This document shows, piece by piece, positions 1 through 46,054 of a stretch of 46,054 nucleotides of DNA (position 1 is the stretch's first letter; every line of letters begins with the position of its first letter). Position numbers and translations under genes: made by a program. Below the pieces are notes generated by a model, which saw only the letters and a list, made by a program, of their open reading frames with translations, was not told the origin of the DNA and made no database searches. Source of the DNA: Microcaldota archaeon (GTDB lineage: Archaea; Micrarchaeota; Micrarchaeia; Anstonellales; Bilamarchaeaceae). Location: positions 1 to 46,054 of the forward strand of contig JAFGPA010000038.1 in the NCBI GenBank assembly GCA_016926175.1, read 5' to 3'.

Positions 1-117
1 CCACCAGTTGCTCCACCAGCACCAGATACTCCGCCAACACCACCAGTTGCTCCACCAGTGCCAGATGTTCCGCCAACACCACCAGTTGTTCCACCAGTGC
101 CAGATGTTCCGCCAACA
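1..117. repeat. Three tandem copies of a 39-base coding repeat
   Basis: Units at 1-39, 40-78 and 79-117 differ at only a few positions. A partial unit and related degenerate copies continue to about 250. On the minus strand each encodes 13 Gly-rich residues of the surface protein. The array may continue beyond the window edge, so the copy number is a minimum. Confidence 0.85.
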
Positions 118-485
118 CCAGATGTTCCGGCACTACCGCTAATTCCGCCAACGCCGGCTTCTCCAGAAGAACCTCCAACGCCTGCACTGTTTCCAGTGCC
201 GCCGGTTGCTTCACCCGAATGTCCGCCAAATCCAGACGCTCCGCCAATATTGCTTTGTCCTGAGAATCCTCCACTGCTTGTTCCGCCCTGGGTTGCCTGT
301 CCGGCATTTCCTGCAATATGTGCCACTTCTCCTCCGGTACTTTCATTTTCTGAAGAGAATCTTGGTCCTCCACATGAAAGATTAGATAGTAATGGTAATG
401 TTGCAAGCCCTGCTATTACAATATTTGTTCTGGCGAGGTTGAGTTCCCTTTTAACAGTACTTTTAAGTCTTTTATTCATAAACAT
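1..485 (-). CDS. Glycine-rich repeat surface protein, probable lipoprotein (3' end outside window)
   Basis: The minus strand is open from an ATG at 485 (or in-frame ATG at 479) to the window edge, about 161 residues. A GGTGG ribosome-binding-like stretch sits just upstream of 485. A basic N-terminus (KRLKSTVKRE) leads into a hydrophobic stretch ending in LLSNLSCGG, so Cys at about residue 33 may be a lipidated or signal-peptide site, although the lipobox is not perfect. The rest is Gly/Ser/Thr/Ala-rich. Closest to the edge are three copies of a 13-residue unit (GG-V-GGTSGTGG-type) made by a 39-base repeat. Likely exported and anchored outside the cell; the function is unknown. The proline-rich plus-strand reading of the same DNA is a shadow, because it lacks the signal peptide and ribosome-binding site. 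Confidence 0.7.
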   Translation of the reverse strand, partial: MFMNKRLKSTVKRELNLARTNIVIAGLATLPLLSNLSCGGPRFSSENESTGGEVAHIAGNAGQATQGGTSSGGFSGQSNIGGASGFGGHSGEATGGTGNSAGVGGSSGEAGVGGISGSAGTSGVGGTSGTGGTTGGVGGTSGTGGATGGVGGVSGAGGATG

Positions 486-538
486 AAAATCCCACCAATA
501 ATAATAGGTCAAGTTGTGTTTAAAAATCTATCTTTTTG

Positions 539-1189
539 TTAAAGAATCCGGAAACCATCATCGTTTCCAACAATGACAAGGTCGAACTTTGTAAAGATCC
601 CGTTTTCAATTACTCCGGGTATGTTATTGAGCCATTCCTCTGTCTTTTTTGGATTTTCAAGTTTCATTTTGCAGTCTATGATAAAACTTCCATTATCCGA
701 TATTACAGGGCCTAATTTTGCCTTTGCCATCCTTATTACCGGATGATAGGCGTTCAGTTTTCTCATAACAAGCGGAGCAGCAAAGGGCAAAACTTCAAGG
801 TTTACTGTGCCTTCAAGAACATTATTGAGGACCTTCCCTTCATCTGCAATTACAATGAACTTCTTTGCATTGTATGCAATTATTTTCTCTCTTGTCAGTG
901 CCCCGCCTCCGCCTTTGAGCAGGGAGGTTTTCGTTACCCGGTCAGCTCCGTCAACAGCAAGGTCAATCTCTTCAATTGCATCTGTTTCAGTTACAAATAT
1001 CCCGTTTTCAATTGCCAGCATTCTTGAATCAAAAGAAGTGGTCACGCAGCTGACTTTCAAGCCCAGTTTTACCTTCTCCCCCAGGAGTTTTATGAACTCT
1101 CTGACAGTGGTTCCGCTGCCAAGACCTATACACATTCCCTCCTTGACATAATCCAAAGCCGCATTTGCAGCATTGATCTTTGCACTCAT
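539..1189 (-). CDS. rpiA: Ribose-5-phosphate isomerase A
   Basis: Interconverts ribose 5-phosphate and ribulose 5-phosphate in the cytoplasm, supplying ribose for nucleotides. The 216-residue length is normal for RpiA. The family signatures are all visible: GLGSGTT (residues 22-28, phosphate loop), DGAD (80-83) and KGGGGALTREK (92-102), where Glu101 matches the catalytic base of the family. The start overlaps the stop of the upstream 73-residue gene by 4 bases, so it is the last gene of a three-gene minus-strand operon (1669 to 539). No other pentose-phosphate gene is in the window. Confidence 0.95.
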   Translation of the reverse strand: MSAKINAANAALDYVKEGMCIGLGSGTTVREFIKLLGEKVKLGLKVSCVTTSFDSRMLAIENGIFVTETDAIEEIDLAVDGADRVTKTSLLKGGGGALTREKIIAYNAKKFIVIADEGKVLNNVLEGTVNLEVLPFAAPLVMRKLNAYHPVIRMAKAKLGPVISDNGSFIIDCKMKLENPKKTEEWLNNIPGVIENGIFTKFDLVIVGNDDGFRIL

Positions 1190-1407
1190 GGTGATCCACT
1201 GAAGGTTACTCCCCTGCCGTCCTCTTCTCTTAAAACCTCAAGTATCTTTCCTTTTTTGTCTGCCAGTGACAATTCAGTGAAATTGTCTCCGACCCTTAAA
1301 GTCAATATTCTTGGTCTGTTATCCAGTATAACCTCGACACTGTATATCTTTTGCCTTTGATTGTATGCATACTGCACCTTTGCATTCTTGAAGAGGTCGC
1401 TTATCAT
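1186..1407 (-). CDS. Small hypothetical protein, middle gene of rpiA operon
   Basis: A 73-residue protein that I do not recognise. It has no signal peptide or membrane segment. The pattern of alternating hydrophobic and polar residues (VQYAYN, YSVEVIL, RILTLRVG, FTELSL) suggests a small beta-rich fold. It overlaps rpiA by 4 bases downstream and starts 4 bases after the stop of the 85-residue gene upstream, so translational coupling within one operon is likely. Confidence 0.7.
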   Translation of the reverse strand: MISDLFKNAKVQYAYNQRQKIYSVEVILDNRPRILTLRVGDNFTELSLADKKGKILEVLREEDGRGVTFSGSP

Positions 1408-1411
1408 CAGT

Positions 1412-1669
1412 TCACCCCAGGTATTTTTTCAATGCCGATTTTTCATACTGTGCCCTTTCATCGGGGCGGGACGAGGCCATTTTTCTGTCAAAAGTTTCTA
1501 TCGCGCTTCCAAACAGCTCTGTCAGCATTTTTTCCTTCACGCTTTGCGAAACCTGCTCCCTTACCTCAGCCCTTATCGGTACTACTTCTGTTACCTTTGG
1601 TGCTTCTGGTTTGACCTCTGGCTTCACGCCCATGAGATCCTTAAAGGCATTGCTTTTGCTTCCTGTCAT
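1412..1669 (-). CDS. Small hypothetical protein, first gene of rpiA operon
   Basis: An 85-residue soluble protein, unrecognised. The N-terminal third is Lys/Pro/Val-rich and probably disordered (about residues 14-30). The C-terminal part (REQVSQ... to KSALKKYLG) is predicted helical. It heads the tight three-gene set ending in rpiA. The only functional hint is the operon context. Confidence 0.65.
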   Translation of the reverse strand: MTGSKSNAFKDLMGVKPEVKPEAPKVTEVVPIRAEVREQVSQSVKEKMLTELFGSAIETFDRKMASSRPDERAQYEKSALKKYLG

Positions 1670-1732
1670 GCATATACATTGCTCTTTTGTTTTTAAAAAG
1701 ATGACTGAATATATATCTGGCAGGTGAATACC

Positions 1733-2206
1733 ATGAACAAATCAAAACTTGTATCTTTTCTGTTTGTTATACTTGGGCTTCTGATGATTGTTGGGTCGGC
1801 ATATGTAATAATATCATATGCAACAGAAATGATGACATCCGTCGTCAATTTTGTGACTACCAATGACTTTACAAAGCTGCAGCAATGTGGCATCACACCC
1901 CCCGAGCAATTCAACAAGCTGAAGAATGATCTTACGGCAGTTGTTCTTCCTTCGCTTTATATTGGCCTGCCATTGCTTTTGATAATTCTGTCTTCGCTTA
2001 TGTTCCTTGCCGGTTTCTATTACCACAAAGGAAGACACGAAGAAGAACTCAAAAAAGTAGAAGTAATGGAAAGAGAGATGGTTCATAAAGTGGTCAAAAA
2101 GATGTCAAAGAAAAACACTTCCCAGTCCCAATACGAAGAAGATGAGGAAGAATCTGAAGATGAGGAAGAAGAACCAACATCAAAACTGACAAAAAGGCGA
2201 AAATGA
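1733..2206 (+). CDS. Two-helix membrane protein with acidic cytoplasmic tail
   Basis: The ATG at 1733 is chosen over a GTG at 1724 because an AGGTGA ribosome-binding sequence sits 5 bases before it. The 157-residue product has a membrane helix at about residues 5-28, a loop of about 40 residues with one Cys, and a second helix at about 70-95 (LYIGLPLLLIILSSLMFLAGF). A charged tail follows, with a long Glu/Asp run and a basic end (LTKRRK). Both termini are probably cytoplasmic. No family was recognised. A T-rich tract follows the stop. Confidence 0.75.
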   Translation: MNKSKLVSFLFVILGLLMIVGSAYVIISYATEMMTSVVNFVTTNDFTKLQQCGITPPEQFNKLKNDLTAVVLPSLYIGLPLLLIILSSLMFLAGFYYHKGRHEEELKKVEVMEREMVHKVVKKMSKKNTSQSQYEEDEEESEDEEEEPTSKLTKRRK

Positions 2207-2220
2207 TTTTTCTTTTTTTT
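2207..2220 (+). terminator. T-rich transcription terminator
   Basis: Directly after the stop codon at 2206 come thirteen T residues interrupted by a single C. A T-tract without a required hairpin is the usual archaeal terminator. It separates the membrane-protein gene from the initiator tRNA promoter. Confidence 0.55.
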
Positions 2221-2240
2221 ATTTAACTTTAAAAGGGTAT

Positions 2241-2253
2241 GTCATAATATATG
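2241..2253 (+). promoter_or_regulatory. TATA-like element of initiator tRNA-Met
   Basis: An AT-rich box (CATAATATATGG region) lies about 40 bases before the mature tRNA 5' end. An 8-base perfect inverted repeat lies between the two, so transcription probably starts near or within that repeat. Confidence 0.45.
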
Positions 2254-2258
2254 GTAAC

Positions 2259-2278
2259 ACTCTGAAATTGTTCAGAGT
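2259..2278 (+). promoter_or_regulatory. Perfect inverted repeat in the 5' leader of initiator tRNA
   Basis: ACTCTGAA (2259-2266) and TTCAGAGT (2271-2278) are perfectly complementary around an ATTG loop. The repeat is between the TATA-like box and the tRNA 5' end at 2286. It could be a leader hairpin read by processing enzymes or a protein-binding palindrome at the transcription start. Confidence 0.5.
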
Positions 2279-2285
2279 TATCTGT

Positions 2286-2448
2286 AGCGGGGCGGGGAAG
2301 TTTGGAGTTCCCGCTGGATTCCTAATGTTTCATTCATTGGGAAGGCGAAGCTCATAACCCAGAGAAACTAGCAGTTTCGGGTAAAGATCGGTGGTTCAAA
2401 TCTCATGTTCCACCTTTTGGAAATGAGTTGGAATTCCACCCCCCGCTA
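2286..2448 (+). tRNA. Initiator tRNA-Met (CAT) with three introns
   Basis: AGCGGGG (2286-2292) pairs with CCCCGCT (2441-2447), giving the A1-U72 pair typical of archaeal initiators; A73 is at 2448. The D-stem is GGGA/TCCC. The mature anticodon arm is CTGGG-CTCATAA-CCCAG, with the three G-C pairs expected of an initiator. It forms only if about 32 bases (2318-2349) are removed between positions 30 and 31; that segment holds a 9-bp hairpin (2319-2327/2335-2343). The variable loop AGATC requires loss of about 22 bases (near 2365-2386, hairpin GAAACT/AGTTTC). The T-arm GGTGG-TTCAAAT-CCACC requires loss of about 34 bases (near 2402-2435, hairpin CTCAT/ATGAG plus TTCCA/TGGAA). The 163-base gene yields 75 nt. 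Intron ends may shift by a base or two. CCA is not encoded. Confidence 0.88.
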
Positions 2449-2453
2449 CTTTT

Positions 2454-2981
2454 TTAATTGATCAGATTAATGGCAAAAAACCCTAATTCTGCAAGTATTA
2501 CATGCCTTAAAACCCTTCCTGAAATGCATGCAACAAGAAAATTGTACCAGCGTATTTTCAGTCCGCCGGCAACAAGGCCGGCAGCATCAAACAAAGGATT
2601 TGGTATAAAAGAAAGGACGAAAATTCCCAAGGTCCCGTATTTTTTTACTGTTTTTTCTATGTCTTTTGATTCCTTTATCCTGTCGTTAAGAATTTTTCTG
2701 GTTCCGTTTCCTGCAAAATATCCTGTCAGCTCTCCAATTCCAGAACCAACCCCTGCAACAAAGCCAAGCAATAAAGGGTCAAATGATCCGGACATTCCTA
2801 CTATGATCGCAGCGGCCGGCGTAGGGAAAATAATCGTTGCAGAGCCAAAAAGAGCTATCAGAAATGCGCCGCCAAGTCCATATGCTCTCAGTTCTGCTAT
2901 CTGGTCAGAGAAAAAGAATATCACTACAACTATTGCAATTGCTATTGCAAGTTCAATTTCTCCAATCAGCTTTTTCTGCAT
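2454..2981 (-). CDS. VTT-domain (DedA/SNARE-associated family) membrane protein
   Basis: A 175-residue integral membrane protein with four to five hydrophobic segments. Two family features are visible: the re-entrant region FPTPAAAIIVGMSG-F (about 52-67) with the following GSGIGELTGY, and SFIPNPLFDAAGLVAG (about 123-138), which matches the VTT-domain signature. Members are linked to lipid scrambling or transport; the substrate here is unknown. Its 3' end lies 6 bases from the initiator tRNA, convergently. Confidence 0.8.
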   Translation of the reverse strand: MQKKLIGEIELAIAIAIVVVIFFFSDQIAELRAYGLGGAFLIALFGSATIIFPTPAAAIIVGMSGSFDPLLLGFVAGVGSGIGELTGYFAGNGTRKILNDRIKESKDIEKTVKKYGTLGIFVLSFIPNPLFDAAGLVAGGLKIRWYNFLVACISGRVLRHVILAELGFFAINLIN

Positions 2982-3039
2982 TATGATTAATGATGTGCTA
3001 AACTATAAAAACCAGAAACCAGAGGCAGAAAACCAAAAA

Positions 3040-3111
3040 TGGACTCAGGGGGACTCGCACCCCCGGCCCCTCGCGTGCAAGGCGAGTGCTCTGCTACTGA
3101 GCTATGAGCCC
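3040..3111 (-). tRNA. tRNA-Ala (TGC), no intron
   Basis: GGGCTCA/TGAGTCC acceptor stem, D-arm GCTC...GAGC, anticodon loop CTTGCAC with TGC at the anticodon position, T-loop GTGCGAGTC flanked by GGGG/CCCC, A73. It is 72 nt and uninterrupted, one of only two intronless tRNA genes here. CCA is not encoded. Confidence 0.93.
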
Positions 3112-3244
3112 AAATTTTCCTTGAATAATGCTCATGTTCAAATTGAAACTTCGTTTAAATGAACCACAGAACAAAGTTCTGCCGGCCATCAAACTTCATG
3201 AGAATAATAAACGAAACAAAGAAAAATAATAAAGGAAAAGGTTT
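3112..3244. other. Intergenic stretch between tRNA-Ala and zinc-ribbon gene
   Basis: AT-rich. It contains a small hairpin (AGAAC/GTTCT near 3173-3184). The segment around 3120-3155 resembles the 3' half of the two-copy RNA element described at 28398 and 32678 (TTGAA...TTCAA followed by GAAACTT). The similarity is too short to call a third copy. No coding signal was seen. Confidence 0.3.
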
Positions 3245-3430
3245 TTATGAACATCCGCCCCAGCCGCAGGCAAAGCAAACCTTGCAGCCTTCCTGAAAAG
3301 CCAATCGATTATTGCAACAAGGACAAATTCCATTCTTGATCTTTTCATTTTCAGACATTGGAATTTCATCACAATTGGAGTCTGGAGCATCTATAATCCG
3401 AGGGGAAATCATTTCTTCGCTCATGGTCAT
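3245..3430 (-). CDS. Small zinc-ribbon protein
   Basis: About 61 residues from the ATG at 3430. A TATA-like AATTATAAA (3454-3462 read on the minus strand) places a leaderless start near 3430; an ATG at 3448 would extend the protein by six residues and one at 3424 would shorten it by two. The C-terminal half carries CPCC...N..R..FQEGCKVCFACGWGGC, a four-cysteine zinc ribbon resembling the C-terminal finger of B12-dependent ribonucleotide reductases (CP.C...EGC..C..CGWS.C). As a free-standing gene its partner is unknown. Confidence 0.7.
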   Translation of the reverse strand: MTMSEEMISPRIIDAPDSNCDEIPMSENEKIKNGICPCCNNRLAFQEGCKVCFACGWGGCS

Positions 3431-3621
3431 CCCAGATTGGTTAAGCATCTAGTAATTATAAACTGATTTTTTATCCTCTGAGAATTAATCCCATAAAATC
3501 TACCAATTCCCACATCTATCTCTTGTCATGTGGGCATGCATTTTCCATAATTCCCAATGAAATCTCCTGTTTTTGAAAATACCGAAATCCTGAAATAAAT
3601 TTTAAAAAAGGCATTTGAAAA

Positions 3622-3797
3622 TGCCGAGGGGGGAACTTGAATCCCCGACCTCACGATTACCCAGTGCATGTATATCATCGGCATACGCCTCATAACTCAT
3701 CGGTCTTGAAGTGCAAGGCACTTCGAAAGACGATAAACAAAGTTTATCGGATCTGCACCTATGAGTCGTGCACTCTAACCAGCTGAGCTACCTCGGC
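3622..3797 (-). tRNA. Elongator tRNA-Met (CAT) with a 102-base intron
   Basis: GCCGAGG/CCTCGGC acceptor stem, D-arm GCTC-AGCTGGTTA-GAGT, anticodon arm CACGA-CTCATAA-TCGTG once the intron is removed, variable AGGTC, T-arm GGGGA-TTCAAGT-TCCCC, A73. Exons are 3760-3797 and 3622-3657. The intron 3658-3759 is at the standard 37/38 site and long for an archaeal tRNA. It contains two perfect hairpins on the tRNA strand (CGATAAAC/GTTTATCG and GAAGTGC/GCACTTC), the second extended by GTCTT/AAGAC. The body matches elongator tRNA-Met rather than tRNA-Ile2, but that call rests on overall resemblance. Confidence 0.88.
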
Positions 3798-3862
3798 AGA
3801 AGCAGCTATAGTAACAAAATCTAGAAGTTATTTAATTACCTTACATTTAAATTCCCAACTGC

Positions 3863-6800
3863 ATGGAGGACTACTTTTCAGCTTTGAAATCAGAACTTCA
3901 AAGAGCATATTCTATTGTACAGGAAGCCAGATCCAAAAACTATGACCCTGTTCCGGAAATAGAGGTGAAAATAGCCAAGGATGTTGCGGCAAGGGTTGAA
4001 GGGATTGTAGGCCCTCCCGGCATTTCAGATCTAATTCGCTCCCTTGAGCAGGGGGGAATGCCACGTGAGGAAATTGCCTTTGAAGTTGCCAGAAGAATTG
4101 CTGCAGGAGAAATAATCAAAGAAAGCAAAGAAAAGATGATCGAACAGGCTGTAAGGACCGGCCTGGGTATTTTGACCGAAGGAGTCCTTGTAGCCCCCAC
4201 CGAAGGGATCGCAAAAGTAAAGATAAAACACAATCCTGACGGCAGTGATTACGTTGCAGTTTATTATGCCGGACCCATAAGATCTGCAGGAGGAACTGCT
4301 GCAGCTCTTAGTCTTGTTCTGGCAGATATCGCACGAAGGGAAGCGGGCATTTCAGATTATCGTGCAACCGACTCCCAGATCGAAAGGTATCTTGAAGAAG
4401 TGATGGTTTATGAAACCCGTTGCGTTCATTTACAGTATCTGCCGCCTGAAAATGACCTTCGTGTAATAGCATCCAACATTCCGGTATGTATTGATGGAGA
4501 TCCTACTGAAGACATGGAGGTATCGACACACCGTGGTGTTCCTGGCGTTGAAACAAACCGCGTACGCGGCGGAGTTCCTCTTGTTATGTGTGAGGGGGTT
4601 GCACTTAAAGCAGCCAAAGTCCTGAAATATACCCGAAGGCTGAACCTGAAGTGGAACTGGCTGGAACAAATTGTCAAAATCAAGAAAAAGGCAGACAAAG
4701 CTGAAGTAAAGCCAGATCCGACCTATCTTGAAGGCCTTGTTGCAGGCCGCCCTGTCTTTTCACATCCTTCTGCCAAAGGAGGATTCAGGCTTCGCTATGG
4801 AAGAAGCAAATCGAGCGGCCTCATGGGAAAAAATATCCATCCGGCAACAATGATCCTTCTGGATAATTTTCTTGCATATGGAACTCATATGAAAATCGAG
4901 CGGCCCGGAAAAGGATGCATTGTCTCAGCATTGGAAACTTTGGAGCCGCCTGTTGTAAAACTGAAAAGCGGCCGCGTAATGAAAGTAAATACCCTTGAAG
5001 AAGCATATGGCCTAAAAGACAAGATCGAAGAGATTCTGTTTCTCGGTGACATGCTTTGTACCTATGGGGATTTTCTGAAATCCAACCATCCGCTCATACC
5101 AAGCGGCTATTGCGAAGAATGGTGGAAACTTGAACTAAAAGGAAACAAACCTCCTGAAAATTCTGATGCTCCCGCGCTGTTTGATTTTTCAAGAAAACAT
5201 TCAGTTCCCCTCCATCCGAAATTCACCTATCCCTGGCATGATATAACCCCAGAGCAGCTCAAGCAGCTTGTTTCCTGGCTGAAACAAGGCACCATTAATA
5301 TCGAGAATGACAGGATCCGTGAATTTGCCGTTCCTCAAAATCCTGCAAAAAGAGTCCTTGAGGAGCTTCTTATTGAACACAGGGTGCATGATGAAAAGGT
5401 GATTCTTGAGTCCGATGATGCTTATGCCCTTCTTTCCTCTCTTGGGGCTTTTAAGGATGGAAAGGTTGATTTTCCAGATTTTGACTCTTCCAAATCTCCG
5501 CTTGAAACCGTAAATAATCTTTCAAAAATTACCATTCGTCCGAAAGCTCCAACCTATATAGGTGCAAAAATGGGAAGGCCTGAAAAAGCCAAAGAAAGAA
5601 AAATGGACGGATCTCCCAACGGCCTTTTTCCAACGGGATCATTCAAGAACCGGAGCATTACCAAGCAATACCGCACAGTGAAAAATGTGGAAGGAACCAA
5701 GTCCTTAAATCTTGAGCTTGTACGGACCAGATGCGTAAACTGCAATGCAATTTCCTTTTACAAAAGATGCCATGTCTGCAACAATCCTGCAGAAATTGAA
5801 CGAATTTATCTTGATTCCGGCATTGTTGTAAGCGGAGAGCCGCCTGCAGAGAGAAAAACCTCCTGTTATGACAAGCGGCCTGTAAATCTTGTCGAGGTTT
5901 ATGATGCTGCGATGCAAAGAATCTCCGAGTCTGTTGATGAAGTTAAAGGTGTGAAAGGATTGTCCAATCCCACAAGGATGCCTGAAAGGCTGGAAAAAGG
6001 CATTCTGCGTGCAAAGCACAATGTATTTGTATTCCGGGATGGCACTTCACGGTTTGATGCAACTGATGTTGTCCTTACACATTTTACACCTGCTGAAGTC
6101 CGTGTTTCTGTGGAAAAGCTCCGCGGGCTTGGATACGACAGGGATTATCTTGGCAATCCGCTTCAAAATGATCTGCAAACCGTTGCCATGAAACACCAGG
6201 ACATAATCCTGTCTGAGGCAGGAGCAGAGTATTTTGTCCGCGTTGCTAATTTCATCGATGATCTGTTTGTCAATCTCTATGCAATGAAACCATTCTACAA
6301 TATTCAGACCAAGGATGATCTTATAGGCCATCTTTGCGTGGGCCTTTCTCCACATACCAGTGCAGGGGTGCTTTGCAGGATAGTGGGGTTTACAAATGCC
6401 AATGTGGGCTATGGACATCCTTATTTCCACACTGCAAAAAGAAGGAACTGTGACGGAGATGAGGACTCAGTACTGCTTTTGGTGGATGCTCTCCTGAACT
6501 TTTCAAGGCATTTCCTTGACGAGAGGCGGGGGGGCACAATGGATGCGCCACTTGTTCTTTCAATCGAGATAAATCCAAAAGAGGTTGATGATGAAGCCCA
6601 CAATATCGAGTTTGTTTCATCCTATCCACTGGATTTCTATGAAGCGGCCAATAACATTAGCTCTCCTTCAGATGTGAAAATCAGGACAGTCAAGAATGTT
6701 CTTGGAACAGATGAACAATACTACCTTCCAATAACCCATACAGGCGGAACCCTGGATGTGGGCAATATAAGGACAGCGTATGTTGAACTGCAGTCAATTC

Positions 6801-7192
6801 CGGAAAAAATAGATCTTCAGTTTGGTCTTCAGGAAAGGATTCGTTGTGTTGACAGTGCCGATGCAGCAGAAAGGCTGATTCTCAGCCATTTTATCCCTGA
6901 TCTTTACGGCAATCTCAGATCATACTCCAGACAGACATTCCGCTGTGTTTCCTGCAATACCATTTACAGGAGACCACCGCTTGCAGGACGATGCACCAGC
7001 TGCGGTGGCAATCTGCTCTTAACAATCAATAAAGGCGGAATAGAGAAATACCTGAAAATCTCGCGGGACATTGTTGAGAAATACCATTTGCCGCCTTACC
7101 TGAAACAAAGGCTGGAGCTGGTTGAAAAAGAAATAAAAAGCATCTTCGAAGACGATAAGATAAAGCAAATGGGCCTTTCAGATTTTCTTTAG
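3863..7192 (+). CDS. polC: DNA polymerase D large catalytic subunit (DP2)
   Basis: Catalytic subunit of the archaeal D-family replicative DNA polymerase, which works with the exonuclease subunit DP1 (not in this window). The 1109-residue protein matches the family along its whole length. The catalytic motif RNCDGDED is at residues 861-868; Asp864 and Asp866 correspond to the metal-binding aspartates. Two zinc fingers are visible: CVNC...CHVC at about 624-639 and CVSC...CTSC near the C-terminus (about 1029-1050). Many archaeal DP2 proteins carry inteins at the catalytic loop; none is present here. The gene ends 4 bases into the convergent DUF4870-like gene. Confidence 0.97.
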   Translation: MEDYFSALKSELQRAYSIVQEARSKNYDPVPEIEVKIAKDVAARVEGIVGPPGISDLIRSLEQGGMPREEIAFEVARRIAAGEIIKESKEKMIEQAVRTGLGILTEGVLVAPTEGIAKVKIKHNPDGSDYVAVYYAGPIRSAGGTAAALSLVLADIARREAGISDYRATDSQIERYLEEVMVYETRCVHLQYLPPENDLRVIASNIPVCIDGDPTEDMEVSTHRGVPGVETNRVRGGVPLVMCEGVALKAAKVLKYTRRLNLKWNWLEQIVKIKKKADKAEVKPDPTYLEGLVAGRPVFSHPSAKGGFRLRYGRSKSSGLMGKNIHPATMILLDNFLAYGTHMKIERPGKGCIVSALETLEPPVVKLKSGRVMKVNTLEEAYGLKDKIEEILFLGDMLCTYGDFLKSNHPLIPSGYCEEWWKLELKGNKPPENSDAPALFDFSRKHSVPLHPKFTYPWHDITPEQLKQLVSWLKQGTINIENDRIREFAVPQNPAKRVLEELLIEHRVHDEKVILESDDAYALLSSLGAFKDGKVDFPDFDSSKSPLETVNNLSKITIRPKAPTYIGAKMGRPEKAKERKMDGSPNGLFPTGSFKNRSITKQYRTVKNVEGTKSLNLELVRTRCVNCNAISFYKRCHVCNNPAEIERIYLDSGIVVSGEPPAERKTSCYDKRPVNLVEVYDAAMQRISESVDEVKGVKGLSNPTRMPERLEKGILRAKHNVFVFRDGTSRFDATDVVLTHFTPAEVRVSVEKLRGLGYDRDYLGNPLQNDLQTVAMKHQDIILSEAGAEYFVRVANFIDDLFVNLYAMKPFYNIQTKDDLIGHLCVGLSPHTSAGVLCRIVGFTNANVGYGHPYFHTAKRRNCDGDEDSVLLLVDALLNFSRHFLDERRGGTMDAPLVLSIEINPKEVDDEAHNIEFVSSYPLDFYEAANNISSPSDVKIRTVKNVLGTDEQYYLPITHTGGTLDVGNIRTAYVELQSIPEKIDLQFGLQERIRCVDSADAAERLILSHFIPDLYGNLRSYSRQTFRCVSCNTIYRRPPLAGRCTSCGGNLLLTINKGGIEKYLKISRDIVEKYHLPPYLKQRLELVEKEIKSIFEDDKIKQMGLSDFL

Positions 7193-7557
7193 ATGCTTTT
7201 TGCCGCCTTCTCCTTCATTTTTCTGGAGTATTCTGATATGAGAGGCAATTCTAATTTTTCTCCTATAAATGCCTTCCACATAAGCATAAGCCAGAGGATC
7301 AGTATTCCAAGCCCGAAAAGAAGCCTGATCAGATGAATGAATATGTCTGCTATGCCCCCTACTACCGGAACAAGGCCGAATATCGCCCCTGCTATCTCAA
7401 TCAGTGTGGACACCAGTATTGCTGCAACCCAGAAAATAATGCTCTGCATTGCATGAAACCTCTCATATTCGCCCTTTTTTATGACAAATACTGCAACCCC
7501 TCCAAGAACTGGTATGAGATAGGAAAGGGATGCAAATAGCTTACTGTCATCTGCCAT
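7189..7557 (-). CDS. DUF4870/Tic20-like small membrane protein
   Basis: A 122-residue membrane protein with three hydrophobic segments (about 12-28, 41-70, 77-97). The order is SKLFASLSYLIPVLGG, then the ERFHAMQSIIFWV helix start, then a long hydrophobic hairpin, then WKAFIGEKLELPLISEYS. This order is typical of the DUF4870 family, whose function is unknown. GGTGAT precedes the ATG. It overlaps polC convergently by 4 bases and is followed upstream by a paralogue at 7585-7980. Confidence 0.75.
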   Translation of the reverse strand: MADDSKLFASLSYLIPVLGGVAVFVIKKGEYERFHAMQSIIFWVAAILVSTLIEIAGAIFGLVPVVGGIADIFIHLIRLLFGLGILILWLMLMWKAFIGEKLELPLISEYSRKMKEKAAKSI

Positions 7558-7584
7558 GTTATCACCAAAATAAAAAAGAAAAAC

Positions 7585-7980
7585 TTATTTTACCTGTTTT
7601 TGTGCAATTTCACCTATCACAGGAAGCATGTACTTCTCTCCCTGATATGCCTTATATGCGGCAAACAGATGAACAATTCCGATTCCCAGCATCAGCGGCA
7701 AAGTAAGGCATCCCACAAGTGCGCCTATCCCTGCAGTTACCAGTGCCAGGAACCCCGAAACAAAGGTTATGCCGAACACAAGTACGAATGATACGATGCT
7801 AAGTATCAATGACTGGTATGCATGAAACAACAATGCCTTGTCATTTTTCTTTTCTGTAAAAATTACAAACAACGGCACAAGAACTGCAATGATGTATGCA
7901 AGTGCCCCAAGCAAATTATTTTCTGAACTTCCGCTCCCGCTTGGAGCGGCTTCTTTTTGAGTTGATTTAGGTTCTGCCAT
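7585..7980 (-). CDS. DUF4870/Tic20-like small membrane protein, paralogue
   Basis: Start at the ATG at 7980, preceded by GGTGAT; a GTG at 7989 lies inside that site. The 131-residue protein has a Ser/Gly-rich N-terminus, then NNLLGALAYIIAVLVPL, a FHAYQSLILS helix and YKAYQGEKYMLPVIGEIAQKQVK. The order is the same as in the downstream neighbour (HA-QS and GEK-LP-I are shared), so the pair is a tandem duplication. It probably shares one minus-strand transcript with the downstream copy. Confidence 0.75.
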   Translation of the reverse strand: MAEPKSTQKEAAPSGSGSSENNLLGALAYIIAVLVPLFVIFTEKKNDKALLFHAYQSLILSIVSFVLVFGITFVSGFLALVTAGIGALVGCLTLPLMLGIGIVHLFAAYKAYQGEKYMLPVIGEIAQKQVK

Positions 7981-8011
7981 AATTATCACCAGTTCATACT
8001 CACATACTATC

Positions 8012-8020
8012 TTTATAAAT
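8012..8020 (+). promoter_or_regulatory. TATA-like box for cysS
   Basis: TTTATAAAT is centred 29 bases before the cysS ATG, implying transcription from at or just before the start codon. Confidence 0.6.
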
Positions 8021-8044
8021 ATTTTATGTGTTCAAAATCGTCTG

Positions 8045-9490
8045 ATGCGCGTTTTCAATACTCTTTCAAACGGTATAGAGCCATTTCTTCCGGTTGAACC
8101 GGGAAGGATAGTCCTTTATGTCTGCGGCCTTACGCCATACGATAGTGCCCATATCGGACACGCAAGAACATATGTCTCATTTGATGTGATAAAACGCCAT
8201 CTTCTCAAGAAAGGTTTTGCGGTATATCATATCCAGAACATCACGGATGTCGAGGACAAAATCCTGAAGCGCTGCGGAGAAATTCATGCAGATCCAAAAC
8301 AACTGACAGAAAAAATCCACAGCGAAGCAATGCAGCAGTTTGCAGCGCTGAATATCCTCCCTGCAGATGTCTATCCCAAGGTAACTGACAATATCCCGGA
8401 AATAATATCCATGGTTCAGGCAATTATTGATGCCGGAAAAGCATATGAGACAAAAACCGGCATCTATTTTGATATTTCAAGCTTCAGGGACTATGGGAAG
8501 CTTTCATCACAGAATCTTGACCAGATACGTGCAGGTTCAAGGTTTGAAGTTGATGAAAGCAAGAAAAATCCGGCAGATTTCGCCCTCTGGAAAAAAACCA
8601 GCGGCGAATTGCTTGAATTTGAAAGTCCGTGGGGAAAAGGACGGCCAGGCTGGCACATTGAATGTTCTGCCATATCAATGAAATATGCAAAGAGAACCCT
8701 GGACATACATGGCGGGGCAAGAGACCTCGTTTTTCCACATCATGAAAATGAGATTGCACAGGCTGAGGCTGCAACAAAGGAAAAATACTGTAAATACTGG
8801 ATGCATACCGGATTCCTTACTGTCAAAGGGGAAAAAATGAGCAAATCACTGGGCAATTTTGTTACGCTCAAGAACGCCCTTGAGAATTCCTCTTCCAACG
8901 CCCTCCGCCTTTTCTTTCTGCAGGCGCATTACAGAAGCCCTCTGGACTATGATCTGGAAAAAATCAATTCCATGGAAGAAAGCGTGGAAAGGATATTCAA
9001 TTCTTTTGACCTGATTTCAGAATCTCTTTCCAAGAAAGATGTTCCCAATCAAGAATTCCGCGAAAAAAGCAATTATCATATAGAGTCATTTTACAAAAAT
9101 ATGGACGATGACTTCCGGACACCGGAAGCTCTTGCAGACCTGTTCAATCTGCTGAGGCTGGCAAATTCACATATAATCCAGGATGCTGTTGATGTGCAGC
9201 AGCTGAGAGCCGTCAAGAGTGCGATAGGCGATATTCTCTGGATATTCGGCCTTGAAAAGCAGAAAAAATCAATTGATTCCAGAAAGCAGCAGATCCTGAA
9301 GCTGATAAGGGATCTTGGCGAACCAGTTCCTGAATCGGCGGAAGAGGCAGTTAAGCTCCTTATTGGACTGAGGCAGTCTGCAAGAGAATCAAAGAACTAC
9401 CAGAAGGCCGATCTGATAAGATCCAGGCTCAGTGAAATCGGCATAATTCTTGAAGACAAGCCCGATGGTGTACGCTGGAAGATTCAATAG
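8045..9490 (+). CDS. cysS: Cysteinyl-tRNA synthetase
   Basis: Class I synthetase charging tRNA-Cys. HIGH is at residues 36-39, KMSKS at 264-268. Zinc ligands include Cys27 and the GWHIECSAIS and HHENEIAQ motifs. The 481-residue length is normal. The C-terminal helical domain ends in the family's typical ...KADLIRSRLSEIGIILED. Transcription looks leaderless. The 3' end overlaps the convergent glycosyltransferase gene by 7 bases. Its presence means direct Cys-tRNA charging rather than only the SepRS route. Confidence 0.97.
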   Translation: MRVFNTLSNGIEPFLPVEPGRIVLYVCGLTPYDSAHIGHARTYVSFDVIKRHLLKKGFAVYHIQNITDVEDKILKRCGEIHADPKQLTEKIHSEAMQQFAALNILPADVYPKVTDNIPEIISMVQAIIDAGKAYETKTGIYFDISSFRDYGKLSSQNLDQIRAGSRFEVDESKKNPADFALWKKTSGELLEFESPWGKGRPGWHIECSAISMKYAKRTLDIHGGARDLVFPHHENEIAQAEAATKEKYCKYWMHTGFLTVKGEKMSKSLGNFVTLKNALENSSSNALRLFFLQAHYRSPLDYDLEKINSMEESVERIFNSFDLISESLSKKDVPNQEFREKSNYHIESFYKNMDDDFRTPEALADLFNLLRLANSHIIQDAVDVQQLRAVKSAIGDILWIFGLEKQKKSIDSRKQQILKLIRDLGEPVPESAEEAVKLLIGLRQSARESKNYQKADLIRSRLSEIGIILEDKPDGVRWKIQ

Positions 9491-10188
9491 TGCTCCTTGT
9501 AATTCTCTGAACTGACATTGCTTCCCATAATCAGTTTAAGATTGCTCCAGCCCCAGAATGCAACTGTCCTGAAGAATCCGTGTTTTCTGAATCTCCTATC
9601 TGACAGGCTGACAAGCAGCTTGTCATCATATATGATTTCTTTTGTTTTGGGAAATCTTCTCATAAGGTCAGCATCTTCACAGACGACAGACCTATATCCC
9701 CCTGCCTTAAGAAAAACTTCTTTCCGGAATCCTGAATTGTTTGATGGAACCCAGCATTCTTTTGTTATTCTGTGATTGATCTTTGCAAGAAGGAAAATGA
9801 TTCTGGAATAACTGTCGTAGATCAATTTCCACAATTTTGACTCAGAGGTGTAGGCATCAAATCCCCCGACAACCATCAGTCCGGGGTTCTCAAAATGCTT
9901 TCTTATCCGATCAAGAAAATTCCCTGCAATTACCGAATCTGCATCAACAAAAACAATTATTCCATTTTTTGCTTTCCTGGCGCCGGCAGTCCTTGCAAGT
10001 CCGTTCCCGTTTTTTGGCTGCATCAGGATTATTGCCCCGAGTTTTTCTGCAATTTCAGCAGTTCCGTCTTCGCTGTGGCTGTCTACGACTATTATTTCGT
10101 CGCCTTCTTTCATCTGCTTTTTCAGATCAGTGATCACCCTTTCAATATGATCTTTCTCATTGAGTGTTGGGATGATTATGCTCAGCAT
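9484..10188 (-). CDS. Family 2 glycosyltransferase
   Basis: A 234-residue GT-A enzyme. The N-terminus SIIIPTLNEKDHIERVI is the standard nucleotide-sugar start. IVVDSHSEDGT (about 33-43) follows, then the metal-binding FVDADS (about 85-90). The acceptor-side region with SGFRKEVFLKAGGY and CEDADLMRR (about 150-178) is intact. It has no membrane segment of its own. Donor and acceptor are unknown. It overlaps cysS convergently. Confidence 0.88.
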   Translation of the reverse strand: MLSIIIPTLNEKDHIERVITDLKKQMKEGDEIIVVDSHSEDGTAEIAEKLGAIILMQPKNGNGLARTAGARKAKNGIIVFVDADSVIAGNFLDRIRKHFENPGLMVVGGFDAYTSESKLWKLIYDSYSRIIFLLAKINHRITKECWVPSNNSGFRKEVFLKAGGYRSVVCEDADLMRRFPKTKEIIYDDKLLVSLSDRRFRKHGFFRTVAFWGWSNLKLIMGSNVSSENYKEHY

Positions 10189-10194
10189 TTCAAT

Positions 10195-10479
10195 TTACTC
10201 CAGCTTTCTGCTAAATTCTTCAAGCTCTGTTGAAACTACTTCGCATTTCTGCCTGAGTTCCTTAAGCCCTTCAACATCTGCAGTTGCAAGTTTTTCTCTC
10301 AGTTCTGCTATCCTGCCTTCCCAGTACTTTGCCCTGAATTCATTTTTGCATTCGGCCATATCTATTGTCCGGATTCGCTGATCGAGAATTCCGCAGTCTA
10401 TTTCAATCTCTTTCCTGAGACTGCACATAAAATCTTCTAAAGGCACAGCATCTTCCTGCTTTGCTTGCCCACTGGCCAT
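10195..10479 (-). CDS. Hypothetical coiled-coil protein
   Basis: The ATG at 10479 (preceded by AAGGAC) gives 94 residues. A longer frame would reach back into the purN promoter. The sequence is charged and helical (EIEIDCGILDQRIRTIDMAE, then REKLATADVEGLKELRQK), consistent with a short coiled coil. It was not recognised. It lies 6 bases upstream of the glycosyltransferase on the same strand, so the two may be co-transcribed. It is divergent from purN. Confidence 0.6.
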   Translation of the reverse strand: MASGQAKQEDAVPLEDFMCSLRKEIEIDCGILDQRIRTIDMAECKNEFRAKYWEGRIAELREKLATADVEGLKELRQKCEVVSTELEEFSRKLE

Positions 10480-10501
10480 AAAGTCCTTACACAGAGGGTA
10501 C

Positions 10502-10510
10502 TTAAATATT
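10502..10510 (+). promoter_or_regulatory. TATA-like box for purN
   Basis: TTAAATATT is centred 24 bases before the purN ATG. Confidence 0.5.
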
Positions 10511-10529
10511 TTCGTAAACCACAATAATC

Positions 10530-11153
10530 ATGATAAAAATTGCAATTCTGGCTTCTGGAAGAGGAAGCAATTTCAAATCCATAATGGAGGAAATCCGGGC
10601 AGGAAGATGCAATGCCCACCCCGTTGTACTGATCACAAACAATCCAGACGCCCCAGCCATAGATATTGCAAAAGAAAACAACATTCCTGTTGAAATCGTT
10701 AACAAAAAAGATTTTGCAAGCCGGGAAGCTTTCGATTCAGAAATCAAACAAATCCTTGACCGGTACGAAGCGGGTCTCGTTGTTCTGGCAGGCTACATGC
10801 TTATTCTCAGGGGAAGAGATCTTCTGGAAGCCTACAAAAACAAGATAATCAATATACACCCCTCACTGCTCCCTGCATTTCCAGGTGTAGAAGCCCAGAA
10901 GCAGGCATTTGACCATGGCTGCAAGGTTTCCGGAGTAACCATTCATTTTGTTGATCCCGGCCTTGATTCAGGACCAATAATCTATCAGGAGGCTGTCGAT
11001 ATTTCTGATTGCAAAACAGCCGAAGAAACTGCAGCAAAGATTCTCAAAACAGAACACCGTGCATATGCAAAAGTTATTGATATGTTCTCGAAGGGAACAT
11101 TCACGATTGATGGAAGAAGGGCAATGTTCACATCCGGCAAAATCAGATTATAG
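10530..11153 (+). CDS. purN: Phosphoribosylglycinamide formyltransferase
   Basis: Transfers a formyl group from 10-formyl-THF to GAR, the third step of purine synthesis. Present are the N-terminal loop ILASGRGSNFKSI (residues 6-18), INIHPSLLPAFPG (107-119, catalytic Asn108 and His110) and HFVDPGLDSGPI (139-150, catalytic Asp146). The length of 207 residues is normal. No other purine gene is nearby, and transcription looks leaderless. The use of a folate cofactor is inferred from the family. Confidence 0.95.
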   Translation: MIKIAILASGRGSNFKSIMEEIRAGRCNAHPVVLITNNPDAPAIDIAKENNIPVEIVNKKDFASREAFDSEIKQILDRYEAGLVVLAGYMLILRGRDLLEAYKNKIINIHPSLLPAFPGVEAQKQAFDHGCKVSGVTIHFVDPGLDSGPIIYQEAVDISDCKTAEETAAKILKTEHRAYAKVIDMFSKGTFTIDGRRAMFTSGKIRL

Positions 11154-11223
11154 CCAAAGTTTTTCCTGTTTTTGGGCTAACATATATAAATCTCCCATTT
11201 CCATTCTGCTATGGCGATCTGTT

Positions 11224-11433
11224 ATGCAAAAATCCAAGCTTAGGGATAGTTTCAGGCCCAAGGCAAATTTTGCCATGCTGAGAAATCCAGCAGTGGCTGC
11301 TGAAGGCTTAAGGTTAATGAACCAGGAATATATAAACTCGAGAGTCCGGCGTTCTCCTCTAAAGAACGATGAAAGCTATCCGGTCAGGCTTACAAGCTTT
11401 ACTGACAGAAACATGCGCGAAATCCAGGAATAA
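11224..11433 (+). CDS. Small hypothetical protein
   Basis: A 69-residue basic protein starting at the ATG at 11224. A TATATAAAT box at about 11183-11191 supports this start over longer frames reaching into purN. Unrecognised. Its KLRDSFRP motif near residue 5 resembles LKDRFRP near the start of the next gene, so the two may share a short N-terminal module. Confidence 0.55.
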   Translation: MQKSKLRDSFRPKANFAMLRNPAVAAEGLRLMNQEYINSRVRRSPLKNDESYPVRLTSFTDRNMREIQE

Positions 11434-11469
11434 CGTAAAATCCCATCATACAAAACAAAAACATACCGC

Positions 11470-11478
11470 TTTATATAA
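11470..11478 (+). promoter_or_regulatory. TATA-like box of the 409-residue gene
   Basis: TTTATATAA is centred 26 bases before the GTG at 11500, supporting that GTG as a leaderless start. Confidence 0.6.
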
Positions 11479-11499
11479 TTTTTCCAGCGTGGATTATAC

Positions 11500-12729
11500 G
11501 TGAGCGTTACTTACGGGCAGCTTAAAGACCGTTTTAGGCCTGTTCTTGCAAGAAAAAAATTCCGCATCAGTGATCTTAATGGTCTTCTTGGCGAAAGAGT
11601 CAGGAAAGACCTGAAATTAGCAAGAGCATTTGCTGTGCGCGAAGGCCCGGAAAATGCAGGATCTTCATTTGCGCGGGAACTGAAAAAAGCAAGTCCCCAC
11701 CTACGCAAACCAATGACTGATGCGATAGCAAGACTTCGGCAAATTAAAAGCCCTTCTCTGCATGACCGTGAAAAGTGCCAGAGGGAAATACAACTGATCT
11801 TTGCTGACCATGGTATTTCAGCAGACTGGGGAAGGCCATCCAGCGTTGGAGTAATACTGCGCACCGCTGATTCCCTTGATGTTCCAACACATTATGTTCT
11901 TGGGGAATCAGCTGGAAGTTCCCCGTTTACAGGACGGCTGAAGGTTCCGCAGGATGGAGATCCCGGAGCGATATATCTTAATATCACCGGCTCGATTTCA
12001 AGGCTCAAAGACCATATGGATCTTTATTTCTATGAAGTTCCTTCTGAGTATGATTCAGCAAAATGGTCAAGGGCAGATCAAAAAGCCGTTTTTGAACAGG
12101 CGCTGGTGTGGGGCGAGTCCGAAAGATTGAAAAGACTATTTGAAAGGATGCAGTTCGATGCCCGGGATCATGATGCAACGGCAATTCTAAGCAATCTTGC
12201 CAAAAGAAAATTCGCCTGCAGATTGCTTGACATGATGGAAAAGGCCCAAACTACAGACCAGTTTTTCCTTATGGCCATTAATGCACACCTGGATGCAACA
12301 AGATCCCATGAAGGCTCTCATCTGGTTGAAAGAAGAATAAACCATGGAATGAGACTTGAAGGGCTTGAATATGAGCTTCTTGCATATCTTATGCAGGCAA
12401 GTTTCTCCACCCCTGATCTTGCTTTTATCAACCTGTTTGATGCAATGCCATTAGAAGTTGAAAAATACATGCCTGATTTTGCAGATGAAATTCTGGTTCA
12501 TCGCAATGAAATTTTTTTCAAAAACGAGAATTACATCCGGGGATGGGCAAAAACATATCTCAAAGCATACTTCAATGACATTGCAGGAAAAGACATATCC
12601 CGGATTCCAGGCCGCCAGATAAGGTCACTCAACACTTCTGATCATGTTACCCAGGATCATCTTCCCCTGATCACAGAAGCCCTTTGCCACACTGATGCAA
12701 TGGGAAGACATGTAGAATTAACCGGATAA
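11500..12729 (+). CDS. Hypothetical protein, 409 residues
   Basis: GTG start supported by the TATA box at exactly the leaderless distance. A soluble, mostly helical protein with no signal peptide, membrane segment or motif that I recognise. Residues 1-30 are basic. A central Pro/Gly/Asp-containing part (about 110-190) may be a beta domain. The C-terminal half (190-409) is helix-rich and Met/Leu-rich. The stop is 2 bases from the convergent tRNA-Lys gene. Confidence 0.7.
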   Translation: MSVTYGQLKDRFRPVLARKKFRISDLNGLLGERVRKDLKLARAFAVREGPENAGSSFARELKKASPHLRKPMTDAIARLRQIKSPSLHDREKCQREIQLIFADHGISADWGRPSSVGVILRTADSLDVPTHYVLGESAGSSPFTGRLKVPQDGDPGAIYLNITGSISRLKDHMDLYFYEVPSEYDSAKWSRADQKAVFEQALVWGESERLKRLFERMQFDARDHDATAILSNLAKRKFACRLLDMMEKAQTTDQFFLMAINAHLDATRSHEGSHLVERRINHGMRLEGLEYELLAYLMQASFSTPDLAFINLFDAMPLEVEKYMPDFADEILVHRNEIFFKNENYIRGWAKTYLKAYFNDIAGKDISRIPGRQIRSLNTSDHVTQDHLPLITEALCHTDAMGRHVELTG

Positions 12730-12731
12730 AA

Positions 12732-12884
12732 CGGGCCCAGAGGGATTTGAACCCTCGACCTGCGGATTTCCAAATTTAGGAAAAAACAGGCTAGTCAAAA
12801 CTTTCCCTAAGACTAAGAGTCCGTCGCTTTTGGTGATCTATTGTGTTTATACAAAAGACCTCTACCAAGCTGAGCTATGGGCCC
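12732..12884 (-). tRNA. tRNA-Lys (CTT) with two introns
   Basis: GGGCCCA/TGGGCCC acceptor stem, G73, T-arm GAGGG-TTCAAAT-CCCTC, variable AGGTC. The anticodon loop is CTCTTA-A. Forming the D-stem and anticodon stem requires removing about 33 bases after GAG of the D-stem (near position 24/25, about 12827-12859, hairpin CTTTTG/CAAAAG). It also requires removing about 46 bases at the 37/38 site (about 12768-12813, helix TTAGG/CCTAA). The 153-base gene gives about 74 nt. The predicted 27-43 pair is A-C, so the first intron boundary is uncertain. Confidence 0.82.
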
Positions 12885-12958
12885 GTATCACTCTGCATTT
12901 GATAGCATCTTTTTAAAAATGATAATCCATCAACCTGTCACTATTCTGAGCTATTATA

Positions 12959-13975
12959 TCAACTGCTAATGTTCTGGATGGCATACTCATAGCCATTACT
13001 TGTGATCCTTATGGTTCCAAGCTCATACTGATTGTACCATCCGATATTGTACTGTGCCAGAAGCCTCTCGAAAGGCTCCCTCGACCCTCCATTTGCAGGA
13101 GAATCATCCGAGCTTCCGGTGATTATCACATTCTCCGGACCTGAAGCCAGAAGAAACAATCCAATATCCCTTGTTCCTTCGCCCGTTCCAAAATAGGGCG
13201 CCTGCAAAATATCAGATTTGATCTTTGATGCGATCTCATTCGTCATTTTCTGTGTTGCCCCCCTCTGCACTCCTGATGTCAACAGTATGCTCACATTCCT
13301 GTCAGTTATCTTAAGCACTATTGCGTCATTGTTGACATCATCAAATGCCAACTCCGATGGATTAAGGATCTCAAGCTCAAGTCCATTGAGGCTTATGCGA
13401 TCTCCTCTGCTTACAATCCTGGTTTCCTTTACTTTTTCCTGAATATCACCGATCAGAGCAGTGTATTCCTGGTTTCTGAACGTTTTTCCATTCCACCAGA
13501 AATGCTCCACTTCAAAGTTGTCCATAACGGCTTCAAGAGCGCCATACATTCTCGGGTCTGCACTTGTTGATATCAACAGGTCAATGTCATCTACCCTCCT
13601 TGATTTCAGAAGGTCCACTGTTTTTCCTTTATTTTGTTCCGGCCCTGCATCCACCAGGATGTCAAGATCCCCTTTTTTGATCAGGATCGCGTTTCCGTGC
13701 AGGTTTGATCCGCTGACATCAATGAAGAATATTCCCATGGGAATATCCGGTTCGAATTCGTACTGGATGTCTGTTGTTTCCGTTTCGTTCTCTGCCGCCG
13801 GAGGTGAAGGGGGAGTGATATCCTCCTGCGTCTGGTTTTTCTGCTCTTCAATTATTATGCTGACAGGCGGAGGCTGGATTTCTGTTTCATTTGTTGCATT
13901 ATTCTCCGGCTGAATTGTCTCTCCTGTGCATCCAAACAGGAGTGCGGCTGCAAAAACAATTAGCATAAGTTTCAT
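12959..13975 (-). CDS. Lipoprotein with ComEC-like metallo-beta-lactamase domain, metal site lost
   Basis: A 338-residue exported protein with a signal peptide and lipobox LLFGC (Cys16). A Pro/Glu/Thr-rich linker runs to about residue 75, then a domain patterned on the C-terminal part of ComEC (FIDVSGSN...NAILIKKGDLDILVDAG, 84-111). In active relatives the next segment is THxHxDH; here it reads STSADPRMYGAL (136-147), so the metal-binding histidines are missing. Probably a non-catalytic extracytoplasmic binding protein. It overlaps glyS by 4 bases and is translated with it. Confidence 0.75.
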   Translation of the reverse strand: MKLMLIVFAAALLFGCTGETIQPENNATNETEIQPPPVSIIIEEQKNQTQEDITPPSPPAAENETETTDIQYEFEPDIPMGIFFIDVSGSNLHGNAILIKKGDLDILVDAGPEQNKGKTVDLLKSRRVDDIDLLISTSADPRMYGALEAVMDNFEVEHFWWNGKTFRNQEYTALIGDIQEKVKETRIVSRGDRISLNGLELEILNPSELAFDDVNNDAIVLKITDRNVSILLTSGVQRGATQKMTNEIASKIKSDILQAPYFGTGEGTRDIGLFLLASGPENVIITGSSDDSPANGGSREPFERLLAQYNIGWYNQYELGTIRITSNGYEYAIQNISS

Positions 13976-15450
13976 AGAGTCACTCTTCCTTTCTTTACGT
14001 TCTCCCTTATGGTTTTTTCAATCTCATGGATTGCTATCCTTTCCTGCTTGCCGTCATTCCTGTATCTTATGGTTATGGTATTGTCATTCAAAGTATCATG
14101 GTCAATTGTCAGGGCATATGGCACACCTATCTCATCTGCCCTTGCATATCTTCTTCCAATGCTTCCGCTTTCGCGGTAAGTTACATCAAGCCCCGAATTT
14201 CTGAGCATTTCAGTGATTTCCCTGGCTTTTTCTGCAAGGCCGTCTTTTTTCATCAGAGGAAATACTGCAACCTGGTAAGGCGCTATTACGGGAGGGAAAT
14301 CAAACCATTCCCAGTCCTTCCCCTCTGTTTTTTCCCGGTAGCAGTGCTCCAGCAGTGCCAGGAATAATCTGTCCACTCCCATTGAAACTTCCACAACATG
14401 CGGAACCAGCTTCCTCTCATTGAAAAATACGCTCATATCCTTTCCGCTTTGCTTTGCATGGGAACTGAGATCATAATCAGTCCTGTATGCATTCCCTATA
14501 GTTTCTATCCATCCAAAAGAAGTTTCAATCTCCATGTCAATGTTTCCCTTTGAGTAGTGCGGCACTTCCGCAAGATCAAGCACCCGCAAATGCATTTTTT
14601 CTTCATTGATGCCTATCTTCCTGTAAAATTCCCATTGCCTTACCAGAAAATATGACATTATCTCGTTTGGCGAATATTTCTTTTCCACTGTTTCGCCTGC
14701 AGTTGCAGCAATAACCTGTCCGTTTACTTTCAGCTTTATCTTTTCATTGGCGATTTCCTGGAATCCGGGGTATTTTGTATCCCCGGGATCAAAGAAATAT
14801 TCAAGCTCCATCTGGGTAAACTCCCTCATTCTCACAAGCCCCTGTCTTGGCGATATCTCATTCCTGAAACTTCTTCCCACCTGGCCTATTGCCATAGGAA
14901 GCTTCTGGCCGTGATTCTTGTATAATCTTGGGAATGCAGTGAAGATTCCCTGTGCTGTTTCAGGCCTGTTATATGCCGGACTTTGTTCCCCTCCTATTCC
15001 TGTTTTGAACATGAGGTTGAACATGAATGTTTTTCCTAACTCCCCTTTACACCTTGGACATCCGATCTTCTGCTCTTCTACAATCCTGTCCAGGCTTTCA
15101 AGTTTTCCATCCCACCTCTCCCCATGTTTGGACAGGTGCACTTCCTCAACCAGCGTATCTGCCCGTATTCTTGTCTTGCATTTTTGGCATTCTATTACAG
15201 GATCTGCAAAGCTTCCAACGTGTCCTGATGCAATCAATATCGGTTCCGGGGTAACAATTGAAGTCTCCACTTCGTAGAATCCATCACTTTTTGTAAAAGT
15301 ATTCCTCCAGAGTTCTTCTATCCTGTGCTTGATAAGTACGCCTACAGGTCCATATTCATAGAATCCGGCGCTTGGATTGTATGGTTCATTTGCAGGGAAA
15401 AAAAATGACCTTGACAAAGATAGTTCTAATATTCTCTCATGCAGTTGCAT
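13972..15450 (-). CDS. glyS: Glycyl-tRNA synthetase, homodimeric archaeal/eukaryotic type
   Basis: Class II synthetase charging tRNA-Gly; two tRNA-Gly genes are at 32573-32983. The 492-residue length is normal for the alpha-2 form. Visible parts: GFYEYGPVGVLIK (about 29-41), class II motif 2 GRSFRNEISPRQGLVRMREF, motif 3 EVSMGVDRLFLALLEH, and the C-terminal anticodon-binding domain beginning near IAPYQVAVFPL. A zinc-binding-like CQKC...CPRC pair is retained. It is first in a two-gene unit with the ComEC-like lipoprotein. Confidence 0.97.
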   Translation of the reverse strand: MQLHERILELSLSRSFFFPANEPYNPSAGFYEYGPVGVLIKHRIEELWRNTFTKSDGFYEVETSIVTPEPILIASGHVGSFADPVIECQKCKTRIRADTLVEEVHLSKHGERWDGKLESLDRIVEEQKIGCPRCKGELGKTFMFNLMFKTGIGGEQSPAYNRPETAQGIFTAFPRLYKNHGQKLPMAIGQVGRSFRNEISPRQGLVRMREFTQMELEYFFDPGDTKYPGFQEIANEKIKLKVNGQVIAATAGETVEKKYSPNEIMSYFLVRQWEFYRKIGINEEKMHLRVLDLAEVPHYSKGNIDMEIETSFGWIETIGNAYRTDYDLSSHAKQSGKDMSVFFNERKLVPHVVEVSMGVDRLFLALLEHCYREKTEGKDWEWFDFPPVIAPYQVAVFPLMKKDGLAEKAREITEMLRNSGLDVTYRESGSIGRRYARADEIGVPYALTIDHDTLNDNTITIRYRNDGKQERIAIHEIEKTIRENVKKGRVTL

Positions 15451-15501
15451 AGTATTTCACTTGTATAAGTGGTTTTAAATCATTTTGGCTGATATGGAAT
15501 T

Positions 15502-15912
15502 ATGGTTGCTGAAACGGCAATTACAGAACCGGATTATATCCAGGCCAGCATCGCAATAAATGCTGCAAGTGAAATGCTCAATTCGGCAAAAGAAAAAATG
15601 AAGTTCCGCGATTATGGAAATTCGTTTGAAGATGCCCGCAATGTCATAAGAATTGCGGTATCAGCACTTATGTTCAAGGACGGCATGATAGTGCAGACCT
15701 TTGATGCAACCATACAATATCTCAACGAAAAATACCCTGAAACATTCCCGGTTGAAAAATGGAAATCCATTGAAAAGACGATGACCGGGGAAGGCCCTGG
15801 ACTGGTCAATCGCATTATTGAGATCATTGGAAAAAAGCCCCGTGAAGCCGATGCAGGCGATGCAGTCAAAGTTGCGAATGAATTCCTTAATACTGTGAAA
15901 AAACTGGTGTAA
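15502..15912 (+). CDS. Small helical protein, HEPN-like
   Basis: A 136-residue all-alpha protein. Residues 18-62 (ASEMLNSAKEKM, then DARNVIRIAVSALMFKDG) resemble the paired helices of HEPN-type proteins. The RX4-6H ribonuclease motif is absent, so no RNase activity is claimed. A TTTTAAATC box lies 25 bases before the ATG. Two bases separate it from the lipoprotein gene downstream, so the two form an operon. Confidence 0.6.
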   Translation: MVAETAITEPDYIQASIAINAASEMLNSAKEKMKFRDYGNSFEDARNVIRIAVSALMFKDGMIVQTFDATIQYLNEKYPETFPVEKWKSIEKTMTGEGPGLVNRIIEIIGKKPREADAGDAVKVANEFLNTVKKLV

Positions 15913-15914
15913 AA

Positions 15915-16520
15915 ATGAAATACTTCCTGGTGGTTATGGCTATCCTGTTATTCGGATGCGTAAGTGCCCAGACAGAACAGGCTGAAACAGATGTTATTGA
16001 AACGAATGTTAGCACGCCTCCGCCTGTTGTTGAAAAACCGAAGCTGGCTCATTTCACTACTCTTGAATTTGCATTCCAGTACCCTCCGGATATGGAAGTT
16101 CAGGAATCAAAAGGGCACTTCAGCGGCATTAAAATAATCAACAACCAGCCTGCAGAGATGCTGGAAGTTGTTTATCTTAATACTGTAACTGAATACGGCC
16201 CAAACAAAAACAGGATTCTTAATGAAAATCCGTCAAAAGGGGCATCCGATCTTCTCCGGGAAGATGTTCTCAATGATTCCATGGGATATCTTAATGGTGC
16301 AGAACTGGGGCAGATTACAACTTTCTCAATCCAGAGAGATGCCTACAGTGCAGAAGTGCCCTTCAAGACAACCCTTAATGGAACAAAATATGCCGGGTAT
16401 GCGCTCAGCCTCTTCATTCCGGAGCGCTCACTGCACCTTAAGCTAAGAATTCTTGCTACTGATCCGGCCAGGGCAAAACAAATCAGGGACGACTTTGTTT
16501 TTTCCTTCAGGCTGGAATGA
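15915..16520 (+). CDS. Predicted lipoprotein
   Basis: A 201-residue exported protein with signal sequence and lipobox LLFGC (Cys15), a short Thr/Glu/Pro linker, then one globular domain from about residue 48 (FTTLEFAFQYPPDMEV...). The strand-rich domain, opening with a Tyr-Pro-Pro element and ending in IRDDFVFSFRLE, recalls PsbP-like domains, but this is a weak resemblance. Co-transcribed with the HEPN-like gene. Confidence 0.65.
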   Translation: MKYFLVVMAILLFGCVSAQTEQAETDVIETNVSTPPPVVEKPKLAHFTTLEFAFQYPPDMEVQESKGHFSGIKIINNQPAEMLEVVYLNTVTEYGPNKNRILNENPSKGASDLLREDVLNDSMGYLNGAELGQITTFSIQRDAYSAEVPFKTTLNGTKYAGYALSLFIPERSLHLKLRILATDPARAKQIRDDFVFSFRLE

Positions 16521-16529
16521 TTTAAAAAA
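16521..16529 (+). promoter_or_regulatory. TATA-like box for alaS
   Basis: TTTAAAAAA is centred 29 bases before the alaS ATG. Confidence 0.45.
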
Positions 16530-16553
16530 TCCACCAACTAACCTCTATGCACT

Positions 16554-19271
16554 ATGGACATTGATAAGGATCAGCTGAGAAAAGAGTTTGCCCATGACTG
16601 GGAAGTTCATTACAAGATCAATGCACTAATCGAGCGCGGCTTCAAAAGGCAGAAGTGCAAATCCTGTTCAAAGGCCTTCTGGGCAAAGGAACAAAGAGAC
16701 CAGTGCGGTGATGCGGCATGCATCGGCTACCAGTTCATAGGCAGCACCCCTGTAAAGAAAAAGCTTGATTACATACAGACCTGGAAGACAATAGAAAAAT
16801 ACTTCACCGGCAACGGCCATGGCTATGTAAAGCCCTATCCATCCGTGGCAAGGTGGAGAGACGACCTTTATTTCACAATTGCCTCTATCAATGATTTCCA
16901 GCCGTATGTTGTAAACGGAGAGATGGAAGCGCCTTCAAATCCACTGATTGTGCCGCAGCCCTGCATCAGATTTCCGGATATTTCCAATGTCGGGGTAAGC
17001 GGAAGGCACTACACAAATTTTGTCATGGTAGGCCAGCATGCTTTCAATACAAAGAAAACAGGGCTTTTCTACTGGAAAGAGGAGGCTATGACGCATGATC
17101 TTAATTATCTGAAAGCATTGGGCATACCGGAAGATGAAATTATATTTACGGAAGATGTCTGGGCAGGCGGTGGAAATTATGGCCCCTGCATAGAATACTT
17201 TGTCCGGGGCCTTGAGCTTGGAAACTGCGTTTTCATGCAGTATGAAACAACTCCAAAGGGAAGCAGGGAACTGCCGACCAAAGTCATTGATATGGGTGCA
17301 GGACTGGCAAGGCTTGCATGGATAACTTCCGGCGAACCAACAAGCTATGAAGTTGTGTTCGGTCCAGTGATCAGGAACATGAAGAAACAGGCTGGAATCT
17401 CTGTTGACAGGGACCTTTTCCTTAAATTTGCAAAAATCTCAGGATCTCTCAATGAGGATGAAGTGAAAGATCTCGAAAAGGAAAAGGAACGGGTTGCGGC
17501 CATGCTTGGCATCAGCAAAAAAGAGCTTTTCGAGACCCTTGAACCCCTGCAGGCACTTTATGCTTCGGCAGATCATCTCAAAACCCTGCTTTTCACATCT
17601 ACAGACGGCCTTCTTCCAAGCAATTCTGGAGGAGGGTACAATCTCAGGCTGCTTCTCCGGAGAGTATTCGGCTTCCAGGAGCGCTATGGATATGATCTTG
17701 ACTATGCGAAAATTGTGGAGGATCATGCCGATTATGTCAACTATATCTTTCCTCATCTGAAAGAAGGAGTAAAAACCACTGCAGATGTTATTGCAGAAGA
17801 AGAAAAAAGATATCGCGCCACAAAAGAAAAGGCGCGAAATGTTATAATCAATATTATCAAAAAGGCAAAATCCCCCAAAGAAGGCATCAGCAACAAGGAA
17901 AGGGCAGGTGCAGGCAAAATAACAAAAGAGGATCTTGTCACTCTTTACAAGAGCGACGGCATTCCTCCAGAATCAATTCTCGAAATTGCAAACGAAAACG
18001 GCGTCTCTGTTGAGATGCCCGGAAATTTCTATAACCTTGTTCGCGAAGGCGAAGGAAAAGAATTTTCAGAAGGCAATGAGCCGTCGGTAAAAATACTGTT
18101 TACTGATGTTGCCAGTCTTCCCAAAACAAAGATACTTTACTATACTGAAAAATCCAGATTCAAAGCCACTGTTCTTGCCACAATAAAGGACAAATATGTT
18201 GTTCTTGACCATTCCGCGTTCTATCCTGAAGGAGGTGGCCAGGTTTCTGATACGGGTACAATGGGCGGCAAACCGGTTGTTTACGTGACAAAACAGGCAG
18301 GAGTAATTCTCCACGAAACAAAGGGCAAATTCAAAGAAGGAGAGATTGTTGACTGCTTTGTTGACCTTGAAAGAAGGAAAACCATTGCAAGACACCATAC
18401 TGGTGCACATATACTTAATGCAGCTGCAAGGGCAGTTCTTGGATCCCACGTATGGCAGGGCGGATCAAACAAGGATGAAAACAAGGCTCACCTTGACATA
18501 ACCCATTATTCAAAAATAACAACTGACCAGCTGCAGCAGATCGAACTCAAAGCCAACGAATATATAATACAGAACCTTCCGATAACAGTGGAGGTTCTTC
18601 CAAGAAATGTTGCTGAAGAAAAATATGGATTCACCCTTTACCAGGGCGGAGCAGTTCCAGGAAAGGAACTTCGGGTTGTAAGCATTGGAAATATAGACAG
18701 CGAGGCATGCGGAGGAACCCACCATATGCTGAAAAGCACCGGTGAGATAGGCTGCTTCAAGATAATCAAGCGTGAAGGGGTTCATGACGGCATTGAAAGA
18801 ATAGTCTTCAAATGCGGCATTCCTGCACTTAAATACATACATGAAAAAGAAAACCTTCTAAGAGAAGCATCGGCAGCGCTGAGTGTTCCTGAATATGATC
18901 TTGTAAAGACGTCCAGAAGATTCTTTGATGAATGGAAAAGCCAGAAAAAGAAAATCGAATCATTGAATGAAATGCTTATTATCGAAGAAGCAAACCAGAT
19001 TGAAAAATCGGCAACCCCGGTTTTCAGAATAGTCGATCTTGAACCGGAATCCCTGAAAAAACTTGCCGTAAAAATATCCTCTATGGAAAATGCGGCAGCC
19101 TGCTTTGTCAACAAGCACGGAAACATTGTCTGCGCCTGCGGCAAAGCTTCAAAATATTCTGCCAAATCCCTTCTTGAGAAGGTTTTAAGTAAGCTTGGAG
19201 GGTCAGGAGGCGGAAGGGATAATGTTGCCCAGGGCAAAGTCAACAGAATAGAGCTTGTCGATTTAGAGTAG
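16554..19271 (+). CDS. alaS: Alanyl-tRNA synthetase, archaeal type
   Basis: A 905-residue class II synthetase. The N-terminal CKSC...CGDAAC zinc-like region (about 36-55) is a mark of the archaeal form. The catalytic core (about 60-460) is followed by the editing domain with HHTGAH (614-619) and CGGTHH (719-724), both intact, so proofreading of mischarged Ser or Gly should work. The C-terminal domain (about 750-905) ends with the GGSGGGRDNVAQG glycine motif. The 3' end overlaps the convergent cupin isomerase gene by 9 bases. The target tRNA-Ala is at 3040. Confidence 0.97.
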   Translation: MDIDKDQLRKEFAHDWEVHYKINALIERGFKRQKCKSCSKAFWAKEQRDQCGDAACIGYQFIGSTPVKKKLDYIQTWKTIEKYFTGNGHGYVKPYPSVARWRDDLYFTIASINDFQPYVVNGEMEAPSNPLIVPQPCIRFPDISNVGVSGRHYTNFVMVGQHAFNTKKTGLFYWKEEAMTHDLNYLKALGIPEDEIIFTEDVWAGGGNYGPCIEYFVRGLELGNCVFMQYETTPKGSRELPTKVIDMGAGLARLAWITSGEPTSYEVVFGPVIRNMKKQAGISVDRDLFLKFAKISGSLNEDEVKDLEKEKERVAAMLGISKKELFETLEPLQALYASADHLKTLLFTSTDGLLPSNSGGGYNLRLLLRRVFGFQERYGYDLDYAKIVEDHADYVNYIFPHLKEGVKTTADVIAEEEKRYRATKEKARNVIINIIKKAKSPKEGISNKERAGAGKITKEDLVTLYKSDGIPPESILEIANENGVSVEMPGNFYNLVREGEGKEFSEGNEPSVKILFTDVASLPKTKILYYTEKSRFKATVLATIKDKYVVLDHSAFYPEGGGQVSDTGTMGGKPVVYVTKQAGVILHETKGKFKEGEIVDCFVDLERRKTIARHHTGAHILNAAARAVLGSHVWQGGSNKDENKAHLDITHYSKITTDQLQQIELKANEYIIQNLPITVEVLPRNVAEEKYGFTLYQGGAVPGKELRVVSIGNIDSEACGGTHHMLKSTGEIGCFKIIKREGVHDGIERIVFKCGIPALKYIHEKENLLREASAALSVPEYDLVKTSRRFFDEWKSQKKKIESLNEMLIIEEANQIEKSATPVFRIVDLEPESLKKLAVKISSMENAAACFVNKHGNIVCACGKASKYSAKSLLEKVLSKLGGSGGGRDNVAQGKVNRIELVDLE

Positions 19272-19961
19272 TCCGGGCTTTTCGAGGAATTCATATTTCT
19301 TCGGATCACTGTGGAGTTCTTCCAGCAGATCCTTGGCCCCGAAGTCATATCTGCTGTTCAGGTCCTTGGAAATTATCCTTTCATTTTTGTTTATGATATA
19401 GTTTGTATTCTGGACAATCTCATGACTCTTAAGATAATAGTATGCTGCTCCCCTGTTGGATTTGAAATCTCCATAGCTGGAACTGAAACCATCATAAACC
19501 AGGTTTGCCATGACAAGATCTTCTTCACCGTTGTTTATGGTTACGTGCCCATAATCAGGCGGAATCAGCACAACATCTCCTTTTTTTGCATCAACTATCA
19601 TGACATCTGCAGTTTCGTTGGAATTCATTTTCTGGAGGAGGTAGATTGCACTTCCGTTCAATACCTGGTATATTTCCGGATAACCTGGCCCGCCAGGACT
19701 TTTCGGATGGTAGTGGCCGTAAGTTTTCGGACATTCGTCGCCGATATTGCCTGCAGGAATAACTGTAATGTCAAATCTGATTTTGTTGTTTTTGTAAATA
19801 TCCCTGAACATGTAATACTGGTCTTCATTTCCACTGGCATTTCCCATTACAACATCCTTCATCTGGGCAAGCTTTCTAACATCTCTCGGATGCTGGGTTC
19901 CATTAACAAAAATAAGGTTGTCTATCAATTCAATCTTTATCGGTGTTTCGTAAAGAATCAC
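19263..19961 (-). CDS. pgiA: Glucose-6-phosphate isomerase, archaeal cupin type
   Basis: Interconverts glucose and fructose 6-phosphate. The metal-binding cupin residues of the archaeal enzyme are visible: TYGHYHP (His83, His85), YPE (Glu96) and PPDYGHVTIN (His139). The 232-residue length is somewhat longer than the 190-residue euryarchaeal form because of a C-terminal extension from about residue 185. The start overlaps the upstream 138-residue gene by 32 bases. With tpiA and rpiA in the same window it suggests a sugar-phosphate pathway. Confidence 0.92.
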   Translation of the reverse strand: MILYETPIKIELIDNLIFVNGTQHPRDVRKLAQMKDVVMGNASGNEDQYYMFRDIYKNNKIRFDITVIPAGNIGDECPKTYGHYHPKSPGGPGYPEIYQVLNGSAIYLLQKMNSNETADVMIVDAKKGDVVLIPPDYGHVTINNGEEDLVMANLVYDGFSSSYGDFKSNRGAAYYYLKSHEIVQNTNYIINKNERIISKDLNSRYDFGAKDLLEELHSDPKKYEFLEKPGLL

Positions 19962-20346
19962 TTTCCATCACCCTCTTCATTTTCTTGAATTCCGATAGCA
20001 TCACTATCGGCTTTTTAACCCGCAGTTTCTGCTTTTCGAACTTTTTAACCAAAAGCTCCAAAAATATAAGAAACTCTGTTTTTTTAATACCACAAGATTC
20101 GAATTCCTTTTCAAGCCTTCTTATTGTCTTAAGGGTTCCAACCAAAAATGAGAGGTCAATGGTTCCGCTTCCATTCCAGCCCTTTATCTCATCTGCAATA
20201 AGCATTCTTGCCATGCCGATTTCAGTCCTCAGTTTCCTTGATTTTGCATCTTTCGCTTCAATGCCTGACTTCATAGTAATAAGGGCATTATAAATGAAAT
20301 CCCATTCTTCATTCTCTAGGCTGCATGGATAAGGTGGCTGGTGCAT
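19930..20346 (-). CDS. Hypothetical helical protein upstream of pgiA
   Basis: Start at the ATG at 20346 (138 residues), with TTTAAATG about 28 bases before it; the longer frame to 20451 lacks such support. Residues 1-60 include EEWDFIYNALITMKSG. The rest is helical and basic (KTIRRLEKEFESCG, VKKFEKQKLRVKKP). No family was recognised. It overlaps the isomerase gene by 32 bases on the same strand, so co-expression is likely. Confidence 0.6.
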   Translation of the reverse strand: MHQPPYPCSLENEEWDFIYNALITMKSGIEAKDAKSRKLRTEIGMARMLIADEIKGWNGSGTIDLSFLVGTLKTIRRLEKEFESCGIKKTEFLIFLELLVKKFEKQKLRVKKPIVMLSEFKKMKRVMESDSLRNTDKD

Positions 20347-20516
20347 TCTCCACGTACTACTCAACAAACATTTAAAATGAATGGCCCGGCAGGATCCGAA
20401 GTTAAGCCCTTTGATTGCTGCCAGTGTCCAATTTCCATCTGCATCTGTCATTTACTATTATGGCAAAATGCCATGCCTCAGCCAAAAGCCCTGGGGCATA
20501 AAAATAAGAAAAATGA

Positions 20517-20636
20517 TAGCCCCGACCGGATTCGAACCGATGTCAATGGGACCAGAACCCACTATCCTTGACCATTGTCTGGCCGCTGGCAGGTTTTTGC
20601 TTGATTTCCTGAAAAGCGGAACTAGACGACGGGGCT
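20517..20636 (-). tRNA. tRNA-Gln (CTG) with a D-loop intron
   Basis: AGCCCCG/CGGGGCT acceptor stem, A73, D-stem GTC/GAT, anticodon arm GTGGG-TTCTGGT-CCCAT with CTG, short variable TGAC, T-arm ATCGG-TTCGAAT-CCGGT. The D-loop reads TAGT-GGTCAAG only if 47 bases (about 20574-20620) are removed just before G18-G19. There is no intron at 37/38. The 120-base gene gives 73 nt. The same D-loop site is interrupted in tRNA-Gly(CCC). Confidence 0.88.
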
Positions 20637-20738
20637 ATAGAAAGTACATTATATTGAAAAGGAATTTAAAATACTCTCAAAGCCATTTCAACCTGTTTTC
20701 CACTGCTTCTATTATTCAGTCTAATTGTTATGGCCAAA

Positions 20739-21347
20739 TCACGCATTATGCTTGACAATCACGATTTTCATTCCTTCTTTCAGCCTGAAATCGCTTCTAG
20801 GGAAAAGGAATTTCCCCTGATTATAGACGGAAATTATCGTGAAGTCATTCTTTTCCTGGACTTCCCCCACAGTTTTGTTCTCCATTCCGCCTTTCACTTC
20901 CTTTTCAAGCATTTCTATATTGGAATCCCGGGGATCCATCATAAGTGAAATCAGCGGATTCTGTACTATGTTGGCCAATTCTCTTGCCAGGGTCTGCTCC
21001 GGCACAAGAGGCTCAACACCAAGTCTTTCCATCAGGGAGGAATATTTCATATCCGAAGCTCTCGATATCACTTTCTTTGCGTTAACATGTTTTGCGTACA
21101 CCGATACCAGAAAATTTGTTTCTTCGCTTCCGGTGACTGCAAAAACATAATCTGCATCGCTGATTTTCAGTTCTTCGAGCAGATCCGGATCAGTTGCATC
21201 GCCGCATATTACATTTGCACTGGACTCTGCAGCTATTATGTTGCAGCTTTCCCTGTTCCTGTCTATTATTGTTATCTTGTGCTTTTTTCCCAGGGACATG
21301 AGCAATGCACGCCCTACCTTTCCGCCGCCAAAAACCACTATCTTCAT
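20739..21347 (-). CDS. trkA: TrkA potassium-uptake regulatory subunit
   Basis: Cytoplasmic NAD-binding partner of TrkH. The RCK-N Rossmann domain starts with VVFGGGKVG (glycines 7, 9 and 12) and has Asp29 at the end of the second strand, which selects NAD(H). ICGDATDPDLLEE (48-60) follows. The RCK-C domain (about 135-202) ends with FRLKEGMKIVIV. A single RCK unit (202 residues) is normal in archaea. One base separates it from trkH, so they form one operon. Confidence 0.93.
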   Translation of the reverse strand: MKIVVFGGGKVGRALLMSLGKKHKITIIDRNRESCNIIAAESSANVICGDATDPDLLEELKISDADYVFAVTGSEETNFLVSVYAKHVNAKKVISRASDMKYSSLMERLGVEPLVPEQTLARELANIVQNPLISLMMDPRDSNIEMLEKEVKGGMENKTVGEVQEKNDFTIISVYNQGKFLFPRSDFRLKEGMKIVIVKHNA

Positions 21348-21348
21348 T

Positions 21349-22794
21349 TCATCGCCTAATAATGTAGCTTATCAAAGCCAAGCTTGGAAATATCTCGATT
21401 CTACCCAGATACATCAATAAAATTATAAATGCCTTGCCATTGAATCCGATTGCCGGTATGCTTACAGTGGATAATCCGACATTTCCCATTGCAGAAGCAA
21501 CCAGGAAAACCGAATTCTCCAGCGAATAGTTTGCCAGCAGAAAAACTCCTCCTGCAAAAAGGAAAATAAAAATGTATGTGAAAACAAATATCACACTTTC
21601 CACTATCTCACGGTCGTCTATCGCTCCGTTATTTATCTTTACAACTTTCACAGAACCTGCAGGCAGGAAAGCCTTTTTGATATGGTTTATGACCGCCTTG
21701 AAAATGACCAGGATTCTCCAAAGCTTGATTCCTCCGGTAGTGGATCCGAACATTCCTCCGCAGAGCATCAGCAAAACAAGCAGATAAACTGAGAATCCGC
21801 TTAATATTGAGAGGTCTCCTATGGCAAATCCGCCGGCAGCGATAGCAGATACTGTATTCAATGCAGTATTGAAAAATTCTCCTCCGCCTGCAAATGCTAT
21901 CAATGCAACTGCGCTTGCAGTTATAAGGACATATAGCAGGAATTCCTCATCAAATATTGATTTTGATACAATGCCCTTCCAGATATTCCTGTAAAAAAGA
22001 AAGCTGGTTGCTCCGGCAAACATCAAGCCTGCCAGAGCTACTTTCTGCATATTTGTAAATTCAAAATCATCAAATGGAAAGAATCCTCCGTTTGATATTC
22101 CGCTGAATGTAAGATTGACTGAATTAAATATGTCCAACCCGAGAAGGAACAGAATCATTATCCCCAATATTGTAAGGAAAAGATATGCCTTGAATATGGT
22201 ATTCATAGTCTCGCTGATGCCCATATCCAGCATGTTCCTGCCCTCTGCCTTAAGTAATCCTATGGCCTCTCTTCCCCGAAGGGTCAAAAGAAGCAGAATG
22301 ACAATTCCCAGGCCGCCGATCCATTGGCTCGTACTTCTGAAAAATATGATGCTTTCAGGAAGGCTACTTATGGTGGGCAGTGCTGACAGTCCTGTGGAGG
22401 TCCATCCTGACATGCTTTCAAAAAAAGCATCCATTATGGGCACATTATAGTAGACATAGGGTATAGTTGCTATTGCAGGAACCACTATCCATACTATGGA
22501 TGTCAATGTAAGTATCTCGCCCAGGGTAAGGGTGTCAACCTGGTTTTTCATTGTATTCATGTCAATGAGCACAGCTGAGTTGAACGGAGTGTCCCTATTG
22601 ACAACTGATTTGATGAAATTCACCAAATTTTGAAAAATTCCCAGTATTATTCCCGGAACTGCAGGAAATGCAAGCAGGAGTATTGTCGCTCCTATTGGAA
22701 GCCAGCCGCCATCTCCGAGATAAATGCTGTATGAAAATGGAATAAGCAGGGGGAGCGATGCATAAAACATCACAGTGCTGATTTTGCCTAGCAT
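21349..22794 (-). CDS. trkH: TrkH-type potassium transporter
   Basis: A 481-residue polytopic membrane protein with the repeated membrane-pore-membrane plan. Pore signatures are visible near SMSGWTSTGLSAL, SNGGFFPFDD and VSAIAAGGFAIGD, plus LCGGMFGSTTGGIKLWR, which is diagnostic for the family. It ends with MGNVGLSTV. It imports K+ together with the trkA product encoded next to it. Confidence 0.95.
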   Translation of the reverse strand: MLGKISTVMFYASLPLLIPFSYSIYLGDGGWLPIGATILLLAFPAVPGIILGIFQNLVNFIKSVVNRDTPFNSAVLIDMNTMKNQVDTLTLGEILTLTSIVWIVVPAIATIPYVYYNVPIMDAFFESMSGWTSTGLSALPTISSLPESIIFFRSTSQWIGGLGIVILLLLTLRGREAIGLLKAEGRNMLDMGISETMNTIFKAYLFLTILGIMILFLLGLDIFNSVNLTFSGISNGGFFPFDDFEFTNMQKVALAGLMFAGATSFLFYRNIWKGIVSKSIFDEEFLLYVLITASAVALIAFAGGGEFFNTALNTVSAIAAGGFAIGDLSILSGFSVYLLVLLMLCGGMFGSTTGGIKLWRILVIFKAVINHIKKAFLPAGSVKVVKINNGAIDDREIVESVIFVFTYIFIFLFAGGVFLLANYSLENSVFLVASAMGNVGLSTVSIPAIGFNGKAFIILLMYLGRIEIFPSLALISYIIRR

Positions 22795-22818
22795 TGTATT
22801 GTTCTTTTGCTGTAACCA

Positions 22819-23400
22819 TTAAATTCCTATGTCGGCTATCCAAAGTTCCCCTGAGATCTCCTTTCCGGCCTTTATCAAACCTTTTTTTGCTTTATGCAGA
22901 CAAATGGTGGCATCAACTTTTACAGAATCTCCATCAGCTTCCCCCGTATCAGCATCAATGCCTGTGGGAATGTCAATTGCGATCTTTTTTGCTTTCATTG
23001 AATTGATTTTTTTTGCATACGCCCTTATTTCTCCTTTCAATGGCAATGCCGCACCAAAACCAAGGATAGCATCCACAACAATATCTGCATCCACGGCATG
23101 CTTAACAACAAGGTCCTTCACTTTCTCATGGCATTTTCGGGCAGGCTCTGTTTTTGGTTCTTTCACAACAATTATCCTAACATCATTTTTTTCTTTGAGG
23201 TAATTGGCAGTTGCATAGCCATCTCCGCCGTTGTTTCCCGGCCCGCAGAAAATTACTATCCTGTTTCCGGTTCCAAGTTTTTGCTGGATTATCTGTGCAC
23301 AAACCCGCCCCACGTCGTTCATAAGATCAAAAATAGAAAGCCCTTCTCCTAATTTTTTATTCTCCAAAGCCTTCATTTCCTGTACAGAAATGCCTTCCAT
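22819..23400 (-). CDS. nnrE: NAD(P)HX epimerase (YjeF N-terminal domain)
   Basis: Repairs hydrated NAD(P)H by epimerising NAD(P)HX. The 193 residues correspond to the YjeF-N domain alone: QEMKALENKKL (7-17), FCGPGNNGGDGYATA (about 51-65), VVDAILGFG (about 107-115) and AIDIPTGIDADTG (about 139-151). The ADP-dependent dehydratase domain often fused to it is absent here and would have to be encoded elsewhere. It lies 24 bases upstream of trkH and is divergent from hisS. Confidence 0.92.
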   Translation of the reverse strand: MEGISVQEMKALENKKLGEGLSIFDLMNDVGRVCAQIIQQKLGTGNRIVIFCGPGNNGGDGYATANYLKEKNDVRIIVVKEPKTEPARKCHEKVKDLVVKHAVDADIVVDAILGFGAALPLKGEIRAYAKKINSMKAKKIAIDIPTGIDADTGEADGDSVKVDATICLHKAKKGLIKAGKEISGELWIADIGI

Positions 23401-23414
23401 GAATTCCTTAATGA

Positions 23415-23423
23415 TTAAATAAC
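23415..23423 (+). promoter_or_regulatory. TATA-like box for hisS
   Basis: TTAAATAAC is centred 25 bases before the hisS ATG. Confidence 0.55.
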
Positions 23424-23443
23424 TTCTAAAACTAGTCTTTCAC

Positions 23444-24670
23444 ATGAAGCTTACACCAAAAGGGATGAGAGACATTCCTCCAAAAGATATGATAATCCGC
23501 GAAAAGACCATGAACCTCATACAATACATTTTCAGGAATTATGGCTACAGGCCTTTGGATACCCCTGCAATGGAATACCTTGAAACACTAAGGGCAAAAG
23601 CAGGAGAGGAAGTAGACAAACAGATTTTCGTGCTCGATGGAGGTGAATACGGCCTTCGCTTTGACCTTACCGTTCCTCTTGCAAGATTTGCAGCAACAAC
23701 AGATGATCCAAAGCCCTTCAAAAGATACGCAATCGGCAATGTATGGAGAAAAGAAGAGCCCCAGAGGGGGAGATTCCGTGAATTCTACCAGGCAGATGCC
23801 GACATTATTGGAAGCAGTTCCATGCGATGCGAGGCTGAACTCCTTAAAATGGCCAACCAGATCTGTCTGGAATTCGGATTCGAAAAGCCGGTTATCATGC
23901 TCAATAACAGAAAAATTCTTGATGGAATTGCAAAAAGCCTTGGAATAGAAAATAAAAAAGCAGAGGTATTCCGCATTCTGGACAAAATCGACAAGCTTCC
24001 TGAAGATGAAATTGAAAAACTCCTGCGTGAGTCAATAGGGAACAAAACAGATGAGCTGCTCAAGATAATCCGCTCCAAAGGAGACAACCACAAAAAGCTG
24101 GATATTGCAAGAAAATTCTCTGCCGAAGGAGCACAGGAGCTCGGGGAAATCCTCTCCCTTTGCGATTTTGATATAGAAATAGACCTTTTCCTTGTTCGCG
24201 GCCTTGGCTATTACACCGGGCCGGTCTATGAAATAAAACTCAGCAAAGACATTGGAACTGTAATCTCAGGAGGCAGGTACGATAACCTGCTTGGGGTATA
24301 TGGCCAGGAATCTCCGGCAGCGGGAATTTCAGTTGGCATTGAACGCCTGATAACTCTTATTCTTGAGCGCGATCCCCAGAAGAAGAAAACAATTACAAGA
24401 ATATTTGTTGCTGCAGTAAAAGACGAATTCTACAACCATTCAAGGGACATTGCCTCCCAATTGAGGGCAGCAGGCATATCCACAGAAACAGACCTTAATT
24501 CAAGAAATCTCAAAAAGCAGTTCGAATATGTCAACTCACTGGGGGTTCCCTATGTTCTTGTCCTTGGTGCAAAGGAAATTGAATCCAAAGAATACACCCT
24601 CCGGGATATGGCTTCCGGAGAAGAGGAAAAGCTGGGCATGGATGCAATAATCAAAAAGTTGACTCTATGA
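23444..24670 (+). CDS. hisS: Histidyl-tRNA synthetase
   Basis: Class II synthetase, 408 residues. Features: RFDLTVPLARFAA (about 70-82), motif 2 with GNVWRKEEPQRGRFREF, the histidine-binding RGLGYYTGPVYEI (about 250-262), motif 3 around AGISVGIERL, and a C-terminal anticodon-binding domain. The stop overlaps the next gene by 4 bases, coupling the two. Confidence 0.97.
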   Translation: MKLTPKGMRDIPPKDMIIREKTMNLIQYIFRNYGYRPLDTPAMEYLETLRAKAGEEVDKQIFVLDGGEYGLRFDLTVPLARFAATTDDPKPFKRYAIGNVWRKEEPQRGRFREFYQADADIIGSSSMRCEAELLKMANQICLEFGFEKPVIMLNNRKILDGIAKSLGIENKKAEVFRILDKIDKLPEDEIEKLLRESIGNKTDELLKIIRSKGDNHKKLDIARKFSAEGAQELGEILSLCDFDIEIDLFLVRGLGYYTGPVYEIKLSKDIGTVISGGRYDNLLGVYGQESPAAGISVGIERLITLILERDPQKKKTITRIFVAAVKDEFYNHSRDIASQLRAAGISTETDLNSRNLKKQFEYVNSLGVPYVLVLGAKEIESKEYTLRDMASGEEEKLGMDAIIKKLTL

Positions 24671-25149
24671 AGATACCGCTGATTTATCTTAAAGACAAGC
24701 AGGCATTTACAAAAAAGGACGGGATCATGAAATTCATTGGAAAGCCTATTGATATTGCCAGAAATCTTCAGGAACAGGGCTACAGGCTCATTCATATTGT
24801 GGATGAGGACGCCCTTTCAGGCCTTTCAAATAATTTTGATATATATGATTCGCTTACCTGCTTCATCAATATCCAGGTGGAATGCGCTCCAAGGCTGCCC
24901 CTGATAAAAAAACTTCTTTCTGTGCGTGCAAGGGTTGTGCTTGAGCCTGGCAAGGCTGACCTGAGCAGCATAAATGAAAAAAATCTTCTTGTTGCCAAGA
25001 TCAAGGGAAAAACAGAAGCTTCACTGGAAGATTTTCATGATCTTGTCCTGGAAGATGAGCAAGCAATAAAAGAGTACTCCAAATCCGGAAAAAGAATAAT
25101 CCTTTATGAAAAAGGAAAAGCCTGGGGCGTTATTATTTCTTCGTTCTGA
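24667..25149 (+). CDS. HisA/HisF-like half-barrel protein coupled to hisS
   Basis: A 160-residue soluble protein. The opening IPLIYLKDKQAFTKKDG, followed by a LQEQGYRLIHIVDEDA element, resembles the first part of HisA/HisF-type beta-alpha barrels. At 160 residues it has only about two thirds of a full barrel, and the HisA catalytic aspartates are not convincingly present. It is translationally coupled to hisS and overlaps the convergent KaiC-like gene by 17 bases. Its function is unknown. Confidence 0.65.
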   Translation: MKIPLIYLKDKQAFTKKDGIMKFIGKPIDIARNLQEQGYRLIHIVDEDALSGLSNNFDIYDSLTCFINIQVECAPRLPLIKKLLSVRARVVLEPGKADLSSINEKNLLVAKIKGKTEASLEDFHDLVLEDEQAIKEYSKSGKRIILYEKGKAWGVIISSF

Positions 25150-25924
25150 TTCCCAGCAATTTCTTTTTTGCCACTTCAGGTTTCAATGGCCTTGCCGCGG
25201 GCAGTGGCAATACAGCTTTTTTTCCTGGAACTGAAACTGGGGTTTCGTCAGAAAATATCCTGAATCCCTCCGAACTGATCTTTGCAGGATATATTCTTGA
25301 TGAATGTTCTGTTCCCTTCATTTTCAGGACTTCAACACGCCTTATCCTTTTCTCTTTCTTTTCATCATATTCATAGTAAATATGTATCCAGCCGTCAGTG
25401 AAACTTTCAATGCTATAGCTGGTATGTGGAAGTCCCGAGCCATAGCCTGACTTTGCATCATGGGCTACTATAACCGTTGTAACGCCCCATTTTCTGATAT
25501 TCTCAATCAGTTTCAGGAATCCTTTCTTCCTTTCATCATCGCTCTGGAAATAAACTGCAATGGGCATGATTGAATCAATGACAACCCTCTTTACCCCGGT
25601 GGTCTGTATTATCTCCTGTATTGCACTATACTGGTTTAATATCTGGTCAACCTCATATATCGGATAGTCAAGAATTACCAGCCTTCCCGCTTCTTCTTCA
25701 TTTTGAAGATTCCATTTGTAGCCCGACATATGGAAGAAAAGATCCTTCTTGCTTTCTTCGATGGATATATACAGTCCCGGAGTTTCTGATTCAAGTATGA
25801 ACTGAAGGGCAAATGTACTTCTGCCTGATCCGGTAGGTCCGCTTACGGTTATTATCGAGCCCTCTAGCACCCCCCCTCCAAGAATTTTATCCAGGCCTGG
25901 TATTCCGCTTTTAATCTGTGCCAT
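25133..25924 (-). CDS. KaiC-like RecA-superfamily ATPase with altered Walker A
   Basis: The ATG at 25924 (AGGTGA 6 bases before it) is preferred to a GTG at 25933. The 263-residue protein is a single KaiC domain: SGIPGLDKILGGG (6-18), Walker A GPTGSGRST (29-37), a Walker B region RVVIDSIMPIA, and the C-terminal VEVLKMKGTEHSS.I..KIS.EGFRI typical of archaeal KaiC-like proteins. The Walker A lysine is an arginine (Arg35), which usually weakens or removes ATP hydrolysis. The last 40 residues are Pro/Lys-rich. Its start overlaps the partner gene's end by 14 bases. Confidence 0.85.
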   Translation of the reverse strand: MAQIKSGIPGLDKILGGGVLEGSIITVSGPTGSGRSTFALQFILESETPGLYISIEESKKDLFFHMSGYKWNLQNEEEAGRLVILDYPIYEVDQILNQYSAIQEIIQTTGVKRVVIDSIMPIAVYFQSDDERKKGFLKLIENIRKWGVTTVIVAHDAKSGYGSGLPHTSYSIESFTDGWIHIYYEYDEKKEKRIRRVEVLKMKGTEHSSRIYPAKISSEGFRIFSDETPVSVPGKKAVLPLPAARPLKPEVAKKKLLGIRTKK

Positions 25925-26411
25925 TTTTTTCACCTTTCAGGATTTTTTTGCCCATCTCGGCCCGTTTGCCCATATTCTCATTGATGCGGACAATTTCTTC
26001 TGGCGTTGCAATTTTTGTCAAAATGTATCTTTTGTATTCCGCAGTTGTTGCGGCCATTATACTGAGAACCTCGTGTGCCTGGTTTAACGGGAGATAGATC
26101 TCATCGGGCCTTAGTATCTCAACTGTAAACGGACTGTGTGCCATGCAGAGTCCTGCCAGAGTTTTGAAATCCTTTGTAAGCACCTTCAGGGAAACTGAAC
26201 TTGACCAGTTTTTCCCTTCTCCTCCTCCAGTCGGTTCGTCAATCTCCCCAAGTGCAAATATCACTCCGGGCTTTTCAATTACCTGATTTATGAAACCTGT
26301 TCCAAGATGCTGCAGAGATTCCTTATCCTTTGCATGGATGTCAAAATACAGCATTGTAAGGACGCCTCCGTTTTTGATGGTATCCTTTATCTTTTTTTCT
26401 ATGTCTGACAT
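25911..26411 (-). CDS. Conserved-looking hypothetical partner of KaiC-like ATPase
   Basis: A 166-residue cytoplasmic alpha/beta protein: GGVLTMLYFDIHAKDKESL (15-33), GVIFALGEIDEP (about 49-60), SLKVLTKDFKTLAGLCMAHSP (about 73-93), then a helical C-terminus ending in KKILKGEKNGTD. I do not recognise the family. It is first in a two-gene unit with the KaiC-like ATPase and overlaps it, so a joint function is likely. Confidence 0.7.
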   Translation of the reverse strand: MSDIEKKIKDTIKNGGVLTMLYFDIHAKDKESLQHLGTGFINQVIEKPGVIFALGEIDEPTGGGEGKNWSSSVSLKVLTKDFKTLAGLCMAHSPFTVEILRPDEIYLPLNQAHEVLSIMAATTAEYKRYILTKIATPEEIVRINENMGKRAEMGKKILKGEKNGTD

Positions 26412-26464
26412 ACCAATATCTTTATTGACAATATTTTAAAGTTCAATGGCCCATCAAAGGACAT

Positions 26465-27307
26465 ATGAAAAAAGGAGATATGCCCAGGAGAAGAGAAGGC
26501 TTTGGAGGAAAAAGAGCACTTTTCATGAAAAAATCAAAAGAAAGCGTGAAAGAAGCACTGAAAAGCAGGGACATGCTCCTTACCGGAGTTACAAAATCCA
26601 TCGAAGACCTTGATAAAACCATAAATCTTCTTGGTGAACGCCTTGAAGACTGGTACGGGGTTTACTTTCCCGAAATCAAGGAAAACGACAAGATAAGGTT
26701 CTCACATATCGTTCTTATAGTTGACCGGGAAAATCTCGACAAAAAAGAGCTTGCGTCTGAATTCGGGCAAAAAGCAGCTGACAGTATTGCTGCTTCAGCC
26801 GAAAAAAGCCTTGGAGCTAACCTGTCTGCCGAAGATCTTGCTGAGTGCCAGTCACTTGCAAGCAGCATAATCTCTTTGGGAAAGCTCAGGGAAAAGCAGG
26901 TTGGATACCAGACAAAAATTGCCGGGGAACTTTGCCCTAATCTTTCTGAAGTAGGAACTCCTGAAATTGCAGCAAAGCTTGTTTCACACGTAGGATCCCT
27001 GTCAAGGCTTGCCATGCTTCCGGCATCAGCAATCCAGGTTATAGGGGCAGAAAAAGCTCTTTTCAAGCACCTGAAAAACAAAAGAATTCCTCCTCCAAAA
27101 CACGGGATAATATTCCAGCATGCAAAAATCTCATCCTCTCCAAAGAAGGTGAGAGGGAAAATTGCACGGACGCTTGCCAACAACCTTTCCATGGCAGCAA
27201 AGGCAGATGCATTCACCAAAAACAAGCTTGGGTTACAGCTCAGGGAAAAGTTCGAAAAAAGATATGCTGAAATAATGAAGCAGTACGAGCGTGAGAAGAA
27301 AGAATGA
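26465..27307 (+). CDS. nop5: Nop5-type C/D-box RNP scaffold lacking the N-terminal domain
   Basis: Scaffold of the 2'-O-methylation RNP that binds L7Ae-C/D RNA and fibrillarin. The coiled-coil entry SRDMLLTGVTKSIEDLDKTI followed by LLGERLEDWYGVYFPE (about 35-70) and the NOP domain GSLSRLAMLP...GAEKALFKHL...PPPKHGIIFQH (about 176-222) are clear. Typical archaeal Nop5 has about 120 more residues at the N-terminus, which bind fibrillarin; here only about 25 basic residues precede the coiled coil. An AATATTTTAAA box about 29 bases upstream supports the ATG at 26465; an ATG at 26480 is possible. First of a three-gene operon with 4-base overlaps. Confidence 0.9.
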   Translation: MKKGDMPRRREGFGGKRALFMKKSKESVKEALKSRDMLLTGVTKSIEDLDKTINLLGERLEDWYGVYFPEIKENDKIRFSHIVLIVDRENLDKKELASEFGQKAADSIAASAEKSLGANLSAEDLAECQSLASSIISLGKLREKQVGYQTKIAGELCPNLSEVGTPEIAAKLVSHVGSLSRLAMLPASAIQVIGAEKALFKHLKNKRIPPPKHGIIFQHAKISSSPKKVRGKIARTLANNLSMAAKADAFTKNKLGLQLREKFEKRYAEIMKQYEREKKE

Positions 27308-27924
27308 AATTTCTTGCCTTTTCTGATCTTCATGATGACCAACAGGCATTTGAAAAGCTCAAAAAACTAGCCCCATCATTCAACAACGTTTTTCTTTGCG
27401 GCGATCTTACTTCCCGAAATCAGTTTGCGCATGAAATTCTTGCATCCTTTCCGAACGGCCTTATAATCCCAGGCAACGGCGAGCCAAAGCATGTACAGGA
27501 GGTTTTTTCCGGATCCAGGCAATGGATTCATGAAAAAAAGGCGGATCTGGGAGAGATAAATGTGGTTGGTTTTGGCCTTAGCCCTCCAACTCCATTTGGA
27601 ACCTATGGAGAAATTCCAGACAAGGAAATCTATTCAAGAATGTCAAAGCTGCCTATCAGCACAAATACCATCCTTCTTCTGCACGCCCCTCCAAAAGGCC
27701 ATTTTGATGAAGTCAAATCACAAAACGTTGGCAGCCTGTCTATACTCAGAATAATCCAGGAAAAGAAACCCATGGCAGCAGTTTTTGGCCATATCCATGA
27801 ACGGCAGGGCACAGAAATGCTTGGTGAGACGCTTCTGGTAAAGCTTCCTGCAGCCATGAACATGAGAGCCTGCATCATATCCTATCAAGATAAAAAACTT
27901 GATGCACAATTTATTGTGCTATGA
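27304..27924 (+). CDS. Calcineurin-like metallophosphoesterase
   Basis: A 206-residue two-metal phosphoesterase. The motifs are in order: FSDLHDD (Asp8, His10), CGDLT (about 32-36), PGNGE where the family commonly has GNxD/E, LLHAPPKG (about 124-131) and FGHIHE (about 159-164). Its substrate is unknown. It sits between nop5 and the GNAT gene with 4-base overlaps on both sides. Confidence 0.88.
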   Translation: MKFLAFSDLHDDQQAFEKLKKLAPSFNNVFLCGDLTSRNQFAHEILASFPNGLIIPGNGEPKHVQEVFSGSRQWIHEKKADLGEINVVGFGLSPPTPFGTYGEIPDKEIYSRMSKLPISTNTILLLHAPPKGHFDEVKSQNVGSLSILRIIQEKKPMAAVFGHIHERQGTEMLGETLLVKLPAAMNMRACIISYQDKKLDAQFIVL

Positions 27925-28310
27925 TAAGCATACGTCTTGTAAGGTCCGGCGAAATTGATGAGGCAAAAAAATTTATCAGATCAATTTTTCCCAGGGCAAT
28001 GATCCAGATAAATGATGATGATACCCTCCTGCTTGCAGAAACAAAGAAAAAAATTGTCGGATTTGCCCACCTGCTTGATGACGGGGAAAAAATAATCTTT
28101 CAGGGTATCGGGGTACACAAATCCATGAGGGGTGCAGGAGTTGGAACAATGCTTATCGAGCATAGCATCGAGATGTTTGATGAATCAGACCGCCCCATAT
28201 ACCTTAAAGTCAAGGTCATGAACCCTGCCGTGGATCTTTATCAGCGCTATGGCTTTTTCATCCAGAAATTCGGCACAACTTATTTACTTGTAAGAAAACC
28301 AAACAACTGA
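27921..28310 (+). CDS. GNAT-family N-acetyltransferase
   Basis: A 129-residue GNAT fold. Acetyl-CoA motif A is GIGVHKSMRGAGVGTMLIEH (R-x-x-G-x-G, about 57-76), followed by the YLKVKVMNPAVDLYQRYGF motif B (about 94-112). The acetyl acceptor (protein N-terminus, small molecule or other) cannot be told from sequence. Last gene of the nop5 operon. Confidence 0.88.
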   Translation: MISIRLVRSGEIDEAKKFIRSIFPRAMIQINDDDTLLLAETKKKIVGFAHLLDDGEKIIFQGIGVHKSMRGAGVGTMLIEHSIEMFDESDRPIYLKVKVMNPAVDLYQRYGFFIQKFGTTYLLVRKPNN

Positions 28311-28345
28311 ATCCATTCCCAGGGTTTCTGCAATCCAAGTTTGCA

Positions 28346-28356
28346 TATATTTATAA
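28346..28356 (+). promoter_or_regulatory. TATA-like box upstream of the structured RNA element
   Basis: ATATTTATAAG lies about 50 bases before the conserved two-hairpin element at 28398. It would place a plus-strand transcription start near 28377, so the element could be transcribed alone or as a leader of tRNA-Pro. Confidence 0.4.
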
Positions 28357-28397
28357 GATAAATCCCTATGAATGATTTCCTACTATGAATTACTGTG

Positions 28398-28458
28398 TTT
28401 GATGACCAACAGAACCTTATTCTGTGGTCCATTGAAATGAAGCTTCAATTGGAAACTT
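28398..28458 (+). ncRNA. Two-hairpin structured RNA element, copy A
   Basis: TTTGAT leads into stem 1 (GACCA, bulged A, CAGAA, loop CCTTA, TTCTG, TGGTC; 28404-28429), a single C, then stem 2 (ATTGAA, 7-base loop, TTCAAT; 28431-28449), then TGGAAACTT. Copy B at 32678 has the same layout, bulge and loop size with compensatory changes in both stems. The strand is tentative because hairpins read both ways; a TATA-like box favours plus. No known RNA family was recognised. Confidence 0.6.
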
Positions 28459-28487
28459 TAACCTTGTAAAGGCACAGGAAAATTTTC

Positions 28488-28560
28488 GGGGGAATGGGCT
28501 AACCTGGTATGCTGTCAGCTTTGGGAGCTGGTGATCTGTGTTCAAATCACAGTTCCCCCA
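28488..28560 (+). tRNA. tRNA-Pro (TGG), no intron
   Basis: GGGGGAA/TTCCCCC acceptor stem, A73, anticodon arm TCAGC-TTTGGGA-GCTGG with TGG, T-arm TTCAAAT within CTGTG/CACAG. It is 73 nt and uninterrupted, and CCA is not encoded. The structured RNA element lies about 30 bases upstream on the same strand. Confidence 0.92.
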
Positions 28561-28588
28561 TTTTTATGTAAAATTGCCTAAAGCTTTT

Positions 28589-28596
28589 TATATATG
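28589..28596 (+). promoter_or_regulatory. TATA-like box of helical-repeat gene
   Basis: TATATATG within a TTTTTATATATG stretch lies about 22 bases before the ATG at 28614. Confidence 0.5.
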
Positions 28597-28613
28597 CTGT
28601 GGAAAATCATCAC

Positions 28614-29774
28614 ATGGCAACCAGTTCAAGGAAGACCGTCAGGTCCAGATCAGTTTCCCCAGGCTTATTGAAGAAAAAGAGACCCTCCCCACCAAAAGTT
28701 TCTAAATTTCAAAAATCTCCGGATAGAAATAGCTTTGGTCATCTTGCCAGCATCCTCACGGGCGGTGACCGCATATCGATGCTCAAGGCAGTAGATCGTC
28801 TTCAAGGCAGGGCCAGAGTGCTTGTTGAGCTGGCATGTTTCTCCAATTTCCAGTTTGTAAGACTTGCAGCAATCTCCCATCTTTCTTTTGATTCAGATGC
28901 TCTTGTTGAAATTGCAAAATACTGCCAGTATGCAGATACGAGAGCAGCAGCAGTAGATGAGCTTTCAATGCATGCTCCGGGTCTTATCGAAGTGGCATGT
29001 TCCTCGCTTTTCAAGGATACGAGGATCGATGCAGTGTCTATACTTGAGGATCCGGAAGCACTGGCAGCAGTATCAATCAAATCCCCAAACAAGGATTCAC
29101 GGGACGCTGCCATGGACAAGATAGTGGAAGACAGCCATGCACTATCAAAGGTTGCAATGGAATCAAGTTACAGGTCCATAAGGCAAAAAGCAGTCAAAAA
29201 GCTTTCATCTGATCATGAATCATTGTCTGTTCTTATGATTTCAGCAAAATACCCGGACGTGAGAAAACATGCCGCGGCAAGCCTTTCGGATTATGTGGAG
29301 GATGTAAATGATATTGACACGCTCATAGAGCTTGCCAAATTTTCTCCAAGCGAAGATGCAAGATACCTGGCAGTGGGAAGGCTTTCAGAGCATCCCTGGG
29401 CACTTAAAACCATCATTTATGAGTCAAAATTCAAGGATGCCAAATCTACAGCGCTTATGCTTCTTTCAGATATAGTGTATGAGATAGAGGATCCTGAAAT
29501 GCTCAGCGAAGTTGCAATACTTTCCCCATACGAGGACTGCAGGGAAGTTGCAGTTGAAAGACTCGTGGGGCAGAGTTCGGCCCTTCTTTCAGTTGCCAAC
29601 AAGGCAAAATACAAGGATTCACGTGAACGTGCAGTTGATAAGCTCAAGGATGATACAGAATCACTGAAATCAATATCCAAGCTTTCGCGCTATCCGGATA
29701 CAAGGAAAAAAGCCCATACCATTGTATCCCATCCTGAATTCTTCAAGGAACAGCTTTCCAGAATACTTGGATGA
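28614..29774 (+). CDS. HEAT-like helical-repeat protein
   Basis: Start at the ATG at 28614 rather than a GTG at 28599, from TATA spacing. The 386-residue protein has a basic, Ser/Pro-rich N-terminus (about 1-45). It then has about ten to twelve degenerate repeats of 23-31 residues with the pattern ALxxVAxxSxYxDxRxxAVxxL, for example DALVEIAKYCQYADTRAAAV and SALLSVANKAKYKDSRERAV. This is a HEAT-like solenoid, a protein- or nucleic-acid-binding scaffold. The N-terminal tail could bind nucleic acid. Its partner is unknown. Confidence 0.8.
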   Translation: MATSSRKTVRSRSVSPGLLKKKRPSPPKVSKFQKSPDRNSFGHLASILTGGDRISMLKAVDRLQGRARVLVELACFSNFQFVRLAAISHLSFDSDALVEIAKYCQYADTRAAAVDELSMHAPGLIEVACSSLFKDTRIDAVSILEDPEALAAVSIKSPNKDSRDAAMDKIVEDSHALSKVAMESSYRSIRQKAVKKLSSDHESLSVLMISAKYPDVRKHAAASLSDYVEDVNDIDTLIELAKFSPSEDARYLAVGRLSEHPWALKTIIYESKFKDAKSTALMLLSDIVYEIEDPEMLSEVAILSPYEDCREVAVERLVGQSSALLSVANKAKYKDSRERAVDKLKDDTESLKSISKLSRYPDTRKKAHTIVSHPEFFKEQLSRILG

Positions 29775-29805
29775 TTTTTAATCTTTTCTATATATGTTTT
29801 TTTAC

Positions 29806-30546
29806 ATGGTTCAATCTGGTAAAGAAAAAAGAATGCCCCGGCTTACTCCTGTTTCTGATTCCAAAACAAGAGAGCAGGCCAGGCAACTCTGGTATTCTGC
29901 CAAGCTCAATGAAGAAGTATCGGACATTGCTGCTTTGTCTATGCTGAAGCATGAACAGGATTCCAAGACCCGCAATTACCTTCTTGGAGCTGTCGCTAGC
30001 TTTATTCACAAAAGGCAGCATCTTGGTAAAATTGCTTCAATGATGGTTGATTTTGTAAAATCCCCGGATGAAGAGGAAAGATACATTGCAGTTTCTGCAA
30101 TCGCCAAATATCTTCAGCAGTATGACGGGAATAAGGCATATATCAGGATCTTATCAGATGCCCTTCAGGATCCTTCCCAAAGAATATCTTTTGTGGCATC
30201 CAAGGGCCTGCAGGATTATGCAGAAAGAAGCAATGAAAATGCTTCTGTTGTCATGAATGTTGTTCCCCCGGAAAGTTCAGCTCTGGATGCTGTCCGGAGA
30301 AACTATTCGGTTTCAATGCTCCCGCCCAAGCCAGCAGGGGGAAGCATGAAAATCAAGGATCTTAAAACATGCATTAATGCACTTTATGATGAGAAAAAAA
30401 AATCCAAAGCAAGCATAGAGCTTGAAAAATACATTCAAGAAGGTACTCAGAATGCAAGGAGGGTTGCAGGACTCATCCTGATTGCCGGAAAGAATGAAAA
30501 CACAGATGCCGTTTATCAAATATGCATGAAGGTTATTAATTCCTGA
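29806..30546 (+). CDS. Second HEAT-like protein
   Basis: Candidate starts are ATG at 29794, 29806 and 29833. An ATTTTTAAT box at about 29774-29782 sits 27 bases before 29806, which I chose (246 residues). Helical repeats are less regular than in the upstream protein: VSDIAALSMLKHEQDSKTRN and SPDEEERYIAVSAIAKYLQQ, then a Pro-rich linker near residues 160-172 and a short helical C-terminal domain. It follows the first HEAT-like gene by 31 bases on the same strand. The two may act together. Confidence 0.7.
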   Translation: MVQSGKEKRMPRLTPVSDSKTREQARQLWYSAKLNEEVSDIAALSMLKHEQDSKTRNYLLGAVASFIHKRQHLGKIASMMVDFVKSPDEEERYIAVSAIAKYLQQYDGNKAYIRILSDALQDPSQRISFVASKGLQDYAERSNENASVVMNVVPPESSALDAVRRNYSVSMLPPKPAGGSMKIKDLKTCINALYDEKKKSKASIELEKYIQEGTQNARRVAGLILIAGKNENTDAVYQICMKVINS

Positions 30547-30547
30547 G

Positions 30548-31918
30548 CTATTCCATCCAGGCCGGCCTATCCTGTTTTATATAATCCGCAAATGCATTGC
30601 CTATATTATCCCCTCCGATAATCCTTATTCCGCATGCAGAAACCGAAGTGCCTTTTATGATCTCAAAATCCTCCTGCAAAAATCCTGTTTCCAATAAAGC
30701 TTTTCCTGCACTTTCTTCTGCTATTGGAAAAGCATGTTCAAAATCATCCTTTTTCAAGGCTTTTCTTATGTAAGCTCTGAAATGTGCTGATGCATGGAAT
30801 GCAAAATTTTCACGGGTAAATATGGCTTCCGGGGGGAGTCCTCTGGCCAGGAAGCCGGCTATTGAAAATTCTTTTACTGCACCATCCTTTATTCCAAATC
30901 CTGAATATTCTTCTATAAGTTTTTTACCATCAATTATTGTTGAAAGACTTCTCCTTGGATTGTCAATAACCGATATATCCGCACATTCCACTACCTTTGT
31001 CCTGGCATTCAAAATTTTCAATCCAAAATCCGTGTCTTCTCCAACAGGGGCCGTAGGACTGAACCCTCCGACTTTTGCATATGTTGATGTTCTGAAAACC
31101 CCATGTCTCTTAAGCTGCTGCCCTTCGAAATATGCATCGGCAAGTGCCAGCCTGTATCTTTGCAATGCCCAGAGAAGAGGCATGTGTGTGCAGATGCCTG
31201 CAGGAAGGTCAAATTTCAGCTTCAGGAATCCTGTTTCCTGGGTGGAAAATTTATCGAAAACCTCTGCCAGGAAATAAGGATTTCTTGCATATACATCCGC
31301 TCCTGTAGGGTGCATGAGGTGGCATCCCATGCCTCTCCTAACGCTTCTTATTGTTCCGAGGTCGCCAAGCATCCTGAAAATAAGCCCCATTCTGACCCCC
31401 CGGCCTATCAGGGCACCATTCTTTTCTATAGGTTCTTCGGGAAAATTAAATGAATGCTCAATTACATGCACGTTTAATCCATTTCTTGCTGCATATCTCC
31501 TTGCCTTTCCGGCAGTTTCATCCCATTTTATGGCCTTATTGGGCCTGTTAACCAGAAGCAGTATCTCAAAAAGGTCTTTTTCCAAAGGATTCCCAAAAAT
31601 ATCGCACTGCTTTGTCCAGCCTTCCAAAGTATTCTCAATGTGGTTTTCCTCTCCAGAAGCAGGCATCAATAAGCTTATTCTGCAGTTTAATTTCATTGGA
31701 GGAAGCCTTGAATTAATGGCATTTATCTCTTCAAAAAAGCTTCTTTGTGAACTGTTTAATCTATGTAAAGTTGAGATTACACTCCCGTCCGTGCTTTTTG
31801 TCGTGTATCTGCTCTTAATTTTTTCAATATATCTCTCCTCTTCTCTGATATTTTCTGCCAGAGGGGGTATTTGTTTCTGGAATTGTAGCGGCCGAACTAA
31901 TCTTGTCAGAAGTCGCAT
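30548..31918 (-). CDS. Glycosyltransferase, GT2-like, long form
   Basis: A 456-residue protein. A helical N-terminal region (about 1-75) precedes a GT-A-like core: ISLLMPASGEENHIENTLEGW (about 81-101), a hydrophilic middle with NGALIGRGVRMG, a TGADVYARNPYFL metal-site-like region (about 210-222) and VGGFSPTAPVGEDTDFGLKI (about 288-307) resembling the GT2 acceptor-side ED motif. No membrane helix is evident. Donor and acceptor are unknown. It converges with the HEAT-like gene with one base between them. Confidence 0.75.
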   Translation of the reverse strand: MRLLTRLVRPLQFQKQIPPLAENIREEERYIEKIKSRYTTKSTDGSVISTLHRLNSSQRSFFEEINAINSRLPPMKLNCRISLLMPASGEENHIENTLEGWTKQCDIFGNPLEKDLFEILLLVNRPNKAIKWDETAGKARRYAARNGLNVHVIEHSFNFPEEPIEKNGALIGRGVRMGLIFRMLGDLGTIRSVRRGMGCHLMHPTGADVYARNPYFLAEVFDKFSTQETGFLKLKFDLPAGICTHMPLLWALQRYRLALADAYFEGQQLKRHGVFRTSTYAKVGGFSPTAPVGEDTDFGLKILNARTKVVECADISVIDNPRRSLSTIIDGKKLIEEYSGFGIKDGAVKEFSIAGFLARGLPPEAIFTRENFAFHASAHFRAYIRKALKKDDFEHAFPIAEESAGKALLETGFLQEDFEIIKGTSVSACGIRIIGGDNIGNAFADYIKQDRPAWME

Positions 31919-31950
31919 AACCTTTTATATGCCGCCAAAATTTAATAAAT

Positions 31951-32068
31951 AGCCTCGGGAGGGATTTGAACCCCCGACCTACTCCTGTCGCCTTTTGAGG
32001 GAAGGCGGTTCAAAACCGCCCATCTAAAAGTTTACGAGAGAGTCGCTCTACCACTGAGCTACCGAGGC
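31951..32068 (-). tRNA. tRNA-Thr (CGT) with intron
   Basis: GCCTCGG/CCGAGGC acceptor stem, T73 as expected for archaeal tRNA-Thr, D-arm GCTC-AGTGGTA-GAGC, anticodon arm ACTCT-CTCGTAA-GGAGT, T-arm GGGGG-TTCAAAT-CCCTC. A 46-base intron lies at the 37/38 site; it contains a strong hairpin (GGCGGTTT/AAACCGCC-type). Mature length is about 72 nt. Confidence 0.9.
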
Positions 32069-32100
32069 ACATAAAAAATTAGAAGGGATAAATCAAAAAA

Positions 32101-32472
32101 CTATTCTATCAGCCCTGTGCATCTCCAGTTCACTTCCACACTGCCATTATCCGAGACAACGCATGCAGGTGCACAGCCTTCCCTGTCCCCATCAATGTCT
32201 ATCCACCATGTTTTGCTATTGTTGTTGTAGAAAACATTTTCAGTCAGATTCCCTGCATCCGTACAGTTGCTTTTTTTTGCAATTTCAATTGCATCCTGCG
32301 CTGTACAGGGCTCCTCCCATGGTCTCAGGCATTTTTGCCTTTCCTCGCACCAGCTGTAGCCTGCGCTTGGCTTGCATCCGTGCTCATCCTCGTCTCCGCC
32401 AACCAGAGGTTCCTGCTGTATGCATCCCCCGAAAATTCCCAAAATCGCAAGTAAAATTAAAATCTTTTTCAT
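32101..32472 (-). CDS. Cys-rich predicted lipoprotein
   Basis: The ATG at 32472 is 25 bases from an ATTATTTAA box and is preferred to the ATG at 32484. The 123-residue protein has a signal peptide and lipobox IFGGC (about Cys17). A compact motif C-x4-GYSWCEERQKCLRPWEEPC (about 33-56) follows, then a WWIDIDGDREGCAPACVV domain with further cysteines. The residues are likely disulfide-bonded outside the cell. Its function is unknown. Confidence 0.7.
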   Translation of the reverse strand: MKKILILLAILGIFGGCIQQEPLVGGDEDEHGCKPSAGYSWCEERQKCLRPWEEPCTAQDAIEIAKKSNCTDAGNLTENVFYNNNSKTWWIDIDGDREGCAPACVVSDNGSVEVNWRCTGLIE

Positions 32473-32572
32473 GGAGTATTTCATCTATGCTCATTATTTA
32501 AGCTTTTCAATTTCTTTCGCTATTGATAGCAAAAAAAAACATTTTCAAAAATTGCCAGAACAGGAAATAATA

Positions 32573-32832
32573 TGCGGTCGCCGGGGAAATCGTTGTGTTT
32601 ACGGTTTCCTGTTTCCGGCAGCCGGAAACTGCAGGCCGTAAACTCAATTTCGAACCCGGGTCGCGAGCTTTTTCCTTTTTGATGACCAATAAAACGATGA
32701 TTCATTTTATGGTCCCCTGAACTCATGGTTCAGGTGGAAACTTCTTGGGTACCCCAAAAAAGTTTCTTGGGAAGCTCGAATCCTGCCATTATCCGTCTGG
32801 CAAACCAAGCCAAAACTCTAGACTACGACCGC
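32573..32832 (-). tRNA. tRNA-Gly (CCC) with three introns
   Basis: GCGGTCG/CGACCGC acceptor stem, A73. Mature D-loop TAG-TGGCAG needs removal of 29 bases (about 32789-32817) in the D-loop. The anticodon arm CGAGC-TTCCCAA-GCTCG (CCC) needs removal of a 98-base intron (32670-32767) at 37/38. The T-arm CCGGG-TTCGAA-N-CCCGG needs removal of about 62 bases (32587-32648) in the T-loop; that segment folds as nested TTTACGG/CCGTAAA and GTTTCCGG/CCGGAAAC helices. The 260-base gene yields a 71-nt tRNA. The 98-base intron carries copy B of the two-hairpin element. Confidence 0.85.
32678..32743 (+). ncRNA. Two-hairpin structured RNA element, copy B (inside tRNA-Gly intron)
   Basis: TTTGAT, stem 1 (GACCA, bulged A, TAAAA / TTTTA, TGGTC; 32684-32714), single C, stem 2 (CCTGAA, 7-base loop, TTCAGG; 32716-32734), then TGGAAACTT. 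It is listed in the same orientation as copy A, which is antisense to the host tRNA; the functional strand is unresolved. Both stems differ from copy A by paired changes while flanks and unpaired positions are kept. Confidence 0.6.
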
Positions 32833-32855
32833 TTAAATGTTCATCCGGGATTAAA

Positions 32856-32983
32856 TGCGGTCGCCGGGATTTGAACCCGGATCATAAGCTTTCTTCGGAT
32901 CTTTGATGAAACTTTGCTTAATAAAGGGCATCACCAAAGTCTCTTGGAAGGCTTAGGTCCTAACCAGATTAGACTACAACCGC
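32856..32983 (-). tRNA. tRNA-Gly (TCC) with intron
   Basis: GCGGTTG/CGACCGC acceptor stem, A73, D-stem GTC/GAC, anticodon arm TAAGC-CTTCCAA-GCTTA (TCC), variable TGAT, T-arm CCGGG-TTCAAAT-CCCGG. A 54-base intron (32891-32944) is at 37/38. On the tRNA strand it shares AGAxACTTT, AAGTTTC and ATCAAA blocks with the tRNA-Gly(CCC) intron next door. It has no T- or D-loop intron. Confidence 0.9.
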
Positions 32984-33012
32984 TTTAGTATGAAGAACAT
33001 GTTCTGATATTT

Positions 33013-33657
33013 TTAAAATACTGATGCTAAATCAGTTAAAAATGCCTTGTGATCCCCTGCCTTGACAAATGCACTGGCAATAAGAATCCCTTCAGCCCCA
33101 AGCTCTATTGCTTTTTGAACATCCTCTTTTTTGCCAATTCCTGCTCCGCAAAGCACAATAGTCTTGTTATTTACCTGCTTTACTGCCTTTACCGAATTGA
33201 TGATGATGTTAGGGTCTGCTTCTGAAACGCTTACGCTTCCTCCTATAAGGTCAGGAGGTTCAATTGCAATGCCTCCCGGAGAATAATCTGCACATGAAAC
33301 AGCCTCCTTTGCAGTTGCTGCGCACACTATGCTTTCCAGCCCTGCAATATGAAGGCTTTCCACAGTCTCACCGATATTTGAGATTCTTTTTTCAGAATGG
33401 TTTACAAGCGATCCTTTTACATGGGCTGTTTTCAGCAGCGCTGCAGGAACCGACCCCGTGTAGGCGCCGGGCCCGTTTGCATCTACATGCTGTGAAAAAA
33501 CATCAGAATATCTTTCTGCAGCTTCATGCAGATATGCCAGAGGCGGACAGATGACTATTCTTACTCCTGTTTCAGAAGCAACTTCCCCTGCAATGTCAGT
33601 AAATAACAGTGCTTTTTCAAAGCTCGCCTGATAGGTCTTAAGATTGAGAACAATCAT
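33013..33657 (-). CDS. tpiA: Triosephosphate isomerase, archaeal type
   Basis: Interconverts dihydroxyacetone phosphate and glyceraldehyde 3-phosphate. The 214-residue length fits the short archaeal form. Catalytic residues are in place: Asn5 and Lys7 (LNLKTY), His87 (VNHSEKR) and Glu133 (AIEPPDLIG). The phosphate-binding CGAGI and GAEGILIASAF segments are at the C-terminus. Single gene between tRNA-Gly(TCC) and tRNA-Ser. Confidence 0.96.
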   Translation of the reverse strand: MIVLNLKTYQASFEKALLFTDIAGEVASETGVRIVICPPLAYLHEAAERYSDVFSQHVDANGPGAYTGSVPAALLKTAHVKGSLVNHSEKRISNIGETVESLHIAGLESIVCAATAKEAVSCADYSPGGIAIEPPDLIGGSVSVSEADPNIIINSVKAVKQVNNKTIVLCGAGIGKKEDVQKAIELGAEGILIASAFVKAGDHKAFLTDLASVF

Positions 33658-33700
33658 AATCTATTAAAAAGCGGAGGAGAGTTTAAATATACTTTCAAAT

Positions 33701-33829
33701 GCCGAGGTCGCATAACCTGGTAGTGCGTCGGTCTCGAAAACCGATCCCCTTGGGATTGCAGGTTCAAAAGCCCTTTGACTTCTACACCATGATAATGCAA
33801 GTCAAAAACTGAAAATCCTGCCCTCGGCG
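33701..33829 (+). tRNA. tRNA-Ser (CGA) with a T-loop intron
   Basis: GCCGAGG/CCTCGGC acceptor stem, G73 and a long variable arm (ATCCCCTTGGGAT region) mark a serine tRNA. Anticodon loop CTCGAAA within CGGT/ACCG gives CGA. The T-arm GCAGG-TTCAAA-T-CCTGC forms only after removal of about 47 bases (33769-33815). That segment contains a TTTGACTT/AAGTCAAA hairpin. There is no intron at 37/38. Mature length is about 82 nt. Confidence 0.9.
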
Positions 33830-33830
33830 C

Positions 33831-34160
33831 TTATCCTTTTGCTATTCTGAAGACTGCCGCGCTTTCCGGTTTTGGTTTGTATTGCGCAAATACGGCTGAA
33901 GGCGGAGTAGGTGTTTGTTCAAGTGCATCAAGAGCCTTGTCAGGATCTTCAATGGATGTTCTGAAGTTATACGCCAGTCTTCTGACAGAAACTGCAGCAT
34001 CTTTCACTGCCTCAAGAACTTTTGTGGAAAATCTTCGTGCAGGGGGTCTTCTGATTATTCCTGAATTATCGTCAGTAAGCGGTGCTATCCTTCTAATTCC
34101 GGAATCTGGTATGCTGTCCCTTTCCTTTTGAACCGCCCTTTGATTCAATATTCCTGCCAT
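33831..34160 (-). CDS. Small hypothetical protein downstream of GGDEF gene
   Basis: Start at the ATG at 34160, with GGTGG 6 bases before it. The 109-residue soluble, basic protein is unrecognised. N-terminal third is Arg/Asp/Ser-rich and probably flexible, a central helix (TKVLEAVKDAAVSVRRLAYN) follows, and the C-terminal third is Pro-rich. It lies 34 bases after the diguanylate-cyclase-like gene on the same strand, so it may be co-transcribed with it. Confidence 0.6.
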   Translation of the reverse strand: MAGILNQRAVQKERDSIPDSGIRRIAPLTDDNSGIIRRPPARRFSTKVLEAVKDAAVSVRRLAYNFRTSIEDPDKALDALEQTPTPPSAVFAQYKPKPESAAVFRIAKG

Positions 34161-34194
34161 TTTTTCCACCCCATTATTTTACCTCATCCGGACT

Positions 34195-35592
34195 TTATAA
34201 ACCATTCTCTTTTTTATAAACCCTTCTATAATCGATCGTTCCGTTGTCCATTACAGTAACATGAGATGTTATCCATCTGCCTTTCCTGTCAAGATGGCCT
34301 ACAACACTCCTGTTCCTTCCCTGGCCTGTGCGGTCCTCCTTTGCTACATAAAGTGCCTGGTCTGCAGTTTCTTTCAGCATTTTTTTGCCCCTTCCGGCCC
34401 TTCCAAGTATATGGTCCTCAGAATTCAGTAAATGTATCTGTGAGAGGGCCTCTGGAACAGATGCAATGCCCATACTTACAGTGACCATTAATTCATCACT
34501 ACCGTCTGTTATGATGGAACGCTCAACTATTCTTCTGCATCTTTCGGCTGCAATTATTGCTCCAGCAAGATCTGTTTGGTCAAGTACAATCCCGAATTCC
34601 TCTCCGCCTACCCTCCCAAGTTCCTGCTCCATTGGCGTATCCCCAGATCTGAAGGTACCTACCTTGTCAAAAGTACGGAGTGCCGTTGATGTAATTACTG
34701 CAAATGAGCTCAGAACCTTATCTCCTACTATATGGCCATAATTGTCATTCACATTTTTGAAATGGTCTATGTCACACATTACAAGTGAAGTGGGGCTTCC
34801 ATCTACATAATACTGTTCGATCGCATATTCCAAAAGCTTTTCAAAAGCCCGTTTATTGAAAGCACCTGTGAGGGGGTCGATTCTTGAAATCAGATTCATT
34901 GATGCAAGATGTGATATGTCCGAAGCCAGCGTAATGGAATTTTCTATTCCGAAAAACAGGTCTCCGAAAGTAAGAGCACTCCCGGTCACCCTGATAGCTC
35001 CCATTTCATCGCTGAAAGGGATCATCAATACCGGCGTTTCATATCTTTCCACCCTGCCACGGTGCACTGCTGCCTTCGGATCCTTTCTGTCTACCCAATA
35101 TATGTTCCTTCCTTCAACATAGCATACCCTGTCTGTTTCGAATGCCATTTTCATTAGCGGGTCGGCATCCCTAAAATCAAATAAACCCACATTTGATGTT
35201 ATTATGGGAGCTTTTTTGTTTTTTCTGGAATCTATCCTGAGATACTCATTGAAACTGCTCTGGCCCTTCTTAATGTATACCCTTGTTTCTTCAGGGCGTG
35301 ACAGATGGCTTTGGAATAATCTCATTGAATTGGTGAATGTTGCTGCAGATTCACCTGCCATCAGCCTTATCATCTGCGGTCTTATGGTGGTGCTTCTCAT
35401 AATGTAATTCTGAATTTTCCTTTGTATTGCCAAACCAATGTTGTTTTTTGGAATCTCGGCAATCTCCAATGGTGATGCCGGGCTCTTTATGATACCTTCC
35501 GGCTTCACACTTTCTGCGAGCATTTCCTGCATTTTTTCCAGTCTTTTCATTTCAACAGGCATGGGCCTGTCTGATTTTCTTCTTTTTTTCAT
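34195..35592 (-). CDS. GGDEF-domain protein, predicted diguanylate cyclase
   Basis: The ATG at 35592 follows an AGGGG sequence and is preferred to 35607. The 465-residue protein has a basic N-terminus and a GAF-like sensory region (about 85-230, including VCYVEGRNIYWV and PVLMIPFSDEMGAI). A full GGDEF domain follows: DPLTGAFNKRAFE (from 239), CDIDHFKNVNDNYGH, GGEEF (329-333) and VSMGIA. The signature is intact, so cyclic di-GMP synthesis is plausible. The RxxD inhibitory site before GGEEF is absent. No membrane segment. GGDEF proteins are uncommon in archaea. No EAL or PilZ partner is in the window. Confidence 0.88.
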   Translation of the reverse strand: MKKRRKSDRPMPVEMKRLEKMQEMLAESVKPEGIIKSPASPLEIAEIPKNNIGLAIQRKIQNYIMRSTTIRPQMIRLMAGESAATFTNSMRLFQSHLSRPEETRVYIKKGQSSFNEYLRIDSRKNKKAPIITSNVGLFDFRDADPLMKMAFETDRVCYVEGRNIYWVDRKDPKAAVHRGRVERYETPVLMIPFSDEMGAIRVTGSALTFGDLFFGIENSITLASDISHLASMNLISRIDPLTGAFNKRAFEKLLEYAIEQYYVDGSPTSLVMCDIDHFKNVNDNYGHIVGDKVLSSFAVITSTALRTFDKVGTFRSGDTPMEQELGRVGGEEFGIVLDQTDLAGAIIAAERCRRIVERSIITDGSDELMVTVSMGIASVPEALSQIHLLNSEDHILGRAGRGKKMLKETADQALYVAKEDRTGQGRNRSVVGHLDRKGRWITSHVTVMDNGTIDYRRVYKKENGL

Positions 35593-35728
35593 TATAATCC
35601 CCTGCATCGACCTTTTTTAGAGTCAGATATGCACAAATATTAACACAAACTCTATAAGTACCTTTTCCTCCAATACTCTTTAAAACCTCTCTAAACTACA
35701 GTATCTAAGCTTATTATAGGTGATGCTA

Positions 35729-36253
35729 ATGGCTATTAGACCTGCTAGATCAATCAGAGACCCAAACAAAGTTGCCTGGACAAGATTTTCCAGAAGCAAA
35801 CCCCGAAGGTCATATATAAAGACCATGCCTCATGCTGATCTCCATCAGTTCAGAATGGGCGTCCTGAAGGATGATTTTGACACAACCCTCCATCTTTCAA
35901 GCGAAGTGCCAATTATTCTCAGGGACAATGCCATAGAAAGTGCCAGACAGACTGCAAACAAGTATATAGAAACAAAAGTACCAGGAAACTATTATTTTGT
36001 GGTAAGGGTGTACCCCCATCACATCATCCGCGAAAACAAGATGATCTCAGGAGCAGGTGCAGACCGTCTTCAGAAGGGCATGAGACAGTCATTTGGAAGG
36101 CCGACTGACCGGGCGGCAAGGCTTGGTAAAGGAACGGCTTTGTTTACTGTACATACTTACTCATCAAATGTGGAGCATGTTAAAAAGGCATTTACCAGGG
36201 CAACCAGGAAACTTTCCGGCAAGTACTCTACTATCGTGGAGAAGGCAGCATAG
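35729..36253 (+). CDS. rpl10e: 50S ribosomal protein L10e (uL16)
   Basis: Universal large-subunit protein near the peptidyl-transferase centre. ATG at 35729 has GGTGAT upstream; ATGs further up are not in a good context. The 174 residues match the archaeal L10e: MAIRPARSIRDPNKVAWTR, the H-x-x-H-I-I-R-E loop (YPHHIIRENKM), and AGADRLQKGMRQSFGRP. Transcribed alone, between the GGDEF gene (divergent) and the coiled-coil gene. Confidence 0.97.
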   Translation: MAIRPARSIRDPNKVAWTRFSRSKPRRSYIKTMPHADLHQFRMGVLKDDFDTTLHLSSEVPIILRDNAIESARQTANKYIETKVPGNYYFVVRVYPHHIIRENKMISGAGADRLQKGMRQSFGRPTDRAARLGKGTALFTVHTYSSNVEHVKKAFTRATRKLSGKYSTIVEKAA

Positions 36254-36347
36254 TGTTTTTTTATAATTGTTTTTTGTGTTTGCTTGTGGTCATCCCTTTT
36301 TAAACTTATCCTAACATAAAATACTATTACCTAGGGAGGGTGAGAAT

Positions 36348-38117
36348 TTGACCGAAATAAGCACTGATGTTGATAACTTAATTCGTACTATTGCAGACAG
36401 AAAAAAAATCCAGCTTAAGGATTTACAGAAGGAATGCAATATTGACAAAAAGAACCTTGACAAATGGATGTATGTCCTTGAGGAGGAGGGGTATATTGCC
36501 ATCCAGTATGGCCTTTCAGGAACCTATGTTCTGTGGAAAGGGGATGAAGCGCCTGAAAAAGAAGTTGTAAAGGAACCGGGATATGAGGAAGAATATGAGG
36601 CAGTAGAAGAATCTTTCCAGGATACATTGCCTCTTGAAGATGTTCATGATGAAAAATCCGAAGATGTTCCTGACCTGCCTGTTTTCGATGTAGATTCTCT
36701 GGTAGAAGAGGAAACCGAAAGACAGGCTGAAGTGGAAGCCGAACCCGAGGATCTCCTGAAAGCCTATCTTGACAAGAAACGGGCGGAAGAAATAAAATCC
36801 AGCATTATAGGCAATCTTGACGAAGAACCTCAAAGGCCAGAACCTCCATTGGCACCGTCAGAACCAGATGAGCCGGATGATTCTGTCGAAGAATCAGACC
36901 ATGATATTGATTTCTCAAAAATAAAAGATGATATTGAGGACATTCCTGAAACAATCAGGCCTTCACGGGATTCACAGGCCGGAGATCTCCAGGCTTTGAT
37001 GAGCTCCTACATGAATGAAATCAACAAGGAAAAGGCCCGGATAAACTCCCTGAAAAAGGAAAAAGATGATCTGTTCAGGAGTACTATTGCACCTCTTGAA
37101 GGAAGAATGCAGGCAGATATTGTTGCACTTACAGACAAAATCATTGAAAAAAGAAGCAGGGTTGCAGAACTCAAAGAGCATGTCCTTGAACTTCCTGACA
37201 AGATTGAAGAAGTTGAAAGGCTTCAGGAAGGGCTTGACAAGCTTAAGGAGGAAAGCAGCCAGGCACTGACAAGAACAAGAGACAAGGCAGAAAGCTACCT
37301 TTCAAACATCGAAAACTCCAGGGAGGATCTGAAAGAAAGAATCTCGGATGTTCATTCTTCGATAGATGAACAGGCCAAAAGGCTTGAAAGCCTTGAAAAA
37401 ACAAACCAGAAACTCACAGAACAGTCAGAAAAAATCCAGACTTATGCAGAATCCGTGAGAAAGCAGGTCGAAGCGCTCAACAGTTCAATGGAAGTTCTCC
37501 TCAATGATCTCAAGGAAGTTGAACTTTCAAAAGAAGAAATTACCGAGATGAAGGATGCAATAAGAGATAGCATCGGTTCACATGGGGAGGAGCTGGAAGA
37601 GCTTGACGCAGAACTCAATGAAATCGGAAAAGTTGAACAATGGGTCAATGAGTATCTTCGCGACTACGAATCCAAGATCTCGGAAATCGAATCATATGTC
37701 CAAAAGAGCGATGATGAGCTTGCCGAACTTCGTGAAGCTGCAGAATCGCTTTATCTCCAGAAATATCTGGGTGAGCTTGAAGGCCTTACTGAAGCATACG
37801 AAGTCGGTCTTGACGAGGCTGCAGAAAAAGAAAACGATATTGATATACAGATCAACGAAGCCAAGGAAAGAATCACCACTCTTGTAAGAGAGAGCCGTGA
37901 TATGATGAAAAAGCTTCGCGGAGAATCAAATAACAGCGACGATTATGCTGCTATTCTTTCAAGAATCAAACGAAAAACCACCAAAATAACAAAGCTGGTC
38001 AATGAAAAGGCAAACGAAAGGGCAAAACTCCTTGATGATTCAAAGAAATCCAGGAAGACAAAAAGAACCTCCAAGACCAGGGCGGCAAAGAAAAAGGTCA
38101 AGAAAAAGAAGAAATGA
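36348..38117 (+). CDS. Winged-helix/coiled-coil protein
   Basis: A TTG start is supported by the GGAGGGTGAG sequence just before it. The 589-residue protein has a winged-helix-like N-terminus (1-65: IRTIADRKKIQLKDLQKECN, then LEEEGYIAIQYGLSGTYVLWK). A very acidic linker follows (about 66-210), then a long coiled coil (about 215-560) with heptad-like Leu/Glu/Lys pattern, and a Lys-rich tail (KKKVKKKKK). The architecture suggests a DNA-associated structural or segregation protein. No Walker motifs, so it is not an SMC ATPase. Family unrecognised. Confidence 0.75.
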   Translation: MTEISTDVDNLIRTIADRKKIQLKDLQKECNIDKKNLDKWMYVLEEEGYIAIQYGLSGTYVLWKGDEAPEKEVVKEPGYEEEYEAVEESFQDTLPLEDVHDEKSEDVPDLPVFDVDSLVEEETERQAEVEAEPEDLLKAYLDKKRAEEIKSSIIGNLDEEPQRPEPPLAPSEPDEPDDSVEESDHDIDFSKIKDDIEDIPETIRPSRDSQAGDLQALMSSYMNEINKEKARINSLKKEKDDLFRSTIAPLEGRMQADIVALTDKIIEKRSRVAELKEHVLELPDKIEEVERLQEGLDKLKEESSQALTRTRDKAESYLSNIENSREDLKERISDVHSSIDEQAKRLESLEKTNQKLTEQSEKIQTYAESVRKQVEALNSSMEVLLNDLKEVELSKEEITEMKDAIRDSIGSHGEELEELDAELNEIGKVEQWVNEYLRDYESKISEIESYVQKSDDELAELREAAESLYLQKYLGELEGLTEAYEVGLDEAAEKENDIDIQINEAKERITTLVRESRDMMKKLRGESNNSDDYAAILSRIKRKTTKITKLVNEKANERAKLLDDSKKSRKTKRTSKTRAAKKKVKKKKK

Positions 38118-38621
38118 TCATAAAGTCGTCTGATCCTTTTGTTCTGCCCTGCTTCTTGCATCGTCAACTATTGCAAGCCAGGAATCCCCTATCTTCATGA
38201 AATAGTTCCCGAAGGTTTTGCTTAATGAAATCTTCATTGGCCTGAATTTTCTTTTGCTTTCAACATTGACGAGTGTATCCCTCTCAACTTTTATCATCCC
38301 AACTCTTTTCAGCCTGGGAAGAACACGATTGTAGAATGTTGCCTTTGAAATGCCATTGTTTTTTACATATTCAGCCGTTTTTTCGCCGCTGACTATTGTT
38401 TCCTTTGTCAGCAGATGCAGAAATCCAAGTGCAATTTCATAGTATCTTGGCTGGTATTTTTTTGAGAAAATGAAGTTGACCACCTCTTCAATAGACCACG
38501 TATTTCTTGTCAGGCTTTCACTCTTGTCCTGGAACGTCCTGAGTTCCTGGCTGTCATGCCTTGGAAGGTATATTGATTCGGATGAAGGAACGCCCCGTGA
38601 GGATATGGCCTTTTTTTCCAT
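38118..38621 (-). CDS. Winged-helix transcriptional regulator
   Basis: A 167-residue protein. Residues about 65-125 form a winged helix (LHLLTKETIVSGEKTAEYVKN, ISKATFYNRVLPRLKRVGMIKVER), with the recognition helix near SKATFYNRV. The C-terminal part (MKISLSKTFGNYFMKIGDSW) is helical. Its stop abuts the stop of the coiled-coil gene without a gap. Targets are unknown. Confidence 0.75.
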   Translation of the reverse strand: MEKKAISSRGVPSSESIYLPRHDSQELRTFQDKSESLTRNTWSIEEVVNFIFSKKYQPRYYEIALGFLHLLTKETIVSGEKTAEYVKNNGISKATFYNRVLPRLKRVGMIKVERDTLVNVESKRKFRPMKISLSKTFGNYFMKIGDSWLAIVDDARSRAEQKDQTTL

Positions 38622-38654
38622 AAATATAAGAACCAGGGAAAAAATATAATGCTA

Positions 38655-38960
38655 TTAGTCGAACATGCTAACTCCTGCCGCCACGGTGTCCTCTTCCTCC
38701 CTGATCTTTTTTTCAATATTCTCCTGGACCTGCTGCGGCGCGGGCTTTGCTATATCTTTTAGTCTTTCATCAGCTTTTTTCAGAAATTCCTCAGAAGCGG
38801 AAATATGAACATAGGTTTTTTCCCTGTCCTCGTCAACAGCCGAGCCGTCTTTTATCTTGTAGCCCACCCTTGCAAAACTGTCCTGCGCATAGGGGTCGGC
38901 TTCCAGTATCTTAAGCAATTCCTGTTTCCTTGAAATTTCGCATTCATATATCCTGAACAT
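38655..38960 (-). CDS. Small hypothetical protein, operon with membrane protein
   Basis: A 101-residue acidic protein: an alpha/beta N-terminus (MFRIYECEISRKQELLKILEADPYAQ...) and a helical C-terminus (LKKADERLKDIA, then ENIEKKIREEED). No cysteine cluster, signal or membrane segment. Family not recognised. It overlaps the upstream membrane-protein gene by one base. Confidence 0.65.
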   Translation of the reverse strand: MFRIYECEISRKQELLKILEADPYAQDSFARVGYKIKDGSAVDEDREKTYVHISASEEFLKKADERLKDIAKPAPQQVQENIEKKIREEEDTVAAGVSMFD

Positions 38961-39694
38961 TAAAATTCACTCTCAACTTTTATTGAATTTTTAATCATCA
39001 CTATCATTGCCGCATATACCAGAGGATAAGCAAAAAATATGGTTGCAATCTGGATAAAAGGCAAAAAGTTCAGCAACCAGACTATTGCAAACAATATGTA
39101 CATCCCGATAAAGAAGACGTGCTTTGTCCTGAGCAGGCCCAGTCCTTTTTTCAACGATAAAAATACTCCGGTTCCATATGTTCCGCAGATAAGCAATGCA
39201 GGGGTAAAAATCATATGAATTATGAATGTTGCAAAAAGCACATACACTATTATGGCCAAGTCCATATACTCGTAATCCTGAAGGACGTAGATGTACAATA
39301 AGATAAACGGCCCCACAGTCAAAAGCCAGAGAAAATTCCGCACAATAATAATGCCGAAAGCATATTGTGCCTTATCCAGTGCATATGAATAGAATCTTGT
39401 CAGGCTTATTTTTTCGCCTCCCAGAGCCCTTTCATACGCCATTGCAAGTGCGGCATTTATTCCATTCAGTATCAGGCAAAGAACCACTCCGATGACTACA
39501 AATACCCCAATGGTAGGTATTGAGCCCAGCTCAAGCTGCACTCCAAAAACAGAAAGGAACATAAAGTAAATAAGGAAGATGCCAACGGCTGCAAATGCCA
39601 GCAGGCTAAACATCAGCAGATACAATAAGGATGCCCAGACAAACAAAAAGGGCTGTTTGGAAACTGATCCAATAGCGATTTTCAAACTCTCCAT
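38960..39694 (-). CDS. Polytopic membrane protein, six helices
   Basis: A 244-residue protein with six hydrophobic segments (about 15-48, 58-85, 113-137, 145-172, 190-212, 214-236). The topology and a conserved-looking MAYERALGGEKISLTRFYSYALDK cytoplasmic loop resemble DUF4013-type integral membrane proteins of unknown function. Co-transcribed with the downstream 101-residue gene and divergent from ppcA. Confidence 0.65.
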   Translation of the reverse strand: MESLKIAIGSVSKQPFLFVWASLLYLLMFSLLAFAAVGIFLIYFMFLSVFGVQLELGSIPTIGVFVVIGVVLCLILNGINAALAMAYERALGGEKISLTRFYSYALDKAQYAFGIIIVRNFLWLLTVGPFILLYIYVLQDYEYMDLAIIVYVLFATFIIHMIFTPALLICGTYGTGVFLSLKKGLGLLRTKHVFFIGMYILFAIVWLLNFLPFIQIATIFFAYPLVYAAMIVMIKNSIKVESEF

Positions 39695-39715
39695 GTTTTT
39701 TTCTTTATAATAAAC

Positions 39716-39724
39716 TATTTAAAG
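39716..39724 (+). promoter_or_regulatory. TATA-like box for ppcA
   Basis: TATTTAAAG is centred 26 bases before the ppcA ATG, implying a leaderless mRNA. Confidence 0.6.
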
Positions 39725-39745
39725 TACTCTTTTGATCAATTAATC

Positions 39746-41212
39746 ATGAGAAAGGTTCCACGCTGCATGAGCACCCAGCATCCGGACAATGTTGCACACC
39801 CGTTTTTTGCCGATTCTGAAGTCCTTGCAGGTGAATCAGAGGTGCAGGAAGCATTTTTCGTATTTTCCCAGCTTGGCTGCACTGAACAGATGTGGGACAG
39901 CGAAGGCAAAGCAGTTGACAACCAGGTGGTTGAAAAACTACTGTCAAAATACCCGCGATTCTTCTCAAAAAACCCTCTTGGCAGCGCTTTTTATCTTACT
40001 TACAGGGTTCCAAATCCTTCTGTTGAAAAAGATCAGGGCAAGATACTGCTTGAGACCTTGGCAAGCATTCCAAGGGCCTTTGATGTTGCCAGGGCAGCAG
40101 GCTTCAAAACAGCTCCCATATTTGAAGTGATACTTCCCATGACTACATCTGAACTGGAGCTTGAACGGGTTAAAAACTACTATGAACAGATTATCATAGG
40201 CCAGAAAGAAAAGTTCCTGGGAAAGGAGCATATCACTGTAAAAAAATGGGTGGGGGATTTCCAGCCGGAACAAATCAATATCATACCTCTTTTTGAGGAC
40301 ATAAAATCTCTCACGAACTGCGGCTCCATAGTTTCCAAATTCGTTGAAGGCAAGGATCTTGAATACCAGCGGGTTTTTCTTGCCAGAAGCGATCCTGCCC
40401 TGAATTACGGTTCTGTAAGCGCTGTCCTGCTTTCCAAAATCGCTCTCCAGAGCCTTCACAGATCAGAAGAAAAGCACGGAATCCCGATTCTTCCAATACT
40501 TGGAGTTGGCGGTTCTCCTATGAGAGGAAATTTTGCTCCAAACAAGGTTAACAACTGCATGGAAGAGTATCCTTCAGTTCAGACATTTACAATACAGTCC
40601 TCTTTCAAATACGATTATCCGTTCAGGGAGGCTGCCAATGCCATAGACAGTCTAAACAGCACAAAAAGGTGCGCCCCCCTGCATATAGATGAAAAAAGGG
40701 CGCTTCGTCTTGTAGGGAAGATGAAAAAGGAATACCAGGGTCAGATAACCGTAATGGCAGACATTATCAACTCTATTTCAGCTTTTGTACCTAACCGAAG
40801 GGCCAGAAAGCTTCACGTTGGCCTTTTCGGATATTCACGTTCGCTTGGAGCAATCCGGCTGCCGCGGGCAATAAAGTTCTGTGCCTCATTCTATACTATC
40901 GGGATTCCGCCTGAACTTCTCGGCATCTCAGGACTATCGGAAAAGGAATTTGAAGAACTCACCGGCCATTATGTCAAACTGCATGAGGATCTTTCAGATG
41001 CCGCCCGGTTCCTGGACAGGAACAACCTGAGGAGAATGCCAAAACCTGTGAAACAGGGAATCTCAAAGGTCCTTGAATGGATAGATGCCGAGCCGGATAT
41101 GGGATATGCCGATATAACATCTATGAACTATGACTCCTTACGTAAAGGCCTTCATGGCCAGCTTATAGAAGGAATAAAGCAGGCGGCCTGGAAAAGGAAC
41201 TTCCTGGGATAG
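39746..41212 (+). CDS. ppcA: Phosphoenolpyruvate carboxylase, archaeal type
   Basis: Carboxylates PEP to oxaloacetate. The 488-residue length is that of the archaeal family, about half the bacterial enzyme. Recognisable segments are PRCMSTQHPDN at the N-terminus, the glycine-rich GVGGSPMRGNFAP (about 251-263), QSSFKYDYP, GYSRSLGAIRLPRAIKFCASFYTIGIPPELLG (about 360-391) and the DMGYADITSMNYDSLRKG C-terminal region. It would feed C4 acids. The transcript appears monocistronic. Confidence 0.96.
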   Translation: MRKVPRCMSTQHPDNVAHPFFADSEVLAGESEVQEAFFVFSQLGCTEQMWDSEGKAVDNQVVEKLLSKYPRFFSKNPLGSAFYLTYRVPNPSVEKDQGKILLETLASIPRAFDVARAAGFKTAPIFEVILPMTTSELELERVKNYYEQIIIGQKEKFLGKEHITVKKWVGDFQPEQINIIPLFEDIKSLTNCGSIVSKFVEGKDLEYQRVFLARSDPALNYGSVSAVLLSKIALQSLHRSEEKHGIPILPILGVGGSPMRGNFAPNKVNNCMEEYPSVQTFTIQSSFKYDYPFREAANAIDSLNSTKRCAPLHIDEKRALRLVGKMKKEYQGQITVMADIINSISAFVPNRRARKLHVGLFGYSRSLGAIRLPRAIKFCASFYTIGIPPELLGISGLSEKEFEELTGHYVKLHEDLSDAARFLDRNNLRRMPKPVKQGISKVLEWIDAEPDMGYADITSMNYDSLRKGLHGQLIEGIKQAAWKRNFLG

Positions 41213-41220
41213 AAAAATTA

Positions 41221-41231
41221 TATTTTTAAAT
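41221..41231 (+). promoter_or_regulatory. TATA-like box for PP2C gene
   Basis: TATTTTTAAAT is centred 26-27 bases before the ATG at 41253. Confidence 0.55.
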
Positions 41232-41252
41232 TGTTGCTACTATTATAAATTT

Positions 41253-42236
41253 ATGGGGAGGTTATTGTTTTCAAGGCGTACTATTCATACTGTCAATAGC
41301 TACAGTCCAACAGATAAAAAAACCCTCAGGAAGAAAAATATTTTTGTATCTGCCCGCCTGGCTCACAAAAACAATGAGCCTTCCAGCCTTGACTACGGCA
41401 ACAAATCATTTTCAGTTTCTGCCAGGGTTCTGAAAGGGGACAAACACCGTACAACTGATGACAGCGCCCTGATATTCATAAGCAAAAAGCTTTGTGCATT
41501 CGGCGTCTTTGACGGCCATGGAAGCAATGGAGGCATCATATCTCCTATGCTTGCTGACCTGCTTCTGAAAACACTTGTTGAAGAAGATTCGCCAAACGGT
41601 CCCCTTACGCTTCTTAGATCGGCAACAAAAATTCTTTTGCCTGCTTATTTTGAGCAGTTCGGAGAAAACGGAATAATTACATCAGACGGAGGGACAACCG
41701 CCCTTTTTGTATTTGTTTATCCGGACTGGAAATTTCATGCCGTTTCTGTTGCTGATTCAGCTCTGTACAAGTACGGAAAACAACAAACCACGAGATTTTT
41801 TTCATTTTCAGATATCTATGGGGTGTGCAAAGATGCAACAATTCCGTTCACTGCACTTTATCCGGATAATTACATTGTCCTCAGGAACGTTATATCTGAT
41901 TCAGTTAATCTTTCAGATTCTTACACTGTTCAGGTGACCGAAGGCAGGCTTGACCCGGGAGAAACCATGATAATTGCAACTGACGGCCTTACAAAAAATC
42001 TCAGGCATATGGTTGATTCAAGGACCGGCCTTATGTTGGACATCAGCGGCTGTGAGGATCTTCATGCCCTTATGTCTTCTGCAAATGGCAATGCTGCAGA
42101 ATTCCTTCTGGACACCATCAGAAAAAGAATGAAACTGTCCCAGCAAATCAGGGACAAGAAAGTAATTGAAAACAACACAGTCCTTGCTCCTGCAGATGAC
42201 GATCTTGGAATCATAACTGTCACTCACAAAAAATAA
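41253..42236 (+). CDS. PP2C-family serine/threonine phosphatase
   Basis: A 327-residue cytoplasmic phosphatase with the PP2C motifs in order: the RTTDDSALI strand (about 65-73), FDGHG (Asp87, Gly88), DGGTT (145-149), VADSALYK (166-173, in place of GDSR), ATDG (242-245, metal ligand Asp244) and DDDLG (315-319). The metal-binding aspartates are therefore present. Residues 1-45 are basic. Such PP2C enzymes are scattered in archaea. A kinase partner is not in the window. Confidence 0.88.
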   Translation: MGRLLFSRRTIHTVNSYSPTDKKTLRKKNIFVSARLAHKNNEPSSLDYGNKSFSVSARVLKGDKHRTTDDSALIFISKKLCAFGVFDGHGSNGGIISPMLADLLLKTLVEEDSPNGPLTLLRSATKILLPAYFEQFGENGIITSDGGTTALFVFVYPDWKFHAVSVADSALYKYGKQQTTRFFSFSDIYGVCKDATIPFTALYPDNYIVLRNVISDSVNLSDSYTVQVTEGRLDPGETMIIATDGLTKNLRHMVDSRTGLMLDISGCEDLHALMSSANGNAAEFLLDTIRKRMKLSQQIRDKKVIENNTVLAPADDDLGIITVTHKK

Positions 42237-42258
42237 AACACCTTAATAAAATACTTCC

Positions 42259-42900
42259 TCACAACTTTGCCTTAATCATAAGAAGCGAAAGCATAATCAT
42301 TGCCAAAGGACAAAACGATTGTTCTGCAGGAATTGTTTCTTCCCGGACAACCTCTCCAGGCAGAGATGCAGCTTCGTTTTCTTCAGCAGGCGCTATTGAT
42401 TCTTCCGGTTCATATGTTGCTTCAGGCTCCGGAATCTCAACAGGTTCCTGTATTCCTCCGGTCTGCTCTCCTATGTCCATTGTTCCTTCATAGACTACTG
42501 TTTCAAGTGGCGGCTCTTCAAAGCATTTTTCATATGCAAATTCAATTTCCCTTGACTGATACCCCTGGCGGTCCACTCTTAATATGAACAGGCCGGTCAG
42601 GAAATTCAATGTTCCCGGGACATTCATTGTTACTTTTCCTTCTGAATCGGTTTTCCCCCTGTTTGGAAGTGGCTGGTAGCCGTAATCAGTATAAAACAAA
42701 GTTGTTTCTGCATTCTGTATAGCACCTCCACCCTCCATTACAGTAACAGTGAGGTCCTTGTTGTTGCAATCAATTGAGATTTCAATATCCATTGTCGGAA
42801 GGCTTTTGCTTCCTGTATCATGGATTCCCAAATAATCCGGAGTTATTGCAAATGCCATCACCGACCCTGCAATCAATAATAAAACAGCAAATAATTTCAT
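42259..42900 (-). CDS. Secreted protein with Ig-like domain and C-terminal membrane anchor
   Basis: The ATG at 42900 overlaps the stop of the Kazal lipoprotein gene by 4 bases. The 213-residue protein has a signal peptide, a beta-sandwich-like domain (about 35-130: SIDCNNKDLTVTVMEGG, then TDSEGKVTMNVPGTLNFLTGLFILRV), a Glu/Pro-rich stalk (about 140-190) and a terminal CPLAMIMLSLLMIKAKL anchor. It is a paralogue of the protein at 43691-44293: same order, same SxDC...TVxVM opening and same GxF-L-V-x-R/K-x-G-F-x-x-x-E-I element. Confidence 0.75.
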   Translation of the reverse strand: MKLFAVLLLIAGSVMAFAITPDYLGIHDTGSKSLPTMDIEISIDCNNKDLTVTVMEGGGAIQNAETTLFYTDYGYQPLPNRGKTDSEGKVTMNVPGTLNFLTGLFILRVDRQGYQSREIEFAYEKCFEEPPLETVVYEGTMDIGEQTGGIQEPVEIPEPEATYEPEESIAPAEENEAASLPGEVVREETIPAEQSFCPLAMIMLSLLMIKAKL

Positions 42901-43685
42901 CCTGCATTCACCACACATCTTGCGCTAAGGCACCTATAACCCTGGCCGCAGTTTATATCCTCTACCATCAGCTCATCCTCCCAACAATAATACTCCCTCA
43001 GAATATTACCGTCAACGCACTTGTCTATATATTCCGCATTTATAAGTGAATCAATAGTTACAATCCCCTGGTTGTAAATGTCTCTTCCACCATCAGTGTC
43101 AAAGCATTTTTGTTTTGCCCTTACGCATCTGCCATCAAAGCATTCGAAATCCCGGGGGCAATTCCTTATTTCAGAAGCTGCAAGTCCGTCCTTGCAATAA
43201 TATTCTTTGACTGCGTTCCCTTCGCATCTGTCTACAAAAATATTGCCGAATTCAGTAACATTGCCTTTTGTGTAAAAGTCCATGCCATCGCTGTCTTTAC
43301 AGTGTTCCGGAGGCTCTTCGGGAATCTGGCTGCATGCCCCGTCAATGCATTCCGCGCATGTTATGGTGATGTTTCTTATATCCCTGCCGTCACAGTAATA
43401 CTCCAGCAGCCTGAGGCCATCCAGGCATCTGTCAACATACTCTCCATCGCTTTTCACAGTTCCTTTTACGAAAGGATCCTTTCCGGAATCACTTTCAGTG
43501 CATGTTCTGCACTCCCCGGCATAACTGATCTCAACTCCGGATGAATTTGCAATGCATTCATTGTCATAGGTCTTTCCGTCCACTCCGCATAAAGGAGCAT
43601 ACTCTGTTGTGCAGGTGAGAGGTTCATCTTCTGCGGTACATCCAAAAAGAATTAGTCCTAATAACAGGACTGTAATTGCCCTCAT
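42897..43685 (-). CDS. Kazal-domain lipoprotein with Cys-rich repeats
   Basis: A 262-residue exported protein. Lipobox LILFGC (Cys16) is followed by a Kazal-type domain at 25-59 (C25, C33, C44, C59; PLCGVDGKTYDNEC). Three related Cys-rich modules then occur, with the pattern C-x-D-[SDT]-[DG]-G-x-D...KG/QGxV...DRC/DKC...EYYC...C...G-x-C. All cysteines would be outside the cell. Kazal domains usually inhibit serine proteases, which is the best guess here. It lies between two paralogous anchored proteins, in an operon with at least the downstream one. Confidence 0.8.
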   Translation of the reverse strand: MRAITVLLLGLILFGCTAEDEPLTCTTEYAPLCGVDGKTYDNECIANSSGVEISYAGECRTCTESDSGKDPFVKGTVKSDGEYVDRCLDGLRLLEYYCDGRDIRNITITCAECIDGACSQIPEEPPEHCKDSDGMDFYTKGNVTEFGNIFVDRCEGNAVKEYYCKDGLAASEIRNCPRDFECFDGRCVRAKQKCFDTDGGRDIYNQGIVTIDSLINAEYIDKCVDGNILREYYCWEDELMVEDINCGQGYRCLSARCVVNAG

Positions 43686-43690
43686 GCTTT

Positions 43691-44293
43691 TTATTGATGT
43701 ACAGCCATTTTAAAAAATAATAGAAGCGGCAAAATCAGGGCAGGCAGACAAACAGGCTGATCTGCAGGGTCTTGCTTTTCTACAGGCTCTTCAATCTGTT
43801 CAACCGTCTCTTCAGCAGGCTCATCAGCAACCGGCTTCCCGACAATTATGGTTTTATTCACCGGTTCCCTGTATCCTGGCGGTTTGGGCTGTATTACAGG
43901 TCCATCCTTGTAACAGCCGGAAATGTCAAAATGTATCTCCTTATTTTTGAATCCGTTTTTCTGTATTACAAGAATGAAAAACCCCCGCATCAGTTTGACA
44001 TTGCCGGGAAGTTTGTGGACGGCCAGCCCATCCTTGTCCGTTTTAACAGTTGAAATAAGAGGCTGTGAAAAATCCACATACCTGAGATAATTGGCAGCTT
44101 CGCTTACCCTGCTGAAATTTTCATTCATCACAATCACATTCACGGTTCCTGCTGTGCAGTCAACACTTATGGAATAAAGAAATTCATTGAATGACAGCGG
44201 GCCAAAATCCTGCTGCTCGTAAATCTTTGCTGCAACAATCTCATTTGCCCATGCAAAAGGCACAAGCAGTAAAAAAACCAGTATTCTCAACAT
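43691..44293 (-). CDS. Secreted anchored protein, paralogue of 42259 gene
   Basis: A 200-residue protein. Signal peptide MLRILVFLLLVPFAWA, then a domain from about 40 (SISVDCTAGTVNVIVMNENF, GLAVHKLPGNVKLMRGFFILVIQKNGFKNKEIHF), a Pro/Glu-rich stalk, and a terminal CLPALILPLLLFFKMAVHQ helix. Ends 6 bases before the Kazal gene. The start codon overlaps the rfcS stop by one base, so the cluster follows rfcS in the same direction. Confidence 0.75.
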   Translation of the reverse strand: MLRILVFLLLVPFAWANEIVAAKIYEQQDFGPLSFNEFLYSISVDCTAGTVNVIVMNENFSRVSEAANYLRYVDFSQPLISTVKTDKDGLAVHKLPGNVKLMRGFFILVIQKNGFKNKEIHFDISGCYKDGPVIQPKPPGYREPVNKTIIVGKPVADEPAEETVEQIEEPVEKQDPADQPVCLPALILPLLLFFKMAVHQ

Positions 44294-45246
44294 CAGCTCA
44301 CAGTTGCAATTTGTGCGAGCAAAGCTTCAAGCTGAATCCTTTCATTTGCTCCCTGCACCAGCCTGAAATTATATTCTCCTACTGTCTCAATCAGAAGCAT
44401 CCTCTTTTTTTCAGCAATTTCCAGATTTGGAATTTCACGGTATATCTGAAGCAGGATGTCCTCTCCGCTCAGGCCATAGGAAATTATCAGGGTATCCAGA
44501 TTTCCACGCGCTTCTTTGAATTTTCCATTCAGTGCAAGTTCAACCATTGCACGGACTTCCTTTGGCATTGCCCTGCTGCTTATTTTGTGAACGAGCTCAG
44601 CGGTTATGGTTTTTAAGTGCATTGCAGCTCCCTGCAGTATGTTCAATGCCCTTCTCATATCGCCTTCAGAAACATAATAAATTGCCTGATATGCACCGTC
44701 ATTTACCTTCAATTTCTCATGATGCACTATCTTGCCCAGGGATTCTGTTACTTCGCCCTCCTGCAATGGCATGAATCTGAAAACAGCACATCTGCTCTGG
44801 ATGGGTTCAATTATCCTAGACGAATAGTTTGCTGAGATTATGAATCTTGTTATCCTTGAGTTCGATTCCATTGTTCTTCTCAGCGCCTGCTGTGCATCTG
44901 CTGTCAGGGCATCCCCTTCATCAAGGAATATGAGCTTGAAAGGTGCATTTCCAAGGGAGATGGTTCTTGCAAAATCCTTGATCCTTCCCCTTACAACGTC
45001 TATTCCTCTTTCATCACTGGCATTCAGTTCAAGAAAATTGCCTGCAATGTCTTCACCGTAAAGTTCCTTTGCCAGTGCAAGCGCGCAGGTTGTTTTTCCC
45101 ACTCCCGGAGGCCCTGCAAAAAGCATATTGGGCATGTTCCTTGCTTTTACAAAGGCCTTCAGGCTGATTACTGTTTCTTTCTGCCCGGCAACCTCGTCAA
45201 GAGTCTTTGGCCTGTATTTTTCTGTCCAGGGTAAAATGTCTTCCAT
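44293..45246 (-). CDS. rfcS: Replication factor C small subunit
   Basis: AAA+ clamp-loader subunit that loads PCNA for DNA polymerases, including the PolD encoded at 3863. Visible parts: Walker A GPPGVGKT (45-52), Walker B FLDEGD (107-112, DEGD in place of the usual DEAD), sensor RFIISANYSSRIIEPIQSRC with the SRC motif, and the C-terminal collar domain. The 317-residue length is normal. The large subunit is not in the window. No intein. Confidence 0.96.
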   Translation of the reverse strand: MEDILPWTEKYRPKTLDEVAGQKETVISLKAFVKARNMPNMLFAGPPGVGKTTCALALAKELYGEDIAGNFLELNASDERGIDVVRGRIKDFARTISLGNAPFKLIFLDEGDALTADAQQALRRTMESNSRITRFIISANYSSRIIEPIQSRCAVFRFMPLQEGEVTESLGKIVHHEKLKVNDGAYQAIYYVSEGDMRRALNILQGAAMHLKTITAELVHKISSRAMPKEVRAMVELALNGKFKEARGNLDTLIISYGLSGEDILLQIYREIPNLEIAEKKRMLLIETVGEYNFRLVQGANERIQLEALLAQIATVS

Positions 45247-45268
45247 TGATTTTACTTCTGAACCAAGC

Positions 45269-45277
45269 TATTTAAAT
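45269..45277 (+). promoter_or_regulatory. TATA-like box for KaiC-like gene
   Basis: TATTTAAAT is centred 33 bases before the ATG at 45306, in the divergent gap with rfcS. A short leader is implied. Confidence 0.4.
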
Positions 45278-45305
45278 TTTAACCGAGATTTGTGGCTGTG
45301 GTATT

Positions 45306-45992
45306 ATGGACAGAGTAAAGACAGGAATTGCCGGTTTAGATGAAATGCTTAATGGCGGTATCCCTGCAGGGAGACATGTAGCTCTCTACGGAGGACCCGG
45401 AGCTGGAAAAACTTCATTTTGCTTTGAATTCCTTTACAGGGGCGCTCTTGAGGGCGAGCCAGGATTGTACATATCTCTCGAAGAAACATCTGAAGATATA
45501 ATTGAAAATATGAAAAGCACCTTTCCCATGCTTAAGGACACTGCTTCTCTTGTGGAAGAAAACAAGCTTGAAATAGTGAAACCGGACAAACTAGATCTTG
45601 AAGAGGTTGCAAACCTTCTTGAAGACAGGATTACGTCCAATGGAATCAAACGGGCGGTCATTGATTCTGCAACCATGATAAGGATGTCATTTGCTACGGA
45701 AATTGAATACCGGCAGACATTATTCGAGTTCCTTTCGTTGTTGAGAAATCTTGACGTTACCTCCATAACCACTGTGGAAGCCAATTCCGCAAGAAGAGAG
45801 GAAATGAAGTTCGATATCGAGCACTTTGTAATGGATGGTATAATCAACCTTTACAACATTGACCGTGAAGACAGAAGGGTAAGGGCACTGGAAATATTCA
45901 AAATGAGGGGTACCGACCATTCACGTGATCTCGTACCCTTCAAGGTCACCCCGCAGGGTTTCAAGGTCTATGTAGGCGAGAAAGTCTTCTAG
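45306..45992 (+). CDS. KaiC-like RecA-superfamily ATPase
   Basis: A 228-residue single KaiC domain with an intact Walker A GGPGAGKTS (about 29-37), a YISLEETSED strand (about 57-66), a Walker B region AVIDSATMI (about 118-126), and the typical C-terminal ALEIFKMRGTDHSRDLVPFKVTPQGFKV. Function in archaea is unsettled (signalling, motility regulation). Compared with the protein at 25133-25924 it keeps the Walker A lysine and lacks the long C-terminal tail. Confidence 0.9.
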   Translation: MDRVKTGIAGLDEMLNGGIPAGRHVALYGGPGAGKTSFCFEFLYRGALEGEPGLYISLEETSEDIIENMKSTFPMLKDTASLVEENKLEIVKPDKLDLEEVANLLEDRITSNGIKRAVIDSATMIRMSFATEIEYRQTLFEFLSLLRNLDVTSITTVEANSARREEMKFDIEHFVMDGIINLYNIDREDRRVRALEIFKMRGTDHSRDLVPFKVTPQGFKVYVGEKVF

Positions 45993-46054
45993 TTTGTTTT
46001 TTTGTGATTATTTTCACAGACCTGGATGCTTTCTGACAACAATTCCTTGTCCCC

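Follow-up and report, generated by a model that had tools for sequence, protein, structure and literature searches.

The 46,054-nucleotide stretch of DNA analysed here (the window), part of a 1.05 Mb genome assembly in 39 contigs, carries a repeated two-hairpin element whose stems differ between copies through matched changes in both arms. This raises the question of whether the element is an RNA whose pairing is maintained by selection, as the original prediction proposed, or a DNA element whose stems stay perfect for other reasons. Both copies described in that prediction are present, with pairs, bulge, loop size and flanks as given, and alignment reproduces the double changes from CAGAA/TTCTG to TAAAA/TTTTA in stem 1 and from ATT/AAT to CCT/AGG in stem 2. 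Searching with a covariance model (R1, built from nine copies out of seven genomes) recovered further copies in this genome and its relatives. Among them is a decayed third copy in the window, absent from the original prediction, which lies about 20 nt upstream of tRNA-Ala (3039-3112, minus strand); two more are found elsewhere in the genome (C18:185-248 and C35:16685-16744). Copies 1 and 2, which are members of the training set, score E values of 5.9e-21 and 4.3e-19, and copy 3 lies outside that set.

28406-28453, plus strand: module copy 1 (read from the sequence; model R1 match 28397-28459, 81.1 bits)
32686-32738, plus strand: module copy 2, antisense in a tRNA intron (model R1 match 32677-32744, 74.7 bits)
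3132-3194, minus strand: module copy 3, decayed (model R1, 47.4 bits, E 3.7e-11)
28488-28560, plus strand: tRNA-Pro(TGG) adjoining copy 1 (ARAGORN, Rfam RF00005)

The tRNA-Pro gene does lie downstream of copy 1, starting 30 nt beyond it. A TATA-like stretch is found about 40 nt upstream of copy 1; nothing ties it to the element. Further downstream on the plus strand, at 28599-30546, are two adjacent genes of 391 and 250 amino acids that by eye have the look of HEAT-type repeats.

Aligning the copies shows that the true unit is shorter than the 61 bases originally annotated, comprising a module of about 50 nt. The layout of the module is A-[CC R A-stem-T GG]-T-[CC A-stem-T Y GG]-A, in which a first hairpin with a bulged purine is joined through a single central T to a second hairpin with a bulged pyrimidine (T in copy 1). 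Because the two hairpins are mutually inverted, the reverse complement of the module is almost identical to the module itself, and model R1 matches both strands of the same copy. A structural scan of the fetched loci, which demanded at least 80% Watson-Crick pairs per hairpin, returned 93 strand-wise matches that correspond to 51 distinct modules and returned none from shuffled loci; together with the model scores, this rules out chance as the source of the fixed layout. Across the 51 modules, 48 different sequences are found in the first stem and 50 in the second, and 854 of the 861 stem pairs are Watson-Crick, with one G-T and three A-C. The GC content of model matches ranges from 0.28 to 0.59, and the feet of the modules read A-CC...GG-T with no GTAG or GTGG head. 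All 51 canonical modules sit between two A residues, mostly after GA, and any target duplication amounts to at most one A, which is indistinguishable from the element's own sequence.

We found that the module is nested within other hairpin repeats. At copy 1 it splits a short repeat that ends 1 nt before tRNA-Pro and whose frame is AAGTTTGATGA/AAACTTT-20 nt-AAAGTTTC, such that the TTTGAT...AAACTT frame assigned to the element in the original prediction is part of this host repeat and not of the module. In its general form the short repeat is AAGTTTGATGAAACTTT followed by AAAGTTTC, the two separated by a loop of roughly 3-20 nt. Ten genomes contain 53 occurrences of the core, TTTGATGAAACTT, compared to two of a reversed control.

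28397-28486, plus strand: short repeat split by copy 1 (GTTTGATGA, module, AAACTTT, 20-nt loop, AAATTTT; from the sequence)
32902-32943, plus strand: short repeat without a module (TTTGATGAAACTTT, 20 nt, AAAGTCTC; pattern match), antisense in the tRNA-Gly(TCC) intron
32856-32983: tRNA-Gly(TCC) carrying this antisense short repeat (Rfam tRNA match)

The module splits the short repeat after TTTGATGA, and other copies split other hairpins. When the sequences on either side of a module are joined, perfect host stems of 8-10 bp are restored in 8 modules, compared to about 0.2 expected from mismatched flanks; most joined flanks yield no long host stem. One of the 8 (at L149) occupies the apex of another module's hairpin. 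The short repeat itself often abuts start codons, with a Shine-Dalgarno-like GGAGG ahead of the codon, and also ends at the 5' ends of tRNAs or lies antisense in tRNA introns, the sense strand of which then starts with GAAAC.

Several observations on these repeats stand apart from the module. Protein-gene start codons are abutted by the short repeat at L014, L015, L019, L031, L085, L086, L097 and L137, and a GGAGG-like ribosome site is found in the loop or stem of start-codon repeats, for example at L019, upstream of glycyl-tRNA synthetase, suggesting that the short repeat may supply a ribosome-binding site to the adjoining genes. A second type of double hairpin, with the frame TGTC-hairpin-GAACATGYTC-hairpin-GACA, occurs at L098, L130, L132 and L051; it too is near its own reverse complement and is nested with the first type. 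At L031 and L022, short repeats are accompanied by tRNA-like 5' fragments (GCAGGAGTAGCG...), with a more complete tRNA copy downstream; the fragments are possibly duplicated tRNA pieces.

Presence or absence of the module was read at just two orthologous sites, one of which is the spacer between a GNAT-family gene and tRNA-Pro that holds copy 1. This spacer contains neither module nor short repeat in seven relatives (G003, G005, G006, G007, G013, G014 and G016), with lengths of 6 nt in G005 and 32 nt in G013. G004 and G010, whose gene upstream of tRNA-Pro went unrecognised, likewise lack both ahead of that tRNA. In G009, G015 and G011 the site holds only the short repeat, in this genome the short repeat with the module, and in G008 the module with further nested hairpins. 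In G012 the short repeat contains a different pair of hairpins, and an otherwise similar site in G013 lacks it. Comparing these two loci (L160 and L164), we observed near-identical flanks and an insert of about 150 nt in G012, which is flanked on both sides by GGAGTAAAGTT, a sequence present as a single copy in G013; this pair could represent an 11-nt target duplication or mark a repeat-mediated deletion. In G001, two module matches lie between the two exon matches of tRNA-Pro itself, which places them in an intron of about 290 nt.

The second orthologous site is the tRNA gene that harbors copy 2. ARAGORN and Rfam scans of the window missed this gene; ARAGORN recognises it as tRNA-Gly(CCC) after removal of its introns in silico.

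32573-32832, minus strand: tRNA-Gly(CCC) gene with two or three introns, unannotated (in-silico splicing, sequence)
32669-32766, minus strand: anticodon-loop intron of tRNA-Gly(CCC), which holds copy 2 (in-silico splicing; boundaries approximate to a few bases)

An intron is absent from this anticodon-loop position in the tRNA-Gly(CCC) of G005, G006, G011, G013 and G007; the genes of G013 and G007 have no intron at all, and in G011 a module occupies a T-arm intron instead. As a separate observation, the gene in the window has introns in the anticodon loop and the T arm and probably in the D arm too, and its T-arm insert (GTTTACGG..CCGTAAAC) looks like a second type of intron, an insert of this type being found also in the tRNA downstream of the element at L009. 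Given the intact intron-free tRNAs and short spacers in many relatives, we read the direction of change at both orthologous sites as insertion rather than loss.

To define how widely the module occurs, we examined the matches to model R1 across Candidatus Micrarchaeota, to which close copies in named records also belong. At the level of the genus, 10 of 17 genomes contained matches; at that of the order, 20 of 84; and at that of the phylum, 21 of 301. In these counts a missing module may reflect assembly because the genomes are drafts. Nearly all module-bearing genomes belong to one family, and modules number up to about 19-20 per genome, the most being found in G001. They are dispersed through intergenic DNA and nested in other hairpin repeats; 29 of 86 lie in long reading frames compared to 79% of control positions, and 44 of 86 lie near tRNA-like T arms compared to 19%, indicating that they are enriched beside tRNAs without being confined there. 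Near-identical modules occur at unrelated places (L125/L126, L130/L131 and L097/L137), and their similarity stops 10-23 nt beyond the module. Likeness between modules is 71% within a genome and 68% between genomes, a difference so small that it gives no sign of a recent burst. Pattern matches in bacteria (Cyanobacteria, Marinobacter and others) lack the two-hairpin fold and were taken as chance, and a viral origin was rejected as the pattern is missing from viral contigs. We found no description of such elements in Micrarchaeota in the open-access literature, though one may exist elsewhere.

We then asked whether the stems evolve as RNA or as DNA. Covariation is strong, as the original prediction had implied: 183 cells are double-changed compared to 47 in shuffles, none of 500 shuffles reaches that number and slid controls fall far lower. 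If selection acted on an RNA, G-U pairs would be expected to be accepted much more readily than A-C. We therefore counted pairs in 86 de-duplicated model matches without a Watson-Crick filter (1,585 cells), and found 1515 Watson-Crick pairs, 31 G-T and 22 A-C, or 21 G-T and 21 A-C once one foot pair, at which the bulge can be placed in two ways, is set aside. This test is conservative since the covariance model favours G-U. In tRNA stems of the same loci, 848 of 924 pairs are Watson-Crick and 76 (8.2%) are G-U; as ARAGORN gives no A-C for these stems, the G-U share is the one figure that can be compared with the modules. Perfect stems in which both arms change with no strand preference fit DNA-level palindromes, and the paired changes look like DNA-level events, which taken alone are no indication of a conserved RNA.

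A structured RNA located in tRNA and mRNA leaders and introns, where it would act in cis or as a small RNA, is the explanation closest to the original prediction, and its appeal extends beyond covariation to the fixed bulges and feet, the enrichment beside tRNAs and the many host repeats lying immediately upstream of start codons. It is nonetheless improbable in our estimation, as it does not anticipate that G-T should fail to exceed A-C, that the module's two-fold symmetry should make both strands equivalent, that modules should lie antisense in tRNA introns or that most relatives should lack the module at the orthologous tRNA-Pro and tRNA-Gly(CCC) sites. No Rfam match was found either, whether at the gathering score or at E values up to 1, which upholds the earlier statement that the element fits no known RNA family. 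Two specific RNA candidates were also rejected: a Box C/D or H/ACA guide RNA, as neither a D box nor an ACA occurs at a constant position and no Rfam match was obtained, and a hammerhead-like core (UGAUGA...GAAAC), in which the conserved C is a U and the short form lacks stem II. The strand symmetry, the missing G-T excess, the empty orthologous sites and the nesting thus speak against the step from paired changes to selection on RNA.

Instead, we consider it probable that the element is a mobile, self-nesting double-hairpin DNA repeat that inserts into other hairpin repeats, leaders and tRNA introns. On this reading, the module would insert between two A residues, mostly after GA, inside hairpin repeats that themselves border tRNA and protein genes at the 5' end and occupy tRNA introns, where they would be removable by splicing. 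The pair of hairpins is most likely recognised, or copied, as folded single-stranded DNA by a putative enzyme, in which case the feet, bulge and centre would be fixed because they are recognised, and the stems would be free to vary provided that their arms match. Correction between arms at the DNA level, through template switching, would keep the stems perfect while their sequence turns over. In archaeal tRNA maturation, introns and leaders are removed by splicing and 5' processing, and insertion of a module into an existing tRNA intron or leader would therefore be tolerated because the insert is removed as well. The enrichment near T arms also leaves room for a role of the module near tRNA genes.

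Who moves the module is a narrower question, for which Y1 transposases like those of REP/RAYT systems come to mind first. A non-autonomous REP/BIME-like element mobilised by a Y1 transposase (RAYT or IS200/IS605-like) that binds bulged hairpins is a special case of the mobile-repeat reading that names the agent, and we regard it as unlikely, if less so than a conserved RNA. The bulged, extragenic hairpins in inverted pairs are indeed BIME-like (PMC2817692), this genome has one Y1 gene, and two modules in G024 lie 200-400 nt upstream of a truncated Y1 gene. Yet IS200/IS605-type Y1 genes do not track modules across genomes: G001, which has the most modules, has no Y1 match, and G014, with two Y1 genes, contains no modules. 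Modules do not flank Y1 loci: among the 20 loci checked, they occur only near the truncated gene of G024, and on one side of it; the GTAG head is lacking, and no ends common to the module and an autonomous IS200/IS605 element were found at the Y1 loci of this genome or its relatives. An IS200/IS605 insertion after TTGAT, as the flank TTTGAT might suggest, was rejected because these loci lack the ends and because many copies have other flanks, of which only the final A, mostly GA, is common. As a side observation, L045 (G000:C26) contains a reverse transcriptase gene with an upstream repeat resembling a diversity-generating retroelement, and an IS200-like transposase is close by. A further possibility is that there is no element: replication template switching would both generate the hairpins and copy them on the spot, and the shared feet would come from the sequence that this process prefers. 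A single template-switching step is able to make or mend a perfect stem (PMC8794818), and stems that differ in nearly every copy, along with within-genome copies that are no more alike, are what such a process would leave. As the sole explanation it seems to us very unlikely, even more so than a structured RNA, when set against 51 copies in which feet, bulge and centre stay the same, closely matching copies that share short flanks at unrelated places, and nesting exactly between A residues.

Among known systems, the mobile repeat appears to behave closest to mitochondrial double-hairpin elements, REP/BIME repeats and transposed archaeal tRNA introns, and as far as tested it is assigned to none of them, as the fit of the defining features is incomplete for each. 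The double-hairpin elements (DHEs) of fungal mitochondria (Allomyces, Schizosaccharomyces) and the RHEs (hairpin-forming repeats) of sponge mitochondria are short, potentially mobile two-hairpin units that are dispersed in intergenic DNA and RNA genes and encode no protein of their own (PMC10085805, PMC2800124). By contrast, the module sits in an archaeal chromosome rather than a mitochondrion, its stems show no marked GC richness and are different in almost every copy (sponge RHEs, in contrast, conserve their stems and vary their loops), and it has strict two-fold symmetry, one bulge per hairpin and sites in tRNA introns and repeats; we draw the comparison as an analogy. REP/BIME repeats are likewise extragenic bulged palindromes in inverted pairs that keep the palindrome while the sequence changes (PMC2817692), but here there is no GTAG/GTGG head, no consistent link to Y1 and a copy number of at most about 20 per genome. 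MITEs share its small size, non-coding inverted-repeat DNA and empty and filled sites, and differ in having one outer inverted repeat instead of two inner hairpins; the module's target duplication is at most 1 nt and no parent transposon was found. The transposed tRNA introns of Thermoproteales (Fujishima et al. 2010, as described in PMC4090602) are, in that account, similar inserts gained in a lineage at several positions of different tRNAs; here, the mobile unit would be a double hairpin, one that is not limited to tRNAs and is also nested within a different hairpin repeat.

For RNA discovery the element is a warning, in that it passes standard covariation tests yet its strand symmetry and missing G-U excess point to DNA-level evolution, and counting G-U against A-C is a cheap addition to covariation screens. 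For tRNA evolution, a double hairpin found outside tRNAs and nested in a repeat offers a concrete intermediate for transposed tRNA introns. One tRNA site shows empty, short-repeat, module and nested states and another shows the intron present or absent, allowing gain to be followed stepwise, and our best reading is that the element feeds the growth of tRNA introns. More tentatively, it may represent a class of self-nesting double-hairpin elements in archaea that take hairpin loops as their targets and need no classical transposase to move, template switching and single-strand hairpin insertion being examples of how they might do so; in Micrarchaeota, such elements would be a principal origin of tRNA introns, both new and growing.

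Follow-up and report, generated by a model that had tools for sequence, protein, structure and literature searches.

A dispersed two-hairpin element in a repeated tRNA intron of a Micrarchaeota archaeon: probable insertion at a recurrent site

The window, i.e. the whole stretch of 46,054 nt analysed here, is contig C6 of the 1.05-Mb draft genome (G000) of an uncultured Micrarchaeota archaeon; among named sequences, its triosephosphate isomerase is matched best by those of Micrarchaeota. Two tRNA-Gly genes lie on its minus strand. First in the direction of that strand is tRNA-Gly(TCC) (positions 32856–32983; Rfam RF00005, 53.3 bits), which has one intron. It is followed by tRNA-Gly(CCC) (32573–32832), which has three introns and whose exons match intronless orthologs of relatives. 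The latter gene was not reported by ARAGORN or Rfam, presumably because the three introns split it. These are found in the D-loop (about 32789–32817), the anticodon loop (32670–32767) and the T-loop (about 32586–32648), the borders of the first and last being uncertain. The T-loop intron contains a 27-nt near-perfect inverted repeat, with arms at 32593–32619 and 32621–32647.

Bulge-helix-bulge borders bear out the lengths that an earlier, sequence-only reading of this DNA had assigned to the anticodon-loop introns, 98 nt in the CCC gene (32670–32767) and 54 nt in the TCC gene (32891–32944), both on the minus strand. The helix is of 4 bp, TTCC/GGAA in the former and CTTC/GAAG in the latter, and 3-nt bulges CAA and AAA are present at the exon-intron borders; both introns thus show the archaeal bulge-helix-bulge, with an inner helix that is not canonical. 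The blocks described as common to the two introns are indeed there (AGARACTTT, AAGTTTC and CATCAAA). Pattern matching places an uninterrupted target, AAGTTTCATCAAA, at 32902–32914 (minus strand) of the TCC intron, which represents an empty site. The CCC intron reads AAGTTT, 53 nt (32685–32737) and CATCAAA, the boundary being ambiguous by one C. Judged from their sequences, the introns are members of one family, GAAACTTT...AAAGTTTCATCAAA, termed here the host unit, which is occupied in the CCC gene and empty in the TCC gene.

The 53-nt segment (32685–32737, minus strand) is a two-hairpin element of the form CC-A-hp1-GG.ACC-hp2-T-GGT and scores 80.2 bits against a covariance model. It folds as two adjacent hairpins (−20.9 kcal/mol; z −5.2 relative to mononucleotide shuffles), and the predicted fold without the 53 nt keeps the anticodon stem, the 5' intron hairpin and the 3-nt bulges. 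The general form is CC-R-hp1-GG.ACC-hp2-Y-GGT, about 48–60 nt with imperfect hairpins, preceded by T and followed by C. Hairpin hp1 and the reverse complement of hp2 have the common form CC-R-stem-GG, i.e. they are imperfect palindromes in inverted orientation.

Good model matches in this genome are the CCC intron, a copy A elsewhere in the window and one on contig C18, to which a degenerate match can be added. Copy A is 48 nt long (28405–28452, minus strand; 71% identity by blastn, 65.7 bits). The sequence-only reading had noted that it has the same flanks as the intron copy, and it proves to sit inside an intergenic copy of the host repeat (28390–28487, minus strand, 3' end approximate), which abuts the tRNA-Pro 5' end at 28488. 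The degenerate element (3132–3193, plus strand, 27.7 bits) lies in a degenerate occupied host unit (3113–3204, plus strand) that abuts the 5' end of a tRNA-Ala gene at 3112. A third intergenic occupied unit in this genome is beside tRNA-Leu on C18 (locus L147, about 157–256). In this genome, every intergenic unit with a hairpin pair (three in all) is directly next to a gene for tRNA-Ala, tRNA-Pro or tRNA-Leu, at the 5' end of that gene and with the host-unit 5' end first.

Stretches that resemble the element were found by DNA search in genomes of the same genus. Ten copies, taken from this search, the window and a regular-expression scan, were aligned as CC-R-hp1-GG.ACC-hp2-Y-GGT. In this alignment 99.5% of cells are paired, a proportion that drops to 25–51% when the partners are slid, and compensatory changes are present at 11 of 21 pairs, in both stems. 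The covariance model has matches in 21 of 43 family genomes, with up to 52 in one genome (both strands counted, because the element is nearly palindromic), and in a few genomes of two other families of the order. G001, G020 and G024 are rich in the element. Rfam scans around the element loci found few tRNAs, as split genes are missed. A bulged R-Y pairing, which would form a three-way junction, seemed to covary in the ten copies but not in 75, where 34 Watson-Crick pairs compare with 31.5 expected; it was therefore rejected. Longer arrays, in which at least three hairpins are assembled from modules like those of the element, were seen at L274 (G008), L083, L109, L156 and L158.

How common is the target? 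In the 43 genomes of the family there are 110 occurrences of the joined 13-mer AAGTTTCATCAAA, compared with 4 of a reversed control pattern, and the 13-mer is present in 17 of 17 genus genomes. Read in context, its matches form the core of the host unit GAAACTTT...AAAGTTTCATCAAA. Host units constitute introns in the D-, anticodon and T-loops of genes for tRNA-Gly, Val, Ala, Leu, Ser and others. They also interrupt 23S rRNA genes, where four loci were confirmed by Rfam (L192, L209, L225 and L239, apparently three positions). At gene starts the unit is in reverse orientation, and its end supplies GGAGGAAAGTTTC just before ATG; at L175, L177, L180, L213 and L243, reversed units end at apparent start codons as GGAGGAAAGTTTC(A)ATG, which is Shine-Dalgarno-like. 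At L176 (G009:C2, about 69200–69480), tRNA-Gly(TCC) is followed by tandem partial copies, in each of which a host unit is linked with tRNA 3' sequence. Host units also seem to interrupt a conserved non-tRNA RNA, C/D box-like by eye, at L167, L170, L215, L223 and L232; Rfam gave no match for the four such loci that were scanned.

Do the flanks form part of the element, or do they mark a preferred target? This choice had been left undecided. In six genus genomes the 13-mer is present and no element was detected, and four family genomes (G019, G020, G022, G026) have the hairpin pair and no 13-mer. As each occurs in genomes without the other, element and host unit are separable, and the flanks are therefore the target, a separate host repeat, and not part of the element. 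Outside the genus, only part of the element copies have the TT and CATC flanks.

Orthologous sites in relatives bear on the idea that the two tRNA-Gly introns represent occupied and empty states of one site. At the tRNA-Gly(CCC) anticodon intron, the hairpin pair is found only in G000. It is absent from all four other genus genomes that have an intron there (G001, G002, G014, G016), of which the G002 intron differs in sequence; this is the comparison among relatives that had been proposed. Seven genomes have no intron at this site (G003, G005, G007, G011, G013, G015 and, from adjacent matches, G006). At the tRNA-Pro site of copy A, the host unit is empty in G009, G011 and G015, truncated in G013 and missing from eight genomes; at the same insertion point G008 has a multi-hairpin insert and G012 another hairpin pair. 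The CCC introns of relatives, and copy A and its empty orthologs, were compared by eye, and the shared CCC stretches are short. A tandem pair of host units in G001 (contig C16, near the contig start of this draft genome) has identical flanks of 37 nt and 29 nt, one unit being empty and the other having 51 extra nt, and together with the orthologous sites it upholds the occupied/empty interpretation. G021:C20 has a diverged tandem pair, empty and occupied. The tRNA-Val gene of G001 and the tRNA-Ala(CGC) gene of G009 each combine an empty D-loop unit with an occupied anticodon-loop unit. A second insertion point, again between TT and CATC, is present in G009 and G015; these loci are orthologous and are therefore counted once. 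No target-site duplication was found at the element insertions beyond the one ambiguous base.

The copies are dispersed, their presence or absence at a site is exact, the insertion point is recurrent and the stems have compensatory changes; these are direct observations. Most probably, the tRNA-Gly(CCC) gene acquired a dispersed double-hairpin element by insertion between TTT and CATC of its anticodon-loop intron. Could the hairpins instead have arisen at the loop itself, through template switching or the formation of palindromes during replication? Several different hairpin sets are found at one point, stem arms change together, and some pairs lie within a loop of another hairpin (10 of 75 copies with type II outer repeats, relative to about 1% in shuffles). 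Growth in place is thus possible for some inserts, as G008 and G012 hold other hairpins and some pairs are nested. The core CC-R...GGACC...Y-GGT, however, is common to unrelated sites and to different genera, which is not expected from independent growth, and as an explanation of the element it appears unlikely.

The alternative of insertion or loss had been left undecided by the sequence-only reading. With loss, the pair would be ancestral in the introns, and both the TCC copy and the relatives would have lost it by precise excision. Presence and absence alone give no direction, and the G001:C16 tandem pair fits excision equally well. Yet loss would call for independent exact events at the tRNA-Pro site and in each of the four CCC orthologs. 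Empty units are present in six genus genomes in which no element was detected, and in G008 and G012 the same point holds different hairpins. Occupied sites are few and scattered, and empty ones are the general condition, also where the element was not detected. Insertion is favoured because it needs one event per occupied site, as opposed to repeated exact excisions. Parsimony over these counts, on an unrooted comparison of sequences, thus resolves the difference between the CCC and TCC introns as insertion, and loss is considered quite improbable.

A further proposal is that the pair represents a small structured RNA, with a guide or regulatory role, hosted by introns and intergenic sites. 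Archaea are known to have small RNAs in introns, and the compensatory changes in both stems are in keeping with such a role. There is, however, no Rfam match at curated thresholds, the loops and stem sequences vary freely, and copy number ranges from zero in many close relatives to high values in others, so that a hosted functional RNA seems very unlikely. Coincidence, to which the short, A+T-rich blocks and the poor alignment of the remainder of the two introns might point, is refuted by the counts, as the shared blocks exceed chance expectation (the 13-mer relative to its reversed control) and recur in introns of many tRNA genes.

With insertion as the preferred reading, how would the element be accommodated? 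The host intron family is itself a repeat, present in tRNA introns, in 23S rRNA genes and at the 5' ends of genes, which like the hairpin pair comes and goes among related genomes; the TCC intron represents an intact target. The element would move as DNA. tRNA genes may tolerate it inside an intron whose bulge-helix-bulge stays intact, since it does not affect the splice sites and an ARMAN-2-type splicing endonuclease is encoded; it would be discarded with the intron by this predicted epsilon2 enzyme. A 389-aa endonuclease encoded in the genome matches ARMAN-2 EndA (4fz2) over its length (E 9.6e-125), and cleavage of non-canonical introns has been reported for the ARMAN-2 epsilon2 enzyme type (PMC4033280, PMC12397907). 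At G000:C2:956–1198 (L288) the genome also encodes a second and shorter protein that has a tRNA splicing endonuclease domain (PF01974, 40.6 bits). A broader and more tentative proposal, about which we have considerable doubt, is that of a two-level mobile system. An intron-like repeat might spread into tRNA, rRNA and gene 5' ends, where it could settle because a broad-specificity splicing endonuclease removes it, and a second, transposase-less hairpin element might land specifically in a loop of that intron.

In part, the element matches features of several described systems. Double-hairpin elements are found in fungal mitochondrial DNA (Paquin et al., 2000, as cited in PMC5910586), and mitochondrial DNA also has other repetitive elements that form hairpins (PMC2800124). 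The archaeal element has, like the mitochondrial double-hairpin elements, two adjacent hairpins, dispersed copies, presence or absence at orthologous sites and no known enzyme. It differs by its location in an archaeal chromosome and by an insertion point in a tRNA-intron repeat, and the likeness considered here is one of features. Bacterial REPINs, which are associated with RAYT transposases (PMC3116915), are also pairs of imperfect palindromes, inverted relative to each other, and are dispersed for the most part outside genes; in contrast to these, the element has no associated RAYT/Y1 transposase in the 43 family genomes and inserts into intron loops. In the tRNA intron transposition of Thermoproteales (Fujishima et al., 2010, as described in PMC4033280), similar introns likewise occupy several positions in different tRNA genes, with multiple introns per gene, but the intron family found here extends to 23S rRNA and the 5' ends of genes and has a nested second element. 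No description of the elements was found in a limited set of open-access literature, largely titles and abstracts.

Intron gain in archaeal tRNA genes is an old question. Here the orthologous sites of one genus directly display the gain of introns, their repetition and insertions nested in them, with the states before and after side by side. The findings suggest an archaeal chromosomal counterpart of the mitochondrial double-hairpin elements, and one defined landing point together with one splicing enzyme offers a concrete system for testing mobility without an evident transposase. Should the two-level proposal hold true, archaeal tRNA introns would be safe havens for nested mobile DNA.

A mover or carrier was also searched for. 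No viral contig matched the element pattern, and viral carriers were rejected; the 17-mer host motif has 29 matches in viral contigs, judged by rough arithmetic to be about the chance level given the size of the collection. Some G001 copies have long conserved flanks and form repeats of 120–160 bp. Two such flanks were translated, in which no transposase was recognised and no autonomous relative with the same ends, as expected for a MITE or an IS200/IS605-derived element, was found. A Y1 transposase was rejected as the mover, as it shows no association with the element: it is present in 6 of the 21 genomes that carry the element and in 4 of the 22 that lack it (Fisher p 0.49), counts taken from draft genomes that may miss genes. 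A single case of proximity was seen at G024:C97, where a truncated Y1 reading frame lies about 200–370 bases from two element copies.
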